From the NCBI GenBank assembly GCA_937146725.1, contig CAKZRU010000016.1, positions 1 to 64,000 on the forward strand: a DNA stretch of 64,000 bases. Reading direction: 5' to 3'. Below, piece by piece: positions 1 through 64,000 of this stretch. Origin of the DNA: an uncultured Myxococcales bacterium (GTDB taxonomy: Bacteria > Myxococcota_A > Bradymonadia > UBA7976 > VGTA01). The notes under the pieces are model-generated. The model was not told where the DNA came from and did no database searches. It worked only from the letters and a program-made list of their open reading frames with translations. A program made the translations under genes and the position numbers. Every line of letters begins with the position of its first letter. The first letter of the stretch is position 1.

Positions 1-286
1 CGGGTGCAGGCTGAGCTACAGGAGCAGGGGTCGGTGCAGGCTGAGCTACAGGAGCCGGAGCCGGTGCAGGCTGAGCTACAGGAGCAGGAGCCGGAGTTGG
101 AGCCGGAGCCGGTGTAGGCTGAGCTACAGGAGCCTCTTGTACTGCCGGTGCCGGTGCAGGCTGAGCTACAGGAGCCTCTTGTACTGCCGGTGCCGGTGCC
201 GGTGCCGGCTCTTGGGCAAAGCTTGAACTGAGTGGTGCTAACAAAAGGCTTGTTGCCAAGAGATGTTTTGTTTTCATCTTTTTCAT
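1..286 (-). CDS. Exported Pro/Ala-rich repeat protein, N-terminal part only (runs off the left edge)
   Basis: Reverse-strand translation from ATG at 286: MKKMKTKHLLATSLLLAPLSSSFAQEPAPAPAPAVQEAPVAQPAPAPAVQEAPVAQP...; signal peptide then PAPAPVAQ repeats; no stop before position 1. Not in the supplied ORF list because it is truncated. Confidence 0.75.
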   Translation of the reverse strand, partial: MKKMKTKHLLATSLLLAPLSSSFAQEPAPAPAPAVQEAPVAQPAPAPAVQEAPVAQPTPAPAPTPAPAPVAQPAPAPAPVAQPAPTPAPVAQPAP

Positions 287-380
287 TCCATGTCTGTTTT
301 TAAGTATTCATTCTGAAATCTTGTGAGTTATACGTTGTCTTGCTGACCTCGACAAGTGATCTAAAAATATTTATCAAGTT

Positions 381-2255
381 TTAAAGAGCACAATGTTGGT
401 AGTATGAAGCTAATTTAAAACCTAGTTTTTCATAGTAAGCTCTTGTACCAATAGCCGAAATTACCGCTAGATTTTTATAGCCTGCAGCTTTGGAAAGCTC
501 CTTCGCTTTTTGAACCAAAGTGCGTCCAAAACCACGGTGCTGGGCAGCAGTTTGGTGATCTTCATCAATCTTTAGGCTCTGCCCATACACATGTACTTCT
601 CTAATGATTGCTGAGTCTCTTAATTCATTTCTCATCACTTCTGATAAATAAAGCTCTTGTGGACTCTGTCGCTCAATCATCTTTGGTAAAGACAGTCTAC
701 AGAAACCTAATAAATAGTTATGTTCGGCATCTAGGTAGCTTAAAAATAGTTCTTCACTGACTGCTGTTTGATAGCGTTCAATATGAAGATTGGGTTCCTT
801 TGTACTGAGTTCTTGGCCTCGTACTTCACGAGCTCGGATTTCTTTTAATGCAATTCCATCTGTCGCTAATTTGGCTTCAGCGACCTCTCTAAAGTTTGTT
901 TCTTGGTTACCTGCATGTATATCGGTTGATGGAATATCTCTGATCACACGAGTCAAGCGACAGTAGCTCGGTGTACTTGGCATAATCTGGCATAAAAGCT
1001 CTAAAAGTTCTTCCCGAGTATAAGGCCGCCAACGTTTTGCCTGATAATGAGCCATTAAAGGGGTATCGGGAATCAGTGAGCAGGGATATAATTTTAATTC
1101 ATCAGGACGAATATGCTGATCAGTAAACAGCTTGTGATAGTCATCAACATCATCTTGAGGACTTGAACCATAAAGATTAGCCATCCAATGTAAGTGAAGC
1201 TTGAAGCCGGCACTGCGTAAAGCCGAGGCCGCATCTTGTGCCTGATTAACAGTATGTCCTCGACGATTCAAAGCTAAAACTTCATCAGATAGACTTTGTA
1301 CCCCAAGTTGAATTTTAGTGGCTCCTAAACGACGTAGATGATCAATCTCTTGGGCATTGATTTCATCTGGGCGTGTCTCTACAGCCAAACCGACAATACG
1401 ACAACGGGCGTTTACATTTTGCTGATGTAAAAGCTCAATTTCTTGCCATGAAGCTGTTTCTTCTTGGCTATTGAGTTGTCCTTCTTGATTTTGCCTAAGC
1501 GCACGAGACACAACTTGATTGTAAACATTAAGCGCCTTCTCTTGGGCAAACTGTGCTTGTTGCTGTTGGTTGGCCTCAATCGTCACTTGTTTAAGATGCT
1601 CCACTGCATAGGCTTGTGGCATTGCTCCACCTAGGCTGAGATGTGCGTCAATACGCTCCCCAAAGTCATTAGCAGCCTCAAAAATACGAGCTATAAAGTA
1701 TTTACGATACTCAAGGGTATATGCTGACCATGTACCACCTAAAACAATCAATTCAATCTTTTCAATAGGGTGACCGATATTGTGTAAAGCGAGCAAACGA
1801 TTCCAAGTTTGCGCATAGGGGTCAAAGCGATTATTGGCAGCTCTCTGCGCCCCGGGCTCATCGGCCAAATAACTTTTGGGCATTTTAACATCATTGGGAC
1901 AAAAAATACATTGACCCGGACAGGGGTAGGGCTTGGTGAGAACTGTGACTGTTGATACGCCACTTTGAGTGCGAGTGGGCTTCATTCGTAAAGAAGTTCT
2001 TAAAACCTTGTGGCAGGCGATTGGATCTAGTCTTTGTAAACTCACTAAGCGTCGAGCACCAGCAATGAGAGCCGGTTTACCAAAAAATCCACCGTTGGGT
2101 TTAGGGTGCTTTCTAAGTATACGACGCCAATCCTCATCACGCTGAGGTGGGTGTTCAATCAAAGCATGTAAAACCTGCTCGAGCTGATCTAAGTCTTCGC
2201 CCGGATCATATTTTAATCTAAGTTTGTTTTTGCTTTGACTTAAGTCACTACTCAT
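381..2255 (-). CDS. elp3: Elp3-family tRNA uridine-34 carboxymethyl-type modification enzyme (radical SAM + GNAT)
   Basis: Radical SAM cluster motif CPGQCIFCPNDVKMPKSYLADEPGAQRA, LGGTWSAY, and C-terminal GNAT motif GFGRTLVQKAKELSKAAGYKNLAVISAIGTRAYYEKLGF. Confidence 0.93.
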   Translation of the reverse strand: MSSDLSQSKNKLRLKYDPGEDLDQLEQVLHALIEHPPQRDEDWRRILRKHPKPNGGFFGKPALIAGARRLVSLQRLDPIACHKVLRTSLRMKPTRTQSGVSTVTVLTKPYPCPGQCIFCPNDVKMPKSYLADEPGAQRAANNRFDPYAQTWNRLLALHNIGHPIEKIELIVLGGTWSAYTLEYRKYFIARIFEAANDFGERIDAHLSLGGAMPQAYAVEHLKQVTIEANQQQQAQFAQEKALNVYNQVVSRALRQNQEGQLNSQEETASWQEIELLHQQNVNARCRIVGLAVETRPDEINAQEIDHLRRLGATKIQLGVQSLSDEVLALNRRGHTVNQAQDAASALRSAGFKLHLHWMANLYGSSPQDDVDDYHKLFTDQHIRPDELKLYPCSLIPDTPLMAHYQAKRWRPYTREELLELLCQIMPSTPSYCRLTRVIRDIPSTDIHAGNQETNFREVAEAKLATDGIALKEIRAREVRGQELSTKEPNLHIERYQTAVSEELFLSYLDAEHNYLLGFCRLSLPKMIERQSPQELYLSEVMRNELRDSAIIREVHVYGQSLKIDEDHQTAAQHRGFGRTLVQKAKELSKAAGYKNLAVISAIGTRAYYEKLGFKLASYYQHCAL

Positions 2256-2346
2256 CGCTACCTCTCTTTATTGGGGTATATTATGCTCTTATACATTCAC
2301 TCGCCTTCTCGCAAGATGATCGCTCACCCTTTTTACGAGGCCCCCT

Positions 2347-3234
2347 TTGTCTATCCCTATTGATACAAACCAAATTATAAAGTCACTATCAAGCCTTACG
2401 TATGGCTTATCCACAAAGAAACTCGCTCATTTTAACGCTCTTGAGTCCCTAAATAAGCAATTTTATCTCACTTATGCAGACGCCTTTCATTCTACAAGAG
2501 AATATGGTTGGCGAGGTTGGAAAGAGCTTATCGGCTTACTGCCAAAATCCCAAATCAAAGTTTTGGATATAGGATGTGGAGGCGGAAGGCTTGCTGATTT
2601 TTTAGAAAGGGTTTGGGTTAAAGAACAGCAAAAAAACATTGCTTATTATTTGGGTTTAGAGCGTAGTCCCAAACTTTTAGCCCATGCCCGTGCTCGCCAA
2701 CTAAACAGCAACCATGCTTGGCATAGCTTTGATTGGTCAGCCTCTTGCGATCATCGACCTGAAATAAAAAGCCTTGAGATTAAGTCCTCTCTAGAGTCCA
2801 TAAGCTTATCTAACGGGCAACAGTTTGATTGGGTGACCCTATTTGGTGTGATGCATCATATCTACGGTTTTGAAACCCGAGTCCGTATGATTGAGCTTTG
2901 TGCACAAACTCTTGCCCCCAATGCGGTCTTGAGCATCAGTCTATGGAATTTTGGAGCCCAAGCCCGCTATGAAAAGAAAAAGCTAGATTGGTCAACTCAC
3001 CTTGAGCATCATCAAGGACTTAAAGCTGAACTTATTGAAAATGGAGACTATTTGTTAGGCTGGGCTGGTGATTCACACATTCCGCGTTATTGCCATTGGA
3101 TGTCACCCGAGGAAGAAGGCAAGTTTTTAGATCAGATAGCTCAGGCACTACCTCAGTTATCTCCACCGATCATTACAACCATTGAGGGGGATCACAATCG
3201 CTATATTTCTTGGAGAGTAAACAGTCATGAGTGA
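2347..3234 (+). CDS. Class I SAM-dependent methyltransferase, Trm9/ALKBH8-like
   Basis: LNKQFYLTYADAFHSTREYGWRGWKEL then VLDIGCGGGRLADFL (SAM motif I), VMHHI, and LSISLWNFG resemble the Trm9 layout (HFSxTR...W / LDxGCGxGK / xxHH / VWA). TTG start preceded by GAGG. Confidence 0.75.
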   Translation: MSIPIDTNQIIKSLSSLTYGLSTKKLAHFNALESLNKQFYLTYADAFHSTREYGWRGWKELIGLLPKSQIKVLDIGCGGGRLADFLERVWVKEQQKNIAYYLGLERSPKLLAHARARQLNSNHAWHSFDWSASCDHRPEIKSLEIKSSLESISLSNGQQFDWVTLFGVMHHIYGFETRVRMIELCAQTLAPNAVLSISLWNFGAQARYEKKKLDWSTHLEHHQGLKAELIENGDYLLGWAGDSHIPRYCHWMSPEEEGKFLDQIAQALPQLSPPIITTIEGDHNRYISWRVNSHE

Positions 3235-3393
3235 GCAAGATATAACATTCGTTTTTTACTTTATTTGTCGTAAATATCTGCTTTAAAGGGTTAATACATT
3301 ATGGGTCTTTGTGCATTAAGAAACTTGTTTTATGATGGGGCAAGTGAGTTAAGTGCCGAGGGTGAGTTTTCTGAAATAGGTAAATGAGGCTTT

Positions 3394-4710
3394 ATGAAAG
3401 TTATACATACGAGTGATTGGCATCTTGGGCATAGGCTCTATGGTTTGAATCGACATGAAGAACAAACCGGCTTTTTAAATTGGCTTGCCGAACAGATTAA
3501 AACTCAACATGCGGATGTACTTTTAATTGCGGGTGATATTTTCGATACTCATAATCCATCCGCTGAGGCGACTCGTCTTTATTATAATTTTTTGACTAAA
3601 CTCCATCAGCAAAACCCACATTTACACACTGTTGTTATTGGTGGTAACCATGACTCGGCAGCTCGTTTAGATGCGCCTCGTGAAGTTTTAAAAGCATTAA
3701 ATGTTCATGTGATTGGCGCTCTTCCTAAGCCAAGTTCTTCTGATTGGTCTGAATTATATTGCCCTATTCACAACGCTCAAGGTGAGCTTCAAGCCTGGGT
3801 CGTCAGTGTACCTTATCTCCGTGCCTCTGATTTACCATTAACATCCCCCAATGAAGATCATGCAATCATCAATGGCGTAAAAGAGGTCTATCGCTTGGCT
3901 TTAGATGGCCTCAAAGATAAGCTAACCGATAATATCCCAGTGATTTTGACGGGCCACTGTGAAATGCAAAAAGGGCTTTTGTCATTAGAGAGCGAAAGAA
4001 GCTTTAGTGGCTACGCCAAACAATCATTACCAAGCGATGTTTTTACTGCTCTTAAACAGATCAAGCCGGACTATGTTGCTTTGGGTCACCTGCATTTAAC
4101 CCAAGCCGTATCCGATTGTGAATGGATAAGATACTCCGGTGCCCCCTTACCTTTTTCTATCGCCGAAAAAGACTATCCTCATCAAGTCCTTTTGGTTGAG
4201 TTTAACCAAGGTCAATTAAGCTCGATTGAACCTCTGCTGGTGCCTCAAGAACTAAAAACTCAAATGATTAAAATCCCAGAAAAAGAAAGTAAAGTAGAAG
4301 ACAACGCTTTACCTTTAAGTTTTGATGAGGTGATTGCTGAGCTTAATAAGCTTCCTGAGCTTGATGAAACTGTAGTAGAGTGGAAACGCCCCTTACTTCA
4401 AGTAAATGTTCACTCGGAGCATCCAGATCCCAATATAAAACTTAGAGTGATTAAGGTTCTTAAAAAGAAGCATCCACGCCTAGCGAAACTCACCATTACT
4501 TATCCCAAAAAAGAACAGCAAATATCCGAGGATACAGGGCCTAAAACATTTTTGAGCGATATTGAGCCGAATGAGGTCTTTAAAGCGCGTTGGAAAAGTA
4601 AGCGTGGTGTAGAACCACCATCGGAACAATTAGCTTTATTCACTCAACTTAAAGATCAAGCGAAACTCAATATCGAACAGCAAGAATCTTTGTCTTCAAG
4701 CTCTAAATAA
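3394..4710 (+). CDS. sbcD: Exonuclease subunit SbcD (Mre11-like)
   Basis: MKVIHTSDWHLGHRLYG, AGDIFDTHNPSAEA, GGNHDSAARLDAP, ALGHLHL phosphoesterase motifs; followed by sbcC. Confidence 0.95.
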   Translation: MKVIHTSDWHLGHRLYGLNRHEEQTGFLNWLAEQIKTQHADVLLIAGDIFDTHNPSAEATRLYYNFLTKLHQQNPHLHTVVIGGNHDSAARLDAPREVLKALNVHVIGALPKPSSSDWSELYCPIHNAQGELQAWVVSVPYLRASDLPLTSPNEDHAIINGVKEVYRLALDGLKDKLTDNIPVILTGHCEMQKGLLSLESERSFSGYAKQSLPSDVFTALKQIKPDYVALGHLHLTQAVSDCEWIRYSGAPLPFSIAEKDYPHQVLLVEFNQGQLSSIEPLLVPQELKTQMIKIPEKESKVEDNALPLSFDEVIAELNKLPELDETVVEWKRPLLQVNVHSEHPDPNIKLRVIKVLKKKHPRLAKLTITYPKKEQQISEDTGPKTFLSDIEPNEVFKARWKSKRGVEPPSEQLALFTQLKDQAKLNIEQQESLSSSSK

Positions 4711-4797
4711 GCCTGTTAGGTATTTATATGAGTGATTGCTTATGCACAGCAATGCTTTAAATCCTTTAGTCCTAGCCTATAAATAAAGTCATAATCT

Positions 4798-7700
4798 ATG
4801 AAAATACTCAGAGTCAGCGGTACCAATATTACAACCTTTGATCACTTCGAGGTAGATCTTCAAAGCGAGCCTTTAGCCTCTTGTGGTTTATTTGCCATCA
4901 CCGGGGCAACCGGTTCGGGAAAAAGTACTCTGCTAGATGCTATTTGCTTAGCTTTATATGGACGTACGCCACGCTACTCTAACCGAGGTGGTTTAAAGAT
5001 CGGTAAGGCTGAAGATAATGATAAAAATAAACTCAGCTCCAATGATCCTAAAGCGCTGATGAGCTACGGCGCTGGCTTCATAGAAGTTGAGGTAGACTTT
5101 ACTAAAGACCATCAACATTTTTATCGAGCTAAATGGTACGCACAAAAGGCACATAAAAAACCAGAAGGCGCGATTCAAAATGCCAGTCAAAGCTTTTATG
5201 AGCTTAAGTATTTGGTAGATGCTGAGGGTGTAAAAAGCACCGAAGCAAAGCTTTTAGAAGGGCCCAATGTCAAAGAGGCACAGCAAAAAATCGAACAAGC
5301 CATCGGTTTAAAATATGAAGAATTCTGCCGAACAGTCTTTTTAGCTCAAGGGGAGTTTGATGCTTTTTTAAAGCGAGAAGATGAACGAGCTCGCTTACTA
5401 GAGCTGCTAACCGGAGATCAGCTATATTCTCAAATTTCACAATTAGCTCTTGAACAATTGAAAGATGCTGAAGCCAAGCTATCTAAGCTTAGGGCAGATG
5501 TAGATCAGAATCTGCTTGATGAAGATGAATTGGATGATGCACAGCAGCGCTTAAGCGAAAGCCAATCACAGCTCAGTATATTAAAGTCACAACAAAAAAC
5601 ATTACAAAAATCAGAGTATGTGAGTCATGAACTTTTAGGGAAGTCAGCGACTTATCTTGAGCAAAGTCAAGAGTTTATACAAGATAAAAAGCTTCTTGAC
5701 GAAGCTACAATCAATCCTGAACATAAAAAGCTTTTTGCTGCAAAAAAGCTTTTAAATCACTGTCTGCACTTAGAGTCTTTGCAAGATGAAATTACTGATC
5801 ATGAACAGCGGCTAGCTCACTTTAAGCTTGAAGAAAGCGGGGCCTTAGAACAAGAAGGTCAGCTTGATACTAGATTGAAGAGTATTAAGAATGACATGGA
5901 GCAAAAGTCTTCTGCACGTCACAACTATCAAGATAAAAAAAATGAACTAAAATTGATGGAGCAAAAGTATTCAAATGCAGAATCAATCGCTTCTTCATTG
6001 AGTGCAGAACGGGCTAGTATTGAGCATAAACTTCAAAAAGTTCAAATGGATATCTCAGAACATGAACAAGCACTTACCCATCTTAAAAATGATAAGGATA
6101 AGCATAACGCTTGGATCATGAGTCAAGTTCAACTTAAGCGCTTAGTCAATCATCAAGATTATTGGCGAGGTCTGTTTAATCAGTTACAGGTTCTTGAACA
6201 ACAAAAAAATGGCTATCTACAAGAATTGAGTCAGTCTGAGTTTCTGCAAACAAATACTCAAAATAATCTCAAAGATCTTGAATCTCGTTGGTCAGAAGCT
6301 GAAAGTAAGCGACAAGAGCTTAGCAACAAGTTGATCAGCTTAAAAACACACCAAAGTAGCGCACAATTGGCTCAACTTAAAGAAGATTCTGAACATTTAG
6401 AAGTTCTTAAAGATCAAATCAAGGATGCCAAATACCTGTTAGATAATATCCAAAACGATTTATACAAATTAGCCAAGGTCAAGAAGCAACACAATGAACA
6501 TGTAGAGTCGCTAGCGGCACTGAAAGAGCAGCACATTGAAGTTAAAATAGAAAGTCGTGTGCTGGGGGGGCGTATTGATGAGCTTAAACTGAGCCTTCAG
6601 CGCAATGAAAGCGAATATGTACTTAGTGAACTTAGGCAAACACTAAAGAATCATGAACCTTGTCCATTGTGTGGGGCCACCGAACATGCTTTGGAAAACC
6701 TAAAATCACCTAGTGCTGAAGCAAAAGAACTAGAAGATCGCATTCAGGCACTTACTCAGGAACAAAGCTTAGTTCAAAACTCTATTTCACAGATGAGTGA
6801 GGAGATGACCCAAAAAGAGCAAGCCTTGCTTTGGTTTAAAAATCAAATGACAGAGCTTCGCTCAGACTGTGAAGTCAAACTAAGCCAATGGTCTGACTAT
6901 TGTGAGCAAGAAAATTGGCGAAAAGCGAATAAAGAAGACTCATTATTAAAACAACACAGCCGATTAACAATCAAAGACCTTCTTAACGATTCGTTCAGCC
7001 TAAACTCTGAATTAATAGAATCATTACTCAAGGCACTCAATGAGTTTTCCGAACAAACTCAACAGCAAAGCGACTCGCTTAACCAGAGTTTGGCCGGTAT
7101 TAGCTTTGAACTTAAAGAAATGCATGATCTTGAAGCACAAGTTGAGACTATTGTTCAGAATATTCATCAGTTTGAAGAAAGTAAAAATAGTCTTGATGAA
7201 GAACTTCTTCATGCCTTTGAGTCTCAAACAAGACTCCAAGAAGACATTGAGGTACACACGGCAAAGATCAGTGAAGTTATAGAGCAACTTGCAACTGTTA
7301 GTTCTAGCAACTTGGCTGAAAAAACACCCCATGAGATCTTGGCGCTCAAAGAAGAATGGATAGAGTCTTGTCAAACTTGGCACCATAAAGCGCTAGAACA
7401 CAATCAAAGACTAGAACATATCGAAAGAAGCACCAAAGAAGTTCAAGAACTTACTGAAGAGTTTACACAGTTAAATCTTCGCCTTTCAGAAATCAAACAG
7501 CAATTGGCTAAACGGCAAGAAGAAATGAGTCTCAGTAAGGCAGAAATTGATGGACTTAAACCTCTTGTTGAACAAGCTCTCGAAGGAGATCAGGTTTTAC
7601 AGAACTTAAAAGTTCAATATGAACAAACAGAACTGCAACTCAAGGAATTAAGTCTAAAACGGACTGAAAGAAGCCTTAAGCTAGGAGAGTCTTTAGGTAA

Positions 7701-8691
7701 ACTTGATCACCTACAGCAAGAAGCTAAATTATCAGTAAGTGAGCAAGAAAAAGAGATGACGAACCTTCAATTCAGCCAAGATGAATTGCAAGCAGCACTC
7801 AAACTTTGGAAAATGATTGATCGGCAAGCGCTTGAACTACAGATTCAAAATAGTGCTGAGCAAGAAGCTAAGGTTCTGCAACAAGAACAGAAGCTTATAG
7901 AACTTAAGCAAGCACTTATTGAGCAAAGTGAGTTCTTACTGAGTCATCATCAACTAGAACTCAAGTTTGAAGAAAACGATCACACTGAACTCAAAGGACT
8001 GCTCAAAAAAGTTAAGAATGAACTCAAAAAGGTCAATGATGAAATAGATCGTCTTATTTTCATTGAGAGAAATACCCAGACTTTAATCCAAGCCCACCTC
8101 GATGCTGTTGCTAAGCAAGGTGAAGAAAGTGAAGAAGTTCAAGAAGCATTAGCTGAAGCAAATCGCCTGCGTAGTATGGTGAAAGTCTTGGGCGGAACAG
8201 GTAAGCATATTGGTTTTAATGCCTTTGCTCAAAAATATACCCTTGAAATGATTATTGATCATGCAAATCATTATCTTGAGCAGTTGATGAGTCGTTATCA
8301 ACTCGAGATGATTCCAGATGATAAAAAGCCATTGAATTTCCAAGTGATCGACCTTGATCTTGGTGAGGAAGCTAGAAGTATCAATAGTCTGTCGGGGGGT
8401 GAAAGCTTCTTAATCTCATTAGCTTTAGCGCTTGGTCTATCAAGTACAAGCTCTCAAAATACGCATATTGAATCACTCTTTATTGATGAGGGCTTTGGCA
8501 CGCTTGACCCAAGTTCTTTGGATTTAGCAATTACCATGCTTGACAATCTTCATGCACAGGGCATTCAAATTGGAATCATCAGCCATGTCGATGGAATCGC
8601 CGAGCGGGTTGGCACACATATCGAAGTTCAAACAACCAGTGCCGGTAAGAGTAAATTAAAAACCAGCCAAAGTTTTCATGATGTTTTATGA
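4798..8691 (+). CDS. sbcC: Exonuclease subunit SbcC (Rad50-like ATPase)
   Basis: Walker A GATGSGKSTLLDAICLALYG, zinc hook CPLCGATEH, signature SLSGGESFLISLALALGLS, Walker B LFIDEGFGTLD; long coiled coil. Confidence 0.95.
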   Translation: MKILRVSGTNITTFDHFEVDLQSEPLASCGLFAITGATGSGKSTLLDAICLALYGRTPRYSNRGGLKIGKAEDNDKNKLSSNDPKALMSYGAGFIEVEVDFTKDHQHFYRAKWYAQKAHKKPEGAIQNASQSFYELKYLVDAEGVKSTEAKLLEGPNVKEAQQKIEQAIGLKYEEFCRTVFLAQGEFDAFLKREDERARLLELLTGDQLYSQISQLALEQLKDAEAKLSKLRADVDQNLLDEDELDDAQQRLSESQSQLSILKSQQKTLQKSEYVSHELLGKSATYLEQSQEFIQDKKLLDEATINPEHKKLFAAKKLLNHCLHLESLQDEITDHEQRLAHFKLEESGALEQEGQLDTRLKSIKNDMEQKSSARHNYQDKKNELKLMEQKYSNAESIASSLSAERASIEHKLQKVQMDISEHEQALTHLKNDKDKHNAWIMSQVQLKRLVNHQDYWRGLFNQLQVLEQQKNGYLQELSQSEFLQTNTQNNLKDLESRWSEAESKRQELSNKLISLKTHQSSAQLAQLKEDSEHLEVLKDQIKDAKYLLDNIQNDLYKLAKVKKQHNEHVESLAALKEQHIEVKIESRVLGGRIDELKLSLQRNESEYVLSELRQTLKNHEPCPLCGATEHALENLKSPSAEAKELEDRIQALTQEQSLVQNSISQMSEEMTQKEQALLWFKNQMTELRSDCEVKLSQWSDYCEQENWRKANKEDSLLKQHSRLTIKDLLNDSFSLNSELIESLLKALNEFSEQTQQQSDSLNQSLAGISFELKEMHDLEAQVETIVQNIHQFEESKNSLDEELLHAFESQTRLQEDIEVHTAKISEVIEQLATVSSSNLAEKTPHEILALKEEWIESCQTWHHKALEHNQRLEHIERSTKEVQELTEEFTQLNLRLSEIKQQLAKRQEEMSLSKAEIDGLKPLVEQALEGDQVLQNLKVQYEQTELQLKELSLKRTERSLKLGESLGKLDHLQQEAKLSVSEQEKEMTNLQFSQDELQAALKLWKMIDRQALELQIQNSAEQEAKVLQQEQKLIELKQALIEQSEFLLSHHQLELKFEENDHTELKGLLKKVKNELKKVNDEIDRLIFIERNTQTLIQAHLDAVAKQGEESEEVQEALAEANRLRSMVKVLGGTGKHIGFNAFAQKYTLEMIIDHANHYLEQLMSRYQLEMIPDDKKPLNFQVIDLDLGEEARSINSLSGGESFLISLALALGLSSTSSQNTHIESLFIDEGFGTLDPSSLDLAITMLDNLHAQGIQIGIISHVDGIAERVGTHIEVQTTSAGKSKLKTSQSFHDVL

Positions 8692-8759
8692 GTAATGTTT
8701 ATGAGAGACTCTCTTTGTGGTAAGAAAGAATCATCTTTCGATACTCTAACGAGGTCATC

Positions 8760-10313
8760 ATGAAAAAACATAGTGAAACTGAGTCAGTGTCTACTCAAAT
8801 TAGCTATATATTTAACACGAGTGAATTAAGGCTTTCTCGATTTGAGCTTAAGGTCAAAACCTATAATGGCCAAGGGCAGTTTAAAGAGGCAACCTATGCT
8901 TTTGATGATGCGCCGGTTAAAATCGGGGCACTCAATGATGAAAATCATATCGTATTACATGACGAAACAGTAAGCCGTAGGCATTGTGAAATTGTCCGAG
9001 AAGGTGATTCATACTTATTGCGTGACTTGGAAAGTACCAATGGGACTTTTGTTAATCAGGTCAAGATTAAAGAAGTCTTTCTAAATGAAGGACTTGAGTA
9101 CCAAGTTGGCAATAGCACAATCACTTTTGAACCGATTAGTGAAGAAATATCAATTCAACCTTCACCTAAAAAACGCTTTGGTAAAATGATTGGCCAAGAT
9201 CTCAAAATGAGAGAGATCTTCACGATTATCGAAAAAATCTCAAATACTGATACTACAGTCATCATTGAAGGTGAAACTGGGACGGGTAAGGATGTACTTG
9301 CCCAAAGCATTCATGAGCATTCCAGAAGGGCTAGTAAGCCCTTTGTAGTTGTTGACTGTTCGGCCATTCCGGAACATTTGATTGAAAGTGAACTATTTGG
9401 CCATGAAAAAGGCTCATTTACAGGTGCATTTATCACCCGTAAGGGTCTTTTTGAGCAGGCGCATGGCGGAACGATATTTCTTGATGAACTTGGAGAGCTA
9501 GCCTTAGATCTTCAGCCTAAACTTCTTAGGGTCCTTGAAACCCACAAGATCAGACGAGTGGGCGGTCTAGCAGAAACTGCGGTGGATGTTAGGGTGATTG
9601 CGGCAACTAATCGTAAATTAGAAGATGAAGTGAAGGCGGGGCGTTTTAGAGAAGATTTATTCTACCGATTAAGTGTAGTGCGGATTTTTCTACCCCCTCT
9701 TCGTAATCGAATGAGTGATCTTCAACTATTACTAGAGCATTTTTTACGTACGTCTAGCTTTAACCAGACGCAACAGAATCGCTTAAAGCTTAATACCGTG
9801 AGTGAAGAAGCTTTTCGGTTGATGCTAGCTCACAATTGGCCTGGTAATGTGAGAGAATTAATCAATGTTGTTGAACGAGCCTGCACCTTGGCCGAAAGTC
9901 AAACGTTAAGGCCTCAAGATCTACCTCCGCACTTGCAAAGGTCAGAGTTCCTTGATCATGCCCAAACCGAAATATCTTCAAAAACGACGGAACAAAATAA
10001 TGCGATTGACTTGCATACAGGGGATTTAGAGCTTACTCGTTCGATTCCCAAAGAAGAAGATACCTTAAATGAAAAAACAAGTGATTCTCCGTTTCGACAT
10101 TTTTTCGCTGATGAAGAAACTACAGAAAGTGAACGAGAGTTTGAAGATTTTAAACTGGCTAAGGAACGATGGATTTCTCTTTTTGAAAAAGACTATGTTT
10201 TAACGGCACTTAAGCGTTCAAGTTATAATATAAGCCATGCCGCTCGGGAAGCAAGTATCGACCGTAAATACTTTAGAAAACTTATGCATAAGTACGATAT
10301 TGAGGTGCCCTAA
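8760..10313 (+). CDS. FHA-domain sigma-54-dependent transcriptional activator
   Basis: N-terminal FHA signature ([12 protein letters not shown]...[17 protein letters not shown]), AAA+ [21 protein letters not shown] sigma-54 contact loop, [22 protein letters not shown]-terminal Fis-like HTH. Confidence 0.93.
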
Positions 10314-11029
10314 TGGACCAAAAGCAAATCTTTTACTCTGTGTTGATCATTTTAGTCAGTCTGTCCTTTGGTGCCTGTGCAAGTCAACAACAAGAGCCCT
10401 TATCTTTTAGTTTCAACCAAATACAACCCCCGGCTGACTCTCATGAACATGACTTTGGGTATTTCAATGTTCAAAAAAAATGGACGCGACATACAGAGGT
10501 TTTTGACCATTTCGAAGGACGTTTGTTCACCAGTGCCACCCTAATTTCGCCGGCATTTGAGCAGATTCGAGTGAAACGTCATCAAAAAAAGCTAGGACTC
10601 AGTGTTGATGAAAGCACCCAATTATTAGCAAAGCGCCTAAAGCAAAGTCAGAGTGGGTATCTTTTTTTTGTGACACTTTCATCAAGTGATGCACCCAAGC
10701 TTCAACGGCCTAATATCCAAAAGAAAGTTGAAGAAGTAATCAAAGGACGTGAAGACGAGCTCAAAGCAAGTTTGCTGATTGATGGAAATATTTTCTCTCT
10801 TAGCCAAATAGATCAATTAAGCTTTAAGCGCGGGCAAGCATTACATAATGATTTCCCCTACATTACACCGGTTAAAACAGGGTATTGGCTTTATTTTGAG
10901 GTGCCGGCAGACTTTACTGCAACAGCTTTGGCCAAAAAAAGTGAAAGTCATACTCAGCATAAGTTTCAACTCAGGTTTTCTAGTCTTTCTGCAACAGCTT
11001 TACTTGAATGGGACTTAAGCTTTCAATAA
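10313..11029 (+). CDS. Putative lipoprotein of unknown function
   Basis: Signal peptide and lipobox (LVSLSFGAC); start overlaps the upstream stop codon (TAATG). Confidence 0.7.
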   Translation: MDQKQIFYSVLIILVSLSFGACASQQQEPLSFSFNQIQPPADSHEHDFGYFNVQKKWTRHTEVFDHFEGRLFTSATLISPAFEQIRVKRHQKKLGLSVDESTQLLAKRLKQSQSGYLFFVTLSSSDAPKLQRPNIQKKVEEVIKGREDELKASLLIDGNIFSLSQIDQLSFKRGQALHNDFPYITPVKTGYWLYFEVPADFTATALAKKSESHTQHKFQLRFSSLSATALLEWDLSFQ

Positions 11030-11118
11030 ACATTATAAAGAGAACGATAAACTTCAGATCAAAGATCATCAGTTCAGATCACCATCCCTACGCTTAAAAG
11101 AATTGTATCAAGCACATT

Positions 11119-12084
11119 ATGTCTAATCAGCTTCCCTCCTCAGAACACTACTCAACATACTCAAATCAAAAGGACTTTTGGGTCAGTGGTCAAGATAATA
11201 CTCGACTTCATTATACCGTATCAGGTGAGGGGCCGGTTGATTACTTGCTCTTTGATGGGATTGGGTGTGATGGCTTTATTTGGGCATATCTGCGCCCTTA
11301 TCTTGAGGAAACCGGTCGAGTGATTCATCTTCACATGAGAGGACATGGACAAAGTGAAGAGCCTCAAGATTTTTCACATGTTGATATTGATTGGCTTATT
11401 TCTGATTGGGAGCAGTTACTTCGCGTAGAGTCCTTATTGGGCAGCGAAAGGCCGCTTATTGCCCTCGGTCACAGTATGGGTGTTCAAGTACTCCTTGAGC
11501 TCAGAATCCGACACCCTAAACTCTCTTGGGCTGCTTTAGTTCTGATGTGTGGAACTTTTGAGCATACCGCAAGCAATTTATATGACACCACCATGATTGA
11601 GCGAGTATTACCCTTACTTCAAAAAGCGGCAAGTCTAGGTGGTAAAAACCTTCATCGAGTATGGAAAAGGTTGGTTAGTCTACCTTTGGCTGTTCATGTT
11701 GCTCGAGCAACAGAGATGAGTGCTGACCTAACTCGCAAGAGGGATATTGAGCGATATTTAAGCCACTTAGGGCGCATGAAGCCAGACTTATTCCTAACCA
11801 TGCTTCAAAAAATGAGTGCTCATAGTTGTCGCACAGCTCTGTCAGATATTGACACAGCAAGCTTGGTGATTGCAGGTACCTTAGATCACTTTACCCCTCC
11901 TCGGCTTTCGGTTGAGTTAGACCATTTACTGCCGAACTCCAAGCTGTTGATGCTTGCAGAAGGGACGCATTCTGCACCCATCGAACAAACCATTGAAGTA
12001 AATCAAAGTATTCGCCAATTTTTACAGCAAGAAATCTTTGCCAAACTCTCCAAAAAACCCTGTCCCGCTCCATCATCTGTTTAA
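11119..12084 (+). CDS. Alpha/beta-fold hydrolase
   Basis: Nucleophile elbow GHSMG, HMRGHGQSEEP, LVIAGTLDHFTPP, C-terminal GTHSAPIEQ. Confidence 0.88.
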   Translation: MSNQLPSSEHYSTYSNQKDFWVSGQDNTRLHYTVSGEGPVDYLLFDGIGCDGFIWAYLRPYLEETGRVIHLHMRGHGQSEEPQDFSHVDIDWLISDWEQLLRVESLLGSERPLIALGHSMGVQVLLELRIRHPKLSWAALVLMCGTFEHTASNLYDTTMIERVLPLLQKAASLGGKNLHRVWKRLVSLPLAVHVARATEMSADLTRKRDIERYLSHLGRMKPDLFLTMLQKMSAHSCRTALSDIDTASLVIAGTLDHFTPPRLSVELDHLLPNSKLLMLAEGTHSAPIEQTIEVNQSIRQFLQQEIFAKLSKKPCPAPSSV

Positions 12085-12100
12085 TCATAGAGGTACGCAT

Positions 12101-14245
12101 ATGTTTCAAAATACTAAACCAAGCGCAGCAAATCCCGTTGGGAGCTATTTAGCTGTATTAGTACTACTCGTCACCTTGGGTGCTTGTAATCACTACAATG
12201 TTGAACCTCTAGACCAGATTTTAAATGCGTCTAACCGTATTGAAAATCGTCTACCAGCCAAGACTAAACTTGATTTCCTTTTTGTGATTGATGACTCATC
12301 TTCAATGGGTGAAGAGCAGAAGGCCTTGGCTGAAAACTTCAAAACATTTTCAGACTTTTTATTTGATGAGCTTCAAGGTGCCGCTGACTATCGTATTGCT
12401 GTCACCAACTCTGGCGTTGTAAATGAAGCAGCCAACTGTACTGAAGAAAAAGCAGCGAGCGGTAAGTTTCTCTATAAGCCAGCTAATGAGGGTATTATCA
12501 TTTCTTTACCCGAAGTCCTCATCAATGGAGAGCCACCAGAGTCAAGGGTAGGTGTATTTCCTGATACGGCCGACTGTGGAGAAAGCGAAGTTGTGATCAG
12601 TTCTGAAACATTGCAATCTCTCCCAGTTAATCAATTACCACCAGCTCCAGCAGGGAATCCCTTTTGTGAAGTGCCAGATTCGGCAGCCTGCATCAAGGTA
12701 AGACGCAAACTCTATCTCGAAAAAGAGTTTCGCTGTCACTCGACTTTGGGCACATCGGGCTGTGTGATTGAAAAAGGGCTTGAAGCTATGCGCTTGGCTC
12801 TTTCTTGCAGTGGCCCCAATGCTGAAATGTTTAAATCATGCTGTATTGATTATAACGAGAATGATCCTAATCAGAATAAATATTCGTATTATAATCCCGC
12901 TTGTACGATTGGTCCAAATGATGAAGAGCCAAGCTTTCTAAGACCAGATGCGACTTTGGTGATTATTTTCATTTCAGACGAAAATGATTGCTCAACACCG
13001 GTTGATAATCCTACCGCAAGTTCCCGATTTATCTGCCAACCCGGCTGGAATTTGGATATGAATCAAGACAACATTCCTGATATTTATGAAGGACGCTGTG
13101 GTCTTGATCCAGCAGAATGTTTCCGCCGAGAATGTGGTGACTTTGCTACTCAAGGTGCGGAAGTTTGTCACAACAAGCGCTGTGATGTTGAACGCTATCA
13201 AGACTTGGGCTGTGAATATAATCGACGCCAAGCCTTGGTGCCTGTAAATGAATATCGAGACTTTTTACTAAAGCTCAAAGTACGTCCACTCGATCAAATC
13301 CTAGTGGCCACTATTGTTGGTTTCCGCCAATATTTACGTGATGAACTGAATGATCTTGTGCTTAATCCTAGTAATGACGAGCCTTATGAATTGGTGTATA
13401 ACCCAGGCATTCCGGCTGAAAACTGTGATGAGTCTGTGAACCCCAATGTTTACACGCCAGAATGCTGCCCCAATGGTAACTGCAAGGTAGATTCCATTAA
13501 ACACAGTTGTAACGTAAGTACTCCACGCGCCGTAGAATGTGCTGCACTCAATGGTGATGATCCAGAATGTCAAAACTTCTGTGGTGATGAGGCCATGTCT
13601 TGTGATTTGGTTGTGATTGATCAAAATATAGCAACACCTGGTTCTCGTTATCTTGAACTTGCCGACAGTTTAGGTGCCAATGGTCTTGGATGCTCTCAGG
13701 GCAATGAGCCTATTATTGATCCAATTACCGGTGTGATTGAAGAACGTGGAGAATGTGTAAATATTTGTGTCGATGACTTTATCAAGCCTTTACGAGCAAT
13801 CAAAGACCGAGTTGCTGACTTACTAAATACGTATTGTGTAAATCGTTTACCTGCCTGTTATGCACCGGATGTTGATGGTTCTCTGCGTCTCTGTGAAGGG
13901 GAAGAACTCTCTAATGCTACTTATTATAAATCCGGAATTCGCATTTCACGGCAGTGCTTAGTGACTCGTGAGCAAGGTGGTAATTGTGATGCCGTAGAAC
14001 CACTCACAACTTTACCCGAAAGTGAATGGAGTTTTAGCTTAGGTACCGAAGGATGCGCAGGTATTGTGGAACTTCTATCGATTCCTCCAGCCGGCTCGGA
14101 GATCTTTATCGATTATATTGTTACAGCAGGCGAATCTACAAGTGATGGGGAGTCTCTTGAGGAGACAGATATCATGAATATGCAAGCAGAGGAAATGCCT
14201 GCTGAGTCTGAAATGAATAATGAAGCAGATATGTTTATGCCTTGA
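12101..14245 (+). CDS. Cys-rich VWA-domain lipoprotein
   Basis: Start chosen at ATG 12101 (preceded by GAGGT), giving signal peptide/lipobox VTLGAC; VWA MIDAS-type LDFLFVIDDSSSMGEEQ; many cysteines downstream. The ORF track starts at 12038 in the same frame. Confidence 0.82.
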   Translation: MFQNTKPSAANPVGSYLAVLVLLVTLGACNHYNVEPLDQILNASNRIENRLPAKTKLDFLFVIDDSSSMGEEQKALAENFKTFSDFLFDELQGAADYRIAVTNSGVVNEAANCTEEKAASGKFLYKPANEGIIISLPEVLINGEPPESRVGVFPDTADCGESEVVISSETLQSLPVNQLPPAPAGNPFCEVPDSAACIKVRRKLYLEKEFRCHSTLGTSGCVIEKGLEAMRLALSCSGPNAEMFKSCCIDYNENDPNQNKYSYYNPACTIGPNDEEPSFLRPDATLVIIFISDENDCSTPVDNPTASSRFICQPGWNLDMNQDNIPDIYEGRCGLDPAECFRRECGDFATQGAEVCHNKRCDVERYQDLGCEYNRRQALVPVNEYRDFLLKLKVRPLDQILVATIVGFRQYLRDELNDLVLNPSNDEPYELVYNPGIPAENCDESVNPNVYTPECCPNGNCKVDSIKHSCNVSTPRAVECAALNGDDPECQNFCGDEAMSCDLVVIDQNIATPGSRYLELADSLGANGLGCSQGNEPIIDPITGVIEERGECVNICVDDFIKPLRAIKDRVADLLNTYCVNRLPACYAPDVDGSLRLCEGEELSNATYYKSGIRISRQCLVTREQGGNCDAVEPLTTLPESEWSFSLGTEGCAGIVELLSIPPAGSEIFIDYIVTAGESTSDGESLEETDIMNMQAEEMPAESEMNNEADMFMP

Positions 14246-14309
14246 GCTTAGCATCCTAATTCGTGTATTTACACTTGATATAAATCACTAAAACTAAAGG
14301 ACTAAGCTG

Positions 14310-17300
14310 ATGAGCAATCAATTCACCCACAAGATACTCTTAAGTTTAGTTTTTAGTCTTTATGCTTGCGAACCGATCGACACTTCTCCCCAAAATGATG
14401 AGTTTGAGATCCAAGATAGCTCAATCAACATTGAAGAAGTATTAAGTGATTCGGCTTTACTCGTTGACAATGATCAAGAAGTGACTGGTTATGACTTTTA
14501 CTTGTTAGACCAAGGCCTGCTTGATGATCAGACTGTGGATAATGACTTAGATCAGGAGCTCAGTGACAATGATATGCTTATTGATCAAGAGCTTGCTCCT
14601 TGGCTTGGTTCATCCTGTGAAACTCAAGCAAGCCCCCTTTTGCTCAATGAAATAGAGCTTTCAGACCTGAGCAAAAAGCATAGCATTAGCACCGGACAGG
14701 CTTTGGGTCGGCAAAAATTATTGATTCATCAAGCTTCGGAGAGTGAGCAAAGTAAAGAATACTTAAGTTTGGTGGGTAATCTGTTAAGCCTCAGAGATAA
14801 GCGTGGTCTAATTATTTGGGAGCGGAACACGAGTGGAGTCAGTCATTTACATGGACTGTATGACTTTAATGGTGATGGCACACTTGAAATCCTCGCGAGT
14901 TCCTTACAAAGGGTTCATATTTATAATTTGGCTACCGGCACCGAACTATGGCGATCCGAGCCAGAAGATTTAGAAGTCGAACAGGCTCTGACAAGTGTTC
15001 ACTCGGTGAAGGTTAGCCAAGCATTTGATGAGCTATTTCCTTATCTTTATCTAAGCGATGCTGGTTGCTCTACCGCTGGTACAGGGTATGGCATTATTTA
15101 TCGTTTTGATGATGGGTTTCAAGATGTACAACGCCAAGTGATCAGTGGTCCTCGTCAAGCAGGACGCTGTGCTAAATGGCATACATTAAGACGTAAGGAT
15201 AACTTTAGTCAGACAGATGACCTTTATGTTCTCTTAACCGATCAAAAAGGGCTTCATGGCTTTTCTGCAAGCAGCGGTCAGCGCATACTGTGTGGAAATT
15301 ATGGCCAAGACTTAGTGGCTGGAGAGCTTCCTTACAAGTCTTTAAATAATGAAGAAGTCTGGAGTTGGATCAGTATTTTAAATGGACAGGTTTCTTACTT
15401 GGGGCTCAGAGACTATCAAGCAGAAGATCAACACTGTGAATCAGCACAAGATATTATAGCTCCGCTATGGCAAAGAAACCTACCGAATGCTACTCCAAAA
15501 GGGCTTATTAACATTGACCTTAATGCAGATCGCTATGATGAGATTTGGGTCAATCACTATTCTGATCCGGCCGAGTCCATGAGTGAAACACAATGGATGA
15601 CTTCAATTATTGATGGAAGAACCGGTCAAGTCTTAGCTACCCTTTCGAACATGGCAGTTCTTAGTCACTTGTCTTGGTCAGTCAACGCACAAGGTGAGAG
15701 TCTTGTGGATATTTTAGTGAGTCTTAATCCTTCATCAGCTTGGGCACCGGGCGAGGTTGTGAGTGATGTAGAAGTCATTCGGGTAAACTTGGAGCAGTTT
15801 AACCAAGCAAGCCAGCAAGATTCACCTTTCTCACTTGCTTTCGATCGAATATGGAATGAGCCCTTAAGTTCTGTGGTACCTGTTTGGCACAAGGCTTCAA
15901 GCACAGATACACCAGAGTTTCTAAGGCTATTAAAAGTTAATCATGCACAAGACCCTCATCTCATCTTTAAGCGAAGCCTCAATCAAGAAGGGTTCAACAA
16001 TCAAGAACAATTAATCAGCGTAAGCGCAAGTGGTGTTCAATATGAACTCGGTTCCGAATATTCATGGGCCTACGTTGGTGCAATCTGTCTGCAAGACCAA
16101 GAATGCGATTACTCAGAGCAGATACAAGCTGTAGAAAGTAATGGTGCAATAAGCATATTAGATCATCGTTTAAACAGAATTGCACCAGATCCTGAAGTGT
16201 CGCTTGAGTTTGTCACCGGCAGTAATGCCTTTGAGTTATATCATGCCCAAGATGCTAGTAATACGCGTCTGGTAACACTGAGTGAGGCCGGTCAACTAAG
16301 TGCTTTTTCAATCGATCAACTTGAATTGAGCCAAACTCAGCCTAGTCCGCTTTGGAAGCATTCAGTAAGCGCCTTAGCACATCCACAAGAACTTGGGCCG
16401 CATAAGCCCTTTATTACTTCGGGTCCTAACCCAAAAGTCATTGCATGCCAACGTAGAAATCCAACTCAAAGTACTTGGTTAGCCTTTGATTTAGAAAGTG
16501 GGGTAGAGATATGGCGACATACCTTAAACAGTGCATTATGGTATAGTGAAAAGCAGTATTTTGCACATAAGGTTAGACATGCTCAGCAAGAGCAGGAGCT
16601 GGTTTTTAGAGTTGAACGAGCGCTTGAACAGGCCTCGATTGATAGCTTGTCACCTTGTGAGGGCGAGGAGTATTTATACTCACATTCTAATTTGTTTATG
16701 CCTAGTTTAAGCTGTCCACAGCTTGCCACAACGCCTAGGGTGATTCATGCTTTAGATGCTCATACAGGCTCATGCGTGTGGCGAGCGATTATCCAAGAAA
16801 ACAATCCTTGTTCGCGACCCTCTTTGCAAAACTTAAGCCTACTTGACCTAAATCAAGATGGAAATGATGAACTTTACTATCTTGAAAGCGACACTTTAAG
16901 AGTCCTTAATCCGATCACAGGTGAACTCTTAGAAAGTCAAACCATTCCACAGCGTCCTGATCAAAGACTTGTGAGCGGTGGTTGGCTGAAAGGCTTTCAA
17001 GGGGGATTACTGCGCTACGGTACTTTTAGCCCACCCGACTTGTACCAAGCCCCAAATCAAAGTATTTTAGAGTATCCTTTATCTCCTCTCGAACCACTTT
17101 GGCTAGGTGCAAATATCGCAGGTATCCGAAATCAATCTTGGCTTAGATCTTGGGTAGCAATCAGTGACAATGGAATATGGACTAGATTAGGTTTGGAACG
17201 CCCTTTGGTTCGCTACAATAATCAAGGAGAAATAGATCAGATTCTTAGATTGAGTGTTTCCAACGATCTTTCTCAAAGCGAAGCAAACCTGAATCGATTT

Positions 17301-18233
17301 AATGTTGAATTATTAAATCAAGATGAACTCTTAAGCTCTAGTCCCAACATTACCGGACTTACGGAAACAGATGAGGGAGGCTTAATTGCCAGTACCAATG
17401 AAGCGGCTATATTTGTTCTTGATACAGAGGGTGCTTTGCAATGGGGACGTCAATTTGTGGCTAATCCAAGTTTACCAATGTTTAGTGATTGGGATACAGA
17501 CGGTCAGCAAGAGTGGATCATAGCCACAGCAAATGGTGAGATTCAGTTGTATGACCAAGAAAGCTATCAAGGGATTACTGAGGTTTGGGAAAGCTCTTGT
17601 GATCAAGTCGCTTTGTGCTCAAGTGAAGAAGACATTGACCAAGTCATTTTAGGTCAAAGTCTATGCATTGCGTGGATACCTCTCCAAAATACCAACAGTG
17701 TACTTATCCAGCTTCAGACTCAGTCAGGTACTGCAATAAGCGAGTGGCTTGAGCCCGACTTAGTTGACCGTTTTGTCATCAACGAGCCTAACTTGGTTGC
17801 TGATAATGAGTATCGAATTGCGATTAAAGCAAGGGTATTAGATGAAGAAGGCCAGGCAATAGACACTGCGATCAGCTATTCTGATGGTTTTATGGCAATT
17901 GACGATTCTCCACCCAATGTGATCCTCAATCTTGATCGAGAGCAGATCATGCTTGATGAAGTGAATATTCAGCCCTTGCAAATAGAGATTACAGCTTCTG
18001 ACACGGTTCGTTTAGCCGGTTGGAGCCTTTTAGTTTACTCAGAGCAAAACCAACTGGTAAAGATCATTGCATCTAGTGCAAGTAATCAACAAGAACTGAG
18101 TGAAAGATACACATGGCAAGCTCAAGATCGCTATGGAGCTCAAGTAGAACCGGGACTCTATAAAGTGAGCTTTATAGTCAGTGATGATGCAGGCCAACAG
18201 AGCGTCGCTGAAGCATGGGTTGATGTTGAGTAA
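14310..18233 (+). CDS. Large lipoprotein with FG-GAP/PQQ-like beta-propeller repeats
   Basis: Lipobox (FSLYAC), Asp-rich spacer, repeats such as LYDFNGDGTLEILASS, LDLNQDGNDELYYLES, FSDWDTDGQQEWIIATANGEIQLYD. Confidence 0.75.
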   Translation: MSNQFTHKILLSLVFSLYACEPIDTSPQNDEFEIQDSSINIEEVLSDSALLVDNDQEVTGYDFYLLDQGLLDDQTVDNDLDQELSDNDMLIDQELAPWLGSSCETQASPLLLNEIELSDLSKKHSISTGQALGRQKLLIHQASESEQSKEYLSLVGNLLSLRDKRGLIIWERNTSGVSHLHGLYDFNGDGTLEILASSLQRVHIYNLATGTELWRSEPEDLEVEQALTSVHSVKVSQAFDELFPYLYLSDAGCSTAGTGYGIIYRFDDGFQDVQRQVISGPRQAGRCAKWHTLRRKDNFSQTDDLYVLLTDQKGLHGFSASSGQRILCGNYGQDLVAGELPYKSLNNEEVWSWISILNGQVSYLGLRDYQAEDQHCESAQDIIAPLWQRNLPNATPKGLINIDLNADRYDEIWVNHYSDPAESMSETQWMTSIIDGRTGQVLATLSNMAVLSHLSWSVNAQGESLVDILVSLNPSSAWAPGEVVSDVEVIRVNLEQFNQASQQDSPFSLAFDRIWNEPLSSVVPVWHKASSTDTPEFLRLLKVNHAQDPHLIFKRSLNQEGFNNQEQLISVSASGVQYELGSEYSWAYVGAICLQDQECDYSEQIQAVESNGAISILDHRLNRIAPDPEVSLEFVTGSNAFELYHAQDASNTRLVTLSEAGQLSAFSIDQLELSQTQPSPLWKHSVSALAHPQELGPHKPFITSGPNPKVIACQRRNPTQSTWLAFDLESGVEIWRHTLNSALWYSEKQYFAHKVRHAQQEQELVFRVERALEQASIDSLSPCEGEEYLYSHSNLFMPSLSCPQLATTPRVIHALDAHTGSCVWRAIIQENNPCSRPSLQNLSLLDLNQDGNDELYYLESDTLRVLNPITGELLESQTIPQRPDQRLVSGGWLKGFQGGLLRYGTFSPPDLYQAPNQSILEYPLSPLEPLWLGANIAGIRNQSWLRSWVAISDNGIWTRLGLERPLVRYNNQGEIDQILRLSVSNDLSQSEANLNRFNVELLNQDELLSSSPNITGLTETDEGGLIASTNEAAIFVLDTEGALQWGRQFVANPSLPMFSDWDTDGQQEWIIATANGEIQLYDQESYQGITEVWESSCDQVALCSSEEDIDQVILGQSLCIAWIPLQNTNSVLIQLQTQSGTAISEWLEPDLVDRFVINEPNLVADNEYRIAIKARVLDEEGQAIDTAISYSDGFMAIDDSPPNVILNLDREQIMLDEVNIQPLQIEITASDTVRLAGWSLLVYSEQNQLVKIIASSASNQQELSERYTWQAQDRYGAQVEPGLYKVSFIVSDDAGQQSVAEAWVDVE

Positions 18234-18253
18234 TCAGTCAGCTTCATCGCAAG

Positions 18254-18658
18254 CTAAAGCCTAAACTCATAAACAAGTTGCTCTCTGTCCCCATTATTAC
18301 AGGCAACAGTAAACTCCATATTCCATAGGCCAGGCATAGTAAACACAATGTCTGTCACTTGGTATATTCCGTCACCCAAATCGTTAGTAGCAGGCTGTTT
18401 GGGTGAACCATGACCATGTTCAGGCATAAATGGAACTAAGTCAATCTCACATCCTTCTAATTTTTCAGAGGAGCCATTTGAACTTACTTTAATGGTCCAC
18501 GTATTACTTCCTCTTTCGGGAGGACTCGGAAGCATTTCTTGGAGCTCAAGCTTGTAGCTGTCTGAATTAATCATAGACCCTTCTAGCTTAGGAAGACTAG
18601 GATCACAGGCCCCAAAAGAGACGGCTAAACCGAAATAAACGCAAAGTAAGTTCTTCAT
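18254..18658 (-). CDS. YtkA/FixH-like domain lipoprotein
   Basis: Lipobox AVSFGAC; PFMPEHGHGS...LGDGIYQVTDIVFTMPGLWNMEFTV resembles the YtkA-like pattern. Confidence 0.65.
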   Translation of the reverse strand: MKNLLCVYFGLAVSFGACDPSLPKLEGSMINSDSYKLELQEMLPSPPERGSNTWTIKVSSNGSSEKLEGCEIDLVPFMPEHGHGSPKQPATNDLGDGIYQVTDIVFTMPGLWNMEFTVACNNGDREQLVYEFRL

Positions 18659-18661
18659 AAT

Positions 18662-19297
18662 TTAGCTATAGCGGCGACTTAAACGGCCCAAACCTAACAG
18701 CATCATAAAACTTAGTGCCAAAGAAAAGGGACTTGATGAGTTCTGTGCATCACACCCGCCAGTATCTTCACCTTCCGTATCTGTATCTTCAGCATCAAAA
18801 ACAGTCATCATTTCACCGGCTTCAGTCATCATTTCACCAGCTTCAGTCATCATTTCACCGGCTTCAGCCATCATCTCACCGGCCTCAACCATCATCTCAC
18901 CGGCCTCAACCATCATCATTTCTTCACTGGGCACACTTTCCGCATCAGCAGGATTGGTGATTTCTCCTGCCGGATTTGGATCTCCAAATACCCAAGTACA
19001 AGTAGGGTCACCTAGTTCTTCACCATTACTAAATGAATCACCATCAGAATCAATTTCACAGATATTTGCCCAAATGACATTACCACCTTCAACCCCATCA
19101 GTATTTACTGTTTCACCAAAACTGGTTCGTACTCCACCACCGCCGGCATTGACATGGCATAGGCCACAGCTCCATTGGTTATTGGGCACTTGGTTTACGC
19201 GGTCTGGAAAGGCAAAGCCTTGATGAGCGGTCAAAAGGAAAGCGGTTACAAGGACTGCACTCACAAACTTAAAGTTTTTATTTTTGTTTTTTTGCAT
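18662..19297 (-). CDS. Temptin-like domain protein with repeat linker and MYXO-CTERM-like tail
   Basis: Signal peptide; FPDRVNQVPNNQWSCGLCHVNAGGGGVRTSFG...ICEIDSDGDSFSNGEELGDPTCTWVFGD; 7-residue repeats (MxEAGEM); tail GGCDAQ-hydrophobic-GRLSRRYS. Confidence 0.7.
   Translation of the reverse strand: MQKNKNKNFKFVSAVLVTAFLLTAHQGFAFPDRVNQVPNNQWSCGLCHVNAGGGGVRTSFGETVNTDGVEGGNVIWANICEIDSDGDSFSNGEELGDPTCTWVFGDPNPAGEITNPADAESVPSEEMMMVEAGEMMVEAGEMMAEAGEMMTEAGEMMTEAGEMMTVFDAEDTDTEGEDTGGCDAQNSSSPFSLALSFMMLLGLGRLSRRYS
18805..18909 (-). repeat. In-frame tandem repeat, five 21-bp units (MxEAGEM)
   Basis: TCATCATTTCACCGGCTTCAG / CCATCATCTCACCGGCCTCAA units read directly from sequence. Confidence 0.9.
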
Positions 19298-19313
19298 AGG
19301 TCATTCTTATTTC

Positions 19314-19350
19314 ATAAAAAAAGCTAAGTCCTATGTTGAGACTTAGCTTT
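19314..19350 (-). terminator. Rho-independent terminator of the 19413..20249 gene
   Basis: Perfect 11-bp inverted repeat AAAGCTAAGTC (19320-19330) / GACTTAGCTTT (19340-19350), followed on the minus strand by a T-run. Confidence 0.85.
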
Positions 19351-19412
19351 GCTTGAGGTCAAGTAGATCTTTCTAATTTATTAGATTGTGATTCATTTAC
19401 TCTACGTTATAT

Positions 19413-20249
19413 TTACTCAACTCTTACATGGTCGATCAGAATACCGGGGTTAAGAGCGGTAATGCTAAGTAATGCATCTTGGGCACTTTCAACTTGGTTA
19501 AGATCAATGATGTACTCCGCCCAAACATCTAACAATGGTTCATTCATCACAACTACATCATTCCATTCAACCATTAACTCAGCATAAGGGGCAGTTTCAG
19601 CAACACGGGCATAGAAGGTAAGAATTTGAGCATCTTGCACATCAGCAATACTGGTCACCAGGCGAGCCGGGTTTAGGTCTTGGCCACAGCGACCATCTAA
19701 GCGAACATGTTGTACACCTTCAACTTCAAACTGATCTCCGATATCAGCTCCACTTTGTACTTCAACGCTACCCGTACCATTCAGGTTTTCACAACGTGAT
19801 CCAGGAGTCCATTCGATTGCCCACTGATTTAGGGTGCTTACAGAAACTCGATCGATTCCAGATAATTCTGGTGACTCAAAAGTTTCTTCAAAGATATACA
19901 TTGGCGCTGAAGGCTGAACAGGATTAGACTCTACTAAACTACCTTCATCTGCTATATGATCACCATTGGTAGTGGTAGTGGTAGTGGTAGTGGTGGTGGT
20001 TTCTTCGATGATCTCCTCTTCGAAGATCTCCTCTTCAAAGCTTTCTTCTGCGTAACGGTCTTCGCTGTAACTACTTTGTGAAGAACGATCATCGTAGTAG
20101 TAATCATCTTCTTGGCCACTATCTGATACAGATACGAAGCAACCGGTTAATTGTGAACTAAGAACGATGAGGGCTAATAAGGAAAGACGACTAGAAAAGC
20201 GAGTAGAAATGCTGTTTGGGCTTAAAGTGTTTTGAGTTAAAGTATACAT
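19413..20249 (-). CDS. Putative lipoprotein with acidic and poly-Thr linker
   Basis: Lipobox SSQLTGC; EEEIFEEEIIEE(T)10 linker; C-terminal beta-rich domain of unknown family. Confidence 0.7.
   Translation of the reverse strand: MYTLTQNTLSPNSISTRFSSRLSLLALIVLSSQLTGCFVSVSDSGQEDDYYYDDRSSQSSYSEDRYAEESFEEEIFEEEIIEETTTTTTTTTTTNGDHIADEGSLVESNPVQPSAPMYIFEETFESPELSGIDRVSVSTLNQWAIEWTPGSRCENLNGTGSVEVQSGADIGDQFEVEGVQHVRLDGRCGQDLNPARLVTSIADVQDAQILTFYARVAETAPYAELMVEWNDVVVMNEPLLDVWAEYIIDLNQVESAQDALLSITALNPGILIDHVRVE
19967..20001 (-). repeat. Trinucleotide microsatellite encoding ten Thr
   Basis: GGTAGTGGTAGTGGTAGTGGTAGTGGTGGTGGT; antisense reads as consecutive ACC/ACT codons. Confidence 0.85.
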
Positions 20250-20362
20250 TGTAAATCTCCTTTTGTTTTGAGTTATGTCAGCAACGACCCTCTTTGGAGA
20301 TTCTTCAAAAAAATTAAAACTTTTTTAAAAAGTTAATGATTTTAAGCTTTTATATGTGAGGG

Positions 20363-20899
20363 TCAATGGACCAAGCCTTCTAGCATCCTCATCTTTTGTT
20401 GTAGATCATCTTGCTTTGCTAAGATCACTTTAATGCTATCTTTCATCACCTTGCCTTTAAATAGACCCCAAATCACATTACACTGAATGTGAGGGGTCAC
20501 AATGTTGCCACCGTTTATATCAATGCCACCATTTTTTGAATCTCGGATCAGCTTAATAGGCTGACCTTTTTGATCAACAAAGATAAACTCTTGGGTATAG
20601 CTGAGTGCTGTCGCTGATGAATTGCCTTCAGCAAAGGCCTTCGGGCTCAATTGATCTGGCTTAAGAATCCCACGGGCTTTACCATCTTTGAAAAAGCCTC
20701 TTTCTACTTGGGTTAAGGGTCGTTTTTTAAGTCTCGCCAAGATTTTATCATGGCAGTGCTTTTCGATGACAGCTTGACCTGGTTTGGTTTTTGAACAAGC
20801 TGACCCTAATAAGGTGAAAGCAGTGAGTAAGAGCGAAAACTTAAAACTACGTGCGAACATTATATTCATCTTGTCTATTATTCTAGTGACTTGAAGCAT
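20363..20899 (-). CDS. Putative lipoprotein of unknown function
   Basis: Lipobox TLLGSAC; true start is probably an internal Met (about 20869 or 20860). Confidence 0.65.
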   Translation of the reverse strand: MLQVTRIIDKMNIMFARSFKFSLLLTAFTLLGSACSKTKPGQAVIEKHCHDKILARLKKRPLTQVERGFFKDGKARGILKPDQLSPKAFAEGNSSATALSYTQEFIFVDQKGQPIKLIRDSKNGGIDINGGNIVTPHIQCNVIWGLFKGKVMKDSIKVILAKQDDLQQKMRMLEGLVH

Positions 20900-20975
20900 T
20901 AAAGATTGCTACTCTTTAACAGATAAAACTTATCGCTGTCACTAATTATCAATTTTTTTAAGGTTTTAGAGTTTA

Positions 20976-22829
20976 ATGAGTTCTTTTTTTGTGTTGCCTA
21001 AATCAGCTTACAAACAACCGCAATTCCTTTTAATAGCGATGATGGCCTTGTTTTGTGCTTGTGAAATACCCGATGCAAATAGCGTGTATATGTTGCCCAA
21101 GGATATGGCATTAGAAGCAACTAATCCCGATGCCTTTAGTATAACGCTTGAAGATGATGCCAACTTGATTTCTAGCGACCAAGGTCTAAGAGACATGAAT
21201 ACGGCTGAAGATATATCTCTTGATCCGGAAGCTGTTCTTAATGAGGCTTTACAGCCGAGTCAAAGGGCCTGCTTAGGTCCATGGATGTGTGATAATGCGC
21301 AAGGTTGCCATGAGGGTGTATGTGGTAGCTGCCTTGGCTCTGCTGAATGTCCTAATGGCTTTGTGTGCTCTGTTGCTCGCTTGGGAGAAGCAAGTGAAGA
21401 AGCAAGCGAAAAAACAAGTGAAGAAGCAAGCGAAAAAACAAGTGACAATGAACAAAGTCTTGGACGCTGTCGGGCTTGTGATGATGAAATACCCAATCTA
21501 GCATGTTCCAACGGATATAGCTGTATCGAAGGGAGATGCTTGGAAAATCAGCTACAGCTTTTTTCGGTTGAGCTTAGTGAGGCAAACTGGAGTCTAGTTA
21601 AACAAGAACGCTATAACTTTGGCCTTGAAGTTCCTTGTAGAGTCCGTCTTGGCCATGTGAGGCATACACTACCAGAACTAGATGAATCTGAAGAAGCCGA
21701 ATCCGAAGAAACTGAACAGAGCTTACCTTATGAAACTTTATCCGACGATCTCATTTCTTGTAAAATTCGAGTACATGGAGGAAGTTCACGAGATTTACGA
21801 AAGCTATCTTGGCGTCTTATTTTAGATGAGGCAAGAGATGAGATTTCTTGGGGTGATCGACATATTATCTTAAGAGCCGAATATAATGATCTGAGTATGA
21901 TGCGTAATGTATTATCTTATCAACTATTTCATGATTGGACGACATTACCAACACCTCGCTGGCGGTATGTATGGCTCAAGGTGAATGGACGAGATCAGGG
22001 TATGTTTGTGAACGTAGAGCGTTACACAGATCACTCTATGGAGCATTGGGGGCGAGATAAAGATAGTCCCCGCTATGAAGCTGATCCTGATGCGTCCGCT
22101 GATCTTGGAACAGGCTCAAGTGCCTTAGTTCCACTGCCCGATATGGCCACATATTGGTCTTCATATGAACTAAAAGCCGGTGCTAGTTATCAGCCTTTAA
22201 TCGATCTTATTGAAAATATTTTAGGCTCTGAGATTCGAGCAAATTGGAATGAATCAGCAATGCTTCGTTTGGCACCGCAGTTTCAATGGGGAGATCACTT
22301 ACGCTATTTATCAATTATGAGCTTTATCCAAAACCGTGATCAGATCAGAAAAAACTTTCTTATTTCTCGTCAAACTGATCAAAGAGGAACAGCTCGCTGG
22401 GAGGTATATCCATGGGATTTAGATTTGTCATGGGGCTGTTTATATACCGATGAGAACCTAAGTTTATGTGAAGAATTGAGGTATAATCTTTCCATTAATA
22501 TGGGACGGGTATCAGATGGCTCTGCTCCGGTTTACCCAAGCACTGGTCTATATAATGCTTTGACGGAGCGCAGTCTCACTCCAGAGTTAGCATATAGTCG
22601 CTTTTCGGATCTGCTTTGTAGTCTTACTCAAGATTTAGAGCAGAATCCTAGTATGCAACGTATTTTTGGATGGCAAGAGGCCTTACGCGCTTATTTAAGA
22701 CCATGGATTGCTTTGGATGAAAGTCGTCGCCATGAATACTTGGAAGATTTTGATTTGGCGGTTGATGAACTTAATGAGTTTTGGACTTTAAGGCGTGCTT
22801 TGATTAGAGACGAACTTAATTGTCCTTGA
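20976..22829 (+). CDS. CotH-kinase-like family lipoprotein
   Basis: Lipobox-like LFCAC; Cys-rich N-terminal module; CKIRVHGGSSRDLRKLSWRLIL...LRAEYNDLSMMRNVLSYQLFHD...RYVWLKVNGRDQGMFVNVERY...WEVYPWDLDLSWG resemble CotH motifs. Confidence 0.82.
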   Translation: MSSFFVLPKSAYKQPQFLLIAMMALFCACEIPDANSVYMLPKDMALEATNPDAFSITLEDDANLISSDQGLRDMNTAEDISLDPEAVLNEALQPSQRACLGPWMCDNAQGCHEGVCGSCLGSAECPNGFVCSVARLGEASEEASEKTSEEASEKTSDNEQSLGRCRACDDEIPNLACSNGYSCIEGRCLENQLQLFSVELSEANWSLVKQERYNFGLEVPCRVRLGHVRHTLPELDESEEAESEETEQSLPYETLSDDLISCKIRVHGGSSRDLRKLSWRLILDEARDEISWGDRHIILRAEYNDLSMMRNVLSYQLFHDWTTLPTPRWRYVWLKVNGRDQGMFVNVERYTDHSMEHWGRDKDSPRYEADPDASADLGTGSSALVPLPDMATYWSSYELKAGASYQPLIDLIENILGSEIRANWNESAMLRLAPQFQWGDHLRYLSIMSFIQNRDQIRKNFLISRQTDQRGTARWEVYPWDLDLSWGCLYTDENLSLCEELRYNLSINMGRVSDGSAPVYPSTGLYNALTERSLTPELAYSRFSDLLCSLTQDLEQNPSMQRIFGWQEALRAYLRPWIALDESRRHEYLEDFDLAVDELNEFWTLRRALIRDELNCP

Positions 22830-22861
22830 TTTACGTTTGTTTGATTCGACTTTGTCGTTAG

Positions 22862-23815
22862 TTAAGCCTGTTGAGCGGTGGTTTGTAGCGTAAAAAGCCT
22901 TATCCCAAGCGCAAGTAAAAGCACAATAAGACCTAAATTCATTAGATTTGTGGAAGAGCTTCGTTTAACACGCCAGTGGAGTAGTTGACCAGCCTTGATG
23001 GCAACGCTTTTGATCACAATAGGAGCTTTGCCCCATTCCTCGTCTAGATGAGGTGGATTAACATAATACCATCCTCTTTGCTGTTCTTGACCCCACTTAA
23101 TTAAAAGTTCTACTGCCGCTCCTAGTTGGGGAGCGTTGGGGCCACCACGGTCACCACTGATTCCTAAAGCAGAGATCACAGTTTGACCATCAGGCGATAA
23201 TGATTGGCCTGGGTGCAGGGTTAAAGTATTGGCTAAATCAAGTTTTTGTGAGGCTTGATCACGGGCAACATAGGTAATTTCAGCAACCGGTTTTTGAGGA
23301 GCTTTTTCTGCTTTTAGCAAGGTAAACTCCCAATCATCAAGCTTAAGTTGTAAACCCTTTTTAAGACTATCTTTGGGAAAGGTCACTCGGTCTTTCCCAA
23401 TAAAATCAAGACTCGCCTCATCTCCTAGACTACTCAATCTCAGAATGCCACCTAAATGATAATCAACTTCAGCCCCGCGACCTCTCTGATAGGCCTCCAC
23501 TCGATCTCCTTCACTTAGGGTTAAAGTACCTGCCCCTTGGTAACTTAAACCAAAGCCAATGACGATGAGTGCTAAAGCCACTGTGCCTAAAATAGTTGGT
23601 CCACGCTGAATCCCATGAGCGAGGTAAGCTCGAGTCGCTAAGCTACCTAGTAGTAATAAGAGGCAAGTATGTACAAGCGGATGACTGGTTTCGATCCCCA
23701 AAAAGAGAGCTAAGCTCAAAACAGCACTTATACTGACAATGGCCATTGGACGGCTTAATAAGTTAAAGAAATCGCTAGAAATACCTGTGGAAACTTGATT
23801 AGACGACATAAACAC
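22862..23815 (-). CDS. Multi-pass membrane protein, possibly ResB-like (weak)
   Basis: Three N-terminal and one C-terminal hydrophobic segments flanking a soluble beta-rich domain; adjacent to cytochrome and CcmI-like genes. Confidence 0.5.
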   Translation of the reverse strand: MFMSSNQVSTGISSDFFNLLSRPMAIVSISAVLSLALFLGIETSHPLVHTCLLLLLGSLATRAYLAHGIQRGPTILGTVALALIVIGFGLSYQGAGTLTLSEGDRVEAYQRGRGAEVDYHLGGILRLSSLGDEASLDFIGKDRVTFPKDSLKKGLQLKLDDWEFTLLKAEKAPQKPVAEITYVARDQASQKLDLANTLTLHPGQSLSPDGQTVISALGISGDRGGPNAPQLGAAVELLIKWGQEQQRGWYYVNPPHLDEEWGKAPIVIKSVAIKAGQLLHWRVKRSSSTNLMNLGLIVLLLALGIRLFTLQTTAQQA

Positions 23816-24001
23816 TCACCATTTGAGCTCATGGATTAGTATAGCAAGCAGACTCAAGGTTGAAGCAAGAGTTTACGCTTATATAGAGTTTATCTACCTA
23901 CCTTGTGAGTGGAGATTTTTCAAGTTCCCTAACTGATTCTTTGGAAACTTCCGACCGGTAAGACTTAAAGTGACGTATTCTGTTTCGCTTACTCTTCACC
24001 C

Positions 24002-24544
24002 TTAGTCTTTGCCCTTAGTCTTTATTACATTTGTTTTGGGCTTTAAGCTGTGAGCATCAAAGCGCTTGAATGTTTTTTGTGAATCTAAGGGAGGTAGAAT
24101 ATGACAAGCAGAACAAGAGTCTTGAGCCCGCAATCTATATTGTGCTTGATCGCTCCATTGATGTCTTTGTTCTTGAGCTAGAAATTGTGTCATACCATGG
24201 CAACTTAAACAATCTATATTACTTGCTGTGTTTTGTTGCTTGGGCCGCTTTTCTGACTTGAGTCGATATTGGGATTGCAATAGCGATCGCAGACCTACCT
24301 CATTGTGGCAACCTTGGCATTTTAGATTGCGCTGATCACCGTAGGCTAAACTCTTTAAGGCTGTTTTATGAGCGCTCGTTTCCCAAGCTTGCCATTGCTG
24401 AATATGGCAACTTTTGCAACTTTGGTGATTGGGCACTTGTGCGTTGGCCAAGTTAAGACTCAATACACTTAGCAGACTTAATACACTTAGTAGACTTAAT
24501 ACAAGTAACTTAGGGCTTAAGTGTATCACCCAAGCTGTGTACAT
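24002..24544 (-). CDS. Exported tetraheme c-type cytochrome
   Basis: Signal peptide plus four CxxCH motifs: CKSCH, CQGCH, CLSCH, CSACH. Confidence 0.88.
   Translation of the reverse strand: MYTAWVIHLSPKLLVLSLLSVLSLLSVLSLNLANAQVPNHQSCKSCHIQQWQAWETSAHKTALKSLAYGDQRNLKCQGCHNEVGLRSLLQSQYRLKSEKRPKQQNTASNIDCLSCHGMTQFLAQEQRHQWSDQAQYRLRAQDSCSACHILPPLDSQKTFKRFDAHSLKPKTNVIKTKGKD
24456..24503 (-). repeat. 18-bp tandem repeat inside the signal-peptide coding region of the tetraheme cytochrome
   Basis: AGACTCAATACACTTAGC / AGACTTAATACACTTAGT / AGACTTAATACA; encodes VLSLLSVLSLLSVLSL. Confidence 0.85.
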
Positions 24545-24553
24545 TTTAGCTCT

Positions 24554-25318
24554 TTATAGGCTTTTATTAAGTTTGATGACAACCGGATTAACACCCACCA
24601 TTATATCTTTTTCGGCTGTACCAACGATATCACCTGGTTGCTTGCTAATGGCATCTCCATCTTGATCAATACGAGCTGAAACACTGACCTTACCTGCTAA
24701 AGGAGCTCCCATCATTGCATCTGATTGCTTTACAACATATTTGAGCGGAAAAGCACCTGTCGTGACCCCCTCAAGCTTGGTGGCTGCAATCATCATTCCT
24801 TTTTGGCCTTGGGGCGCTGAGCGACGAACAATCACAAATAATACCGAGCCAGCTTTCACCTTAGACTTTAAACTTTCATCAAGCTCAAGTTGCCCATAGA
24901 TAAATCCGGAAAGATTAGGCTGAGTTGCCTGTGAAGTAGGCAGTGTTCCTGCTGTTTTAGCGTGTGGATTCGCAGCGGGAGCTTTAGCATGAGGATTAGG
25001 GGCTTGCTGAGTTGGCTGAGAACTTGCACCACCTCCAGGCCAACCGGCGATCATACCCTGTTGATCTTGAGGTAAGCCTTGTACTTTTTTAATAATGGCT
25101 TCTACGCTGAGCTGACTCAAATCAGTCGGTGCAGTATTTGAGTTTGTAACGGCTTTGACTTGTGCTTTGGGTGAAACATGACTCATGGTCACAGTTTGAT
25201 GGGGAGCGTAGGCAATTTTACGCTTTCCAGAGGTGGCATTGTAGTCTGCAGAAGCAACACCGGCCAAGCTGATAATGCCAAGAGCGCTGATCAGTTTTAG
25301 ATGATGTATTTGGCGCAT
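24554..25318 (-). CDS. Exported protein with a CcmI/CycH C-terminal-like domain
   Basis: GFIYGQLELDESLKSKVKAGSVLFVIVRRSAPQGQKGMMIAATKLEGVTTGAFPLKYVVKQSDAMMGAPLAGKVSVSARIDQDGDAISKQPGDIVG resembles the C-terminal domain of CcmI. Likely start is Met at 25318 (MRQIHHLKLI). Confidence 0.72.
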   Translation of the reverse strand: MRQIHHLKLISALGIISLAGVASADYNATSGKRKIAYAPHQTVTMSHVSPKAQVKAVTNSNTAPTDLSQLSVEAIIKKVQGLPQDQQGMIAGWPGGGASSQPTQQAPNPHAKAPAANPHAKTAGTLPTSQATQPNLSGFIYGQLELDESLKSKVKAGSVLFVIVRRSAPQGQKGMMIAATKLEGVTTGAFPLKYVVKQSDAMMGAPLAGKVSVSARIDQDGDAISKQPGDIVGTAEKDIMVGVNPVVIKLNKSL

Positions 25319-25523
25319 TTGATCGTCCTTTATTGTACATATGATAAGGTTCCTTGACCTAAGATGCATGGAGTATAGTGTGTAAGGCTAAGTTCATGCA
25401 AGTTTGAGAAGGATATTATGACGATTTTCATGATTTACTTATTCGTCATCGTTCTTTGTTGACTTCTTTTAATGAATGCAGTTTATGTCAATTTCTTTAA
25501 CAGATTAATAAAGGAATATAAAC

Positions 25524-26774
25524 ATGTCTCATTCATTTAAATACTTAAATTTATTTGCAATATCCTTATTGATGTTTGCTTTGGTTGCTTGCGATGATGA
25601 GCCAACGACTACGCCAAGCGCTGGCACTGAAGCGGGCATTGAAGCCGGCACTGAAGCAGGCACTGAAGCGGGCACTGAAGCGGGCACTGAAGCGGGCACT
25701 GAAGCGGGCACTGCAGTGAACGAGGGCATGCCGGTTTCTCTTACAGAAGAAGAAATATTGACCTTGCCTAGCGAAGCCCAAGAGCTACTCGCTAATGAAA
25801 CAACCATGGCCTATCGAATTAGAGTTGGCGTTAAGTTAGAAGCATTATATCCAAGTTATGCTCAAGAAAAACTCTTTATACTTGAAGCCTTTACTGACGA
25901 TGCAAATGACCCAACCGAGGCTTTTTTGTCAGCTGCTGTTGATCGTGTCTGCTGTCAAGCTGACCGTTGGGCAGAAGAAGGGGTAAACCAAACGACTTGT
26001 CGTGAAGCAAGGTCTGAAAATATTTGTACATCAGCGGAGCAAAGCGACTGCTATCGTTGGGGTGATTCAACCGACTTCCTAAGTTCTGAATCACCAACAG
26101 GATATTGTATGATTGAGGCAGACAGTGATACTTGCTTCCCTTGTCTTACAGTTCAAATGCAATTTGCCAATATCATAGATCTTGCTAATCAAGCCTTAGA
26201 GGAAGCCTTTAACACCACTCCTGAAACCGTGGCTGGTGCAATGAAAGCTTTTACTGACACGATTAAAACTCCTTTGATGAGTGCCCTTGTTCTTGTTGAT
26301 GACGCCAACAATGTCTTATTTGTTGTTGTTGAATCGCTCATGATCAATATCAATGGTGAAGATATTTATTATCAGATCCCTGTGGAGGAAAGAGCCTATT
26401 CATTGCAGGGCAGTGGCATGATTGTAAGTATCGGCACAAACCTATATGACTTACTGAATGATACAATATTACCAACACTTAACATTGAAAATGGTGTGGC
26501 GGGAATCATCACCGGTGCTTTCGCCAACTTAGTTTGTGGCTTTGTACCAGATGTTACTGTTCCATTATTTGGTAATAGTAGAGAAATCTGTGCTGAACAA
26601 CTCACTGAGTTTGCTGTAGATACCGTGGATGCTCGTATGAGATCAATGGCCTCTGAAATCAGCCTTGAGGTGGGCTCTCTTGATTTCCCAACTCTTTCCA
26701 CAAGTGGTGGCTCTTTCTCAATGAGCATTGCTGATAATACAGCTGAAGCTAATTACACTGTTCTTTCCGAGTAG
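25524..26774 (+). CDS. Lipoprotein with (EAGT)n spacer, unknown function
   Basis: Lipobox MFALVAC; PSAGTEAGIEAGTEAGTEAG... repeat; Cys-containing domain of unknown family. Confidence 0.78.
   Translation: MSHSFKYLNLFAISLLMFALVACDDEPTTTPSAGTEAGIEAGTEAGTEAGTEAGTEAGTEAGTAVNEGMPVSLTEEEILTLPSEAQELLANETTMAYRIRVGVKLEALYPSYAQEKLFILEAFTDDANDPTEAFLSAAVDRVCCQADRWAEEGVNQTTCREARSENICTSAEQSDCYRWGDSTDFLSSESPTGYCMIEADSDTCFPCLTVQMQFANIIDLANQALEEAFNTTPETVAGAMKAFTDTIKTPLMSALVLVDDANNVLFVVVESLMININGEDIYYQIPVEERAYSLQGSGMIVSIGTNLYDLLNDTILPTLNIENGVAGIITGAFANLVCGFVPDVTVPLFGNSREICAEQLTEFAVDTVDARMRSMASEISLEVGSLDFPTLSTSGGSFSMSIADNTAEANYTVLSE
25623..25706 (+). repeat. Seven 12-bp tandem units (GGCACTGAAGCG) encoding GTEA
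   Basis: Read directly: GGCACTGAAGCG GGCATTGAAGCC GGCACTGAAGCA then four GGCACTGAAGCG. Confidence 0.92.
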
Positions 26775-27098
26775 TTTTTTAAGATCCATTAAATATTAGG
26801 TAGATGAACACTCAGCGTAATGTGTTTGACTAACAATGAATTGAACTTCTTCTTGGGCAAGATTACCTTGAATATGCTTCAATCGCTCGTTGGGTTCGGC
26901 AGTTGGTTAGTTTAGTCAATTGGCCTAGTCAAATCATTGAATAATTATCACTAAATTATAGATTGCACTGAGTTTTATTGATGCGATCTAGTTTATACTT
27001 GGCACAAGTCGGCATAAATCCAAGGTTTAGCTTGTTATGCAAGACGAAGTCACTTATTCAGCTTTACTATTGTGAAAAAAAGGATTTGATCAAAGCAG

Positions 27099-27623
27099 AT
27101 GTATACTAAATGGATTACATGGATAATGTTAGGGCTGTTAGTTGGCTACTCCTTTTCTAGAAGGCATGTGAGTGGACCTAAGCTTGATATACCAGCGCCT
27201 ACTTTTAAGGCGAGATTGAATGATAACAGTGATTTTGACCTTGAGAACCATAAGGGAAAGGTTATTGTCCTAGATTTCTGGGCCACTTGGTGCCCACCTT
27301 GTCGTGAGTCTTTACCGGCATTATCAAAGGTAGCAGCCAAATATAAAAATGATCCAAAAGTATGGATCGGCTCGGTTAATAAAGAGGATTTATCTAGACC
27401 TGAAATGGATCGTTGGTTAGCCCAAAGAAAACTTAAGTTCCCGGTAATTAGAGATTACCAATATACCATCTCAAGAAACTATAAGGTTGAAGCATTGCCT
27501 ACCATGGTGATCATTAACCCAAAGGGGCAAATTAGTCATGTTGAGGTTGGCTTGGTGAGCAGCCATGTGCCCACTTTAGTCAAGCATTTAAGTAAGTTAA
27601 TCGAAGAAGCACGCCAAAAATAA
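27099..27623 (+). CDS. TlpA/ResA-like thioredoxin-family protein
   Basis: N-terminal membrane anchor; VIVLDFWATWCPPCRESLPAL; VEALPTMVIINPKG. Confidence 0.92.
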   Translation: MYTKWITWIMLGLLVGYSFSRRHVSGPKLDIPAPTFKARLNDNSDFDLENHKGKVIVLDFWATWCPPCRESLPALSKVAAKYKNDPKVWIGSVNKEDLSRPEMDRWLAQRKLKFPVIRDYQYTISRNYKVEALPTMVIINPKGQISHVEVGLVSSHVPTLVKHLSKLIEEARQK

Positions 27624-27806
27624 TCTTTTTATAGATACTTAGCTTACCCATTAAAATTATTTAAGTACACTCTCATCTTTTTTTGGTTTTTTAGAGCGAC
27701 ATTCGCTAAATTAATTCAAGTTTGGCTTGTATGAGTTCTTTGTTGATTCAAGGAGCCATAGGCCGTGTTAAATGACCCTTTCATGTTGTGTGAAAGGAGG
27801 CTGCTT

Positions 27807-29618
27807 ATGAGCCTCTTTGTGTCTATCGCTCCCCAACGGGGATCGCTTATATTACTGTCGATGCTGTTCACTGCAAGTCTTGCAAATACAGCATGTCAAA
27901 AGACGCCTGCTTCCAATCAGCAATTGCTAGCGGAATTAAGTACATCTAGTAATCAGCAGGAACCACAGATTCAAGTCCTTCGTTCTAGTACCAAAGACTC
28001 GGTACTAACTACGACTGCCTTGCTTCCCACTGCACAAGTTCAAGTCAGCAAGAAAGAAGTTGAACATGGGACGACAGTAATAGAGTTAACAAGCTTACCC
28101 AAAACAAGTCAGATTTTCTCAGAAGATTCAGCGCATATTAAAGAAAAACTTTCTCTCGCCAAAGAGATTCCTAGCCTTGAACATATTTCCTTATTGGGGC
28201 AAAGAGCACGGCAAGAGCGTTGGTCTGATCAACATACACTACGCCATGGTCCGATTCCTGACTATGCGCCTTTATCTAAGGTGTATGCCCATCAACAATT
28301 AGCGGGTTTAGCTCCCGAAGCCTCTATGGCTTTGGTTGATCACTTAAAAGATATGCTTGAAACCGAAGATTATGATCCGGGAGAGCAGCTTGAAGGTGAA
28401 GAGTTTACAGAAGATACTATGCTTTTGTGGATGAGGGACTATCATCCTATATATGTGCGTAAACGCAGTGGTGAATTAGCGGCTATTCATTACTTAGCTC
28501 ACAATCCAAACCGAGCTAGATATGCGATTAAACAAGATAGTGAACAGGGGTTAACCGCAGAAGTTTTTACGGCTGATACCCCCAAAGAATCAAAAGTCAT
28601 GAATACCTTCTTTAAGCAAAGAGCCAAAAGAAAGTTTGATATCACCGAGCATATACCATTATTGCACGAGAACGGAAACTTGATCATAGTCGGACCATGG
28701 GTGTTCTTGTCTGAGAGGATTTTAGAGGATAATAGCCAACTTGAAAGCGACGAACATCTGATTACAGGTGGTTATTTACCCAGAGGCAAATCAGGCGTTA
28801 TTAAAATGATTAGTGAGGCTTTAGAAGTTCCTACATCTCGGGTGATTATATTACCAAATCTACCTCATGAAGCGACTGGTCATGTTGACCTATATCTAAT
28901 GGCGATCAATGACCATCAAGTGCTTATTCCTAAAATTGTTCTTCCTATGGAGCTTTTATCTGCAAATCCAGTGGAAAGAGGCATTGCTGAGGATGTACAA
29001 GAGTTTTTGGATGACCGAGCAGAACAATTAGCTAAGTTGGGTCTTGATGTGATTCGCTTACCTCAATTACCGCCCTTGTACTTACCTGCACTTGATGAGC
29101 CTGAAGGCAATTTTGATGTAGTTTTTTACTCTCCAACCAATGGTTTGTTGATTAAAACCTCTGAAGAACAGAGGATATTACTCCCGCACTTTGAAGCGAC
29201 TCTTGTGCGTCCGGAGTTTCAAGAGTTAAGTAAGGCTTATGAAGATTTTTGGCACGAAGCTTTTATCTTGCTTGGCTGGCATCCAATCCATGTTGAAACC
29301 ACAACACTTGGGCGATACTTGGGCCTGATTCACTGTGTCACCGCTGCGACCCCAAAACTCCCTTTACTCGAAGAATGGCTTGCGCTGAAAGCCAAGGTTA
29401 ATCCTAATTCAACATCAAAGCTAAATACATCACCGGCAGCTACAATTCAGTTGAATCAGCAAGCCGTAACCAGCCCACCAGCAAAAACAGTTTTAGATTT
29501 GACCTCAAGCACTCAAAAGTCCATGATCCCTGTTCAGAAGTCTAAGATAAATAGCATTTTACCTACGCTGAATAAGGATCTAAGTCATGAATCCAAGCAA
29601 GCGAGAATCACTCACTAG
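27807..29618 (+). CDS. Exported deiminase-fold (agmatine/peptidylarginine deiminase superfamily) lipoprotein
   Basis: Start at ATG 27807 after AAAGGAGG; lipobox [36 protein letters not shown]-terminal [10 protein letters not shown] match the spaced catalytic motifs of the guanidino-modifying superfamily. Confidence 0.72.
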
Positions 29619-32600
29619 CCATTGCATACTTTCTGAAGCCCTTAATGAATCGATTCTAATTTTAGATGGTGGAATGGGCACCATGATTCAATCCTATCAA
29701 CTTGAGGAAAGTGATTATAGAGGCCAACGTTTTAAAGATCATCGTTTCTCACAAAAGGGTAACAATGACCTATTAACCTTGACCCAACCACAAATTATTC
29801 AAGCCATTCACGAAGCATATTTGGATGCTGGAGCGGATCTGATTGAAACAAACACCTTTAATGCAAATCGTGTATCGATGCTCGACTATGGCATGGAAGA
29901 TTTAAGTTATGAGCTGAACTTAGCTGCCGCTCAAGTAGCCCGTAAGGCTGTCCTTGCTCATCAACAGAGAGCAGCACATGGAAAGCCCAAGTTTGTGGTT
30001 GGGATTTTGGGACCAACCAATCGAACGGCTAGTCTTTCGCCCGATGTCAATCGGCCAGGGTTACGAAATATCGATTTTGATACTTTATTGATCGCATACC
30101 AAGAAGCTGTAGAGGGCTTAATTGATGGCCAAGTTGATGCGATTATGGTGGAAACAATCTTTGATACACTCAATGCCAAAGCGGCCTTATTAGCGGTGAA
30201 TAAAGCCTTTGAGAAAAAGTCGATTCGCTTACCCATATTGATTTCAGCGACCATTACAGACGCAAGTGGCCGAACCTTATCTGGACAAACAACGGAAGCC
30301 TTTTGGGCTTCTATTCAACACGCACAACCTATAAGTGTGGGTTTAAACTGTGCTTTAGGTGCTGAAGAGATGCGCCCTTATGTTGAAATCTTAGCCAAAA
30401 CTGCAACCTGCTTTGTGAGCGCTCATCCAAACGCCGGCTTACCCAATGCATTTGGAGGCTATGATGAAAGCGCTGAAGATATGGCTAAAGTTGTCGGTGA
30501 GTTTGCCGAAAAAGGCTTATTAAACTTGGTGGGTGGCTGCTGTGGAACAACGCCTGATCATATTAAAGCTATGGCCGATCGAGTCAAAACGCTCAGTCCA
30601 AGAGTTCCACCCAAGCACAAGTATCAGACTTTACTGAGTGGACTTGAGCCTTTGCGCTTGGATCCGAGTCTTCTGTTTGTGAATATAGGGGAAAGAACCA
30701 ATGTGACCGGTTCCGCCAAGTTTAGACGTCTCATCAAAACAGGTGATTATGAAAGCGCATTAGAAGTGGCTCGCCAGCAGGTTGAAGGTGGCGCACAAAT
30801 TATTGATGTCAACATGGATGAGGGAATGCTTGATGCCCAAGAAATTATGGGGCAGTTTTTAAATCTAATTGCAAGCGAACCCGATATTGCAAGAGTACCG
30901 GTCATGATTGACTCATCTAAGTGGTCAGTGATTGAGGAAGGGTTAAAATGTTTACAAGGTAAAGGCGTGGTCAACTCCATCTCTCTCAAGGAAGGAGAAG
31001 CTGATTTTATTGCCAAAGCAAGGTTGATTAAAGCATACGGAGCAGCAGCGGTTATAATGGCCTTTGATGAGCAGGGGCAGGCTGATACTTGTGAGCGCAA
31101 AATTGAAATCTGTGAAAGAGCATACAAAGTGTTGGTTGAGCAGGTCGACTTTCCACCCGAGGACATTATTTTTGATGTGAATGTCTTTGCGATTGGCACT
31201 GGAATTGACGCGCACCGACGATATGCGATCGACTTTATCGAGGCAGTGAAGCATCTTAAGCAAAGCTGTCCTCATGTGCATTTTAGCGGGGGAATTAGCA
31301 ACTTATCATTTGCCTTTAGAGGGAATGACAAAATTAGAGAAGCTATGCATTCGGCCTTTTTATATCATGCGATTAAAGCTGGGCTTGATATGGGCATCGT
31401 GAATGCTGGTCAGCTTGAAATATATGAAGAAATCGATCCTGAACTTAAAGAGTGTGTGGAAGATTTAATCTTTGATCGTAAAGATGATGCAACCGATCGT
31501 TTATTAGCCTTGGCTGAAACATACAAGGGCCAGGGAAAAAAGAGTCAAACCGAAGATTTAGAATGGCGCTTATCAAGTGTAGAAGAACGTCTATCACGTG
31601 CTTTAGTGAAAGGTGATATGCGTTTTATCGAGGAAGACACCGCTGAAGCCTTAGCTCAACTCGGTCAGCCCTTGGATGTCATTGAAGGCCCACTCATGAC
31701 AGGAATGTCCACTGTAGGAGATCTTTTTGGGGCCGGTAAAATGTTTTTGCCACAAGTGGTCAAAAGTGCCCGCGTGATGAAAAAGGCTGTGTCTTGGTTA
31801 GAGCCCTACATGAAAGAAACCGAAGGGGGCAAGGCGAAAAACGCAGGCAAAATCTTACTAGCGACCGTAAAGGGAGATGTTCACGATATTGGAAAAAATA
31901 TTGTGGGTATTGTGTTGCAGTGCAACCATTATGAAATTATCGATATGGGCGTAATGGTCTCCTGCAAAGACATCCTTAAAAAAGCCAAAGAAGAAGATGT
32001 TGATGTGATCGGTTTGAGTGGACTGATTACGCCATCCCTTGATGAAATGGTTTATGTGGCTCAAGAGATGGAACGAGAAGGTTTTAAAGTACCACTGCTC
32101 ATTGGAGGTGCCACTACATCCAAGCGTCATACAGCGGTTAAAATTGCCCCTAAATATACCGGTCCTGTTGTGCAAGTACACGACGCGTCAAGAGCGGTGG
32201 GCGTGACATCTCGTTTGTTAAGCAAGACCCAGCAAGCAAATTATTTAAGCGAGATTCATGAGGAATATGAGCAATTACGCCAAAGTTTCCAAAACTCTAG
32301 GCGAGTTCCATTAGTTCCTTTAGAGCAAGCCCTTAATAATAAAGCAAAGTTAGATTGGCAAAGTCAAAACCCACCCGTTCCCAAGCGCTTAGGGCGTCAA
32401 GTTCTTAAAAACTTCCCGTTGGCAGAACTCAGTCGCTTTATTGATTGGAGTCCATTCTTTCAAACTTGGGGCTTAGCAGGCCGATATCCAAGCATACTCA
32501 ACGATGAGTTAGTGGGTGAACAAGCTCGACAACTTTTTGCTGATGCTCAAAACTGCTTGCATGACATCATCCAAGCCCAAAGCTTACAAGCACATGCCGT

Positions 32601-33291
32601 TTTTGGTTTGTATCAAGCCCAGCAAAGTGATGACGGAATGGGGATTATTGTCTATGAACAAGAACAGGTCATTGCCCAGTTTAATTGCCTAAGGCAGCAA
32701 ATGAAGCGTCCGCCTGGTAGAGCAAACTTATCACTTGCCGATTATGTAGCGCCCAAAGCGGAAGCCACTAGTCATATGGGGATGTTTGTTGTGTCAGTGC
32801 ATGGAGCAGACAAATTAAGCCAGCAAGCGGCCGAAGAAGATGATTATCAAGCGATTATGATCAAGGCCTTAGCTGATCGTCTTGCTGAAGCTTTTGCGGA
32901 ATGCCTGCATCAAAAAGTTCGTACAGAAGATTGGGGATATAGCCAAGAAACGGATTTAAGTAATCAAGATCTGATCGATGAAAAGTATATTGGTATTCGT
33001 CCGGCACCTGGTTATCCAGCCTGTCCGGAACACAGCGAAAAAGCGACGATCTTCCAAGTTCTACAAGCCTTTAATACGATTGGAGCTGAGCTAACCGAGC
33101 ATTATGCGATTACACCAGCCAGTGCAGTCAGTGGTTTTTACTTTGCTCATCCCGATGCAAAGTACTTTGGTTTAGGACGCATTGCAGAAGATCAGGTTAC
33201 TCGCTATGCCGAGCTGAAAGAATGGAGTAAGCTAGAGGCCGAAAGATGGTTAGCACCAAGTCTTGGATACATAAAGCAAACAGACGAGTAG
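29587..33291 (+). CDS. metH: Cobalamin-dependent methionine synthase
   Basis: [46 protein letters not shown]12 motif [18 protein letters not shown], activation-domain motif [15 protein letters not shown]. Confidence 0.97.
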
Positions 33292-33359
33292 TCTTAGGTG
33301 CTTAAGTTTAAAAATATTCAATGAGTCTCAATGACTTATGCATAACCAAAGGAAAGATA

Positions 33360-34505
33360 ATGAGCGACCAAACCTCAGAACGACATGATCTTGAGATGAC
33401 CCTTCCTCAATCCACCCAAGCTCAAACAGTTTTGAAAGCTTTAACCACCTTGCAAGAGCGCTTTCGAGATGGCCTAAATAACCTATCTCTGCACTGGGGT
33501 GACCAAAAACAGCTTGTTCGTAGTTCATGGCTGAGAGATCAGGGGCAACATGGTGGTGGCTGGCGTTGGGGCGGTGTTGATGAGGGGATCTTAAACCGTG
33601 GTTCTTTAAATATATCTTCGGTACATTATGATGATTTACCCGAAAAACGCTTATCTTCAGCGACCGCCCTGTCCTGTATTGTTCATCCTCAAAATCCTGT
33701 CGCTCCTTCGTTGCATACTCATATTTCATGGACTGAAATGCGCAATCCAAAGGAAGGGAATGGTCAAAAACTCGGTGGATGGCGCTTTATGGCTGATCTT
33801 AATCCTTCGACTCTTTTTGAAGAAGACCGTTCGTTTTTTATTGAGCAAATCGATCAAAGCTTAAATAGTCTACCTGCTGAATGGTTGAATTATGCTAAAG
33901 CACAAGGTGATCGCTATTTTTGGATTCCAAGTTTGGAGCGTCATCGTGGCGTAGCCCATTATTATTTGGAGCAGTGGCAGGGTGAGTCAGCCGAAAAAGA
34001 TCTTGAGTTAGCCCTTACTTTTGGAAAAACAGTGATTGATAGCTACTTACAGATTCTAGCAAGAGCCTTTGAGCAAAAAGAAAAACGAGTAGAGGCCAAC
34101 TTTGAAAATCAAATCGCATATCATAGTGCCTATTTTTTACAGGTACTCACCCTTGATCGTGGTACAAGTTCAGGCCTTTTGGTGCATCAGCAAAATGATG
34201 AGGGCATTATGGGCTCATTGCCCCAGAGGGTAAGCACCAAGCTTTTGCGTTCTTGGGTGACCCGGTTACCCAAGCCCCAAGACCAATTGTTGGAAGCATT
34301 GATCGACTGCCTATCCAAGCAAAGCTTGGGAGAGCAAGCTATAAGCGAAATTGACTCGACGACTCGTATTAAACTTGCCCAAATTGTCAGAGAACATTAC
34401 CAAAAGCATCCGGAAGCGCTAGCTTTGCAAGCCCGTGGTGATGTTTTGCCTCCCACCGTGGCCAATCATAGCTCAGAAAGCTCAGAAACTGTTAATCTTG
34501 GCTAA
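33360..34505 (+). CDS. Divergent HemF-like (oxygen-dependent) coproporphyrinogen III oxidase homolog
   Basis: GGWRWGG..EGILNRGSLNISSVHYDDL, IVHPQNPVAPSLHTHISW, GGWRFMADLNPS, WIPSLERHRGVAHYYLEQW, LDRGTSSGLL...EGIMGSLPQRV align in order with HemF motifs. ORF track starts at 33321. Confidence 0.72.
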   Translation: MSDQTSERHDLEMTLPQSTQAQTVLKALTTLQERFRDGLNNLSLHWGDQKQLVRSSWLRDQGQHGGGWRWGGVDEGILNRGSLNISSVHYDDLPEKRLSSATALSCIVHPQNPVAPSLHTHISWTEMRNPKEGNGQKLGGWRFMADLNPSTLFEEDRSFFIEQIDQSLNSLPAEWLNYAKAQGDRYFWIPSLERHRGVAHYYLEQWQGESAEKDLELALTFGKTVIDSYLQILARAFEQKEKRVEANFENQIAYHSAYFLQVLTLDRGTSSGLLVHQQNDEGIMGSLPQRVSTKLLRSWVTRLPKPQDQLLEALIDCLSKQSLGEQAISEIDSTTRIKLAQIVREHYQKHPEALALQARGDVLPPTVANHSSESSETVNLG

Positions 34506-34527
34506 AGGTTTAAAACTAAACATTAAC

Positions 34528-36192
34528 CTAAAAGCTTAAAGACCAAGATTCTAATACGCCCTCATCTTGGGCTTCCAAATCTTCAATCATCAAAGTCCAA
34601 TCTCCGTTGGGGTCATAACTTGAAGATCTAGACACTGTAAAAGTTTTTGCAATTTGAGTGCTATTGCTGGTTTCACGATTAAAAAGAATCATCTCTCTAC
34701 CCTTGTGCCAAAGTGAGATCTTTAGGTCGCTTGGATAGCTATGGTTCAAGTTTAATTTGACTTGAAATTGCTCTCTAAGACTCTCGATATTATCGATCAT
34801 CACAGTGATTTGGTCATAGATCTCACCGTCATCAGGAATACGCTGACTTTGGGTAGAGCTAAAGACTTGAAGGCTATTACTAGCATTCAATGTAGGATTG
34901 ATTGGAGCTTCGGGAAAATCGGGGGGAATCGCTGAGCCGGCGGGGGCGACGAGTTGGCCTGCTTGTATAAAACCCATCGTAGTACAGTGTACAGCACCAC
35001 CCATTTCGATGATATTATCAGCATCGATCACAGCAATATCATACTGATCTGAAAACGCTTGTTGATAAGCGCGTAATGCTTCAGCTTCAAATTGGGGTTG
35101 ACTAGGATAAATAGGCACAATCACCAAGTCATTCACAATGAGAGAGTTAGTATACGATGGGTATGCACCTGAGCTTCGTGGTGCCGGCATAGGAATCCGA
35201 ATAATTTCTAAAGACCAATCTGTCTTTCGTGCAAAATCTTGGATTCTTTGATAATTACGATCGAGTATTGCTCGATTCATTGGGTCGATTTGATCACTAT
35301 ATTCACCAAGAAGCATGGTATTTGGTCCGGTAAGCTTAGCAAACATATCAATATGCGCAGTTCCCTCACCAATTAAGGGCTCTAAGACTAAGGCCTGTGT
35401 ACAGCCTAAATACTCATAAAATAAATCGGCAAGATCTTGATTATCCTTGGCATAGTTGACCTCTAAAACTCGACTAGAGAAGAAGCAACGACCAGCACCA
35501 TCACTCATAAAATTACCGCCCTCTATTTCCAGATTGGGGCGATATACAGGCATAGTGAAATGGTTTGACATCAAGGTTGGAATTGCATCATCTCGACGTC
35601 TTTCGGGATAATACTTAAAGTCCACAAGCGCTGCTTGAGCTTGCTCATCAACGATTGTCCATGGCCCATAATCTCTAGTCCATACACTTTCATGTCGATA
35701 TTCAAAAAACTCAAGGCGACTAGGGTCAACACCATTTCTGACCAAAAGGCTTTCCAGTTGCTTGCTTTCGGACAGTGAGCGTGTCAAAATCCAAACCTTG
35801 GCGCGTGAAGCACTGAGCTGAATCAAGCTAAACAGGTACTCTGCATCTTGATTATCCCAAGAGATTAAAATCCCTTCTGTGGCCTCAAACTCAGCAAGAG
35901 CTCTCGTCTGACCGTTAGGCGGGTCAGTTGTGCCATATAGATTTCTAAAATTGATACGAGTATCAAAGCGATCCTGCTTACTTAGGCTATGTTCAGCTTG
36001 GCTAATGTAAGCAGGTAAACTTGCTTCACTGGTTAAACTGAGTTCAGGAACCTCATCTTGAAAGCTAGAGGACTCCACCACCGCTCGATCATACTCGAGA
36101 CGGCTAGAGTCAGCGATCGACTCGTCTTGACATGCTGAGATTAAGCTCACACACAGGCCGGCAACGGCTAATTTATAGAATAAACATTTCAT
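34528..36192 (-). CDS. Deiminase-fold lipoprotein (PAD_porph-like) with C-terminal proprotein convertase P-domain-like module
   Basis: Lipobox SLISAC; VWTRDYGPWTIVD, LEIEGGNFMSD, GTAHIDMFAKL, GGAVHCTTMGFI; C-terminal LNLNHSYPSDLKISLWHKGREMILFNRETS...DPNGDWTLMIEDLEAQDEGVLESWSLSF. Confidence 0.83.
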   Translation of the reverse strand: MKCLFYKLAVAGLCVSLISACQDESIADSSRLEYDRAVVESSSFQDEVPELSLTSEASLPAYISQAEHSLSKQDRFDTRINFRNLYGTTDPPNGQTRALAEFEATEGILISWDNQDAEYLFSLIQLSASRAKVWILTRSLSESKQLESLLVRNGVDPSRLEFFEYRHESVWTRDYGPWTIVDEQAQAALVDFKYYPERRRDDAIPTLMSNHFTMPVYRPNLEIEGGNFMSDGAGRCFFSSRVLEVNYAKDNQDLADLFYEYLGCTQALVLEPLIGEGTAHIDMFAKLTGPNTMLLGEYSDQIDPMNRAILDRNYQRIQDFARKTDWSLEIIRIPMPAPRSSGAYPSYTNSLIVNDLVIVPIYPSQPQFEAEALRAYQQAFSDQYDIAVIDADNIIEMGGAVHCTTMGFIQAGQLVAPAGSAIPPDFPEAPINPTLNASNSLQVFSSTQSQRIPDDGEIYDQITVMIDNIESLREQFQVKLNLNHSYPSDLKISLWHKGREMILFNRETSNSTQIAKTFTVSRSSSYDPNGDWTLMIEDLEAQDEGVLESWSLSF

Positions 36193-36295
36193 TTAGAAAA
36201 CTCCTGATGAAGCTTAATGACAACTCATTTGTATGCCCTTTAACAAAGCAAGCCGACTTTCACAAGATTTGTTAGGCCAGCCTCTATGCTCTGCA

Positions 36296-37000
36296 CTACC
36301 AAACGCATTGAATCCCTGTTCCTTTGAGCCCACAGTAGCCATTAGGATTTTTGTGTAAGTATTGCTGATGCTCAAGCTCAGCAAAATAGTAAACATCCAA
36401 TGCGTTGATTTCCGTATATATTTTTTGACTATGAGCATCGGATTGATCCACTTGCGCAAGCTCGGCTTGAAAAGCGCTTTGACTGGCTGTGATTTCTATC
36501 ACTTGACTAGGATTGGTCCAATAAATAGCGGAGCGATACTGGGTACCGATATCATTACCTTGGCGCATTTCTTGGGTGGGATCATGACTTTCCCAAAAAA
36601 GCTTCAATAAGTGCTTTAAGCTGACTCGAGTAGGATCAAAGTCAACTTGTACAACCTCGGTATGTCCGGTTAATCCAGTACATACCTCTTGATAGCTTGG
36701 ATTAGGCGTAAAGCCACCCGCATAGCCAACCGAGGTACAGACCACACCTTCACATTGCCAAAATAGACGTTCCGCGCCCCAAAAACATCCCATCCCAAAG
36801 ATGATTCTTTTGACTGAAGACTCTTTGTTTTCCCGTAGAGTATAAGCAGAGAGTGAGCAAGCAAAAATGGAATGTGGTTCATGAATTTCAATCGCTTGCT
36901 GCCGACCGGGTAGGGCTTGATCAGTTGTTACCATTTGAGTTTTATGATTATTTTTCAGTATTGACCACATGGCACTTACCTCACTTGGGCTGAAAGTCAT
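36296..37000 (-). CDS. msrA: Peptide methionine sulfoxide reductase A
   Basis: IFGMGCFWGAERLFW, VGYAGGFTPNPSYQEVCTGLTGHTEVVQVDFDP, FFWESHDPTQ-type motif, QYRSAIYW. Confidence 0.95.
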   Translation of the reverse strand: MTFSPSEVSAMWSILKNNHKTQMVTTDQALPGRQQAIEIHEPHSIFACSLSAYTLRENKESSVKRIIFGMGCFWGAERLFWQCEGVVCTSVGYAGGFTPNPSYQEVCTGLTGHTEVVQVDFDPTRVSLKHLLKLFWESHDPTQEMRQGNDIGTQYRSAIYWTNPSQVIEITASQSAFQAELAQVDQSDAHSQKIYTEINALDVYYFAELEHQQYLHKNPNGYCGLKGTGIQCVW

Positions 37001-37156
37001 TTTTATAAAATCTTACTCACTTACTCATGCATGCCGAATATAAACAAGCAAAGCACCTAATTAAACAAGGCATCTAGTATATAAGACGAATCAAAGATAT
37101 ATTTTAAGATGCTAGAGATTCAGATTTGGTTTTTTATATTTGTTATTGATCGCTTG

Positions 37157-37185
37157 TTGACAAGTGAACACTAAGTCCTTATGTT
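37157..37185 (+). promoter_or_regulatory. Candidate sigma-70-type promoter for rpsF operon
   Basis: TTGACA (37157-37162), 17-bp spacer, TATGTT (37180-37185). Confidence 0.5.
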
Positions 37186-37211
37186 GCGCTCACATAATTT
37201 TTTTGTTTAAC

Positions 37212-37262
37212 CTCCCTGCTCGTCTTTTGGATTTCTGAGACGGGCTGACAACCCGAAGGGAG
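37212..37262 (+). promoter_or_regulatory. Candidate rpsF leader hairpin enclosing the RBS
   Basis: CTCCCT (37212-37217) pairs with AGGGAG (37257-37262); inner hairpin CGGG/CCCG (37241-37244 / 37252-37255); a CCG lies between the stems just upstream of rpsF. Confidence 0.4.
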
Positions 37263-37267
37263 CTAAG

Positions 37268-37645
37268 ATGTCCGTAGTCAAGCAACGTACTTACGAGCTA
37301 ATCTACTTGTTGCACCGCGATGTCAATGAAGAAGACGGCGCCAAGCTACAAGATCGTTTAAATGGTGTTATTGCAGAGTTTAACGGTTCTGTGATCAAAG
37401 AAGAGTCTTGGGGCAAGCGCAAGCTCGCTTATGAGATTAAAAAAGGTGTAAATACCTATAATAAGGCTCTTTACAAATATGTCGTTTTCAAGTCAGAGCC
37501 AAGTGTTATCACTGAGCTTGAGCGTGTTCTTCGTATTAGCGATCACTGTATCCGCTTTATGAACATCCGTCTTGATAACTTTGATCCAACATCAGCGTCA
37601 CCTATGAGTGCAAGCACTGAGACCAGCACTGAGGAGAATGCATAA
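37268..37645 (+). CDS. rpsF: 30S ribosomal protein S6
   Basis: [12 protein letters not shown]..., [13 protein letters not shown], gene order rpsF-rpsR-rplI. Confidence 0.96.
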
Positions 37646-37887
37646 TGAACCGCAGTCGTATCCGCCGTCGTGGCCCACGCCGTAAAGTTGACCGTTTCCT
37701 CGCTGACAAAAGCTTAGTCATCGACTACAAAGATCCAAGTGTACTCAAGTACTTCATCACTGAGCGTGGTAAGATTGTACCTCGCCGTGTAAGCGGTCTT
37801 TGTGCTAAGAACCAGCGTAAGATTACTCAAGCGATCAAACGTGCTCGTATGATTGCTCTTATGCCTTTCACCACAATCAACCAATAA
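37645..37887 (+). CDS. rpsR: 30S ribosomal protein S18
   Basis: [50 protein letters not shown]. Confidence 0.97.
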
Positions 37888-37897
37888 GGAGAAGAAC

Positions 37898-38347
37898 ATG
37901 CAAGTCATCCTAAGAGAAGATGTTCGCCACCTCGGTTATGTGGGTGATGTCGTTTCTGTAAAGTCAGGTTATGCACGTAACTTTTTGTTCCCTCGTGGAC
38001 TTGCAGTGCACGCTGATGCTCGACAACTTAATCGTCTAGCACATGAAAAGCGTTTGATCGAAGCCAAGCTTCAAAAGACTCGCGCTGAAGCTGAAAAACT
38101 TGCAGAGAAATTTGTTGGTTTCAGCTTGGTTGTCAAAAAGGCAGCAGGCGAAGGAGATAAGCTTTTCGGTTCAGTAACCACCATGGATGTTGAAGAACTT
38201 CTTAATGAGAAGGGCTTTAGCGTAGAGCGTCGTCAGATCATCATGAGTGAAAACCTAAAGACCTTAGGTTCACACAAGATCCAACTTCGCCTTCACCGCG
38301 ATGTGGTGATTGACCTTAATGTTGAGGTTATTCGCGACGAAGACTAA
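37898..38347 (+). CDS. rplI: 50S ribosomal protein L9
   Basis: MQVILREDVRHLGYVGDVVSVKSGYARNFLFPRGLAV; start at 37898 after AAGGAGAAG. Confidence 0.97.
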   Translation: MQVILREDVRHLGYVGDVVSVKSGYARNFLFPRGLAVHADARQLNRLAHEKRLIEAKLQKTRAEAEKLAEKFVGFSLVVKKAAGEGDKLFGSVTTMDVEELLNEKGFSVERRQIIMSENLKTLGSHKIQLRLHRDVVIDLNVEVIRDED

Positions 38348-38418
38348 GTACACACCAGTACATAGTTTAAGGAAGAATCAGTACTTAGATATTGGTTTAA
38401 AGCCTTTACAGTTTAGAT

Positions 38419-38465
38419 GCCACAGAGTCACTCAAAAAATAATTTGGGTTGATCTGTGGCGTTTT
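38419..38465 (+). terminator. Probable rho-independent terminator of rpsF-rpsR-rplI
   Basis: GCCACAGA (38419-38426) / TCTGTGGC (38453-38460) stem with additional inner pairing, followed by GTTTT. Confidence 0.65.
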
Positions 38466-38549
38466 ACGTTTAAAGATCAGTTAAATAAATAGACAAGAGC
38501 TTTGATTGTGTGGAAAGTCATTACGAAGACATATGTGTAGGGAAAAATC

Positions 38550-39908
38550 ATGGCGGAATTAAATACCCCAGAACATCTAAGAGCGCTTGAAGCCGAAAGA
38601 GCAACTCTTGGTACAGTTCTGTTAGACCCAAACTCCTTTGATTTAATTTCAGCTTTGCTAGAACCCGATGACTTTCATGATCCTCGTCATCAGCTGATCT
38701 TTAGCGCAATGCGCTCAATGTCAGCTAATGGAATTGGGATTAACACAGTCTCAGTGATTTATGCTTTGCAGCAAGAAGGCGCCTTAGAGTCAGTGGGTGG
38801 AGATGCCTACATACTTGAGCTTGGCACTGAAGTCGGTACTTCATTATATGCTGAAAGCTATGGGTTAATGGTCTACAGGGCGGCTGAGGTTAGGCGACTG
38901 ATTGCTTTGTGCGCACGTATCATTGAAAAGGGACAGCAAGGTGACTATGAGCACTCCGAAGAACTTTTTGATGATGCTCAACAACGTATTTTAGCATTAG
39001 GTTCAAGAAAAAGCCGACAGGCCTTTACTTCCTTTTCAGATGCTGTTGCCGAAGCTCTTTCACTGATCCAAAGTGCTTTTGAGGCTCAATCAAGTGTGAC
39101 CGGAACCAAAACAGGCTTTACCGAATTTGACAATATTACTTCCGGCTTGCAACCAGGTGATTTAGCGGTTTTAGCGGCTCGTCCTGGTATGGGTAAAACA
39201 GCCTTAGCTCTTAATATGGCCTTTAATGCAGCTACAAGCGCTGAACGACCCTGTACTGTTGCTATCTTTAGTTTAGAAATGCCCACGATTCAGCTTGCCA
39301 CTCGTATTATTTCTAGCGAATCCCAAATCAGTAGCCATAATCTCAAAACAGGCATGATGGAAGAACATGAAATTGATCGCTTGGTAGAAACTGTAGAACG
39401 AGTGAAAGATGTATCGATCTTTATTGATGATACACCAGGTTTGTCTATTATGGACTGTCGCTCCAAATGCAGACGACTTGCTGGTGATGAAAACTTACCA
39501 CCAGTGGGCTTGGTTGTGATCGATTATTTGCAACTTATGAAAGGCCCACCAAATGCCGGTAACCGTGAGCAAGAAATCAGTGAAATCAGCCGTAATCTTA
39601 AAACATTAGCCAAAGAGTTAAATGCACCCGTTGTCGCACTTTCTCAGCTTAATCGTGGTGTAGAAAGCCGACCAAATAAGCGACCATTACTTTCAGATCT
39701 TCGTGAATCAGGAGCGATCGAGCAAGATGCTGACAAGATTATGTTTGTGTATCGTGATGAATACTACAATGAAGAATCAGAGGATAAAGGTATTGCCGAA
39801 TTAATTTTGGCTAAGCACCGTGCCGGCTCTACCGGCACAGTTCGTTTACAATTTGTCGGTATGTTTACTAGATTTAATAACTTAGCAGAAGAAGATCAGC
39901 CTTTCTGA
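38550..39908 (+). CDS. dnaB: Replicative DNA helicase DnaB
   Basis: PEHLRALEAERATLGTVLLDPNSF, Walker A AARPGMGKTALALNMAFN, VVIDYLQLM, SQLNRGVESRPNKRPLLSDLRESGAIEQDAD. Confidence 0.97.
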   Translation: MAELNTPEHLRALEAERATLGTVLLDPNSFDLISALLEPDDFHDPRHQLIFSAMRSMSANGIGINTVSVIYALQQEGALESVGGDAYILELGTEVGTSLYAESYGLMVYRAAEVRRLIALCARIIEKGQQGDYEHSEELFDDAQQRILALGSRKSRQAFTSFSDAVAEALSLIQSAFEAQSSVTGTKTGFTEFDNITSGLQPGDLAVLAARPGMGKTALALNMAFNAATSAERPCTVAIFSLEMPTIQLATRIISSESQISSHNLKTGMMEEHEIDRLVETVERVKDVSIFIDDTPGLSIMDCRSKCRRLAGDENLPPVGLVVIDYLQLMKGPPNAGNREQEISEISRNLKTLAKELNAPVVALSQLNRGVESRPNKRPLLSDLRESGAIEQDADKIMFVYRDEYYNEESEDKGIAELILAKHRAGSTGTVRLQFVGMFTRFNNLAEEDQPF

Positions 39909-42343
39909 TGAGTAGGCAAAAGGACAACTTTGGATTAAGTGACTTACCGCCCTCGGGTCCTCAAGCATCGGTAAACTTACCTGAGGCCAAAACTAAACAG
40001 AGTGGAACTCGACAAGTGCCTCCGACTGAACCAAGTCCTGAGTTTCCACCGGAGCAGCCCTATCTGCCTTTTGATGATGCTTCTTCAATTCCGCCCACCG
40101 ATCCGGGGGATGAACTTGCTCTTATTCCGCCCACCGATCCGGGGGATGAGCTTGTTCCCATTCCTCCTACAGATCCGGGGGATGATTTATTGAATGGTCA
40201 TAAAGACCTAGATTCTGACGTATTTGAACAAACTCAATTTCCACAGATGTTGACTGAAGAATCTCAGCAACTCAGTTCTTTTCCATTAATTCCACCAACC
40301 GAGCCCAAATTACAAAAGCAAACCGATGTGTTAAATCGCTCAGAGGATGTGGATCGAAAAATAAAACAGACCGCTTGGACCACGCACATTGCCATTGAAT
40401 ATGTATTTCCATTAAAAAGCTTTTTTAAAGACAAATGGGGTACTTTAAGCTTTTTAATCGCTTTTGTTGTGATTTATATGCTCACTACAGGGCACAGTAC
40501 CCAAACAACGACTTCAATCTCAGATGCGATTCAATGGGGAGCAAACTTTGCGCCAAAAATTAAAGGGGTAGACTTTGAATGGTGGCGTTTACTAAGTGCT
40601 CCATACTTACATTGGGATCTGAGCCACATTACTTTTAATGTGGGGGCTTTTTTACTTTTAGCTTCACAGTTTGAGCATTTATTAGGTTCATTAGCATTAA
40701 TAGGTATCTTTACGACAAGTTCTACGCTGGCTGGTATGGCCACGCTATACAACTATCCTAACCAAGTCTCAATGGGAGCCTCTGGCGGGATATATGGCAT
40801 ATTTGGTGCTTTACTCATGCTATTTCTTGCAACTCAAGGCCAAAAAGTAAAGTTTGCTAAATCAATCACCTTGGTCATGCTCATTTGGCTGATTCATTCA
40901 TTAGAAAGTAACTTTAATTCTGTTCAAGCCGATAATGCGAGCCACTTTGGTGGTTTAGTGAGTGGCTTTTTATTATGTTATTTCCTATTGCCAATACCCG
41001 AAGAAATAAAAACAAAGTCACAGATCAAAAAGCTATTTATGCCGGTGATCTTTACCGGTTTTTTGGTACTCATGATATGGCGAGCATTACCAGCACCACA
41101 TCCGATTTTTGAAGTCATTGAGCAATATCACACTAAGGCACAGGTTTTACATAAATATAGTCAACGTTTTTCAAGCCTTAGTCCCCTCCAGCAGAGAGCT
41201 TTATGGGAAGCGGAAGTTAGACCAATACTTCAAACCTTAACAACCAAACTCCTTGATAGCACAGAAACAGAAGACCTAGTTACTCGCAATGAAATCAAAA
41301 CTGTGACTCATGCAACTCAATGGGGACTTAAGCGTTTATTACATGCTTGGTGGATGCAGTTTGCAGCTGAATTTGAAGCTGTTCCCAAAAGCATTCAGCT
41401 GACTCAAAAAGAAACCTTACCCTCTGCAGTGGTTTATGACTTATATGAAACGATGTTAGCTAAGCACAGCATCGCGCAAATTATTGAACCAAGTTGGGAT
41501 GAAAGAATCAAATCTTTAGAATACTACCAAGCTTGGCAATATCTCAAGGAAGCAAGAAAGTATCTTACCCAAGTCTGTGCTGAATTAGTTGCGGAAGCAA
41601 GTTCGGTTGAAGTAAGAGCTTTGGGCAGCTTATGGGCTCAAGCTGAAGTCAGGAATAAGCGACTTAAATTGGTGGAGGAAACATTAAAGCAAAGAGAGTT
41701 TTTAAACTCGACCGACATCATTACATTGACTCAGATTAAATGGCTTAATGCCCAAATTAAAGAGGTCATTCAATTAAGCGCCGTTGAGTTAAGAAAGCCA
41801 ATAGATCAACAGGTTTTAATGCCAGAAGATCAAATTAAACTTGCTAAACTATTATACCAAGCAGTTTTAGCTACTCCTCCTATTGAACTTGACTCTGAAC
41901 TGAGCTTTAAGTTGAATCGTAAAGGACAGATTGTAGTTGTTAAGGGCTTTATCCCAAGACAGGGGCAACTGTTTCTAAGTGCTCAATCGTGCAAGCTTTC
42001 AGCGCCGTCTACTCAACAATTAGCAGATGAAAAACGAAAGCAAATAAAAACTAGATCTAAGTCTAAATTGGACTCTCAACCGCATTCACAACAGCAAGCT
42101 AAATCGCAACGCTTTATTATAGAGATAGTTCCACCTCTACAGCCAAGCAGTAGTCAAAAGGATATATTGAACCATGCTGATCAAAAGCGGACTCAAGATC
42201 ATTTACCTTCTACCGATCTCACCAACAACAAAGCCCAAGCGATTCAGCCCCCATGTCTTGAAGGATTTAAAGTTCTTGGTTGGTTAGGTGCTGATACGGC
42301 ACTTAAGAATCATTCTGTTTGGCGGAGTTACCCACTTGATTGA
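39908..42343 (+). CDS. Rhomboid-family intramembrane serine protease with N-terminal Pro-rich repeats and long C-terminal extension
   Basis: WWRLLSAPYLHWDLSHITFNV, catalytic-type GASGGIYGIFGAL, and ASHFGGLVSGFLL; IPPTDPGDEL repeats upstream. Confidence 0.88.
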   Translation: MSRQKDNFGLSDLPPSGPQASVNLPEAKTKQSGTRQVPPTEPSPEFPPEQPYLPFDDASSIPPTDPGDELALIPPTDPGDELVPIPPTDPGDDLLNGHKDLDSDVFEQTQFPQMLTEESQQLSSFPLIPPTEPKLQKQTDVLNRSEDVDRKIKQTAWTTHIAIEYVFPLKSFFKDKWGTLSFLIAFVVIYMLTTGHSTQTTTSISDAIQWGANFAPKIKGVDFEWWRLLSAPYLHWDLSHITFNVGAFLLLASQFEHLLGSLALIGIFTTSSTLAGMATLYNYPNQVSMGASGGIYGIFGALLMLFLATQGQKVKFAKSITLVMLIWLIHSLESNFNSVQADNASHFGGLVSGFLLCYFLLPIPEEIKTKSQIKKLFMPVIFTGFLVLMIWRALPAPHPIFEVIEQYHTKAQVLHKYSQRFSSLSPLQQRALWEAEVRPILQTLTTKLLDSTETEDLVTRNEIKTVTHATQWGLKRLLHAWWMQFAAEFEAVPKSIQLTQKETLPSAVVYDLYETMLAKHSIAQIIEPSWDERIKSLEYYQAWQYLKEARKYLTQVCAELVAEASSVEVRALGSLWAQAEVRNKRLKLVEETLKQREFLNSTDIITLTQIKWLNAQIKEVIQLSAVELRKPIDQQVLMPEDQIKLAKLLYQAVLATPPIELDSELSFKLNRKGQIVVVKGFIPRQGQLFLSAQSCKLSAPSTQQLADEKRKQIKTRSKSKLDSQPHSQQQAKSQRFIIEIVPPLQPSSSQKDILNHADQKRTQDHLPSTDLTNNKAQAIQPPCLEGFKVLGWLGADTALKNHSVWRSYPLD
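40088..40186 (+). repeat. 36-bp tandem repeat encoding IPPTDPGDELxx (nearly three units)
   Basis: ATTCCGCCCACCGATCCGGGGGATGAACTTGCTCTT and two following copies. Confidence 0.9.
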
Positions 42344-42626
42344 TCTCTTGTTTGGTATTGCCCTCTTGCTCAGCACTCATCTCTAATAAAAGTACCTTTA
42401 GGTGATTAAGTTGGATTTGAATGTTGATTAGATCTTGTTGGCTCGGTAATGCACTGAGCTTAAGCAATTGTTCATAGTGATCTTCCAATCTGTTATACAC
42501 TTGCGCTTTCAGTTTGGCTGACTGACGAATTGCTTGGAGGAATAAGGGATGAGCTACAAAGTTCATAACAGCATATAAAGATTTACTTTCACACTCTTCA
42601 AGTAGAGCTTGGATCATATCTTTCAT
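42303..42626 (-). CDS. Small helical protein of unknown function
   Basis: 107-aa ORF immediately downstream of 42633..43262 on the same strand; overlaps the rhomboid gene 3' end convergently by 41 nt. Confidence 0.55.
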   Translation of the reverse strand: MKDMIQALLEECESKSLYAVMNFVAHPLFLQAIRQSAKLKAQVYNRLEDHYEQLLKLSALPSQQDLINIQIQLNHLKVLLLEMSAEQEGNTKQEINQVGNSAKQNDS

Positions 42627-42632
42627 AACAAC

Positions 42633-43262
42633 TCAAATCTCTGACACTTCATCATGACTCGGTTCAGCTTGAGAGTTTTCTGATGAATCACTCGTGATCA
42701 TTTGTATGGGAGTTCCCCAGTTAAACTCAGCAAATAACCCATGTCTTGGCCTACATCTAAACATGGTAATGGCAGCAAAAATCATAAAGGGAAGCATGGC
42801 GGTTTCTTGGCGTGTAAAAAATGTTTCCATAACCCCAAGTAAGGCATAAATCTGTACTAAGCCCCAGGCGATTACACAGGAACGCCACCCTTTTTTAACT
42901 TCGATACTTGATGGGATTTCGGCAAGCTCAGAAGGCGTTGGAAGAGCTTTGAAGCGTCTTAATCTTAGATAAAACATGGTATCGCACAGGACGGCGCTGA
43001 GTAAGCAAAAACCTAAAAATGGAGTTTCATAAGAAGTGAGTTGCTCAGGTGTAATCGGTGGTAATTGAGGTAATAACCAAGCGCAAAGACCGGCTAAACC
43101 CAAAGGAGGGATCATCGCTGTAAAGTACATGGTTTGACTCAAGCGGTAATGGCCTTGCAAACTCATTACTTGTGGCTTCGTAGAAGGGAGGATTTGAGAT
43201 TGTTTGCTCATCATACGTTCTTTGCGATTTGTGTTTAAGACGAATGGGGAATGAAATAGCAT
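42633..43262 (-). CDS. Membrane protein of unknown function
   Basis: Several hydrophobic segments; likely true start at MMSKQS (about 43214). Confidence 0.65.
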   Translation of the reverse strand: MLFHSPFVLNTNRKERMMSKQSQILPSTKPQVMSLQGHYRLSQTMYFTAMIPPLGLAGLCAWLLPQLPPITPEQLTSYETPFLGFCLLSAVLCDTMFYLRLRRFKALPTPSELAEIPSSIEVKKGWRSCVIAWGLVQIYALLGVMETFFTRQETAMLPFMIFAAITMFRCRPRHGLFAEFNWGTPIQMITSDSSENSQAEPSHDEVSEI

Positions 43263-43290
43263 ATATTCAGCAAGTAGCCAAAGTCTAAGC

Positions 43291-44226
43291 TCAATCTCTA
43301 CATTCGTTTGACTGAGCTCTGAGATGCTTTGGGGTTAAGCTAGAGTTTTGATTGTTGACTTGAAAGATCTCACCATCTTCAACTCTGACTGCAGTAAGTT
43401 GCTGGCCCCAAATACAAGCACTATCCAAGCCATAGTAATTTCTTCCATGCTGAATTCCAAACGCAGCCCAGTGACCGTAATAAAGCATATCGGGAAAGAA
43501 GTTATTATGCTGTTCTTGATACTTGCTAAACCAAGGAATTAATTCGGTGGGAAGCTCCTGAGGATTCCCTTTGAACCAACCGATTGCCTTACCATTATGA
43601 TCCACTGTGCGAACTCGAGTAAACCACTTGAGATCTCTGATCCACTGAGCTTTCTCCGGCTTTGGTTTCTTATGACTAGACTTTCGTGTCTCATGAGAAT
43701 AAGTCGAGTTTAGCTCTGCTTGAGGATTAGACTTTAAGCCCTTACGACTAGGATGTGCCAAAGCTAAATTAAGTAAGCCCTCATCACTTTGTAGAGCTTG
43801 CTCAATCACTTGAGCACGTCGTTTACACTCGGTCCAAGACCATTCCGGATTGAGTCCGGCATGCACCATAGCAATCCTTCGATCGGTCAGCTTAGCTTCA
43901 AAAAGAATAGGTTGCCTTCTGAGCCATGTACAAAGCTCTTTTTGTTCTGACTTAGACAGACTTAATAAGTCATCCAAAGTATCGCCACTAGATGTATGCG
44001 CTCCATACAGACAGGCCAAAAAGTGGAGTTCATGGTTACCCAAGATGATTTGCACCCATGAATCATTGTTCTGAGCCCATTGTAATACTTTTAATGAGTC
44101 GGGGCCACGGTTGATCAAGTCGCCAACACACCAAAGTTGATCACCTTTGTTTAAGGGCAAGAGCGATAGCAAGTTTTGCAGGCTATCAAAACAACCATGG
44201 ATGTCTCCAAGCACATATGTTGACAT
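43291..44226 (-). CDS. apaH: Bis(5'-nucleosyl)-tetraphosphatase, symmetrical
   Basis: YVLGDIHGCFDSLQNLL, LWCVGDLINRGPDSLKVL, ILGNHELHFLAC, YYGHWAAFGI, LDSACIWGQQLTAVR. Confidence 0.92.
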   Translation of the reverse strand: MSTYVLGDIHGCFDSLQNLLSLLPLNKGDQLWCVGDLINRGPDSLKVLQWAQNNDSWVQIILGNHELHFLACLYGAHTSSGDTLDDLLSLSKSEQKELCTWLRRQPILFEAKLTDRRIAMVHAGLNPEWSWTECKRRAQVIEQALQSDEGLLNLALAHPSRKGLKSNPQAELNSTYSHETRKSSHKKPKPEKAQWIRDLKWFTRVRTVDHNGKAIGWFKGNPQELPTELIPWFSKYQEQHNNFFPDMLYYGHWAAFGIQHGRNYYGLDSACIWGQQLTAVRVEDGEIFQVNNQNSSLTPKHLRAQSNECRD

Positions 44227-44393
44227 AAATATTCCTTAACCACAAAGACTGTTGATTAGAATGGGTAAAGAGTGCTGATCTCTTGCAGTATGTTACGCTT
44301 TGTTTTATTGAGTAGGAACAAGATTTTCTCCTAGAATAATCATAACTTGTATTCAAGCATAATGAGCTTTGAAAACAATAGAATTGAGGAAGT

Positions 44394-47201
44394 ATGCAGC
44401 AAAACCATCATCAAAGTCAGTACCAAGTCGGGCTACGATATAAAAACAGAGTCAAGATTAATCAAGATTGTACTCTACAAATCAGTGTTCCGCTAAAAAC
44501 TAGAAACATCATTTGTCAGCTTAGGCGTTTCTTATTCTCTGCAACAGCTTTCAAAGTAACTTTTACTCTTTTAGCGAGCCTCTGCTTGATCTCTAATGCC
44601 TTTGCCCAGTTACAAGAACCTGAAATCAAAGAGCCTAGTCTAGAACAAAAGCTTGATCAGGTTTTTGGTACCATTGTTGGTCAGATGGCGAGTGTTTTAT
44701 TATGGGATGTAGTGGCTTGGGATAATGATACACCTTTAGAAATTAGAAAGGAGATCAAGGCGAGTCAAAGCTTTGCTGACCCTTTAGGCTGGGGTATTTT
44801 TGTTCAGAGTACAGATAAGGTTGAGCTACTTGACTATGAAGGAGAGGTGATTTCAAGCTTTACTCAACAAGGGTTAAGTATTGAGAAAGCTTGGGTCATT
44901 AATGCCGGTCGGGAACTCATGGTGAAGGCTAAGAATGGTAGCCTTTACTTTTTTTATCGAAATATAAAAGGGAGTGTTACCAAAGCCCTAGGCCCCTATT
45001 CTTTACCGCAGGGTAAGTGGACAAGCTTTGCTGAAATAAACCAACAATTACTCTTTGGTAGCGACGAAGGTCGTTTATATCGCTTAAATCGTAAGGTGGG
45101 TGCTGAGGTCACAGAGCAATCATGGGAGATGACCACTTTTAATTTAGCTGAACCAATTCATCAAATCCAAGCACGAAATGATGGGAATTATTGGCTGATT
45201 AGTGGACTGCAGGGTAATGCAAGAGTCATTAAAGCACTTTCTACCGAGAAACAGTCTCCGTTAAAAGTGACGGAACTCATCAAAGTAGAGCGACCACAAC
45301 ATCTTCAGGGTGAGCTCCTTAGTTCTGGCTTTACAGAGGGTCAATTATGGTTTGCACTGAGTGGTGGCCTGTTTACATGGGATAGTACTGCCAATCGCCA
45401 AGGGTTTAGCTTGCAGTTACCTAAAGTAAACACAGTACAAGTTCTTGCTCAAGACCGTAAGCCCAAATCAGTCATTTACATGGTTGGCGTTGCTTCTGGT
45501 CCAAATCATCTGATTAATCATGCCGGCCAAGAACTTGAGCTTCCCAAAGATCCTACCCATCCTCTCCACAAAAAGATCGATACACTCTTTAAACTTGAGG
45601 GAGCGCTTTGGCTTTCGAATGCACAGGGCTTACATCAATTATCAAGCTCTGCAGACGGAGCAATTCAAATTCAAAACACCTTAACCGAAGCCAAATCAGC
45701 TCATGCTTTATTCAAGGGCGGAGCGCATTTAATGACTCAAACAGGCGAAAAATGCTTAGTTTGGTTTAAGGCAGACTTTAAGTTGCCCTTAATTGTTTTA
45801 TGGCTAGTCTTTGGTGCGCTCTTCTTCACGATCCGTATGCGCTTTGTTAATCTTCGCTTGTTTAAACATGCCATCGCTGTGGTGCAGGGTAAGTATACCG
45901 ATCCCAATTCTGCGGGTGAAGTGAGTCACTTTCAAGCATTGACCTCCGCCTTATCAGCTACGGTGGGCTTAGGTAATATCGCCGGTGTGGCGATTGCTGT
46001 CGGTCTTGGAGGACCTGGCGCTACTTTTTGGATGATTATGGCGGGCTTATTAGGTATGGCATCAAAGTTTACCGAGTGTACCCTAGGACAAAAGTATCGC
46101 ACCGTTTCGCCAAGTGGTGAAGTTATGGGTGGTGCGATGCACTATTTATCTAAAGGTTTAGCCAAAGAGCGAAATCTACCCCGCTTAGGCAAGGTACTTG
46201 CCGTATTGTTTAGTTTTTTATGCATTGGTGGTTCTTTTGGAGGCGGTAATGCCTTCCAAGTGAAGCAGTCACTTGAGGCCGTTGCCGAAGTTGTTCCGGT
46301 ATTAAGCGAGTTTAAGTGGGTTTATGGTCTGATCATGGCAATTGGTGTTGGTGTGGTGATTCTTGGTGGTATTAAGAGTATTGCCCAAACCGCGGAAAAG
46401 ATTGTCCCAGCCATGTGTGGTATGTATATTTTAGCATCATTATATGTGATCTTGGCTAATATTTCTTTGGTACCACAAGCCTTTGCTGAAATCATTGGTG
46501 GCGCTTTTTCACCCGATGCCATTTATGGTGGCGCTGTGGGTGTGTTAGTGGTTGGCTTTAAACGAGCCGCTTTTTCTAATGAAGCAGGTATCGGTTCAGC
46601 GGCCATTGCTCATGCTGCTGCTAAAACCGAATATCCGGTTCGTGAAGGTGTGGTTGCGCTATTAGAGCCCTTTATTGATACCATTGTCGTTTGTACAATG
46701 ACGGCCTTAGTGATTGTCATTACCGGTGCTTACCATAACCCAGAATATGGTGCTTTAGTTGTGGGTAATAAGGGGGCTGCACTGACCTCTCAAGCGATGG
46801 GTGAGGTTATTTCTTTCTTCCCTTATGTATTATCTGTTGCGGTTATTCTTTTTGCATATTCTACAATGATTTCATGGTCATACTATGGAGAACGTTGTTG
46901 GTCATGGCTTTTTGGGGAAGATGCCGCCCTGTTCTCTATGGGTAAGCATGCATCGCTCATTTATAAGATCATATTTTTAATCTTTGCATTCTTAGGCTCC
47001 ATTGTGAATGCAACAAACATTCTAGATTTCTCAGACCTGATGATTCTTGGTATGGCCTTACCAAACATTTTTGGGATCTTATTTTTAACCAAGGGTGTTC
47101 GAGAGGATTTAGACCAATATGAAGCAAAGCTTAATGCGAATGAGTTTCCAATTTATGATCCACATAGTCATGAGGAAGCAAATGAGTCCGAAGAACAATA
47201 A
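44394..47201 (+). CDS. Alanine/sodium symporter (AGCS)-type protein with large N-proximal propeller-like insertion
   Basis: Signal peptide; LDQVFGTIVGQMASVLLWDVV; ~350-residue repeat-like region; then LPLIVLWLVFGALFFTIRMRFVNLRLFKHAIAVVQGKYTDP...GEVSHFQALTSALSATVGLGNIAGVAIAVGLGGPGATFWM. Confidence 0.9.
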   Translation: MQQNHHQSQYQVGLRYKNRVKINQDCTLQISVPLKTRNIICQLRRFLFSATAFKVTFTLLASLCLISNAFAQLQEPEIKEPSLEQKLDQVFGTIVGQMASVLLWDVVAWDNDTPLEIRKEIKASQSFADPLGWGIFVQSTDKVELLDYEGEVISSFTQQGLSIEKAWVINAGRELMVKAKNGSLYFFYRNIKGSVTKALGPYSLPQGKWTSFAEINQQLLFGSDEGRLYRLNRKVGAEVTEQSWEMTTFNLAEPIHQIQARNDGNYWLISGLQGNARVIKALSTEKQSPLKVTELIKVERPQHLQGELLSSGFTEGQLWFALSGGLFTWDSTANRQGFSLQLPKVNTVQVLAQDRKPKSVIYMVGVASGPNHLINHAGQELELPKDPTHPLHKKIDTLFKLEGALWLSNAQGLHQLSSSADGAIQIQNTLTEAKSAHALFKGGAHLMTQTGEKCLVWFKADFKLPLIVLWLVFGALFFTIRMRFVNLRLFKHAIAVVQGKYTDPNSAGEVSHFQALTSALSATVGLGNIAGVAIAVGLGGPGATFWMIMAGLLGMASKFTECTLGQKYRTVSPSGEVMGGAMHYLSKGLAKERNLPRLGKVLAVLFSFLCIGGSFGGGNAFQVKQSLEAVAEVVPVLSEFKWVYGLIMAIGVGVVILGGIKSIAQTAEKIVPAMCGMYILASLYVILANISLVPQAFAEIIGGAFSPDAIYGGAVGVLVVGFKRAAFSNEAGIGSAAIAHAAAKTEYPVREGVVALLEPFIDTIVVCTMTALVIVITGAYHNPEYGALVVGNKGAALTSQAMGEVISFFPYVLSVAVILFAYSTMISWSYYGERCWSWLFGEDAALFSMGKHASLIYKIIFLIFAFLGSIVNATNILDFSDLMILGMALPNIFGILFLTKGVREDLDQYEAKLNANEFPIYDPHSHEEANESEEQ

Positions 47202-47327
47202 GATCGAAGCCAACTAAAAAGAGGCTAAGCAAATGATCTTTGCATGACTTTATTAATGCCTTTTCTATGAAGCTTTAAACTCTATAAATCTTTAAACTCT
47301 GCAAAGTTTAAGATATATATTTCATGA

Positions 47328-47915
47328 CTATGTTGAGGATTTTTTAGCTTTTCGAGGCCGTGATTTACTCTTTTTTCTGGGATTCGATTTAACTTTTGCA
47401 GTTACTGAATCTTGTTGAGAAGAATCTTTAGCTTGATGGGCTTTGGTTTTATCTTCTACCGATGGATTTGCTTTTTCATTTGCGTGGGCTTGAGGATTAT
47501 TTGTTTTTGGAGGATTCTTTGATTTGGTTTTAGCTGAACGACGCTTACGCTTTGGAGACGCTTTTTGATCTCTTTGTTGGACGGCTTCAATGTGGTCTAG
47601 GTAATGTCCACTGACTGCTTCTATATCATTCAGTTCACGGTTAGGATCATGTTTTTCAGCCGTCAAGTCTTTAGCGCTGATATGACTTGTTTGATGATCG
47701 GCGACACTTTGCTTCGAAATGCTTGCTGCTTCTGATAAATCGATCCATTTGACTCTTGGATCATTACTCATACGTATTTCATCACTAAACCAAGGGACAA
47801 GACTTTGATCTAAGTGAGTAAGCGTGCTTGCTGTACACAATAATTCAGCATAGCTAAGTACACCATCAGAGTTTTTGACTTGCTTTTGGTGATGATCGAT
47901 TTCTGTGGCTTTCAA
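47328..47915 (-). CDS. Hypothetical protein with highly basic Lys/Arg/Ser/Pro-rich C-terminal tail
   Basis: TTG start overlapping the GroES stop (TTGA); tail KRKRRSAKTKSKNPPK...KVKSNPRKKSKSRPRKAKKSST. Confidence 0.65.
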   Translation of the reverse strand: MKATEIDHHQKQVKNSDGVLSYAELLCTASTLTHLDQSLVPWFSDEIRMSNDPRVKWIDLSEAASISKQSVADHQTSHISAKDLTAEKHDPNRELNDIEAVSGHYLDHIEAVQQRDQKASPKRKRRSAKTKSKNPPKTNNPQAHANEKANPSVEDKTKAHQAKDSSQQDSVTAKVKSNPRKKSKSRPRKAKKSST

Positions 47916-48253
47916 TGTTTACCCTCTTGTTCTATTTCTTCGACAACTGCCACTACATCACTCGTTTTCACTAGTCGTAAACTCTCATCCCACGGAACAG
48001 GTAGACCGGCTTCTTTTGGAAATAACACATAAACCCCCAATGGGATGCCTGATACATTCTCGCCAACATCCTCAGTGGCCAAGCTATCACGTGCAACTTC
48101 CACCACCTGTGCGTATAGCGCTACTTGATGTCGTTCTTGTATGCCTTGTGGCAAGTATAGACCACTTGGTGTACGATCTGCATTTTCTTCAAGTTTAACA
48201 AGGATTCTAGGTCCTAAAGGCTGAATATGCCTTAATTTATTAGAATTGGACAT
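47912..48253 (-). CDS. groES: GroES-like co-chaperonin (Cpn10)
   Basis: IQPLGPRILVKLEENADRTPSGLYLPQGIQERHQVALYAQVVEVA...VLFPKEAG; likely start MSNSNK at 48253. Confidence 0.85.
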   Translation of the reverse strand: MSNSNKLRHIQPLGPRILVKLEENADRTPSGLYLPQGIQERHQVALYAQVVEVARDSLATEDVGENVSGIPLGVYVLFPKEAGLPVPWDESLRLVKTSDVVAVVEEIEQEGKH

Positions 48254-48327
48254 ACTGTTTTCACCATAAAAATAGTGTTCACGATAAACGATCAAGTTAA
48301 AAGATCATTTTGGGAAGGGCGCATTAA

Positions 48328-49596
48328 CTAAGATAACTTACTTTGATCAAAAACATTGATCAAGAGTCCTGTTCTTAACTTGGGCTCAAACCAGGTTGAC
48401 TTTGGTGGCATCACTTCACCGCTGTCAGCAATACCAATGAGTTCTTGCACTGAAGTTGGATAAAGTGCAAAAGCGACTCCATTACAGGCATCTGTTTTTT
48501 CTTCCAAAGCTCTAAAACCTCTAATGCCACCAACAAACTGAATATGATCACAGCGTCTGGGGTCCTCGACATTTAGGTGCTTGGACAGCACATAATCTTG
48601 CAACACACTGACATCAAGCTGCGAGGTTAAAGCCTGTTTTTGAACCATTTCTTGCAAGTGAGCCTTCGCTTTTAGCACATACCAAGACTTATCCAAATAC
48701 ATTCCCCAAGTTTGCGAACTTGCCGGAAACTGTACCGGACTACTAGGATCAATATCTTGCGGAGCCGAGCAAGCCTGTAGCTCAAAATCTTGCTCAAGAG
48801 CTTTTAAAAGCTCTAGGGCCGTCATGGAAAGTTGAGTCACAACTCGATGATAAGGCAGTACCAAAAGTTCATCGGCAGCAAAAGAAACTGTTAAAAAGTG
48901 ACCCGCAAGTTCTGAATCCTCTTGTAATGAACGGCTCACTCTGGCCGCCGCCGCCGCTCGATGGTGTCCATCTGCAATGTATAAGGCATCAATTTCAGCA
49001 AAGTCGTTTTGAACTTTTTGAAGATCTTCGCTTTGATGAATCGCCCAAATCTCATGTAAAATGCCATCTGGGGCAAGATGAGATACATCTGCAGTACTTT
49101 CTTGATACTGCGCAATCAGGATTTTAAGGCCTTTATGGGCCTGATGAGTCAAAAATACCGGACCAAGATGAGCGCCTAAACTGAGTACCTGCTTCATGCG
49201 ATCATCCTCTTTGCGAGGCAAAGTGAATTCGTGCTTTTTTATTTTATCTTGCCAATAGTCCTCGGCGCTGGCTAACCCTACAATACCAGTTTGACGATGC
49301 TCTCCCATTTGCTGGGTATAAATATAGTAACTAGGCTTTTCATCATATTGCATGATTGCTTCTGTGATAAGTCGACTGAGTTCCTGTTGAGCAAAATCAT
49401 AGGCTTCTTGGTCATCAATACTGATTTGATCATTTAAAACAGCATCTGGACGAGTCACTCTTAAAATACTGTTTGCCTTACCTGAAATCATGTCTCGAGC
49501 TTCACTACGGTTCATAACATCATAAGGAGGGGCGGCAACCTCATCAACATGTTCAGATGTAGGTCTTAGTGCTCTGAAGGGAAGTAAGTGAACCAT
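48328..49596 (-). CDS. DUF1015-family protein
   Basis: PFRALRPTSEHVDEVAAPPYDVMNRSEAR, YIADGHHRAAAAARV, SFAADELLVLPYHRVV. Confidence 0.92.
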   Translation of the reverse strand: MVHLLPFRALRPTSEHVDEVAAPPYDVMNRSEARDMISGKANSILRVTRPDAVLNDQISIDDQEAYDFAQQELSRLITEAIMQYDEKPSYYIYTQQMGEHRQTGIVGLASAEDYWQDKIKKHEFTLPRKEDDRMKQVLSLGAHLGPVFLTHQAHKGLKILIAQYQESTADVSHLAPDGILHEIWAIHQSEDLQKVQNDFAEIDALYIADGHHRAAAAARVSRSLQEDSELAGHFLTVSFAADELLVLPYHRVVTQLSMTALELLKALEQDFELQACSAPQDIDPSSPVQFPASSQTWGMYLDKSWYVLKAKAHLQEMVQKQALTSQLDVSVLQDYVLSKHLNVEDPRRCDHIQFVGGIRGFRALEEKTDACNGVAFALYPTSVQELIGIADSGEVMPPKSTWFEPKLRTGLLINVFDQSKLS

Positions 49597-49833
49597 TTTG
49601 ATTTCCAGACTATATTTGAGTGGCGTTAAAGATTGAGAACTACTTTGGGATGAGTTTTTTACTTAGTCAAGCCTTGCTATGTTTGCAAGTAATCTTCAAG
49701 GCCAATCACCATTTTCTAAATTTTTGATCGAGCTTATTGCTTGGATATATTGCTTATTCCTCTTGGATCATCTAGTTTAGACTCGTTTTTAATTTATATA
49801 GTTTAGCCCTAAAATCTGATGCAAAGGGATAAT

Positions 49834-52800
49834 ATGTCCACTCCTCACCTTGGCGAGTTTTTTGCAGCGCTACTTGGATGCGCCATTGAACGTTGTGAAC
49901 GTGGTGATCCGGCTTCGTTACGCTATGAAATCGGTAGATTAGCTTATCTAACCTTTGGTTATTCAGAACGAGACTGGCTAGACCAAGCCTTATTTGAGTC
50001 TGACCTAAATGATGAAACACAAGGCGTACTTTTAGCACAGTTAGACCGTGAGTTAAGTGCATCAAGTCCTGCTTGGCTTGATCGAATTCAACTACGAGCT
50101 TTGATTTTAGGAGTGATCCGCTTAGTGAGAGCTCAGTGGTTTACACGAGAAGAATTACTACGTGAAGTTTGTCACATCTTTAGTCTGTCAGCCGACCAAT
50201 TAGCAACCACAGATTTAAGTAATGTTGCGACCTTAGCTCCTCATCTGTGGATTATGCTTAATAGTCGAGCTCAATTAAGAAGACGTTCTCCCAAAGTGAG
50301 TACAGAGTGGGCACCGATTCCCAAAGAATATACGGCCTTATCTGTGATGGTTTACCAAGAAGACTATTGGCTACTCTTAGTTAGACGCGCCGGCTTAACC
50401 GCTTATTTGGAGTTGACTAGAGCCAGTGATCACATTCGGGCTCAAGAACTAAAAACAAGTTTAGCCGAAAATGTCGGTGGTTGGCTAGAGATCACTCGCT
50501 GTGGTCAAGAAGATGAATGGGTTTGGGCTGAGCATCCAGCACATCTTGATTTATCCTTGTTAACGCGTATGGAACAAGCGCTTACGCCCGAACAAGCAGT
50601 ATTGGTATGCTTACCGATCTTACGTGCATTGAGTGCTTTACATCGAACTCATAGAGTTTGTGGAGCATTAACCCCAAGCTCAATTTTGATCGATAGTGGT
50701 TGCCAAGCAATGCTTGGTAGTCGTCTCGCTTGGTACCCACATATATTTGAATCCCAAATCGAAAGTCTGAGGACTAAGGATTTAACCTATTGGAGCCCAG
50801 AACGTTTTTCAGATTTCGCTCTACCAACCCCACAGTCAGACATGTGGGCCTTTGGTCTTATTTTATATCAACTATTATGCGGCGACCTTCCGTGGCGGCA
50901 ACAGCAAAAGGTGCCTGAGTTAATTAAATATATTAAGCAATTTGATCATACTGAGGCCCTAAAAAGAGTTCCGGAATCCTTACGTTCGTTCTTAGCCCGT
51001 TGCTTGACACCTGACCTTGATCATCGCTGGTCACATGCAACTCAAGCCTTGGAAGCTCTGTCGGATGTGGCAGAGCTAACCAGCCCTCTGCTTAAAGGGC
51101 AGCGCTTAAGTGAACAGTGGACTGTACTTATGGAAGTTGATGGTCCACAACGCTTTATCGAAGAAACTGCAATTATCCCAACGTATGAGCCAGAGGAAGA
51201 TTTAGCTCGCTTTGTGCAAGTTCGTATCGATCTAGATGATTTAGCTTCTCCACATATTGATGCACTCACTCTAAAGCCCTTATTTCCCAAACTTAAAAGC
51301 TTGCATGAGCGTTGGTGGTCAAATCATGCACTTATGCAAGAGACTCAAAATCAACAATCTTCATCACTTGAGTCCTTTAGACTGAGCTTAAGTAATATTG
51401 CGCCAGAGTTTTTATTTGAGCAACTTACCTTACTGAGTCAACAAAAAGAGTCTCTCGAGTTACGTTTCCAAGATCGTGTGAAGCGCTTAGTTAGAGAACG
51501 AGAGATGATTCGTGAAGAAGTGAGGCAACATACCAAAGAGACCTTGCTTAGTTTATGGCAAGAGTTAGGTTTACCCGAGGATCTGATCCCTAATTTATCT
51601 CTTGAGGCAGCAGCTAACCGTGGTGCTAAACGCACTGCTTTAGCAAGCATACCGCGTGCTCAAGCCAATCCCAATGCCTTACTGACCCCGTCAAGCCCAG
51701 AATTAAACTCTGACGATAAGAATGCACCTAAAGAACAAGCTAATGTCCAAGTGCAAGAGGTCAACAAGCAAGAAAAGTTGATGCAGACTGAGTCAAAGCG
51801 AAACTTAAACAAGACAGCAATAGAGTTTGCGATTGCTGAAGAGCAGGTAGAACAGTCTAAGTTCATGCAAGAACTAAGTGAGGGTGAAAGCGGTCTACAA
51901 GGTGAATATAACTCAGTAGACCGTATAGCAAAAATGAGTTTAAGCCCCCAAGAGTTGAGCGTAGCCGAAGCCGCGCTTCGAGAAGAGATTTTCTCTACTC
52001 CTCCTATGGAAAGGCTTGAGAAACTCAGTGAATTAGGAGCCTTAAAAAGGGAAATCGAACTGTCACAGCCTATGCTCGCCATAAGCCCTCCGCCTCCTGA
52101 GTGGAGTCAGCCCCCTCAATGGGATGCCCCTCCGGCTGTGGTTTCTATCGCTCCGCAAGAAGAACAAAACTTGGCTGATTTAATCGACATTGGTGCAATA
52201 GAGGCTGGCGACCAGTTACAAGAGCCCAACAACTTACAAGAGCTCAACGACTTGCAAGAATTCCAAAACTCTCAAGAAGCCCAAAACTTGCAAAACTCAC
52301 CAAATAGAGAACTAAAACTATCTGACTTGCCCGGTCCTGCTGAACTACATCATAACGCTAATTCTCAACCAATCGAATTAGATTTGTCAGATAGTGATGT
52401 AAATGCCTTTGATAATATTGAAGAAGCAGAAGTTGATAACTTAATTGATGAATTAGAATTAGAGTTAGCAAACTCAATATCTCCTGATGAGAAGCTAGAT
52501 AATGCACCAATAGATGAGATCAGTATGGGGACGGAAATGCTAGATCCTGTTTCTTCAACTTGGGAACCTCTAATCATTGATGACTTTGATGAATATGAGG
52601 TTCTTGATGAGTATGAAATTCTTGATGAACTCACGTCTCAAACGCTTTCGGATATGCTTGCACCCGAGCAGAAAGATCATCAGATTGCTGATGAAGACTT
52701 AAACCAAGTCCAAGTGACTCCTCCACCAATTCCCCAACAAGCCACACAAGTTATGAATGACTTACAGCATGAGCTTGTAACGAGTGAAATTGTGACGAGT

Positions 52801-53085
52801 GAGACTATAACGAGTGAAATTGTGACGAGTGAGACCTTACATGATGAAATTAGCTCAGCAATTACTCTTTTGGGCGCTGAGCCAACTACAGAATTAACGA
52901 CTGAGATCACGGTTGACACAGAAAATATTTCTGACCTACAGCAAGAAGCGCAAAGTAGCGAAGGAACTCAAACTAATGCAGAAGCTCAATCTACAGAAGC
53001 TCAATCTGCAGAAGCTCAATCTGCAGAAGCTCAAACTAATGCAGAAGCTCAATCTACAGAAGCTCAATCTGAAGGAGATGCATAA
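49834..53085 (+). CDS. Pseudokinase-like protein with coiled coil and acidic repeat tail (paralog 1)
   Basis: Kinase C-lobe features DLTYWSPERFSDFALPTPQSDMWAFGLILYQLLCGDLPW, but the HRD-loop equivalent reads HRVCGALTPSSILID and there is no DFG. Start at ATG 49834 after AAAGGGA. Confidence 0.78.
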   Translation: MSTPHLGEFFAALLGCAIERCERGDPASLRYEIGRLAYLTFGYSERDWLDQALFESDLNDETQGVLLAQLDRELSASSPAWLDRIQLRALILGVIRLVRAQWFTREELLREVCHIFSLSADQLATTDLSNVATLAPHLWIMLNSRAQLRRRSPKVSTEWAPIPKEYTALSVMVYQEDYWLLLVRRAGLTAYLELTRASDHIRAQELKTSLAENVGGWLEITRCGQEDEWVWAEHPAHLDLSLLTRMEQALTPEQAVLVCLPILRALSALHRTHRVCGALTPSSILIDSGCQAMLGSRLAWYPHIFESQIESLRTKDLTYWSPERFSDFALPTPQSDMWAFGLILYQLLCGDLPWRQQQKVPELIKYIKQFDHTEALKRVPESLRSFLARCLTPDLDHRWSHATQALEALSDVAELTSPLLKGQRLSEQWTVLMEVDGPQRFIEETAIIPTYEPEEDLARFVQVRIDLDDLASPHIDALTLKPLFPKLKSLHERWWSNHALMQETQNQQSSSLESFRLSLSNIAPEFLFEQLTLLSQQKESLELRFQDRVKRLVREREMIREEVRQHTKETLLSLWQELGLPEDLIPNLSLEAAANRGAKRTALASIPRAQANPNALLTPSSPELNSDDKNAPKEQANVQVQEVNKQEKLMQTESKRNLNKTAIEFAIAEEQVEQSKFMQELSEGESGLQGEYNSVDRIAKMSLSPQELSVAEAALREEIFSTPPMERLEKLSELGALKREIELSQPMLAISPPPPEWSQPPQWDAPPAVVSIAPQEEQNLADLIDIGAIEAGDQLQEPNNLQELNDLQEFQNSQEAQNLQNSPNRELKLSDLPGPAELHHNANSQPIELDLSDSDVNAFDNIEEAEVDNLIDELELELANSISPDEKLDNAPIDEISMGTEMLDPVSSTWEPLIIDDFDEYEVLDEYEILDELTSQTLSDMLAPEQKDHQIADEDLNQVQVTPPPIPQQATQVMNDLQHELVTSEIVTSETITSEIVTSETLHDEISSAITLLGAEPTTELTTEITVDTENISDLQQEAQSSEGTQTNAEAQSTEAQSAEAQSAEAQTNAEAQSTEAQSEGDA
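52971..53071 (+). repeat. 15-bp tandem repeats (GCAGAAGCTCAATCT) encoding EAQSx
   Basis: Read directly; encodes NAEAQSTEAQSAEAQSAEAQTNAEAQSTEAQSE. Confidence 0.9.
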
Positions 53086-56000
53086 TGACTGAGAATCTTT
53101 TGTCTATCGCATCCATAGATCAGTCTTCGGCTATCCCCTATCAACTTCAAAACACACTCTTCAAGATTGGGCGCTTTGTACTAGAACAAGGAACACATCA
53201 GGACCATAGTAGCTTTGCACTGTCTTTTATCAGTCGCTATTATCAAGCCTTAAACTTGTGGCCTTTAGAGTTTACTGAGCGTCTCTTTGAGCATGCCAAA
53301 GAATTAAATGCGCAAGATCGAGTGGCTTTAGGACAAACGCTTTCTAATCAGCTCAGACCTTGGCTTCCTCCACATATTGACGAATTAAAGATTGCTGATT
53401 TTTTTAGAAGCGTCTGTCTAGTGTTAGACCAATGTGACGGTAATCTTTTGACCTTGCTTTCGGCTTTTAATGAAGAAATCCTAAGTCCAATTAAAACAAG
53501 GCTGAATCCTAGAAAACTTATTGAAGTTGAAGAACGAATGGGGACGGCATTATATTTGGCGATTCTTGAGCTTACAGAAGAAGCCCCCAGCCATTTTATC
53601 CCTAAAAGTCGATGGCCACAGATTTCGGAGTATACTCTTTTACAAAGTTTAGCACCCATCAACGATGTTTTTCCTTTTGTCGCTCTAAGAAATAGTGATC
53701 ATTTACGTTGCACTTTATATATCAGCGATCAACCGATTCACTTGTTACCTAATATTGAACTCAGTGAATGGCCAATTCATTGTGTACAGCCCCTAGAAAG
53801 TGGTCGTAGTGAAGTTAAGCAGAGTCAAACGACTCAACAAGAGTCTCGCGAGCTTTATTGGACTAGTCTTCCGGCAACCGGCCCCATTAGACTCACAGAG
53901 CTTTTACCATTTACTGATATTTACACAGCGCTCTACATAGGTGAACAGCTTCTTGAAACCTTAGGCGCTTTACATCAACTTGGTATTTCTTTTAGAAGCC
54001 TTAGCCCAAATGAAGTAGTGGTCGATCATCGATTCCAACTTCAATTATTGCCTTTTTTGGAATATCAAACACGCGATCGAGCATGGGCTGGAGATAGTAC
54101 GCTTAGAGTATCAGATTTCAATTCCATTTATATAAGTCCAGAGCAACGCCTTGGCCAAAAAGGTGATTTACGATCTGACCTGTGGTCATTTGGGGCAATC
54201 TTTTATGAACTTGTGATGAAAACGCCTTTGATTCAGAACTCATCATTAGTTGGATTGTCTGAGCTCGATTCTACCAGTGGTATTATGCCCTTGGGTGATG
54301 ATTTTACCAACAATCTAAAATTGATTGTTAAACGCTGTTTACATCCCAATCCAGACCATCGTTGGTCAGATGCACAACGAGTTTTAGAAAATTATCGACC
54401 TATCGCCAATGAAGTTCGGCAGACTTTAAAGAGTCGCGGTAGAAGCGCACAGTGGACAAGAGTGATTGGTGAAGGTGTACTTAGGTCATTTATCGATCAA
54501 AATATTCATGCGCCACCTCATCCGGTAAATCCTTCATTCTTCTCCTTCTTAGAAAATCAAGAAATTCCATTGAGTACCGCCGAAGACCCAAGTGCCTTAC
54601 TCACAACAATCTTTGCTCAAGAAGAAGCCTTAAATGAAGATATCGGAAAGTGGAGCATTTTATTAGATGAAGCCGAGCAGGCGCAAAGAGCCTTAATCTT
54701 AAGAATTAAAGATGAAGTTCCTGCAATCACCTATGAGCACTTAGAAGACCTCGTTGAAGAAAAGGTCTTAATCAAAGAAGCCTTGTTACAAGCTGAAAGT
54801 AAAATTGCCTTCTTTGAGCGACGGCGTCCCAAGCTTTTTGCTTTAGCATTGGAACGCTTTATTGAAGACTCTGAACTCAACCTTGATCTCCAAGAGCTTC
54901 TTAACTTGGATTGGTCCACAGTCGATTCATTGCCTGATGATGGAAACGATCAGGAGGGGGGGCCGATTGACTTAAATGAAGATCAGTCTGATTTTGATGA
55001 TTTAGATCAAGATTTTGCCGATGAAGCGAATGAACAAGAACTGCTACTTGATGAACTTGAAGCGCAAAGTGTAAAGATCTCTGAAGACAGTTTACAGATT
55101 GATGAGTTGGAAGCTCTTGATGATTTAGAGCAACCCGATGAAGATGAGAAGCTTACGCGGCAACAAGCTGAGTCGGTATCACAGAGCCTGCAAGAGATAG
55201 AGCCACAAGAGATAGAACCACAAGAGATAGAACCACTAGAAATTGCTTCTCATCCTCACAAAAGTGATGAGAATGATTTACTTGAAGCTCTAATCGATTC
55301 TGTCACAGCTGCAGACTCGCTCTCAACCAAAGAAGTTGTCATCGAAGAAGCTGGCCATGAACCTTCTGATCAAGATGTTATAGGGGTTGAAGCCAATGAG
55401 CAAGACTCACTGCCTTCTCAAGACTCACTGCCTTCTCAAGAGCGAATCACGATTGAAGTCGCTGAAGTTAGTGCAGAGTTGATTGAGAATAGTGTGGTCA
55501 ATGAGAGTGATGCTTCTGGCTTGCCTTTTGATTTAAATCAAGGTTCTGATATCATTGATGATTTGAAGCAAGGTGTACTATCCGATCATGATTTGAACTC
55601 AGAATTAGTCTCTAGTCCTCATCATGAAGATCAGAATCTTTTGAATGAAAGCTTGGCCGAAGCTTTAGAAGATGAGTTTCAAGAGCCAAGTCCATTAGAA
55701 GAGCCAAGTCCATTAGAGGAACCAAGTCCATTAGAAGAACCAAGTCCATTAGAAATTGCAAATCCGGATGTTGCGACAATAAAAGCAACGATCGACAGTG
55801 CGGCGATTAAAGGCATAGAGGATTTTGCTGACCTTAGCATTTTAGAGAGAGATCAATTACCCGAAGAAGAAGCGCTTACTGATGACTTTGACTTTGGTGA
55901 CTTGACCGGTATTGAAGACTTACCGGAAAATGAACAGCAAGATTCATTGTTTGGTAGATTGGGCATAAATGACCCCTTACGACAAATGGACTCTTATGCA

Positions 56001-56708
56001 TTGAACAAAGATCATGACCTTGTTGTAGACCATAATCTAGAACAGAGATCAGATGACTTGGATGTGTCTGAGTCTGATTTTATGGAAGTCTCCATAGACA
56101 CGCAGAGCATAGAATATAAAGAGGAGGATGCACTGTTTACCTCAGCTCCTCTTCCACTATATTCTGATGACCTCAGCTTAGATATGAGCGTTGAAGAGTC
56201 TGAGCCAGAGCCAGCATTGCATACAGAATCAGTGAATCTGCTTGAGAATGAGCAACTTACTGATGAAGATAAAAGTGATGGTGTTGATAGTGTTCTCGAG
56301 CCGGAATCAACTCTAGAACCCTCAATGGTGATTTCAAAGGAATCTATTGCAGCTGCCTCTGTGGAGCTTCCCAATGAAGAGATGCTCCAATCACTCAGCC
56401 AACTCATCGAGTTAGAGGCAGAGGGTGCGAGAAAGCAGGTGATTATGACACCACTTCCACAGGTTTTATCTATGACCACAGATGAGCGCAGGCAACTTGT
56501 CGATTTATATGAGCGTTATGTAAAACTCAAAAAGGTGTATAATGATGCGCCAGATGAAAACCTAAACTTCGAAGACTTTAGAAAAGAAATCGATTTGGCA
56601 CGAGAGATGGCCGTTGAAGTTCATGGCTGGGAAGCTGTGAGATTTACGGTGAAGGTGAAGGATGGCAAAGTGGTACTTAAGGCCAAAAAAGCGCTGGTTT
56701 CCACTTAA
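53085..56708 (+). CDS. Pseudokinase-like protein with acidic repeat tail and MXAN_5187-like C-terminus (paralog 2)
   Basis: VSDFNSIYISPEQRLGQKGDLRSDLWSFGAIFYELVM, with degenerate catalytic loop SFRSLSPNEVVVD; C-terminal LYERYVKLKKVYNDAPDENLNFEDFRKEIDLAREMAVEVHGWEAVRFTVKVKDGKVVLKAKK. TAATG overlap with upstream gene. Confidence 0.78.
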   Translation: MTENLLSIASIDQSSAIPYQLQNTLFKIGRFVLEQGTHQDHSSFALSFISRYYQALNLWPLEFTERLFEHAKELNAQDRVALGQTLSNQLRPWLPPHIDELKIADFFRSVCLVLDQCDGNLLTLLSAFNEEILSPIKTRLNPRKLIEVEERMGTALYLAILELTEEAPSHFIPKSRWPQISEYTLLQSLAPINDVFPFVALRNSDHLRCTLYISDQPIHLLPNIELSEWPIHCVQPLESGRSEVKQSQTTQQESRELYWTSLPATGPIRLTELLPFTDIYTALYIGEQLLETLGALHQLGISFRSLSPNEVVVDHRFQLQLLPFLEYQTRDRAWAGDSTLRVSDFNSIYISPEQRLGQKGDLRSDLWSFGAIFYELVMKTPLIQNSSLVGLSELDSTSGIMPLGDDFTNNLKLIVKRCLHPNPDHRWSDAQRVLENYRPIANEVRQTLKSRGRSAQWTRVIGEGVLRSFIDQNIHAPPHPVNPSFFSFLENQEIPLSTAEDPSALLTTIFAQEEALNEDIGKWSILLDEAEQAQRALILRIKDEVPAITYEHLEDLVEEKVLIKEALLQAESKIAFFERRRPKLFALALERFIEDSELNLDLQELLNLDWSTVDSLPDDGNDQEGGPIDLNEDQSDFDDLDQDFADEANEQELLLDELEAQSVKISEDSLQIDELEALDDLEQPDEDEKLTRQQAESVSQSLQEIEPQEIEPQEIEPLEIASHPHKSDENDLLEALIDSVTAADSLSTKEVVIEEAGHEPSDQDVIGVEANEQDSLPSQDSLPSQERITIEVAEVSAELIENSVVNESDASGLPFDLNQGSDIIDDLKQGVLSDHDLNSELVSSPHHEDQNLLNESLAEALEDEFQEPSPLEEPSPLEEPSPLEEPSPLEIANPDVATIKATIDSAAIKGIEDFADLSILERDQLPEEEALTDDFDFGDLTGIEDLPENEQQDSLFGRLGINDPLRQMDSYALNKDHDLVVDHNLEQRSDDLDVSESDFMEVSIDTQSIEYKEEDALFTSAPLPLYSDDLSLDMSVEESEPEPALHTESVNLLENEQLTDEDKSDGVDSVLEPESTLEPSMVISKESIAAASVELPNEEMLQSLSQLIELEAEGARKQVIMTPLPQVLSMTTDERRQLVDLYERYVKLKKVYNDAPDENLNFEDFRKEIDLAREMAVEVHGWEAVRFTVKVKDGKVVLKAKKALVST
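55683..55754 (+). repeat. Four 18-bp tandem units (GAGCCAAGTCCATTAGAA) encoding EPSPLE
   Basis: Read directly from sequence. Confidence 0.9.
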
Positions 56709-56840
56709 GACTCTCTAAAGTATGCCGTAAATCATATAGCCTAGTAATTTTAGCCTAGCATTTAACGATAGCATTCGACTAAAGAGCTAAGTCATGCTAG
56801 ATTATTAGATGAGTATAAACTTTAGAGACGAGGTGTAACT

Positions 56841-58445
56841 ATGCCATCTGATTACGGTTATCCAATTCCTCCTTCAGGTCAACGACCTCAAATGTATAAT
56901 CGGGTCGCCTTAGAAGAACCTAAGGAACTGATTAGAGCTGAAGAAGATCAATATCTGAAGCAATCTGGTATTGAACAGATCAAAGCCAAGGTTGTCACTC
57001 AAAGCCGAGAGATTCTTGATAATCGCTTCAGCGAAAGTCAAGTTGATCGCTTTAGAGGAAATACTGAAGGACGAAATCTCAAGGAAATTCCACCAAGTCT
57101 TCCAATTTCTCGTTTACCTAACCAAGTTCAAGCGTTTAATCCATTGACTGCTCGCTCATCGAACATTAGTACCTTCAGTATGGCAGAATCGGCAGCAGCA
57201 GGAATGACTCAGGTTCGACCTGATGTGAATACCGGTTCTGCTGTTAGACCATCGGCAGATGAGAATCTTGCTCAAATGAAAGAGAGTATAGAAGCGCGTC
57301 AAGAAATTAGAGAGCAGCAACTAGAGCAGCTTCCGTCGATCAATGGAAGCGGTGAAATTGCCGCTAGATTTGATGCGATTGAAGAACAAATTCGACAGCG
57401 TGCTCTCGATGAGTTTACTGATCTTAGGCCAGGTGGTCCAGAGTCAGAACGGGTCTCACTTGAGAATGCCCAAGTTAAGCAAGATTATCGTGAAGACTTT
57501 ATAGAAGATCAAAAACGTGATTTAAATCTTGAAAATGCTGTTTTTGAGCAACGACAATTTGAGCAGGTACAGCAAGATGAACAAGTTGTTGATCGTCAGC
57601 AAGAGGTGCAGCGCAATGAACTGATTGCAAATGAAGCAGTGGCGCAAGAGCGTCAAGTCACTCAGCAAAATGATGATGAGCGTTCAGCTGAAGCACCGAT
57701 CGCTAAAGAGCCAGGGGCACCAACAAATACTCGCGGCGAACCATTAAACTCAGAGGAACAACGCGAAGTACAACGGTTGGAACGTAGGGATTTAGAGGTT
57801 AAAAATCACGAGCAAGCTCATGCTCGAGCAGGCGGTTCTAATATTCGAGGCGGGATTGAGCTTTCATATACCACCGGTCCTGATGGACGACGTTATGCGA
57901 CCGATGGTGAAGTTAATATAGACCTCAGTTCAGAACGATCTCCACAAGCAACTGTCAATAAAATGCGACAAGTTCAAAGAGCTGCTTTAGCGCCAGCAAA
58001 TCCATCGGGAGCTGATCGAGCAGTCGCTTCTTTGGCCGCTCGTCGTGAACTAGAAGCTCAAGCTGAAATACAAGAACTGCAAGCTCGTGACCAAGAGATG
58101 AGAGCCAGAGAGCAAATGGCTGGAGAGCCAGCCAAACAAGAGGCATCTAATGAGCAAGCCGGTAAAGTTGAAGTGAGAGAAAATGTAGACCACATTGCTG
58201 GTGCTCAATCTGTGATTCCAGACCCAAGCTTTACGCCTAGAAGCTCAGGGATTGAACAACAGTCTTTGGAAGCATATGAAGCAAGTTATCCAATGTCAGC
58301 ACCTAAAGATACCTCTAGACCGGTTTCGGCACCAAGTAAGAAGTTTGCTATGGGTGAATTAAATGCACCGCCAGCTTCACCAAGGTCAGAAACACCATCA
58401 GCTCAATATGATGAAGCGATTGAAAAGGCTCTTGAAAGTTATTAA
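56841..58445 (+). CDS. SprA-related family protein (putative HExxH metalloprotease)
   Basis: NSEEQREVQRLERRDLEVKNHEQAHARAGGSNIRGGIELSYTTGPDGRRYATDGEVNIDLSSERSPQATVNKMRQVQRAALAPANPSGADRAVASLA. Confidence 0.85.
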   Translation: MPSDYGYPIPPSGQRPQMYNRVALEEPKELIRAEEDQYLKQSGIEQIKAKVVTQSREILDNRFSESQVDRFRGNTEGRNLKEIPPSLPISRLPNQVQAFNPLTARSSNISTFSMAESAAAGMTQVRPDVNTGSAVRPSADENLAQMKESIEARQEIREQQLEQLPSINGSGEIAARFDAIEEQIRQRALDEFTDLRPGGPESERVSLENAQVKQDYREDFIEDQKRDLNLENAVFEQRQFEQVQQDEQVVDRQQEVQRNELIANEAVAQERQVTQQNDDERSAEAPIAKEPGAPTNTRGEPLNSEEQREVQRLERRDLEVKNHEQAHARAGGSNIRGGIELSYTTGPDGRRYATDGEVNIDLSSERSPQATVNKMRQVQRAALAPANPSGADRAVASLAARRELEAQAEIQELQARDQEMRAREQMAGEPAKQEASNEQAGKVEVRENVDHIAGAQSVIPDPSFTPRSSGIEQQSLEAYEASYPMSAPKDTSRPVSAPSKKFAMGELNAPPASPRSETPSAQYDEAIEKALESY

Positions 58446-58554
58446 ATCCCTGACTGAAACAAACTTAATCAAGCATGATGAGCGCCTAATCACAAGAAAG
58501 CTCAACCCAATGCTCTAGTTTTAGTTTATTTTTTGTCCAAGCTATGTTTGATCT

Positions 58555-58571
58555 CTTGATGAATCATCAAG
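58555..58571. promoter_or_regulatory. Perfect 8-bp inverted repeat (possible operator) upstream of glnS
   Basis: CTTGATGA-A-TCATCAAG. Confidence 0.35.
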
Positions 58572-58665
58572 TCTATTTTCATTTCAGTTTGAGAGCGCTC
58601 AGCTTTTTGGTAATCTGTGCGCTAATCCTCATAGATGACTTATTAGATAAGCTAGGAAAAGAGTA

Positions 58666-60348
58666 ATGAGCGAAGTAGAGCATCCGGTTAATTTTGTGGA
58701 AGAGATCATTAGAACAGATCTTGCTGAGGGAAAAAATGATGGGCGTTTAATGACCCGCTTTCCTCCGGAGCCTAATGGGTATTTACATATTGGGCATGCT
58801 AAATCGATCTGTTTAAACTTTGGCTTGGCCAAAAAACTAAACGGACAATGTAACTTACGTTTAGATGATACCAATCCTTCAAAAGAAGAAACAGAGTATG
58901 TCGAGTCTATTAAAGCTGATGTCAAATGGTTAGGCTTTGATTGGGGAGATGGACTTTATTTTGCTTCTGATTATTTTACCAAGCTCTATGAGATGGCGGT
59001 TCAGCTGATCAAGTCTGGCAAGGCGTATGTGGATAGTTTAAGCCCTGAAGAAATTAGAGAATACCGTGGTGACTTTCACACGCCAGGACGCCCTAGTCCG
59101 TATCGCGAACGGAGCATAGAGGAAAATCTAGATTTATTTGAGCGCATGAAGGCCGGTGAGTTTAAAGAGGGTGAGCATGTTTTAAGAGCTAAGATTGACA
59201 TGAGCTCAGCTAATCTTAATTTCCGTGATCCACCTATGTATCGTATTCTTCATGCTCATCACCATCGCACCGGCAATGAGTGGTGTATTTATCCAATGTA
59301 TGACTTTGCTCATGGTCTATCTGATGCGATTGAAGGTGTGACGCACTCGATTTGTACCCTTGAGTTTGAAGACCATCGACCATTGTATGATTGGTTTTTG
59401 GAAGCGGTAGGCTATCAAGAGTCAAACCGTCCTCATCAATATGAGTTTTCAAGATTAAATCTAACTTACACTGTGATGAGTAAGCGTAAGCTCCAACGCT
59501 TGGTTTTTGACCAGCATGTCGAGGGTTGGAATGATCCCCGTATGCCTACGATTGCTGGCCTTCGTCGACGTGGCTATCCGGCCGCATCTATACGAAACTT
59601 CTGTGAGCGCATCGGTGTGACCAAAAATCATGGCGTGATCGATGTTGGGCATCTAGAGCATGCTGTACGCGATGAACTGAATGCAAGCTCGCCAAGATTA
59701 ATGGCTGTTCTGAAACCTTTAAAGGTGGTGATTACCAATTTTCCTGATGGTCATGTGGAAAGCTTTGAAGCGCCCTTATACCCAAGTGATGAAAGCTTTG
59801 GCTCACGTATCTTGCACCTGACCAAAGAAATCTATATTGAGCAAGATGACTTTATGGAAGAAGCGCCTAAAAAGTGGTTTCGCTTGTCACCCAATAAAGA
59901 GGTTCGATTGCGTTATGCTTGCCTAATCACCTGCCATGATGTGGTCAAGGATGAGCAGGGCAATATTACTGAGCTACATTGTACTTGGGATCCAAACTCT
60001 AAGGGGGGAACGCCGGCTGATGGACGCAAGGTAAAGGGTACTTTGCATTGGGTATCAGCGGACAAAGGGGTCAAGGCTTCAGTTAAGCTGTATGATCGTC
60101 TGTTTAATGCTCTTAACCCTGGTAAGGGCAAAGATGACTTTATTGAGGATCTCAATCCAAACTCTCTAGAGATGATTTCCAACGCTGTACTAGAGCCGGA
60201 ATTAATGAATATTGAAGCGGGTAAAACAGTGCAGTTTGAACGTTTAGGCTATTTTACAGCGGATTCGGTGGATTCGGTGCCCGGTACTCCGACCTTCCAT
60301 CGAACAATTACTCTAAAAGATTCATGGGCGAAATTAGCTAAAAAGTAA
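58666..60348 (+). CDS. glnS: Glutaminyl-tRNA synthetase
   Basis: [67 protein letters not shown] (MSK-type). Confidence 0.96.
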
Positions 60349-60359
60349 AACTAAGGGGT

Positions 60360-62645
60360 ATGAAGATGAGCCAGATAAGCAAAAGCCTAACCAAGTTATA
60401 TGTAAACGAAAAAGGCCAATGTCAGTGTGGGGCAGTATTTAATAGCCGCACATTATGGTATATTGGGTGTCAACAAGATGTAGATCCGACTCAAATTCAG
60501 TATGAACTTGAGCAAAGTAACCTACATACTTGTACTCAATGTGGACAGCAAACTCGTTTTTTAGTGCCAGTGCTTATTGATCATCTTCATCAGCATAAAG
60601 CTAGTATTTTTGTGCCACAGCCTTTGGCCTACAAAGCCTTGAGTATTCAGTCCGAGTTGCTCTCATACTTATCGCATGAAGCAACAGTTCAAGCACAGCA
60701 ATATTATTCTCAAGCTGAAATTGTAATTGTACAACAGGCCTTAGCAACTCCTGTGACTCATGCCGAAATTGATCAAAAAAGTACACATTCGGCCTTAGGT
60801 CATACAAAGAATGATCTAGACAAAGAGATTGGAAAAACCAAAGAAGCACCAGTGATTGCGCCTATCCCTCAAGCTTTACAGAACTCGGTTTTAGAGTCCG
60901 CAGAGTTAGCCCAAGAACTCGCTGAATCACCTACTCAAGTCATTAAACCAAAATCTAAGCATTCTGTTTCTAAGGTAGAGCAAGAAATCGCCAAAACAAG
61001 CCCTCTCGATGCTTTAATTGATACAGCATTAGAAGATCATACGGTGATTAGTGATCTAGAAAAAGTTGATTTCAATACTCAACCCACCGATGTTAAAGAG
61101 CGTAAAGAGACGATCCCTAAAAAGCAATCGACTCGTTCTTTACCGCCATTGCAAGCAAAGCCAAGTGATGAGCTAAATAAGCAAGACAATGAGCAAAATC
61201 AAAAAACGATGATTTCGCTTGTTGAGCCCGAAGAAATGCTCAATGTAAACCATAAAGAGCCAACCAAACGTTTGTATGCACAAAATATGAAGCGCTTTGA
61301 TGAGCAAATGGCCAACCAGCACAATAAATATATTAATGTGATTGATGGTCAAGTCGAGCTTGCGATTAAGATCGATGAGCGCAGAGTAGATCGCTGGATT
61401 AACGAAGATCTCGATATTCGGATCCAATTGCATCGTGAGCTCCAATTAGGTGCGCCCTGCCTGACGATTTTTACGACCAAAGATGGCAATGTACAAGATG
61501 AGCTTTATTGGCCTATTCATATCGATGGCTCAATGGGACCCAAAGCGCTTCGTAGTTTGCGTAAAAACTTTAAGGTAGAGTTAGTGCTGTTCAAAGCTGA
61601 TGGCCAATTTTATGGCCAACGAATGATTGAAGCACCTCTGGAAGAAAACTGTGCCTATATTATCAACTATGTGAAGCAAATGGGCATGACGAGTAGTATT
61701 GCTGCCAAAGCAAGAGCCATTATCGCAGCAGAAGATTTTGATAGAGAGGGTCAAATGAAGCACCCCTTTAATCAAAATAGTTTTTCCGATATTGAAAATG
61801 CAAAAGATGCTCAGCTTGCTGTGAGTATTTGGTCATATTGGAGTACGGTTAGACAGCGTGATTACTTGATCTTTGTTAAGTCCTTTCCAATTCCATGGCT
61901 CAGACGTTTACAGCATCGAGTTCTAAAGTCGGCGATTGAGTTTGGGATTCACATGCCACTGAACTTGCAGAGTCAAGCGGTTGCTTTAGGCTTAGCAAAA
62001 AGCGATGTAGAACTATTACAAAAGTCAATGACTCACTTTGTAGAAGTTAATTTAAACTTCCGTGCTTCCGGTTTAGACTCAATCGAAACATGGGAAAATT
62101 GGGATGCCTTGCTTGCTCAACTTTCACAAATGGGGATTGATGCGGATGAAGAAGTTGAGCAACTTGCTTTTCAGGCTATGCAAAAGGCCGGCGTTGACTT
62201 AGAGTTTGAAGATGAAGCTTTTGGAGAAGAGGCACTCACCAACTCCGAAGCGTTGCCTCACCCTGTTTCCGAGCAGATAGATGGCAGTGATTTTGATTCT
62301 CTTGATGATATAAGTGAAATCCATGAGGTCAGTGAGTTAGAGGCAAGTGATGAGCAGGATGTTCCTCCTCCGGTTGATCCCGAACTAGACTCCGACTTCC
62401 CTGATGATGAAGAAGCTGAGTTGATCATGGAAGACTTTATTGAGGAAGAATATCTGACCGATATTGGCGGAGATGCCTTTTTACTCATTGATGATAATGA
62501 CATCATCGAAGAGGATATTATTGACCCAAAAACAGCTGAAATCGGTGATCAATTAGCTCAAACTGGTAGCTTTGAGATTAAAACCCAAATGTTTGTTAGC
62601 CAAAACGATGAAGCTGACTCGGATCATTCATCGAGTGAAGGATAA
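60360..62645 (+). CDS. Acidic protein with N-terminal CpXC-like zinc-binding domain
   Basis: CQCGAVFNSRTLWYIGCQQDVDPTQIQYELEQSNLHTCTQCGQQTRFLVPVLIDHL; strongly acidic C-terminus. Confidence 0.7.
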   Translation: MKMSQISKSLTKLYVNEKGQCQCGAVFNSRTLWYIGCQQDVDPTQIQYELEQSNLHTCTQCGQQTRFLVPVLIDHLHQHKASIFVPQPLAYKALSIQSELLSYLSHEATVQAQQYYSQAEIVIVQQALATPVTHAEIDQKSTHSALGHTKNDLDKEIGKTKEAPVIAPIPQALQNSVLESAELAQELAESPTQVIKPKSKHSVSKVEQEIAKTSPLDALIDTALEDHTVISDLEKVDFNTQPTDVKERKETIPKKQSTRSLPPLQAKPSDELNKQDNEQNQKTMISLVEPEEMLNVNHKEPTKRLYAQNMKRFDEQMANQHNKYINVIDGQVELAIKIDERRVDRWINEDLDIRIQLHRELQLGAPCLTIFTTKDGNVQDELYWPIHIDGSMGPKALRSLRKNFKVELVLFKADGQFYGQRMIEAPLEENCAYIINYVKQMGMTSSIAAKARAIIAAEDFDREGQMKHPFNQNSFSDIENAKDAQLAVSIWSYWSTVRQRDYLIFVKSFPIPWLRRLQHRVLKSAIEFGIHMPLNLQSQAVALGLAKSDVELLQKSMTHFVEVNLNFRASGLDSIETWENWDALLAQLSQMGIDADEEVEQLAFQAMQKAGVDLEFEDEAFGEEALTNSEALPHPVSEQIDGSDFDSLDDISEIHEVSELEASDEQDVPPPVDPELDSDFPDDEEAELIMEDFIEEEYLTDIGGDAFLLIDDNDIIEEDIIDPKTAEIGDQLAQTGSFEIKTQMFVSQNDEADSDHSSSEG

Positions 62646-62650
62646 GAGCG

Positions 62651-63385
62651 ATGCGTTATGGGATTATCTCTGACGTTCATGCTAATCTTGAAGCTTTAGA
62701 AGCGACTTTAAGAGTTTTAGAAAGTCATAAAATTGACCAAATTGTCTGCTTAGGTGATGTGGTTGGTTATGGCGCAGATCCAGAGGCCTGCTGTCAGCTG
62801 ATTCGTAAAGTTGCTACACACACTATTTTGGGAAACCATGATGCAGCAGTTGCTGAGCGAATGAACTATCAATTCTATCGATTGGCAGCTCGCAGAGCTT
62901 TGGATGGACATCGGACAGTACTCAGTCAAGAGAGTATTGAATGGCTTAAGTCTTTGCCCTATATCGCTCATCAAGAAGAAGCTAGTTTTTGTCATGCTTC
63001 ACCCATTGACTATACGACCTTTAAATATATTTTCGGAACCGAACATATTACTCCACTTGTAGAAGCATATGATGAGCAGCCCTTTGTGACTTTTATTGGG
63101 CATTCTCACTTATGCAAATGCTTTTATTATAGCGCTCAAAATGCAGAAGAGATTTTAAACACTCGCTTTCATTTAGTGCCCGGATATCGCTTTGTAATTA
63201 CAGTGGGCAGTGTGGGTCAACCTAGAGATCATGATCCACGAGCTTGCTGTGGCGTATATGATAGCTCTAGTGGTGAGTTTGAATATATTCGGGTGCCTTA
63301 TGATATTGGCGCTGCCGCAAGTAAAATCTTTGCTACGCCTTATTTGGCTGACACCTTTGGCCACCGACTCTTTTTGGGCATCTAA
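62651..63385 (+). CDS. Metallophosphoesterase (YfcE/MJ0936-like)
   Basis: MRYGIISDVHANLEALEATL, CLGDVVGYGADPEAC, LGNHDAAV, FIGHSHLC, VGSVGQPRDHDPRAC. Confidence 0.93.
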   Translation: MRYGIISDVHANLEALEATLRVLESHKIDQIVCLGDVVGYGADPEACCQLIRKVATHTILGNHDAAVAERMNYQFYRLAARRALDGHRTVLSQESIEWLKSLPYIAHQEEASFCHASPIDYTTFKYIFGTEHITPLVEAYDEQPFVTFIGHSHLCKCFYYSAQNAEEILNTRFHLVPGYRFVITVGSVGQPRDHDPRACCGVYDSSSGEFEYIRVPYDIGAAASKIFATPYLADTFGHRLFLGI

Positions 63386-64000
63386 TGCGTATTCTATACT
63401 TTGGAGATCCTAGAGCGGCGCTTGGCCTACTCGAATTAGAGTCAAAATCTCTCAGCTTGTGTGGAATTATACATGGTAGGGCTGGTGGTGAAGGTGCAAA
63501 AAAGCTTGGAACGCTTTTGCGAAGTGATCAGTATCGCTCAATTCCACGATGGCGCTTGCCTGATCTGAATGATGAATACATTAACAAGGAAATTGCTAAG
63601 ACCAAGCCAGATCTCATTGTCAGTGTATTTTATCCACGCCTAATTCCAGCCTCTATTCTAGAACTTGCCCCAGGCTTAAACATACATCCAAGCGCTTTGC
63701 CCAAATGGCGTGGGCCGGATCCGGCCTTTTGGGTCATTGCGCAACAAGAAGAACAGACAGCGATTACAATTCATCGCCTAAATGAACATCTAGATGAAGG
63801 TAACATCCTTCATCAAGAAGTCGTTAAAGTCCGTTCTCGAGAGAGTGGTGGAGCTTTGGCGGTACGCTTAGAACGGCAGGCGGCCCAGTTAATGGTGACA
63901 TACTTAGATCGTCTTTCCCAAAATAAAAAGTGGAAAAATTCTATCCAAGGAACAGCACAAAGCGGTGAAGCTTCATGGGCACCACTTATGGAGCCAGATG
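63385..64000 (+). CDS. Methionyl-tRNA formyltransferase-like protein (truncated at right edge)
   Basis: MRILYFGDPRAALGLLELES...PDLIVSVFYPRLIPASILELAPGLNIHPSALPKWRGPDPAFWVI...HLDEGNILHQE; start overlaps upstream stop (TAATG). Not in the supplied ORF list because it has no stop in the window. Confidence 0.82.
   Translation, partial: MRILYFGDPRAALGLLELESKSLSLCGIIHGRAGGEGAKKLGTLLRSDQYRSIPRWRLPDLNDEYINKEIAKTKPDLIVSVFYPRLIPASILELAPGLNIHPSALPKWRGPDPAFWVIAQQEEQTAITIHRLNEHLDEGNILHQEVVKVRSRESGGALAVRLERQAAQLMVTYLDRLSQNKKWKNSIQGTAQSGEASWAPLMEPD

Follow-up and report, generated by a model that had tools for sequence, protein, structure and literature searches.

The window, i.e. the whole stretch of 64,000 nucleotides that was analysed, contains two genes that adjoin head to tail on the forward strand, here called PK1 (positions 49,834–53,085, 1083 aa) and PK2 (53,085–56,708, 1207 aa), with the coordinates that an initial annotation of this DNA had given. 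The ATG at 49,834 was preferred as the start of PK1 over a second in-frame ATG at 49,819, as it has the better-placed AAAGGGAT and agrees with the starts of both orthologues. The TAA stop codon of PK1 (53,083–53,085) shares one base with the ATG start codon of PK2 at 53,085, and AAGGAG is found directly 5' of this start, within PK1. Scanning for promoters and terminators gave values near those of shuffled controls.

Both genes are present, always adjacent and overlapping, in all three genomes that have either one, which are the three genomes of family f1: the host genome (G000), a genome of the same genus (G001) and one of another genus (G002). The overlap is of the one-base or ATGA stop/start type in each, and a single G002 contig carries both the end of PK1 and the beginning of PK2. 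Separate occurrence of the two genes, which the initial annotation had said would speak against its proposal, was seen in none of them. Profiles of the N-terminal regions of PK1 and PK2 gave no match in 54 other genomes of the class, and when 85,462 species genomes were scanned by a pattern-based method for the PK1 profile, the only true orthologues were those in G001 and G002, the remaining hits being kinase-domain matches. The pair is carried by three genomes only, two of which are congeneric. The gene order symporter, DUF1015, PK1, PK2, SprA-related, glnS, CpXC-like is identical in G000 and G001, and G002 has a DUF1015 gene roughly 4 kb upstream of its PK1. The SprA-related protein (PF12118, window positions 56,841–58,445) contains an HEQAH motif and is encoded 133 bases 3' of PK2, a position kept in G001; its gene and PK2 may belong to one operon. 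The CpXC-like protein (60,360–62,645), encoded 12 bases after glnS and 52% identical in G001, has a long acidic C-terminal tail with a composition similar to that of the PK1 and PK2 tails.

Membership of PK1 and PK2 in the protein kinase superfamily is supported by Foldseek, which led to kinases for both, and by the Pfam Pkinase profile (PF00069), which matched only the C-lobe, at residues 238–407 of PK1 (E 1.2e-13, 51.5 bits) and 285–434 of PK2 (E 6.8e-10, 39.2 bits), above the gathering cut-off of 31.7 bits. AlphaFold2 reproduced the common layout described earlier for the two proteins, consisting of a helical N-terminus, a degenerate kinase domain, a pair of long helices and an acidic tail, and neither protein has an evident membrane segment. 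In PK1, an N-terminal helical region (residues 1–150, 49,834–50,283; helices modelled at 6–148 with low to moderate confidence) is followed by a degenerate N-lobe (163–235, 50,320–50,538), a C-lobe (236–415, 50,539–51,078) and a post-kinase helical region (416–585, 51,079–51,588) with long helices at 487–522 and 528–577. The corresponding parts of PK2 are an N-terminal helical region (18–165, 53,136–53,579; helical at 19–162, low confidence), a C-lobe (263–445, 53,871–54,419) and a post-kinase helical region (446–606, 54,420–54,902) with long helices at 502–547 and 550–595. Both C-lobes were delimited by PF00069, profile alignment to active kinases and Foldseek, and all these features are encoded on the forward strand. 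Family and fold searches of Pfam, NCBIfam and the PDB gave no match above chance for the N-terminal helical domains. The initial annotation had spoken of a kinase-like C-lobe, which is what Pfam sees, but the AlphaFold2 model of PK1 also has a whole, degenerate small lobe of five strands and a C-helix, including strands at 167–175, 178–185 and 188–196 and a helix at 200–212. The AlphaFold2 model of PK2 is poor (mean pLDDT 56), and its N-lobe is not to be relied on.

The two proteins are related over the C-lobe, and hhalign (99%) carries the match on into the post-kinase helices, with 25% identity over 272 columns, although the post-kinase regions compared alone gave only P 0.02. No homology was detected between the N-terminal helical domains of PK1 and PK2. 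The paralogy proposed earlier is thus upheld over the C-lobe and is weak but colinear past it, and does not extend detectably to the N-termini.

Only PK2 ends in an MXAN_5187-like domain, as had been noted: the NF041621 (MXAN_5187_C) profile matched residues 1136–1201 (56,490–56,687, forward strand; E 5.9e-10, 39.4 bits against a cut-off of 30), and the same profile scan found no such domain in PK1. PK2 shares this 70-residue domain with MXAN_5187-type proteins (NF041620/NF041621), but is not a member of the full-length MXAN_5187 family, whose model NF041620 scored 16.3 bits against a cut-off of 200 and covered the C-terminal 46 residues only. The domain is present in 32 of 38 relatives, and those of its bearers that were examined are either sensor-like membrane proteins or short helical proteins of the cytosol; PK2 and its G001 orthologue are the sole bearers of a kinase domain among them, and in the relatives examined the domain never occurs on a kinase outside the PK2 family. 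Short cytosolic MXAN_5187_C proteins occur in other families of the class (G023:C24, G034:C29, G026:C195 and G020:C1; loci L078, L079, L081 and L090), and this short family has a conserved helical N-terminal domain, NTAQKFRLR..VQRF....W.R..RQIEEGTY.RD. A second MXAN_5187_C protein of the host (G000:C45 34,600–38,439; L055 6601–10,440), of 1279 aa and with an N-terminal hydrophobic segment, is encoded two genes from an S-adenosylmethionine synthetase-like gene.

For assessment of the catalytic residues, PK1, PK2 and their orthologues were aligned with a profile built from 24 active kinases of this and related genomes, and also among themselves. The active-kinase profile aligned little or none of either N-lobe. 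In PK1, CGA stands at the HRD position (50,659–50,667, forward strand; CGS and CGC in the orthologues), so that the catalytic aspartate is gone in all three genomes, and GSR stands at the DFG position (50,716–50,724, forward strand; GRR and GAR in the orthologues). The catalytic-loop asparagine of PK1 is replaced by serine or alanine, and in the AlphaFold2 model the third strand (beta3), LTAYLELTR, is without lysine and a tight beta1-beta2 hairpin stands where the glycine-rich loop is expected. In PK2, the HRD position (53,991–53,999, forward strand) reads FRS, the DFG position (54,051–54,059, forward strand) reads PFL (PYM and PYP in the orthologues, lost in all three), and the catalytic-loop asparagine is replaced by glutamate or arginine. 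The catalytic-loop strings quoted in the initial annotation were exact, as was its statement that no DFG is visible; its claim that the catalytic aspartate is lost in both proteins holds for this genome and for PK1 in all three, but is not a family trait of PK2, which keeps the residue in G001 (FGD) and G002 (HLD). As the HRD aspartate remains in two of three genomes, the inactivity of PK2 rests on the missing lysine, asparagine and DFG aspartate, all of which are lost in the six orthologues from the three genomes. Neither the beta3 lysine nor the glycine-rich loop of competent Ser/Thr kinases could be aligned in any of the six, and the complete K/D/D set that would have spoken for activity was not recovered in any. 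In both proteins a kinase fold is combined with motif losses kept across orthologues in three genomes, which is the general mark of a bacterial pseudokinase. Judged by their sequences, PK1 and PK2 are almost certainly pseudokinases. The host genome has 81 Pkinase matches, with at least seven further degenerate kinases among the low-scoring ones, indicating that pseudokinases are common in this genome. Seven long host proteins (913–1136 aa) other than PK1 and PK2 have kinase domains with a degraded HRD and/or DFG, located at C112 98,818–99,462, C92 25,101–25,841, C125 29,198–29,809 and 37,879–38,223, C155 760–1440, C177 1391–1846 and C182 35,275–35,856 (loci L059–L064), and several of them seem to end in a sulfatase-modifying-factor-type domain.

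The regional distribution of identity, compared for one species pair (G000/G001) with two active orthologous kinase pairs as controls, is the strongest evidence, independent of the motifs, that the pair is retained for a role other than phosphotransfer. An active kinase on contig C17 was left out as a control because it has no orthologue in G001. In the active controls, conservation is highest in the regions for ATP and substrate binding (80 and 91% in the N-lobe, 100 and 96% in the activation segment), whereas in PK1 and PK2 these are the least conserved structured parts, with 52% identity in both N-lobes and 30% (PK1) and 26% (PK2) in the activation segment. The flanking helices are more constrained, at 88% (N-terminal) and 89% (post-kinase) in PK1, on a par with the glutaminyl-tRNA synthetase encoded nearby (81%), and at 64 and 75% in PK2. 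A shift of constraint from catalysis to the flanking helices fits the expectation for a non-catalytic scaffold, and thereby backs the initial annotation in this point, although scaffolding itself is what we infer.

The acidic, repeat-rich tails are about 480–590 residues long. That of PK1 (residues 601–1083, 51,634–53,082, forward strand) has 21% D+E, 4% K+R and a net charge of −82; that of PK2 (616–1130, 54,930–56,474, forward strand) was recognised by composition and DNA repeats, and residues 616–1207, the MXAN_5187 domain included, have 27% D+E, 6% K+R and a net charge of −125. Both tails contain lineage-specific DNA tandem repeats and are mostly hard to align among the orthologues, but short islands persist. 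In PK1 these are FSTPP.ERLEKLSELGA.KREIELSQPM and VTPPPIP, shared by G000 and G001, and in PK2 an island IEDFADLSILERDQLP...FDFGDLTGIEDLP (55,815–55,925, forward strand) is recognisable in all three orthologues, with the consensus DF.DLS.L.R followed by F..LTG(I/L)E. A degenerate DNA search of G000 and G001 found LTGIEDLP in PK2 only. A natural reading of the islands is as putative docking sites.

Our preferred reading is that PK1 and PK2 are a co-expressed cytosolic pair of Ser/Thr pseudokinases which probably act as non-catalytic scaffolds. An alternative that we regard as unlikely is that they are allosteric partners switching an active kinase on or off, for example the G000:C5 kinase. In its favour, the best matches of PK2 outside its family are the kinases G000:C5 (E 3.7e-23, 29% identity over 256–506), G006:C42 (E 7e-26 over 65–516) and G006:C191, which have a helical N-terminus, a kinase domain and a helical region in the same order; the similarity to G000:C5 and G006:C42 is better than to other kinases and extends beyond the kinase domain. 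Unlike PK2, these kinases keep all catalytic residues (ALK, HRDLKPDN and DFG in G000:C5), and where PK1 and PK2 have an acidic tail they end in a transmembrane helix and a sulfatase-modifying-factor-like domain, which was recognised by eye. A common origin of PK2 and the sulfatase-modifying-factor-domain kinases is plausible. Against the allosteric alternative, comparison of the post-kinase regions alone between the pair and these kinases was weak (P 0.004–0.04), though colinear, a tree of active and degenerate kinase relatives, with unresolved deep branches and long branches, does not join the pair with C5-type kinases, and nothing in the genome links C5 to PK1 and PK2.

Kinase-fold enzymes with other chemistries exist, such as SelO (AMPylation) and SidJ (glutamylation), and PK1 and PK2 could similarly bind nucleotide and perform non-canonical chemistry, which we consider improbable. 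It is likelier for PK2 than for PK1, because the HRD aspartate persists in the PK2 relatives of G001 and G002, together with an arginine at the asparagine position, and there is a precedent in some bacterial pseudokinase families that are without the lysine and yet modelled with ATP (PMC12599244). Against it, a conserved lysine and DFG aspartate are missing, no other structured part is as poorly conserved as the N-lobe and the activation segment, and in the present genome PK2 has lost the aspartate too. That the genes are decaying kinases without function is very unlikely: many catalytic residues are missing and recent tandem repeats fill the tails, but in two species the frames of 1083–1265 codons are intact and indels preserve the reading frame, the helical parts are 64–89% identical and the gene order is retained. 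A part in anti-phage defence, for instance in a MADS system, is hardly credible, since the hits of the PADLOC Mad6 and PD-T4-6 kinase models, which fall on the C-lobe, are confined to the kinase domain, and the flanking DUF1015, SprA-related and glutaminyl-tRNA synthetase genes are stable within the genus; identity with the MADS kinase Mad6 was rejected, as NF047741 gave 67.9 bits, far under its curated cut-off of 460, and the neighbours are unrelated.

Under the preferred scaffold reading, PK1 and PK2 probably work together as protein-binding scaffolds. Through their conserved helices they would contact proteins at a fixed interface, in the simplest case each other, and the overlap of the genes would serve their joint production. 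The tails, long, acidic and presumably disordered, would serve as flexible arms, on which the short conserved islands dock partners, and the MXAN_5187 domain of PK2 may tie the complex to a partner common to other MXAN_5187-type proteins of these bacteria. The heteromeric complex and the functional division suggested by the initial annotation are hypotheses. More tentatively, and with considerable doubt, the two dead kinases might be an obligate, lineage-specific heteromeric scaffold that uses its acidic arms and MXAN_5187 domain to assemble a signalling or cell-surface machine so far undescribed in these bacteria. The role of most bacterial pseudokinases is not known, and a co-conserved overlapping pair in which constraint is clearly lost on catalysis but retained on the flanking helices is a good test of whether bacteria, like eukaryotes, make scaffolds from paired dead kinases. 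PK2 furthermore connects the uncharacterised MXAN_5187 C-terminal domain with a kinase-fold protein.

Bacterial pseudokinases are an established but little studied kind of protein, and its Ser/Thr families include ActPs1-3, GLW, CP1, DYD and DLHK (PMC12599244). Like PK1 and PK2, these have a bilobal kinase fold in which VAIK, HRD and/or DFG is degraded, and for a few of the families a scaffold role has been proposed or shown (PMC12599244). Several are membrane-bound, whereas PK1 and PK2 have no evident membrane segment, and in the sections of that review used here no family is described that has an MXAN_5187 domain, tails of acidic repeats or overlapping genes in tandem. Compared with the family descriptions in PMC12599244, Pfam and NCBIfam searches found none of the partner domains of DLHK, GLW and CP1 (helicase or DNA2; COG3899) in PK1 or PK2, and their catalytic loops do not have the GLW that replaces HRD in the GLW family. 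In MviN (ActPs3) and EssB/YukC a pseudokinase domain serves protein recruitment or dimerisation; these are, however, parts of membrane proteins in known pathways, whereas PK1 and PK2 are giant and assigned to no known pathway. The pair and its domain make-up look like a new architecture within the known bacterial pseudokinases.
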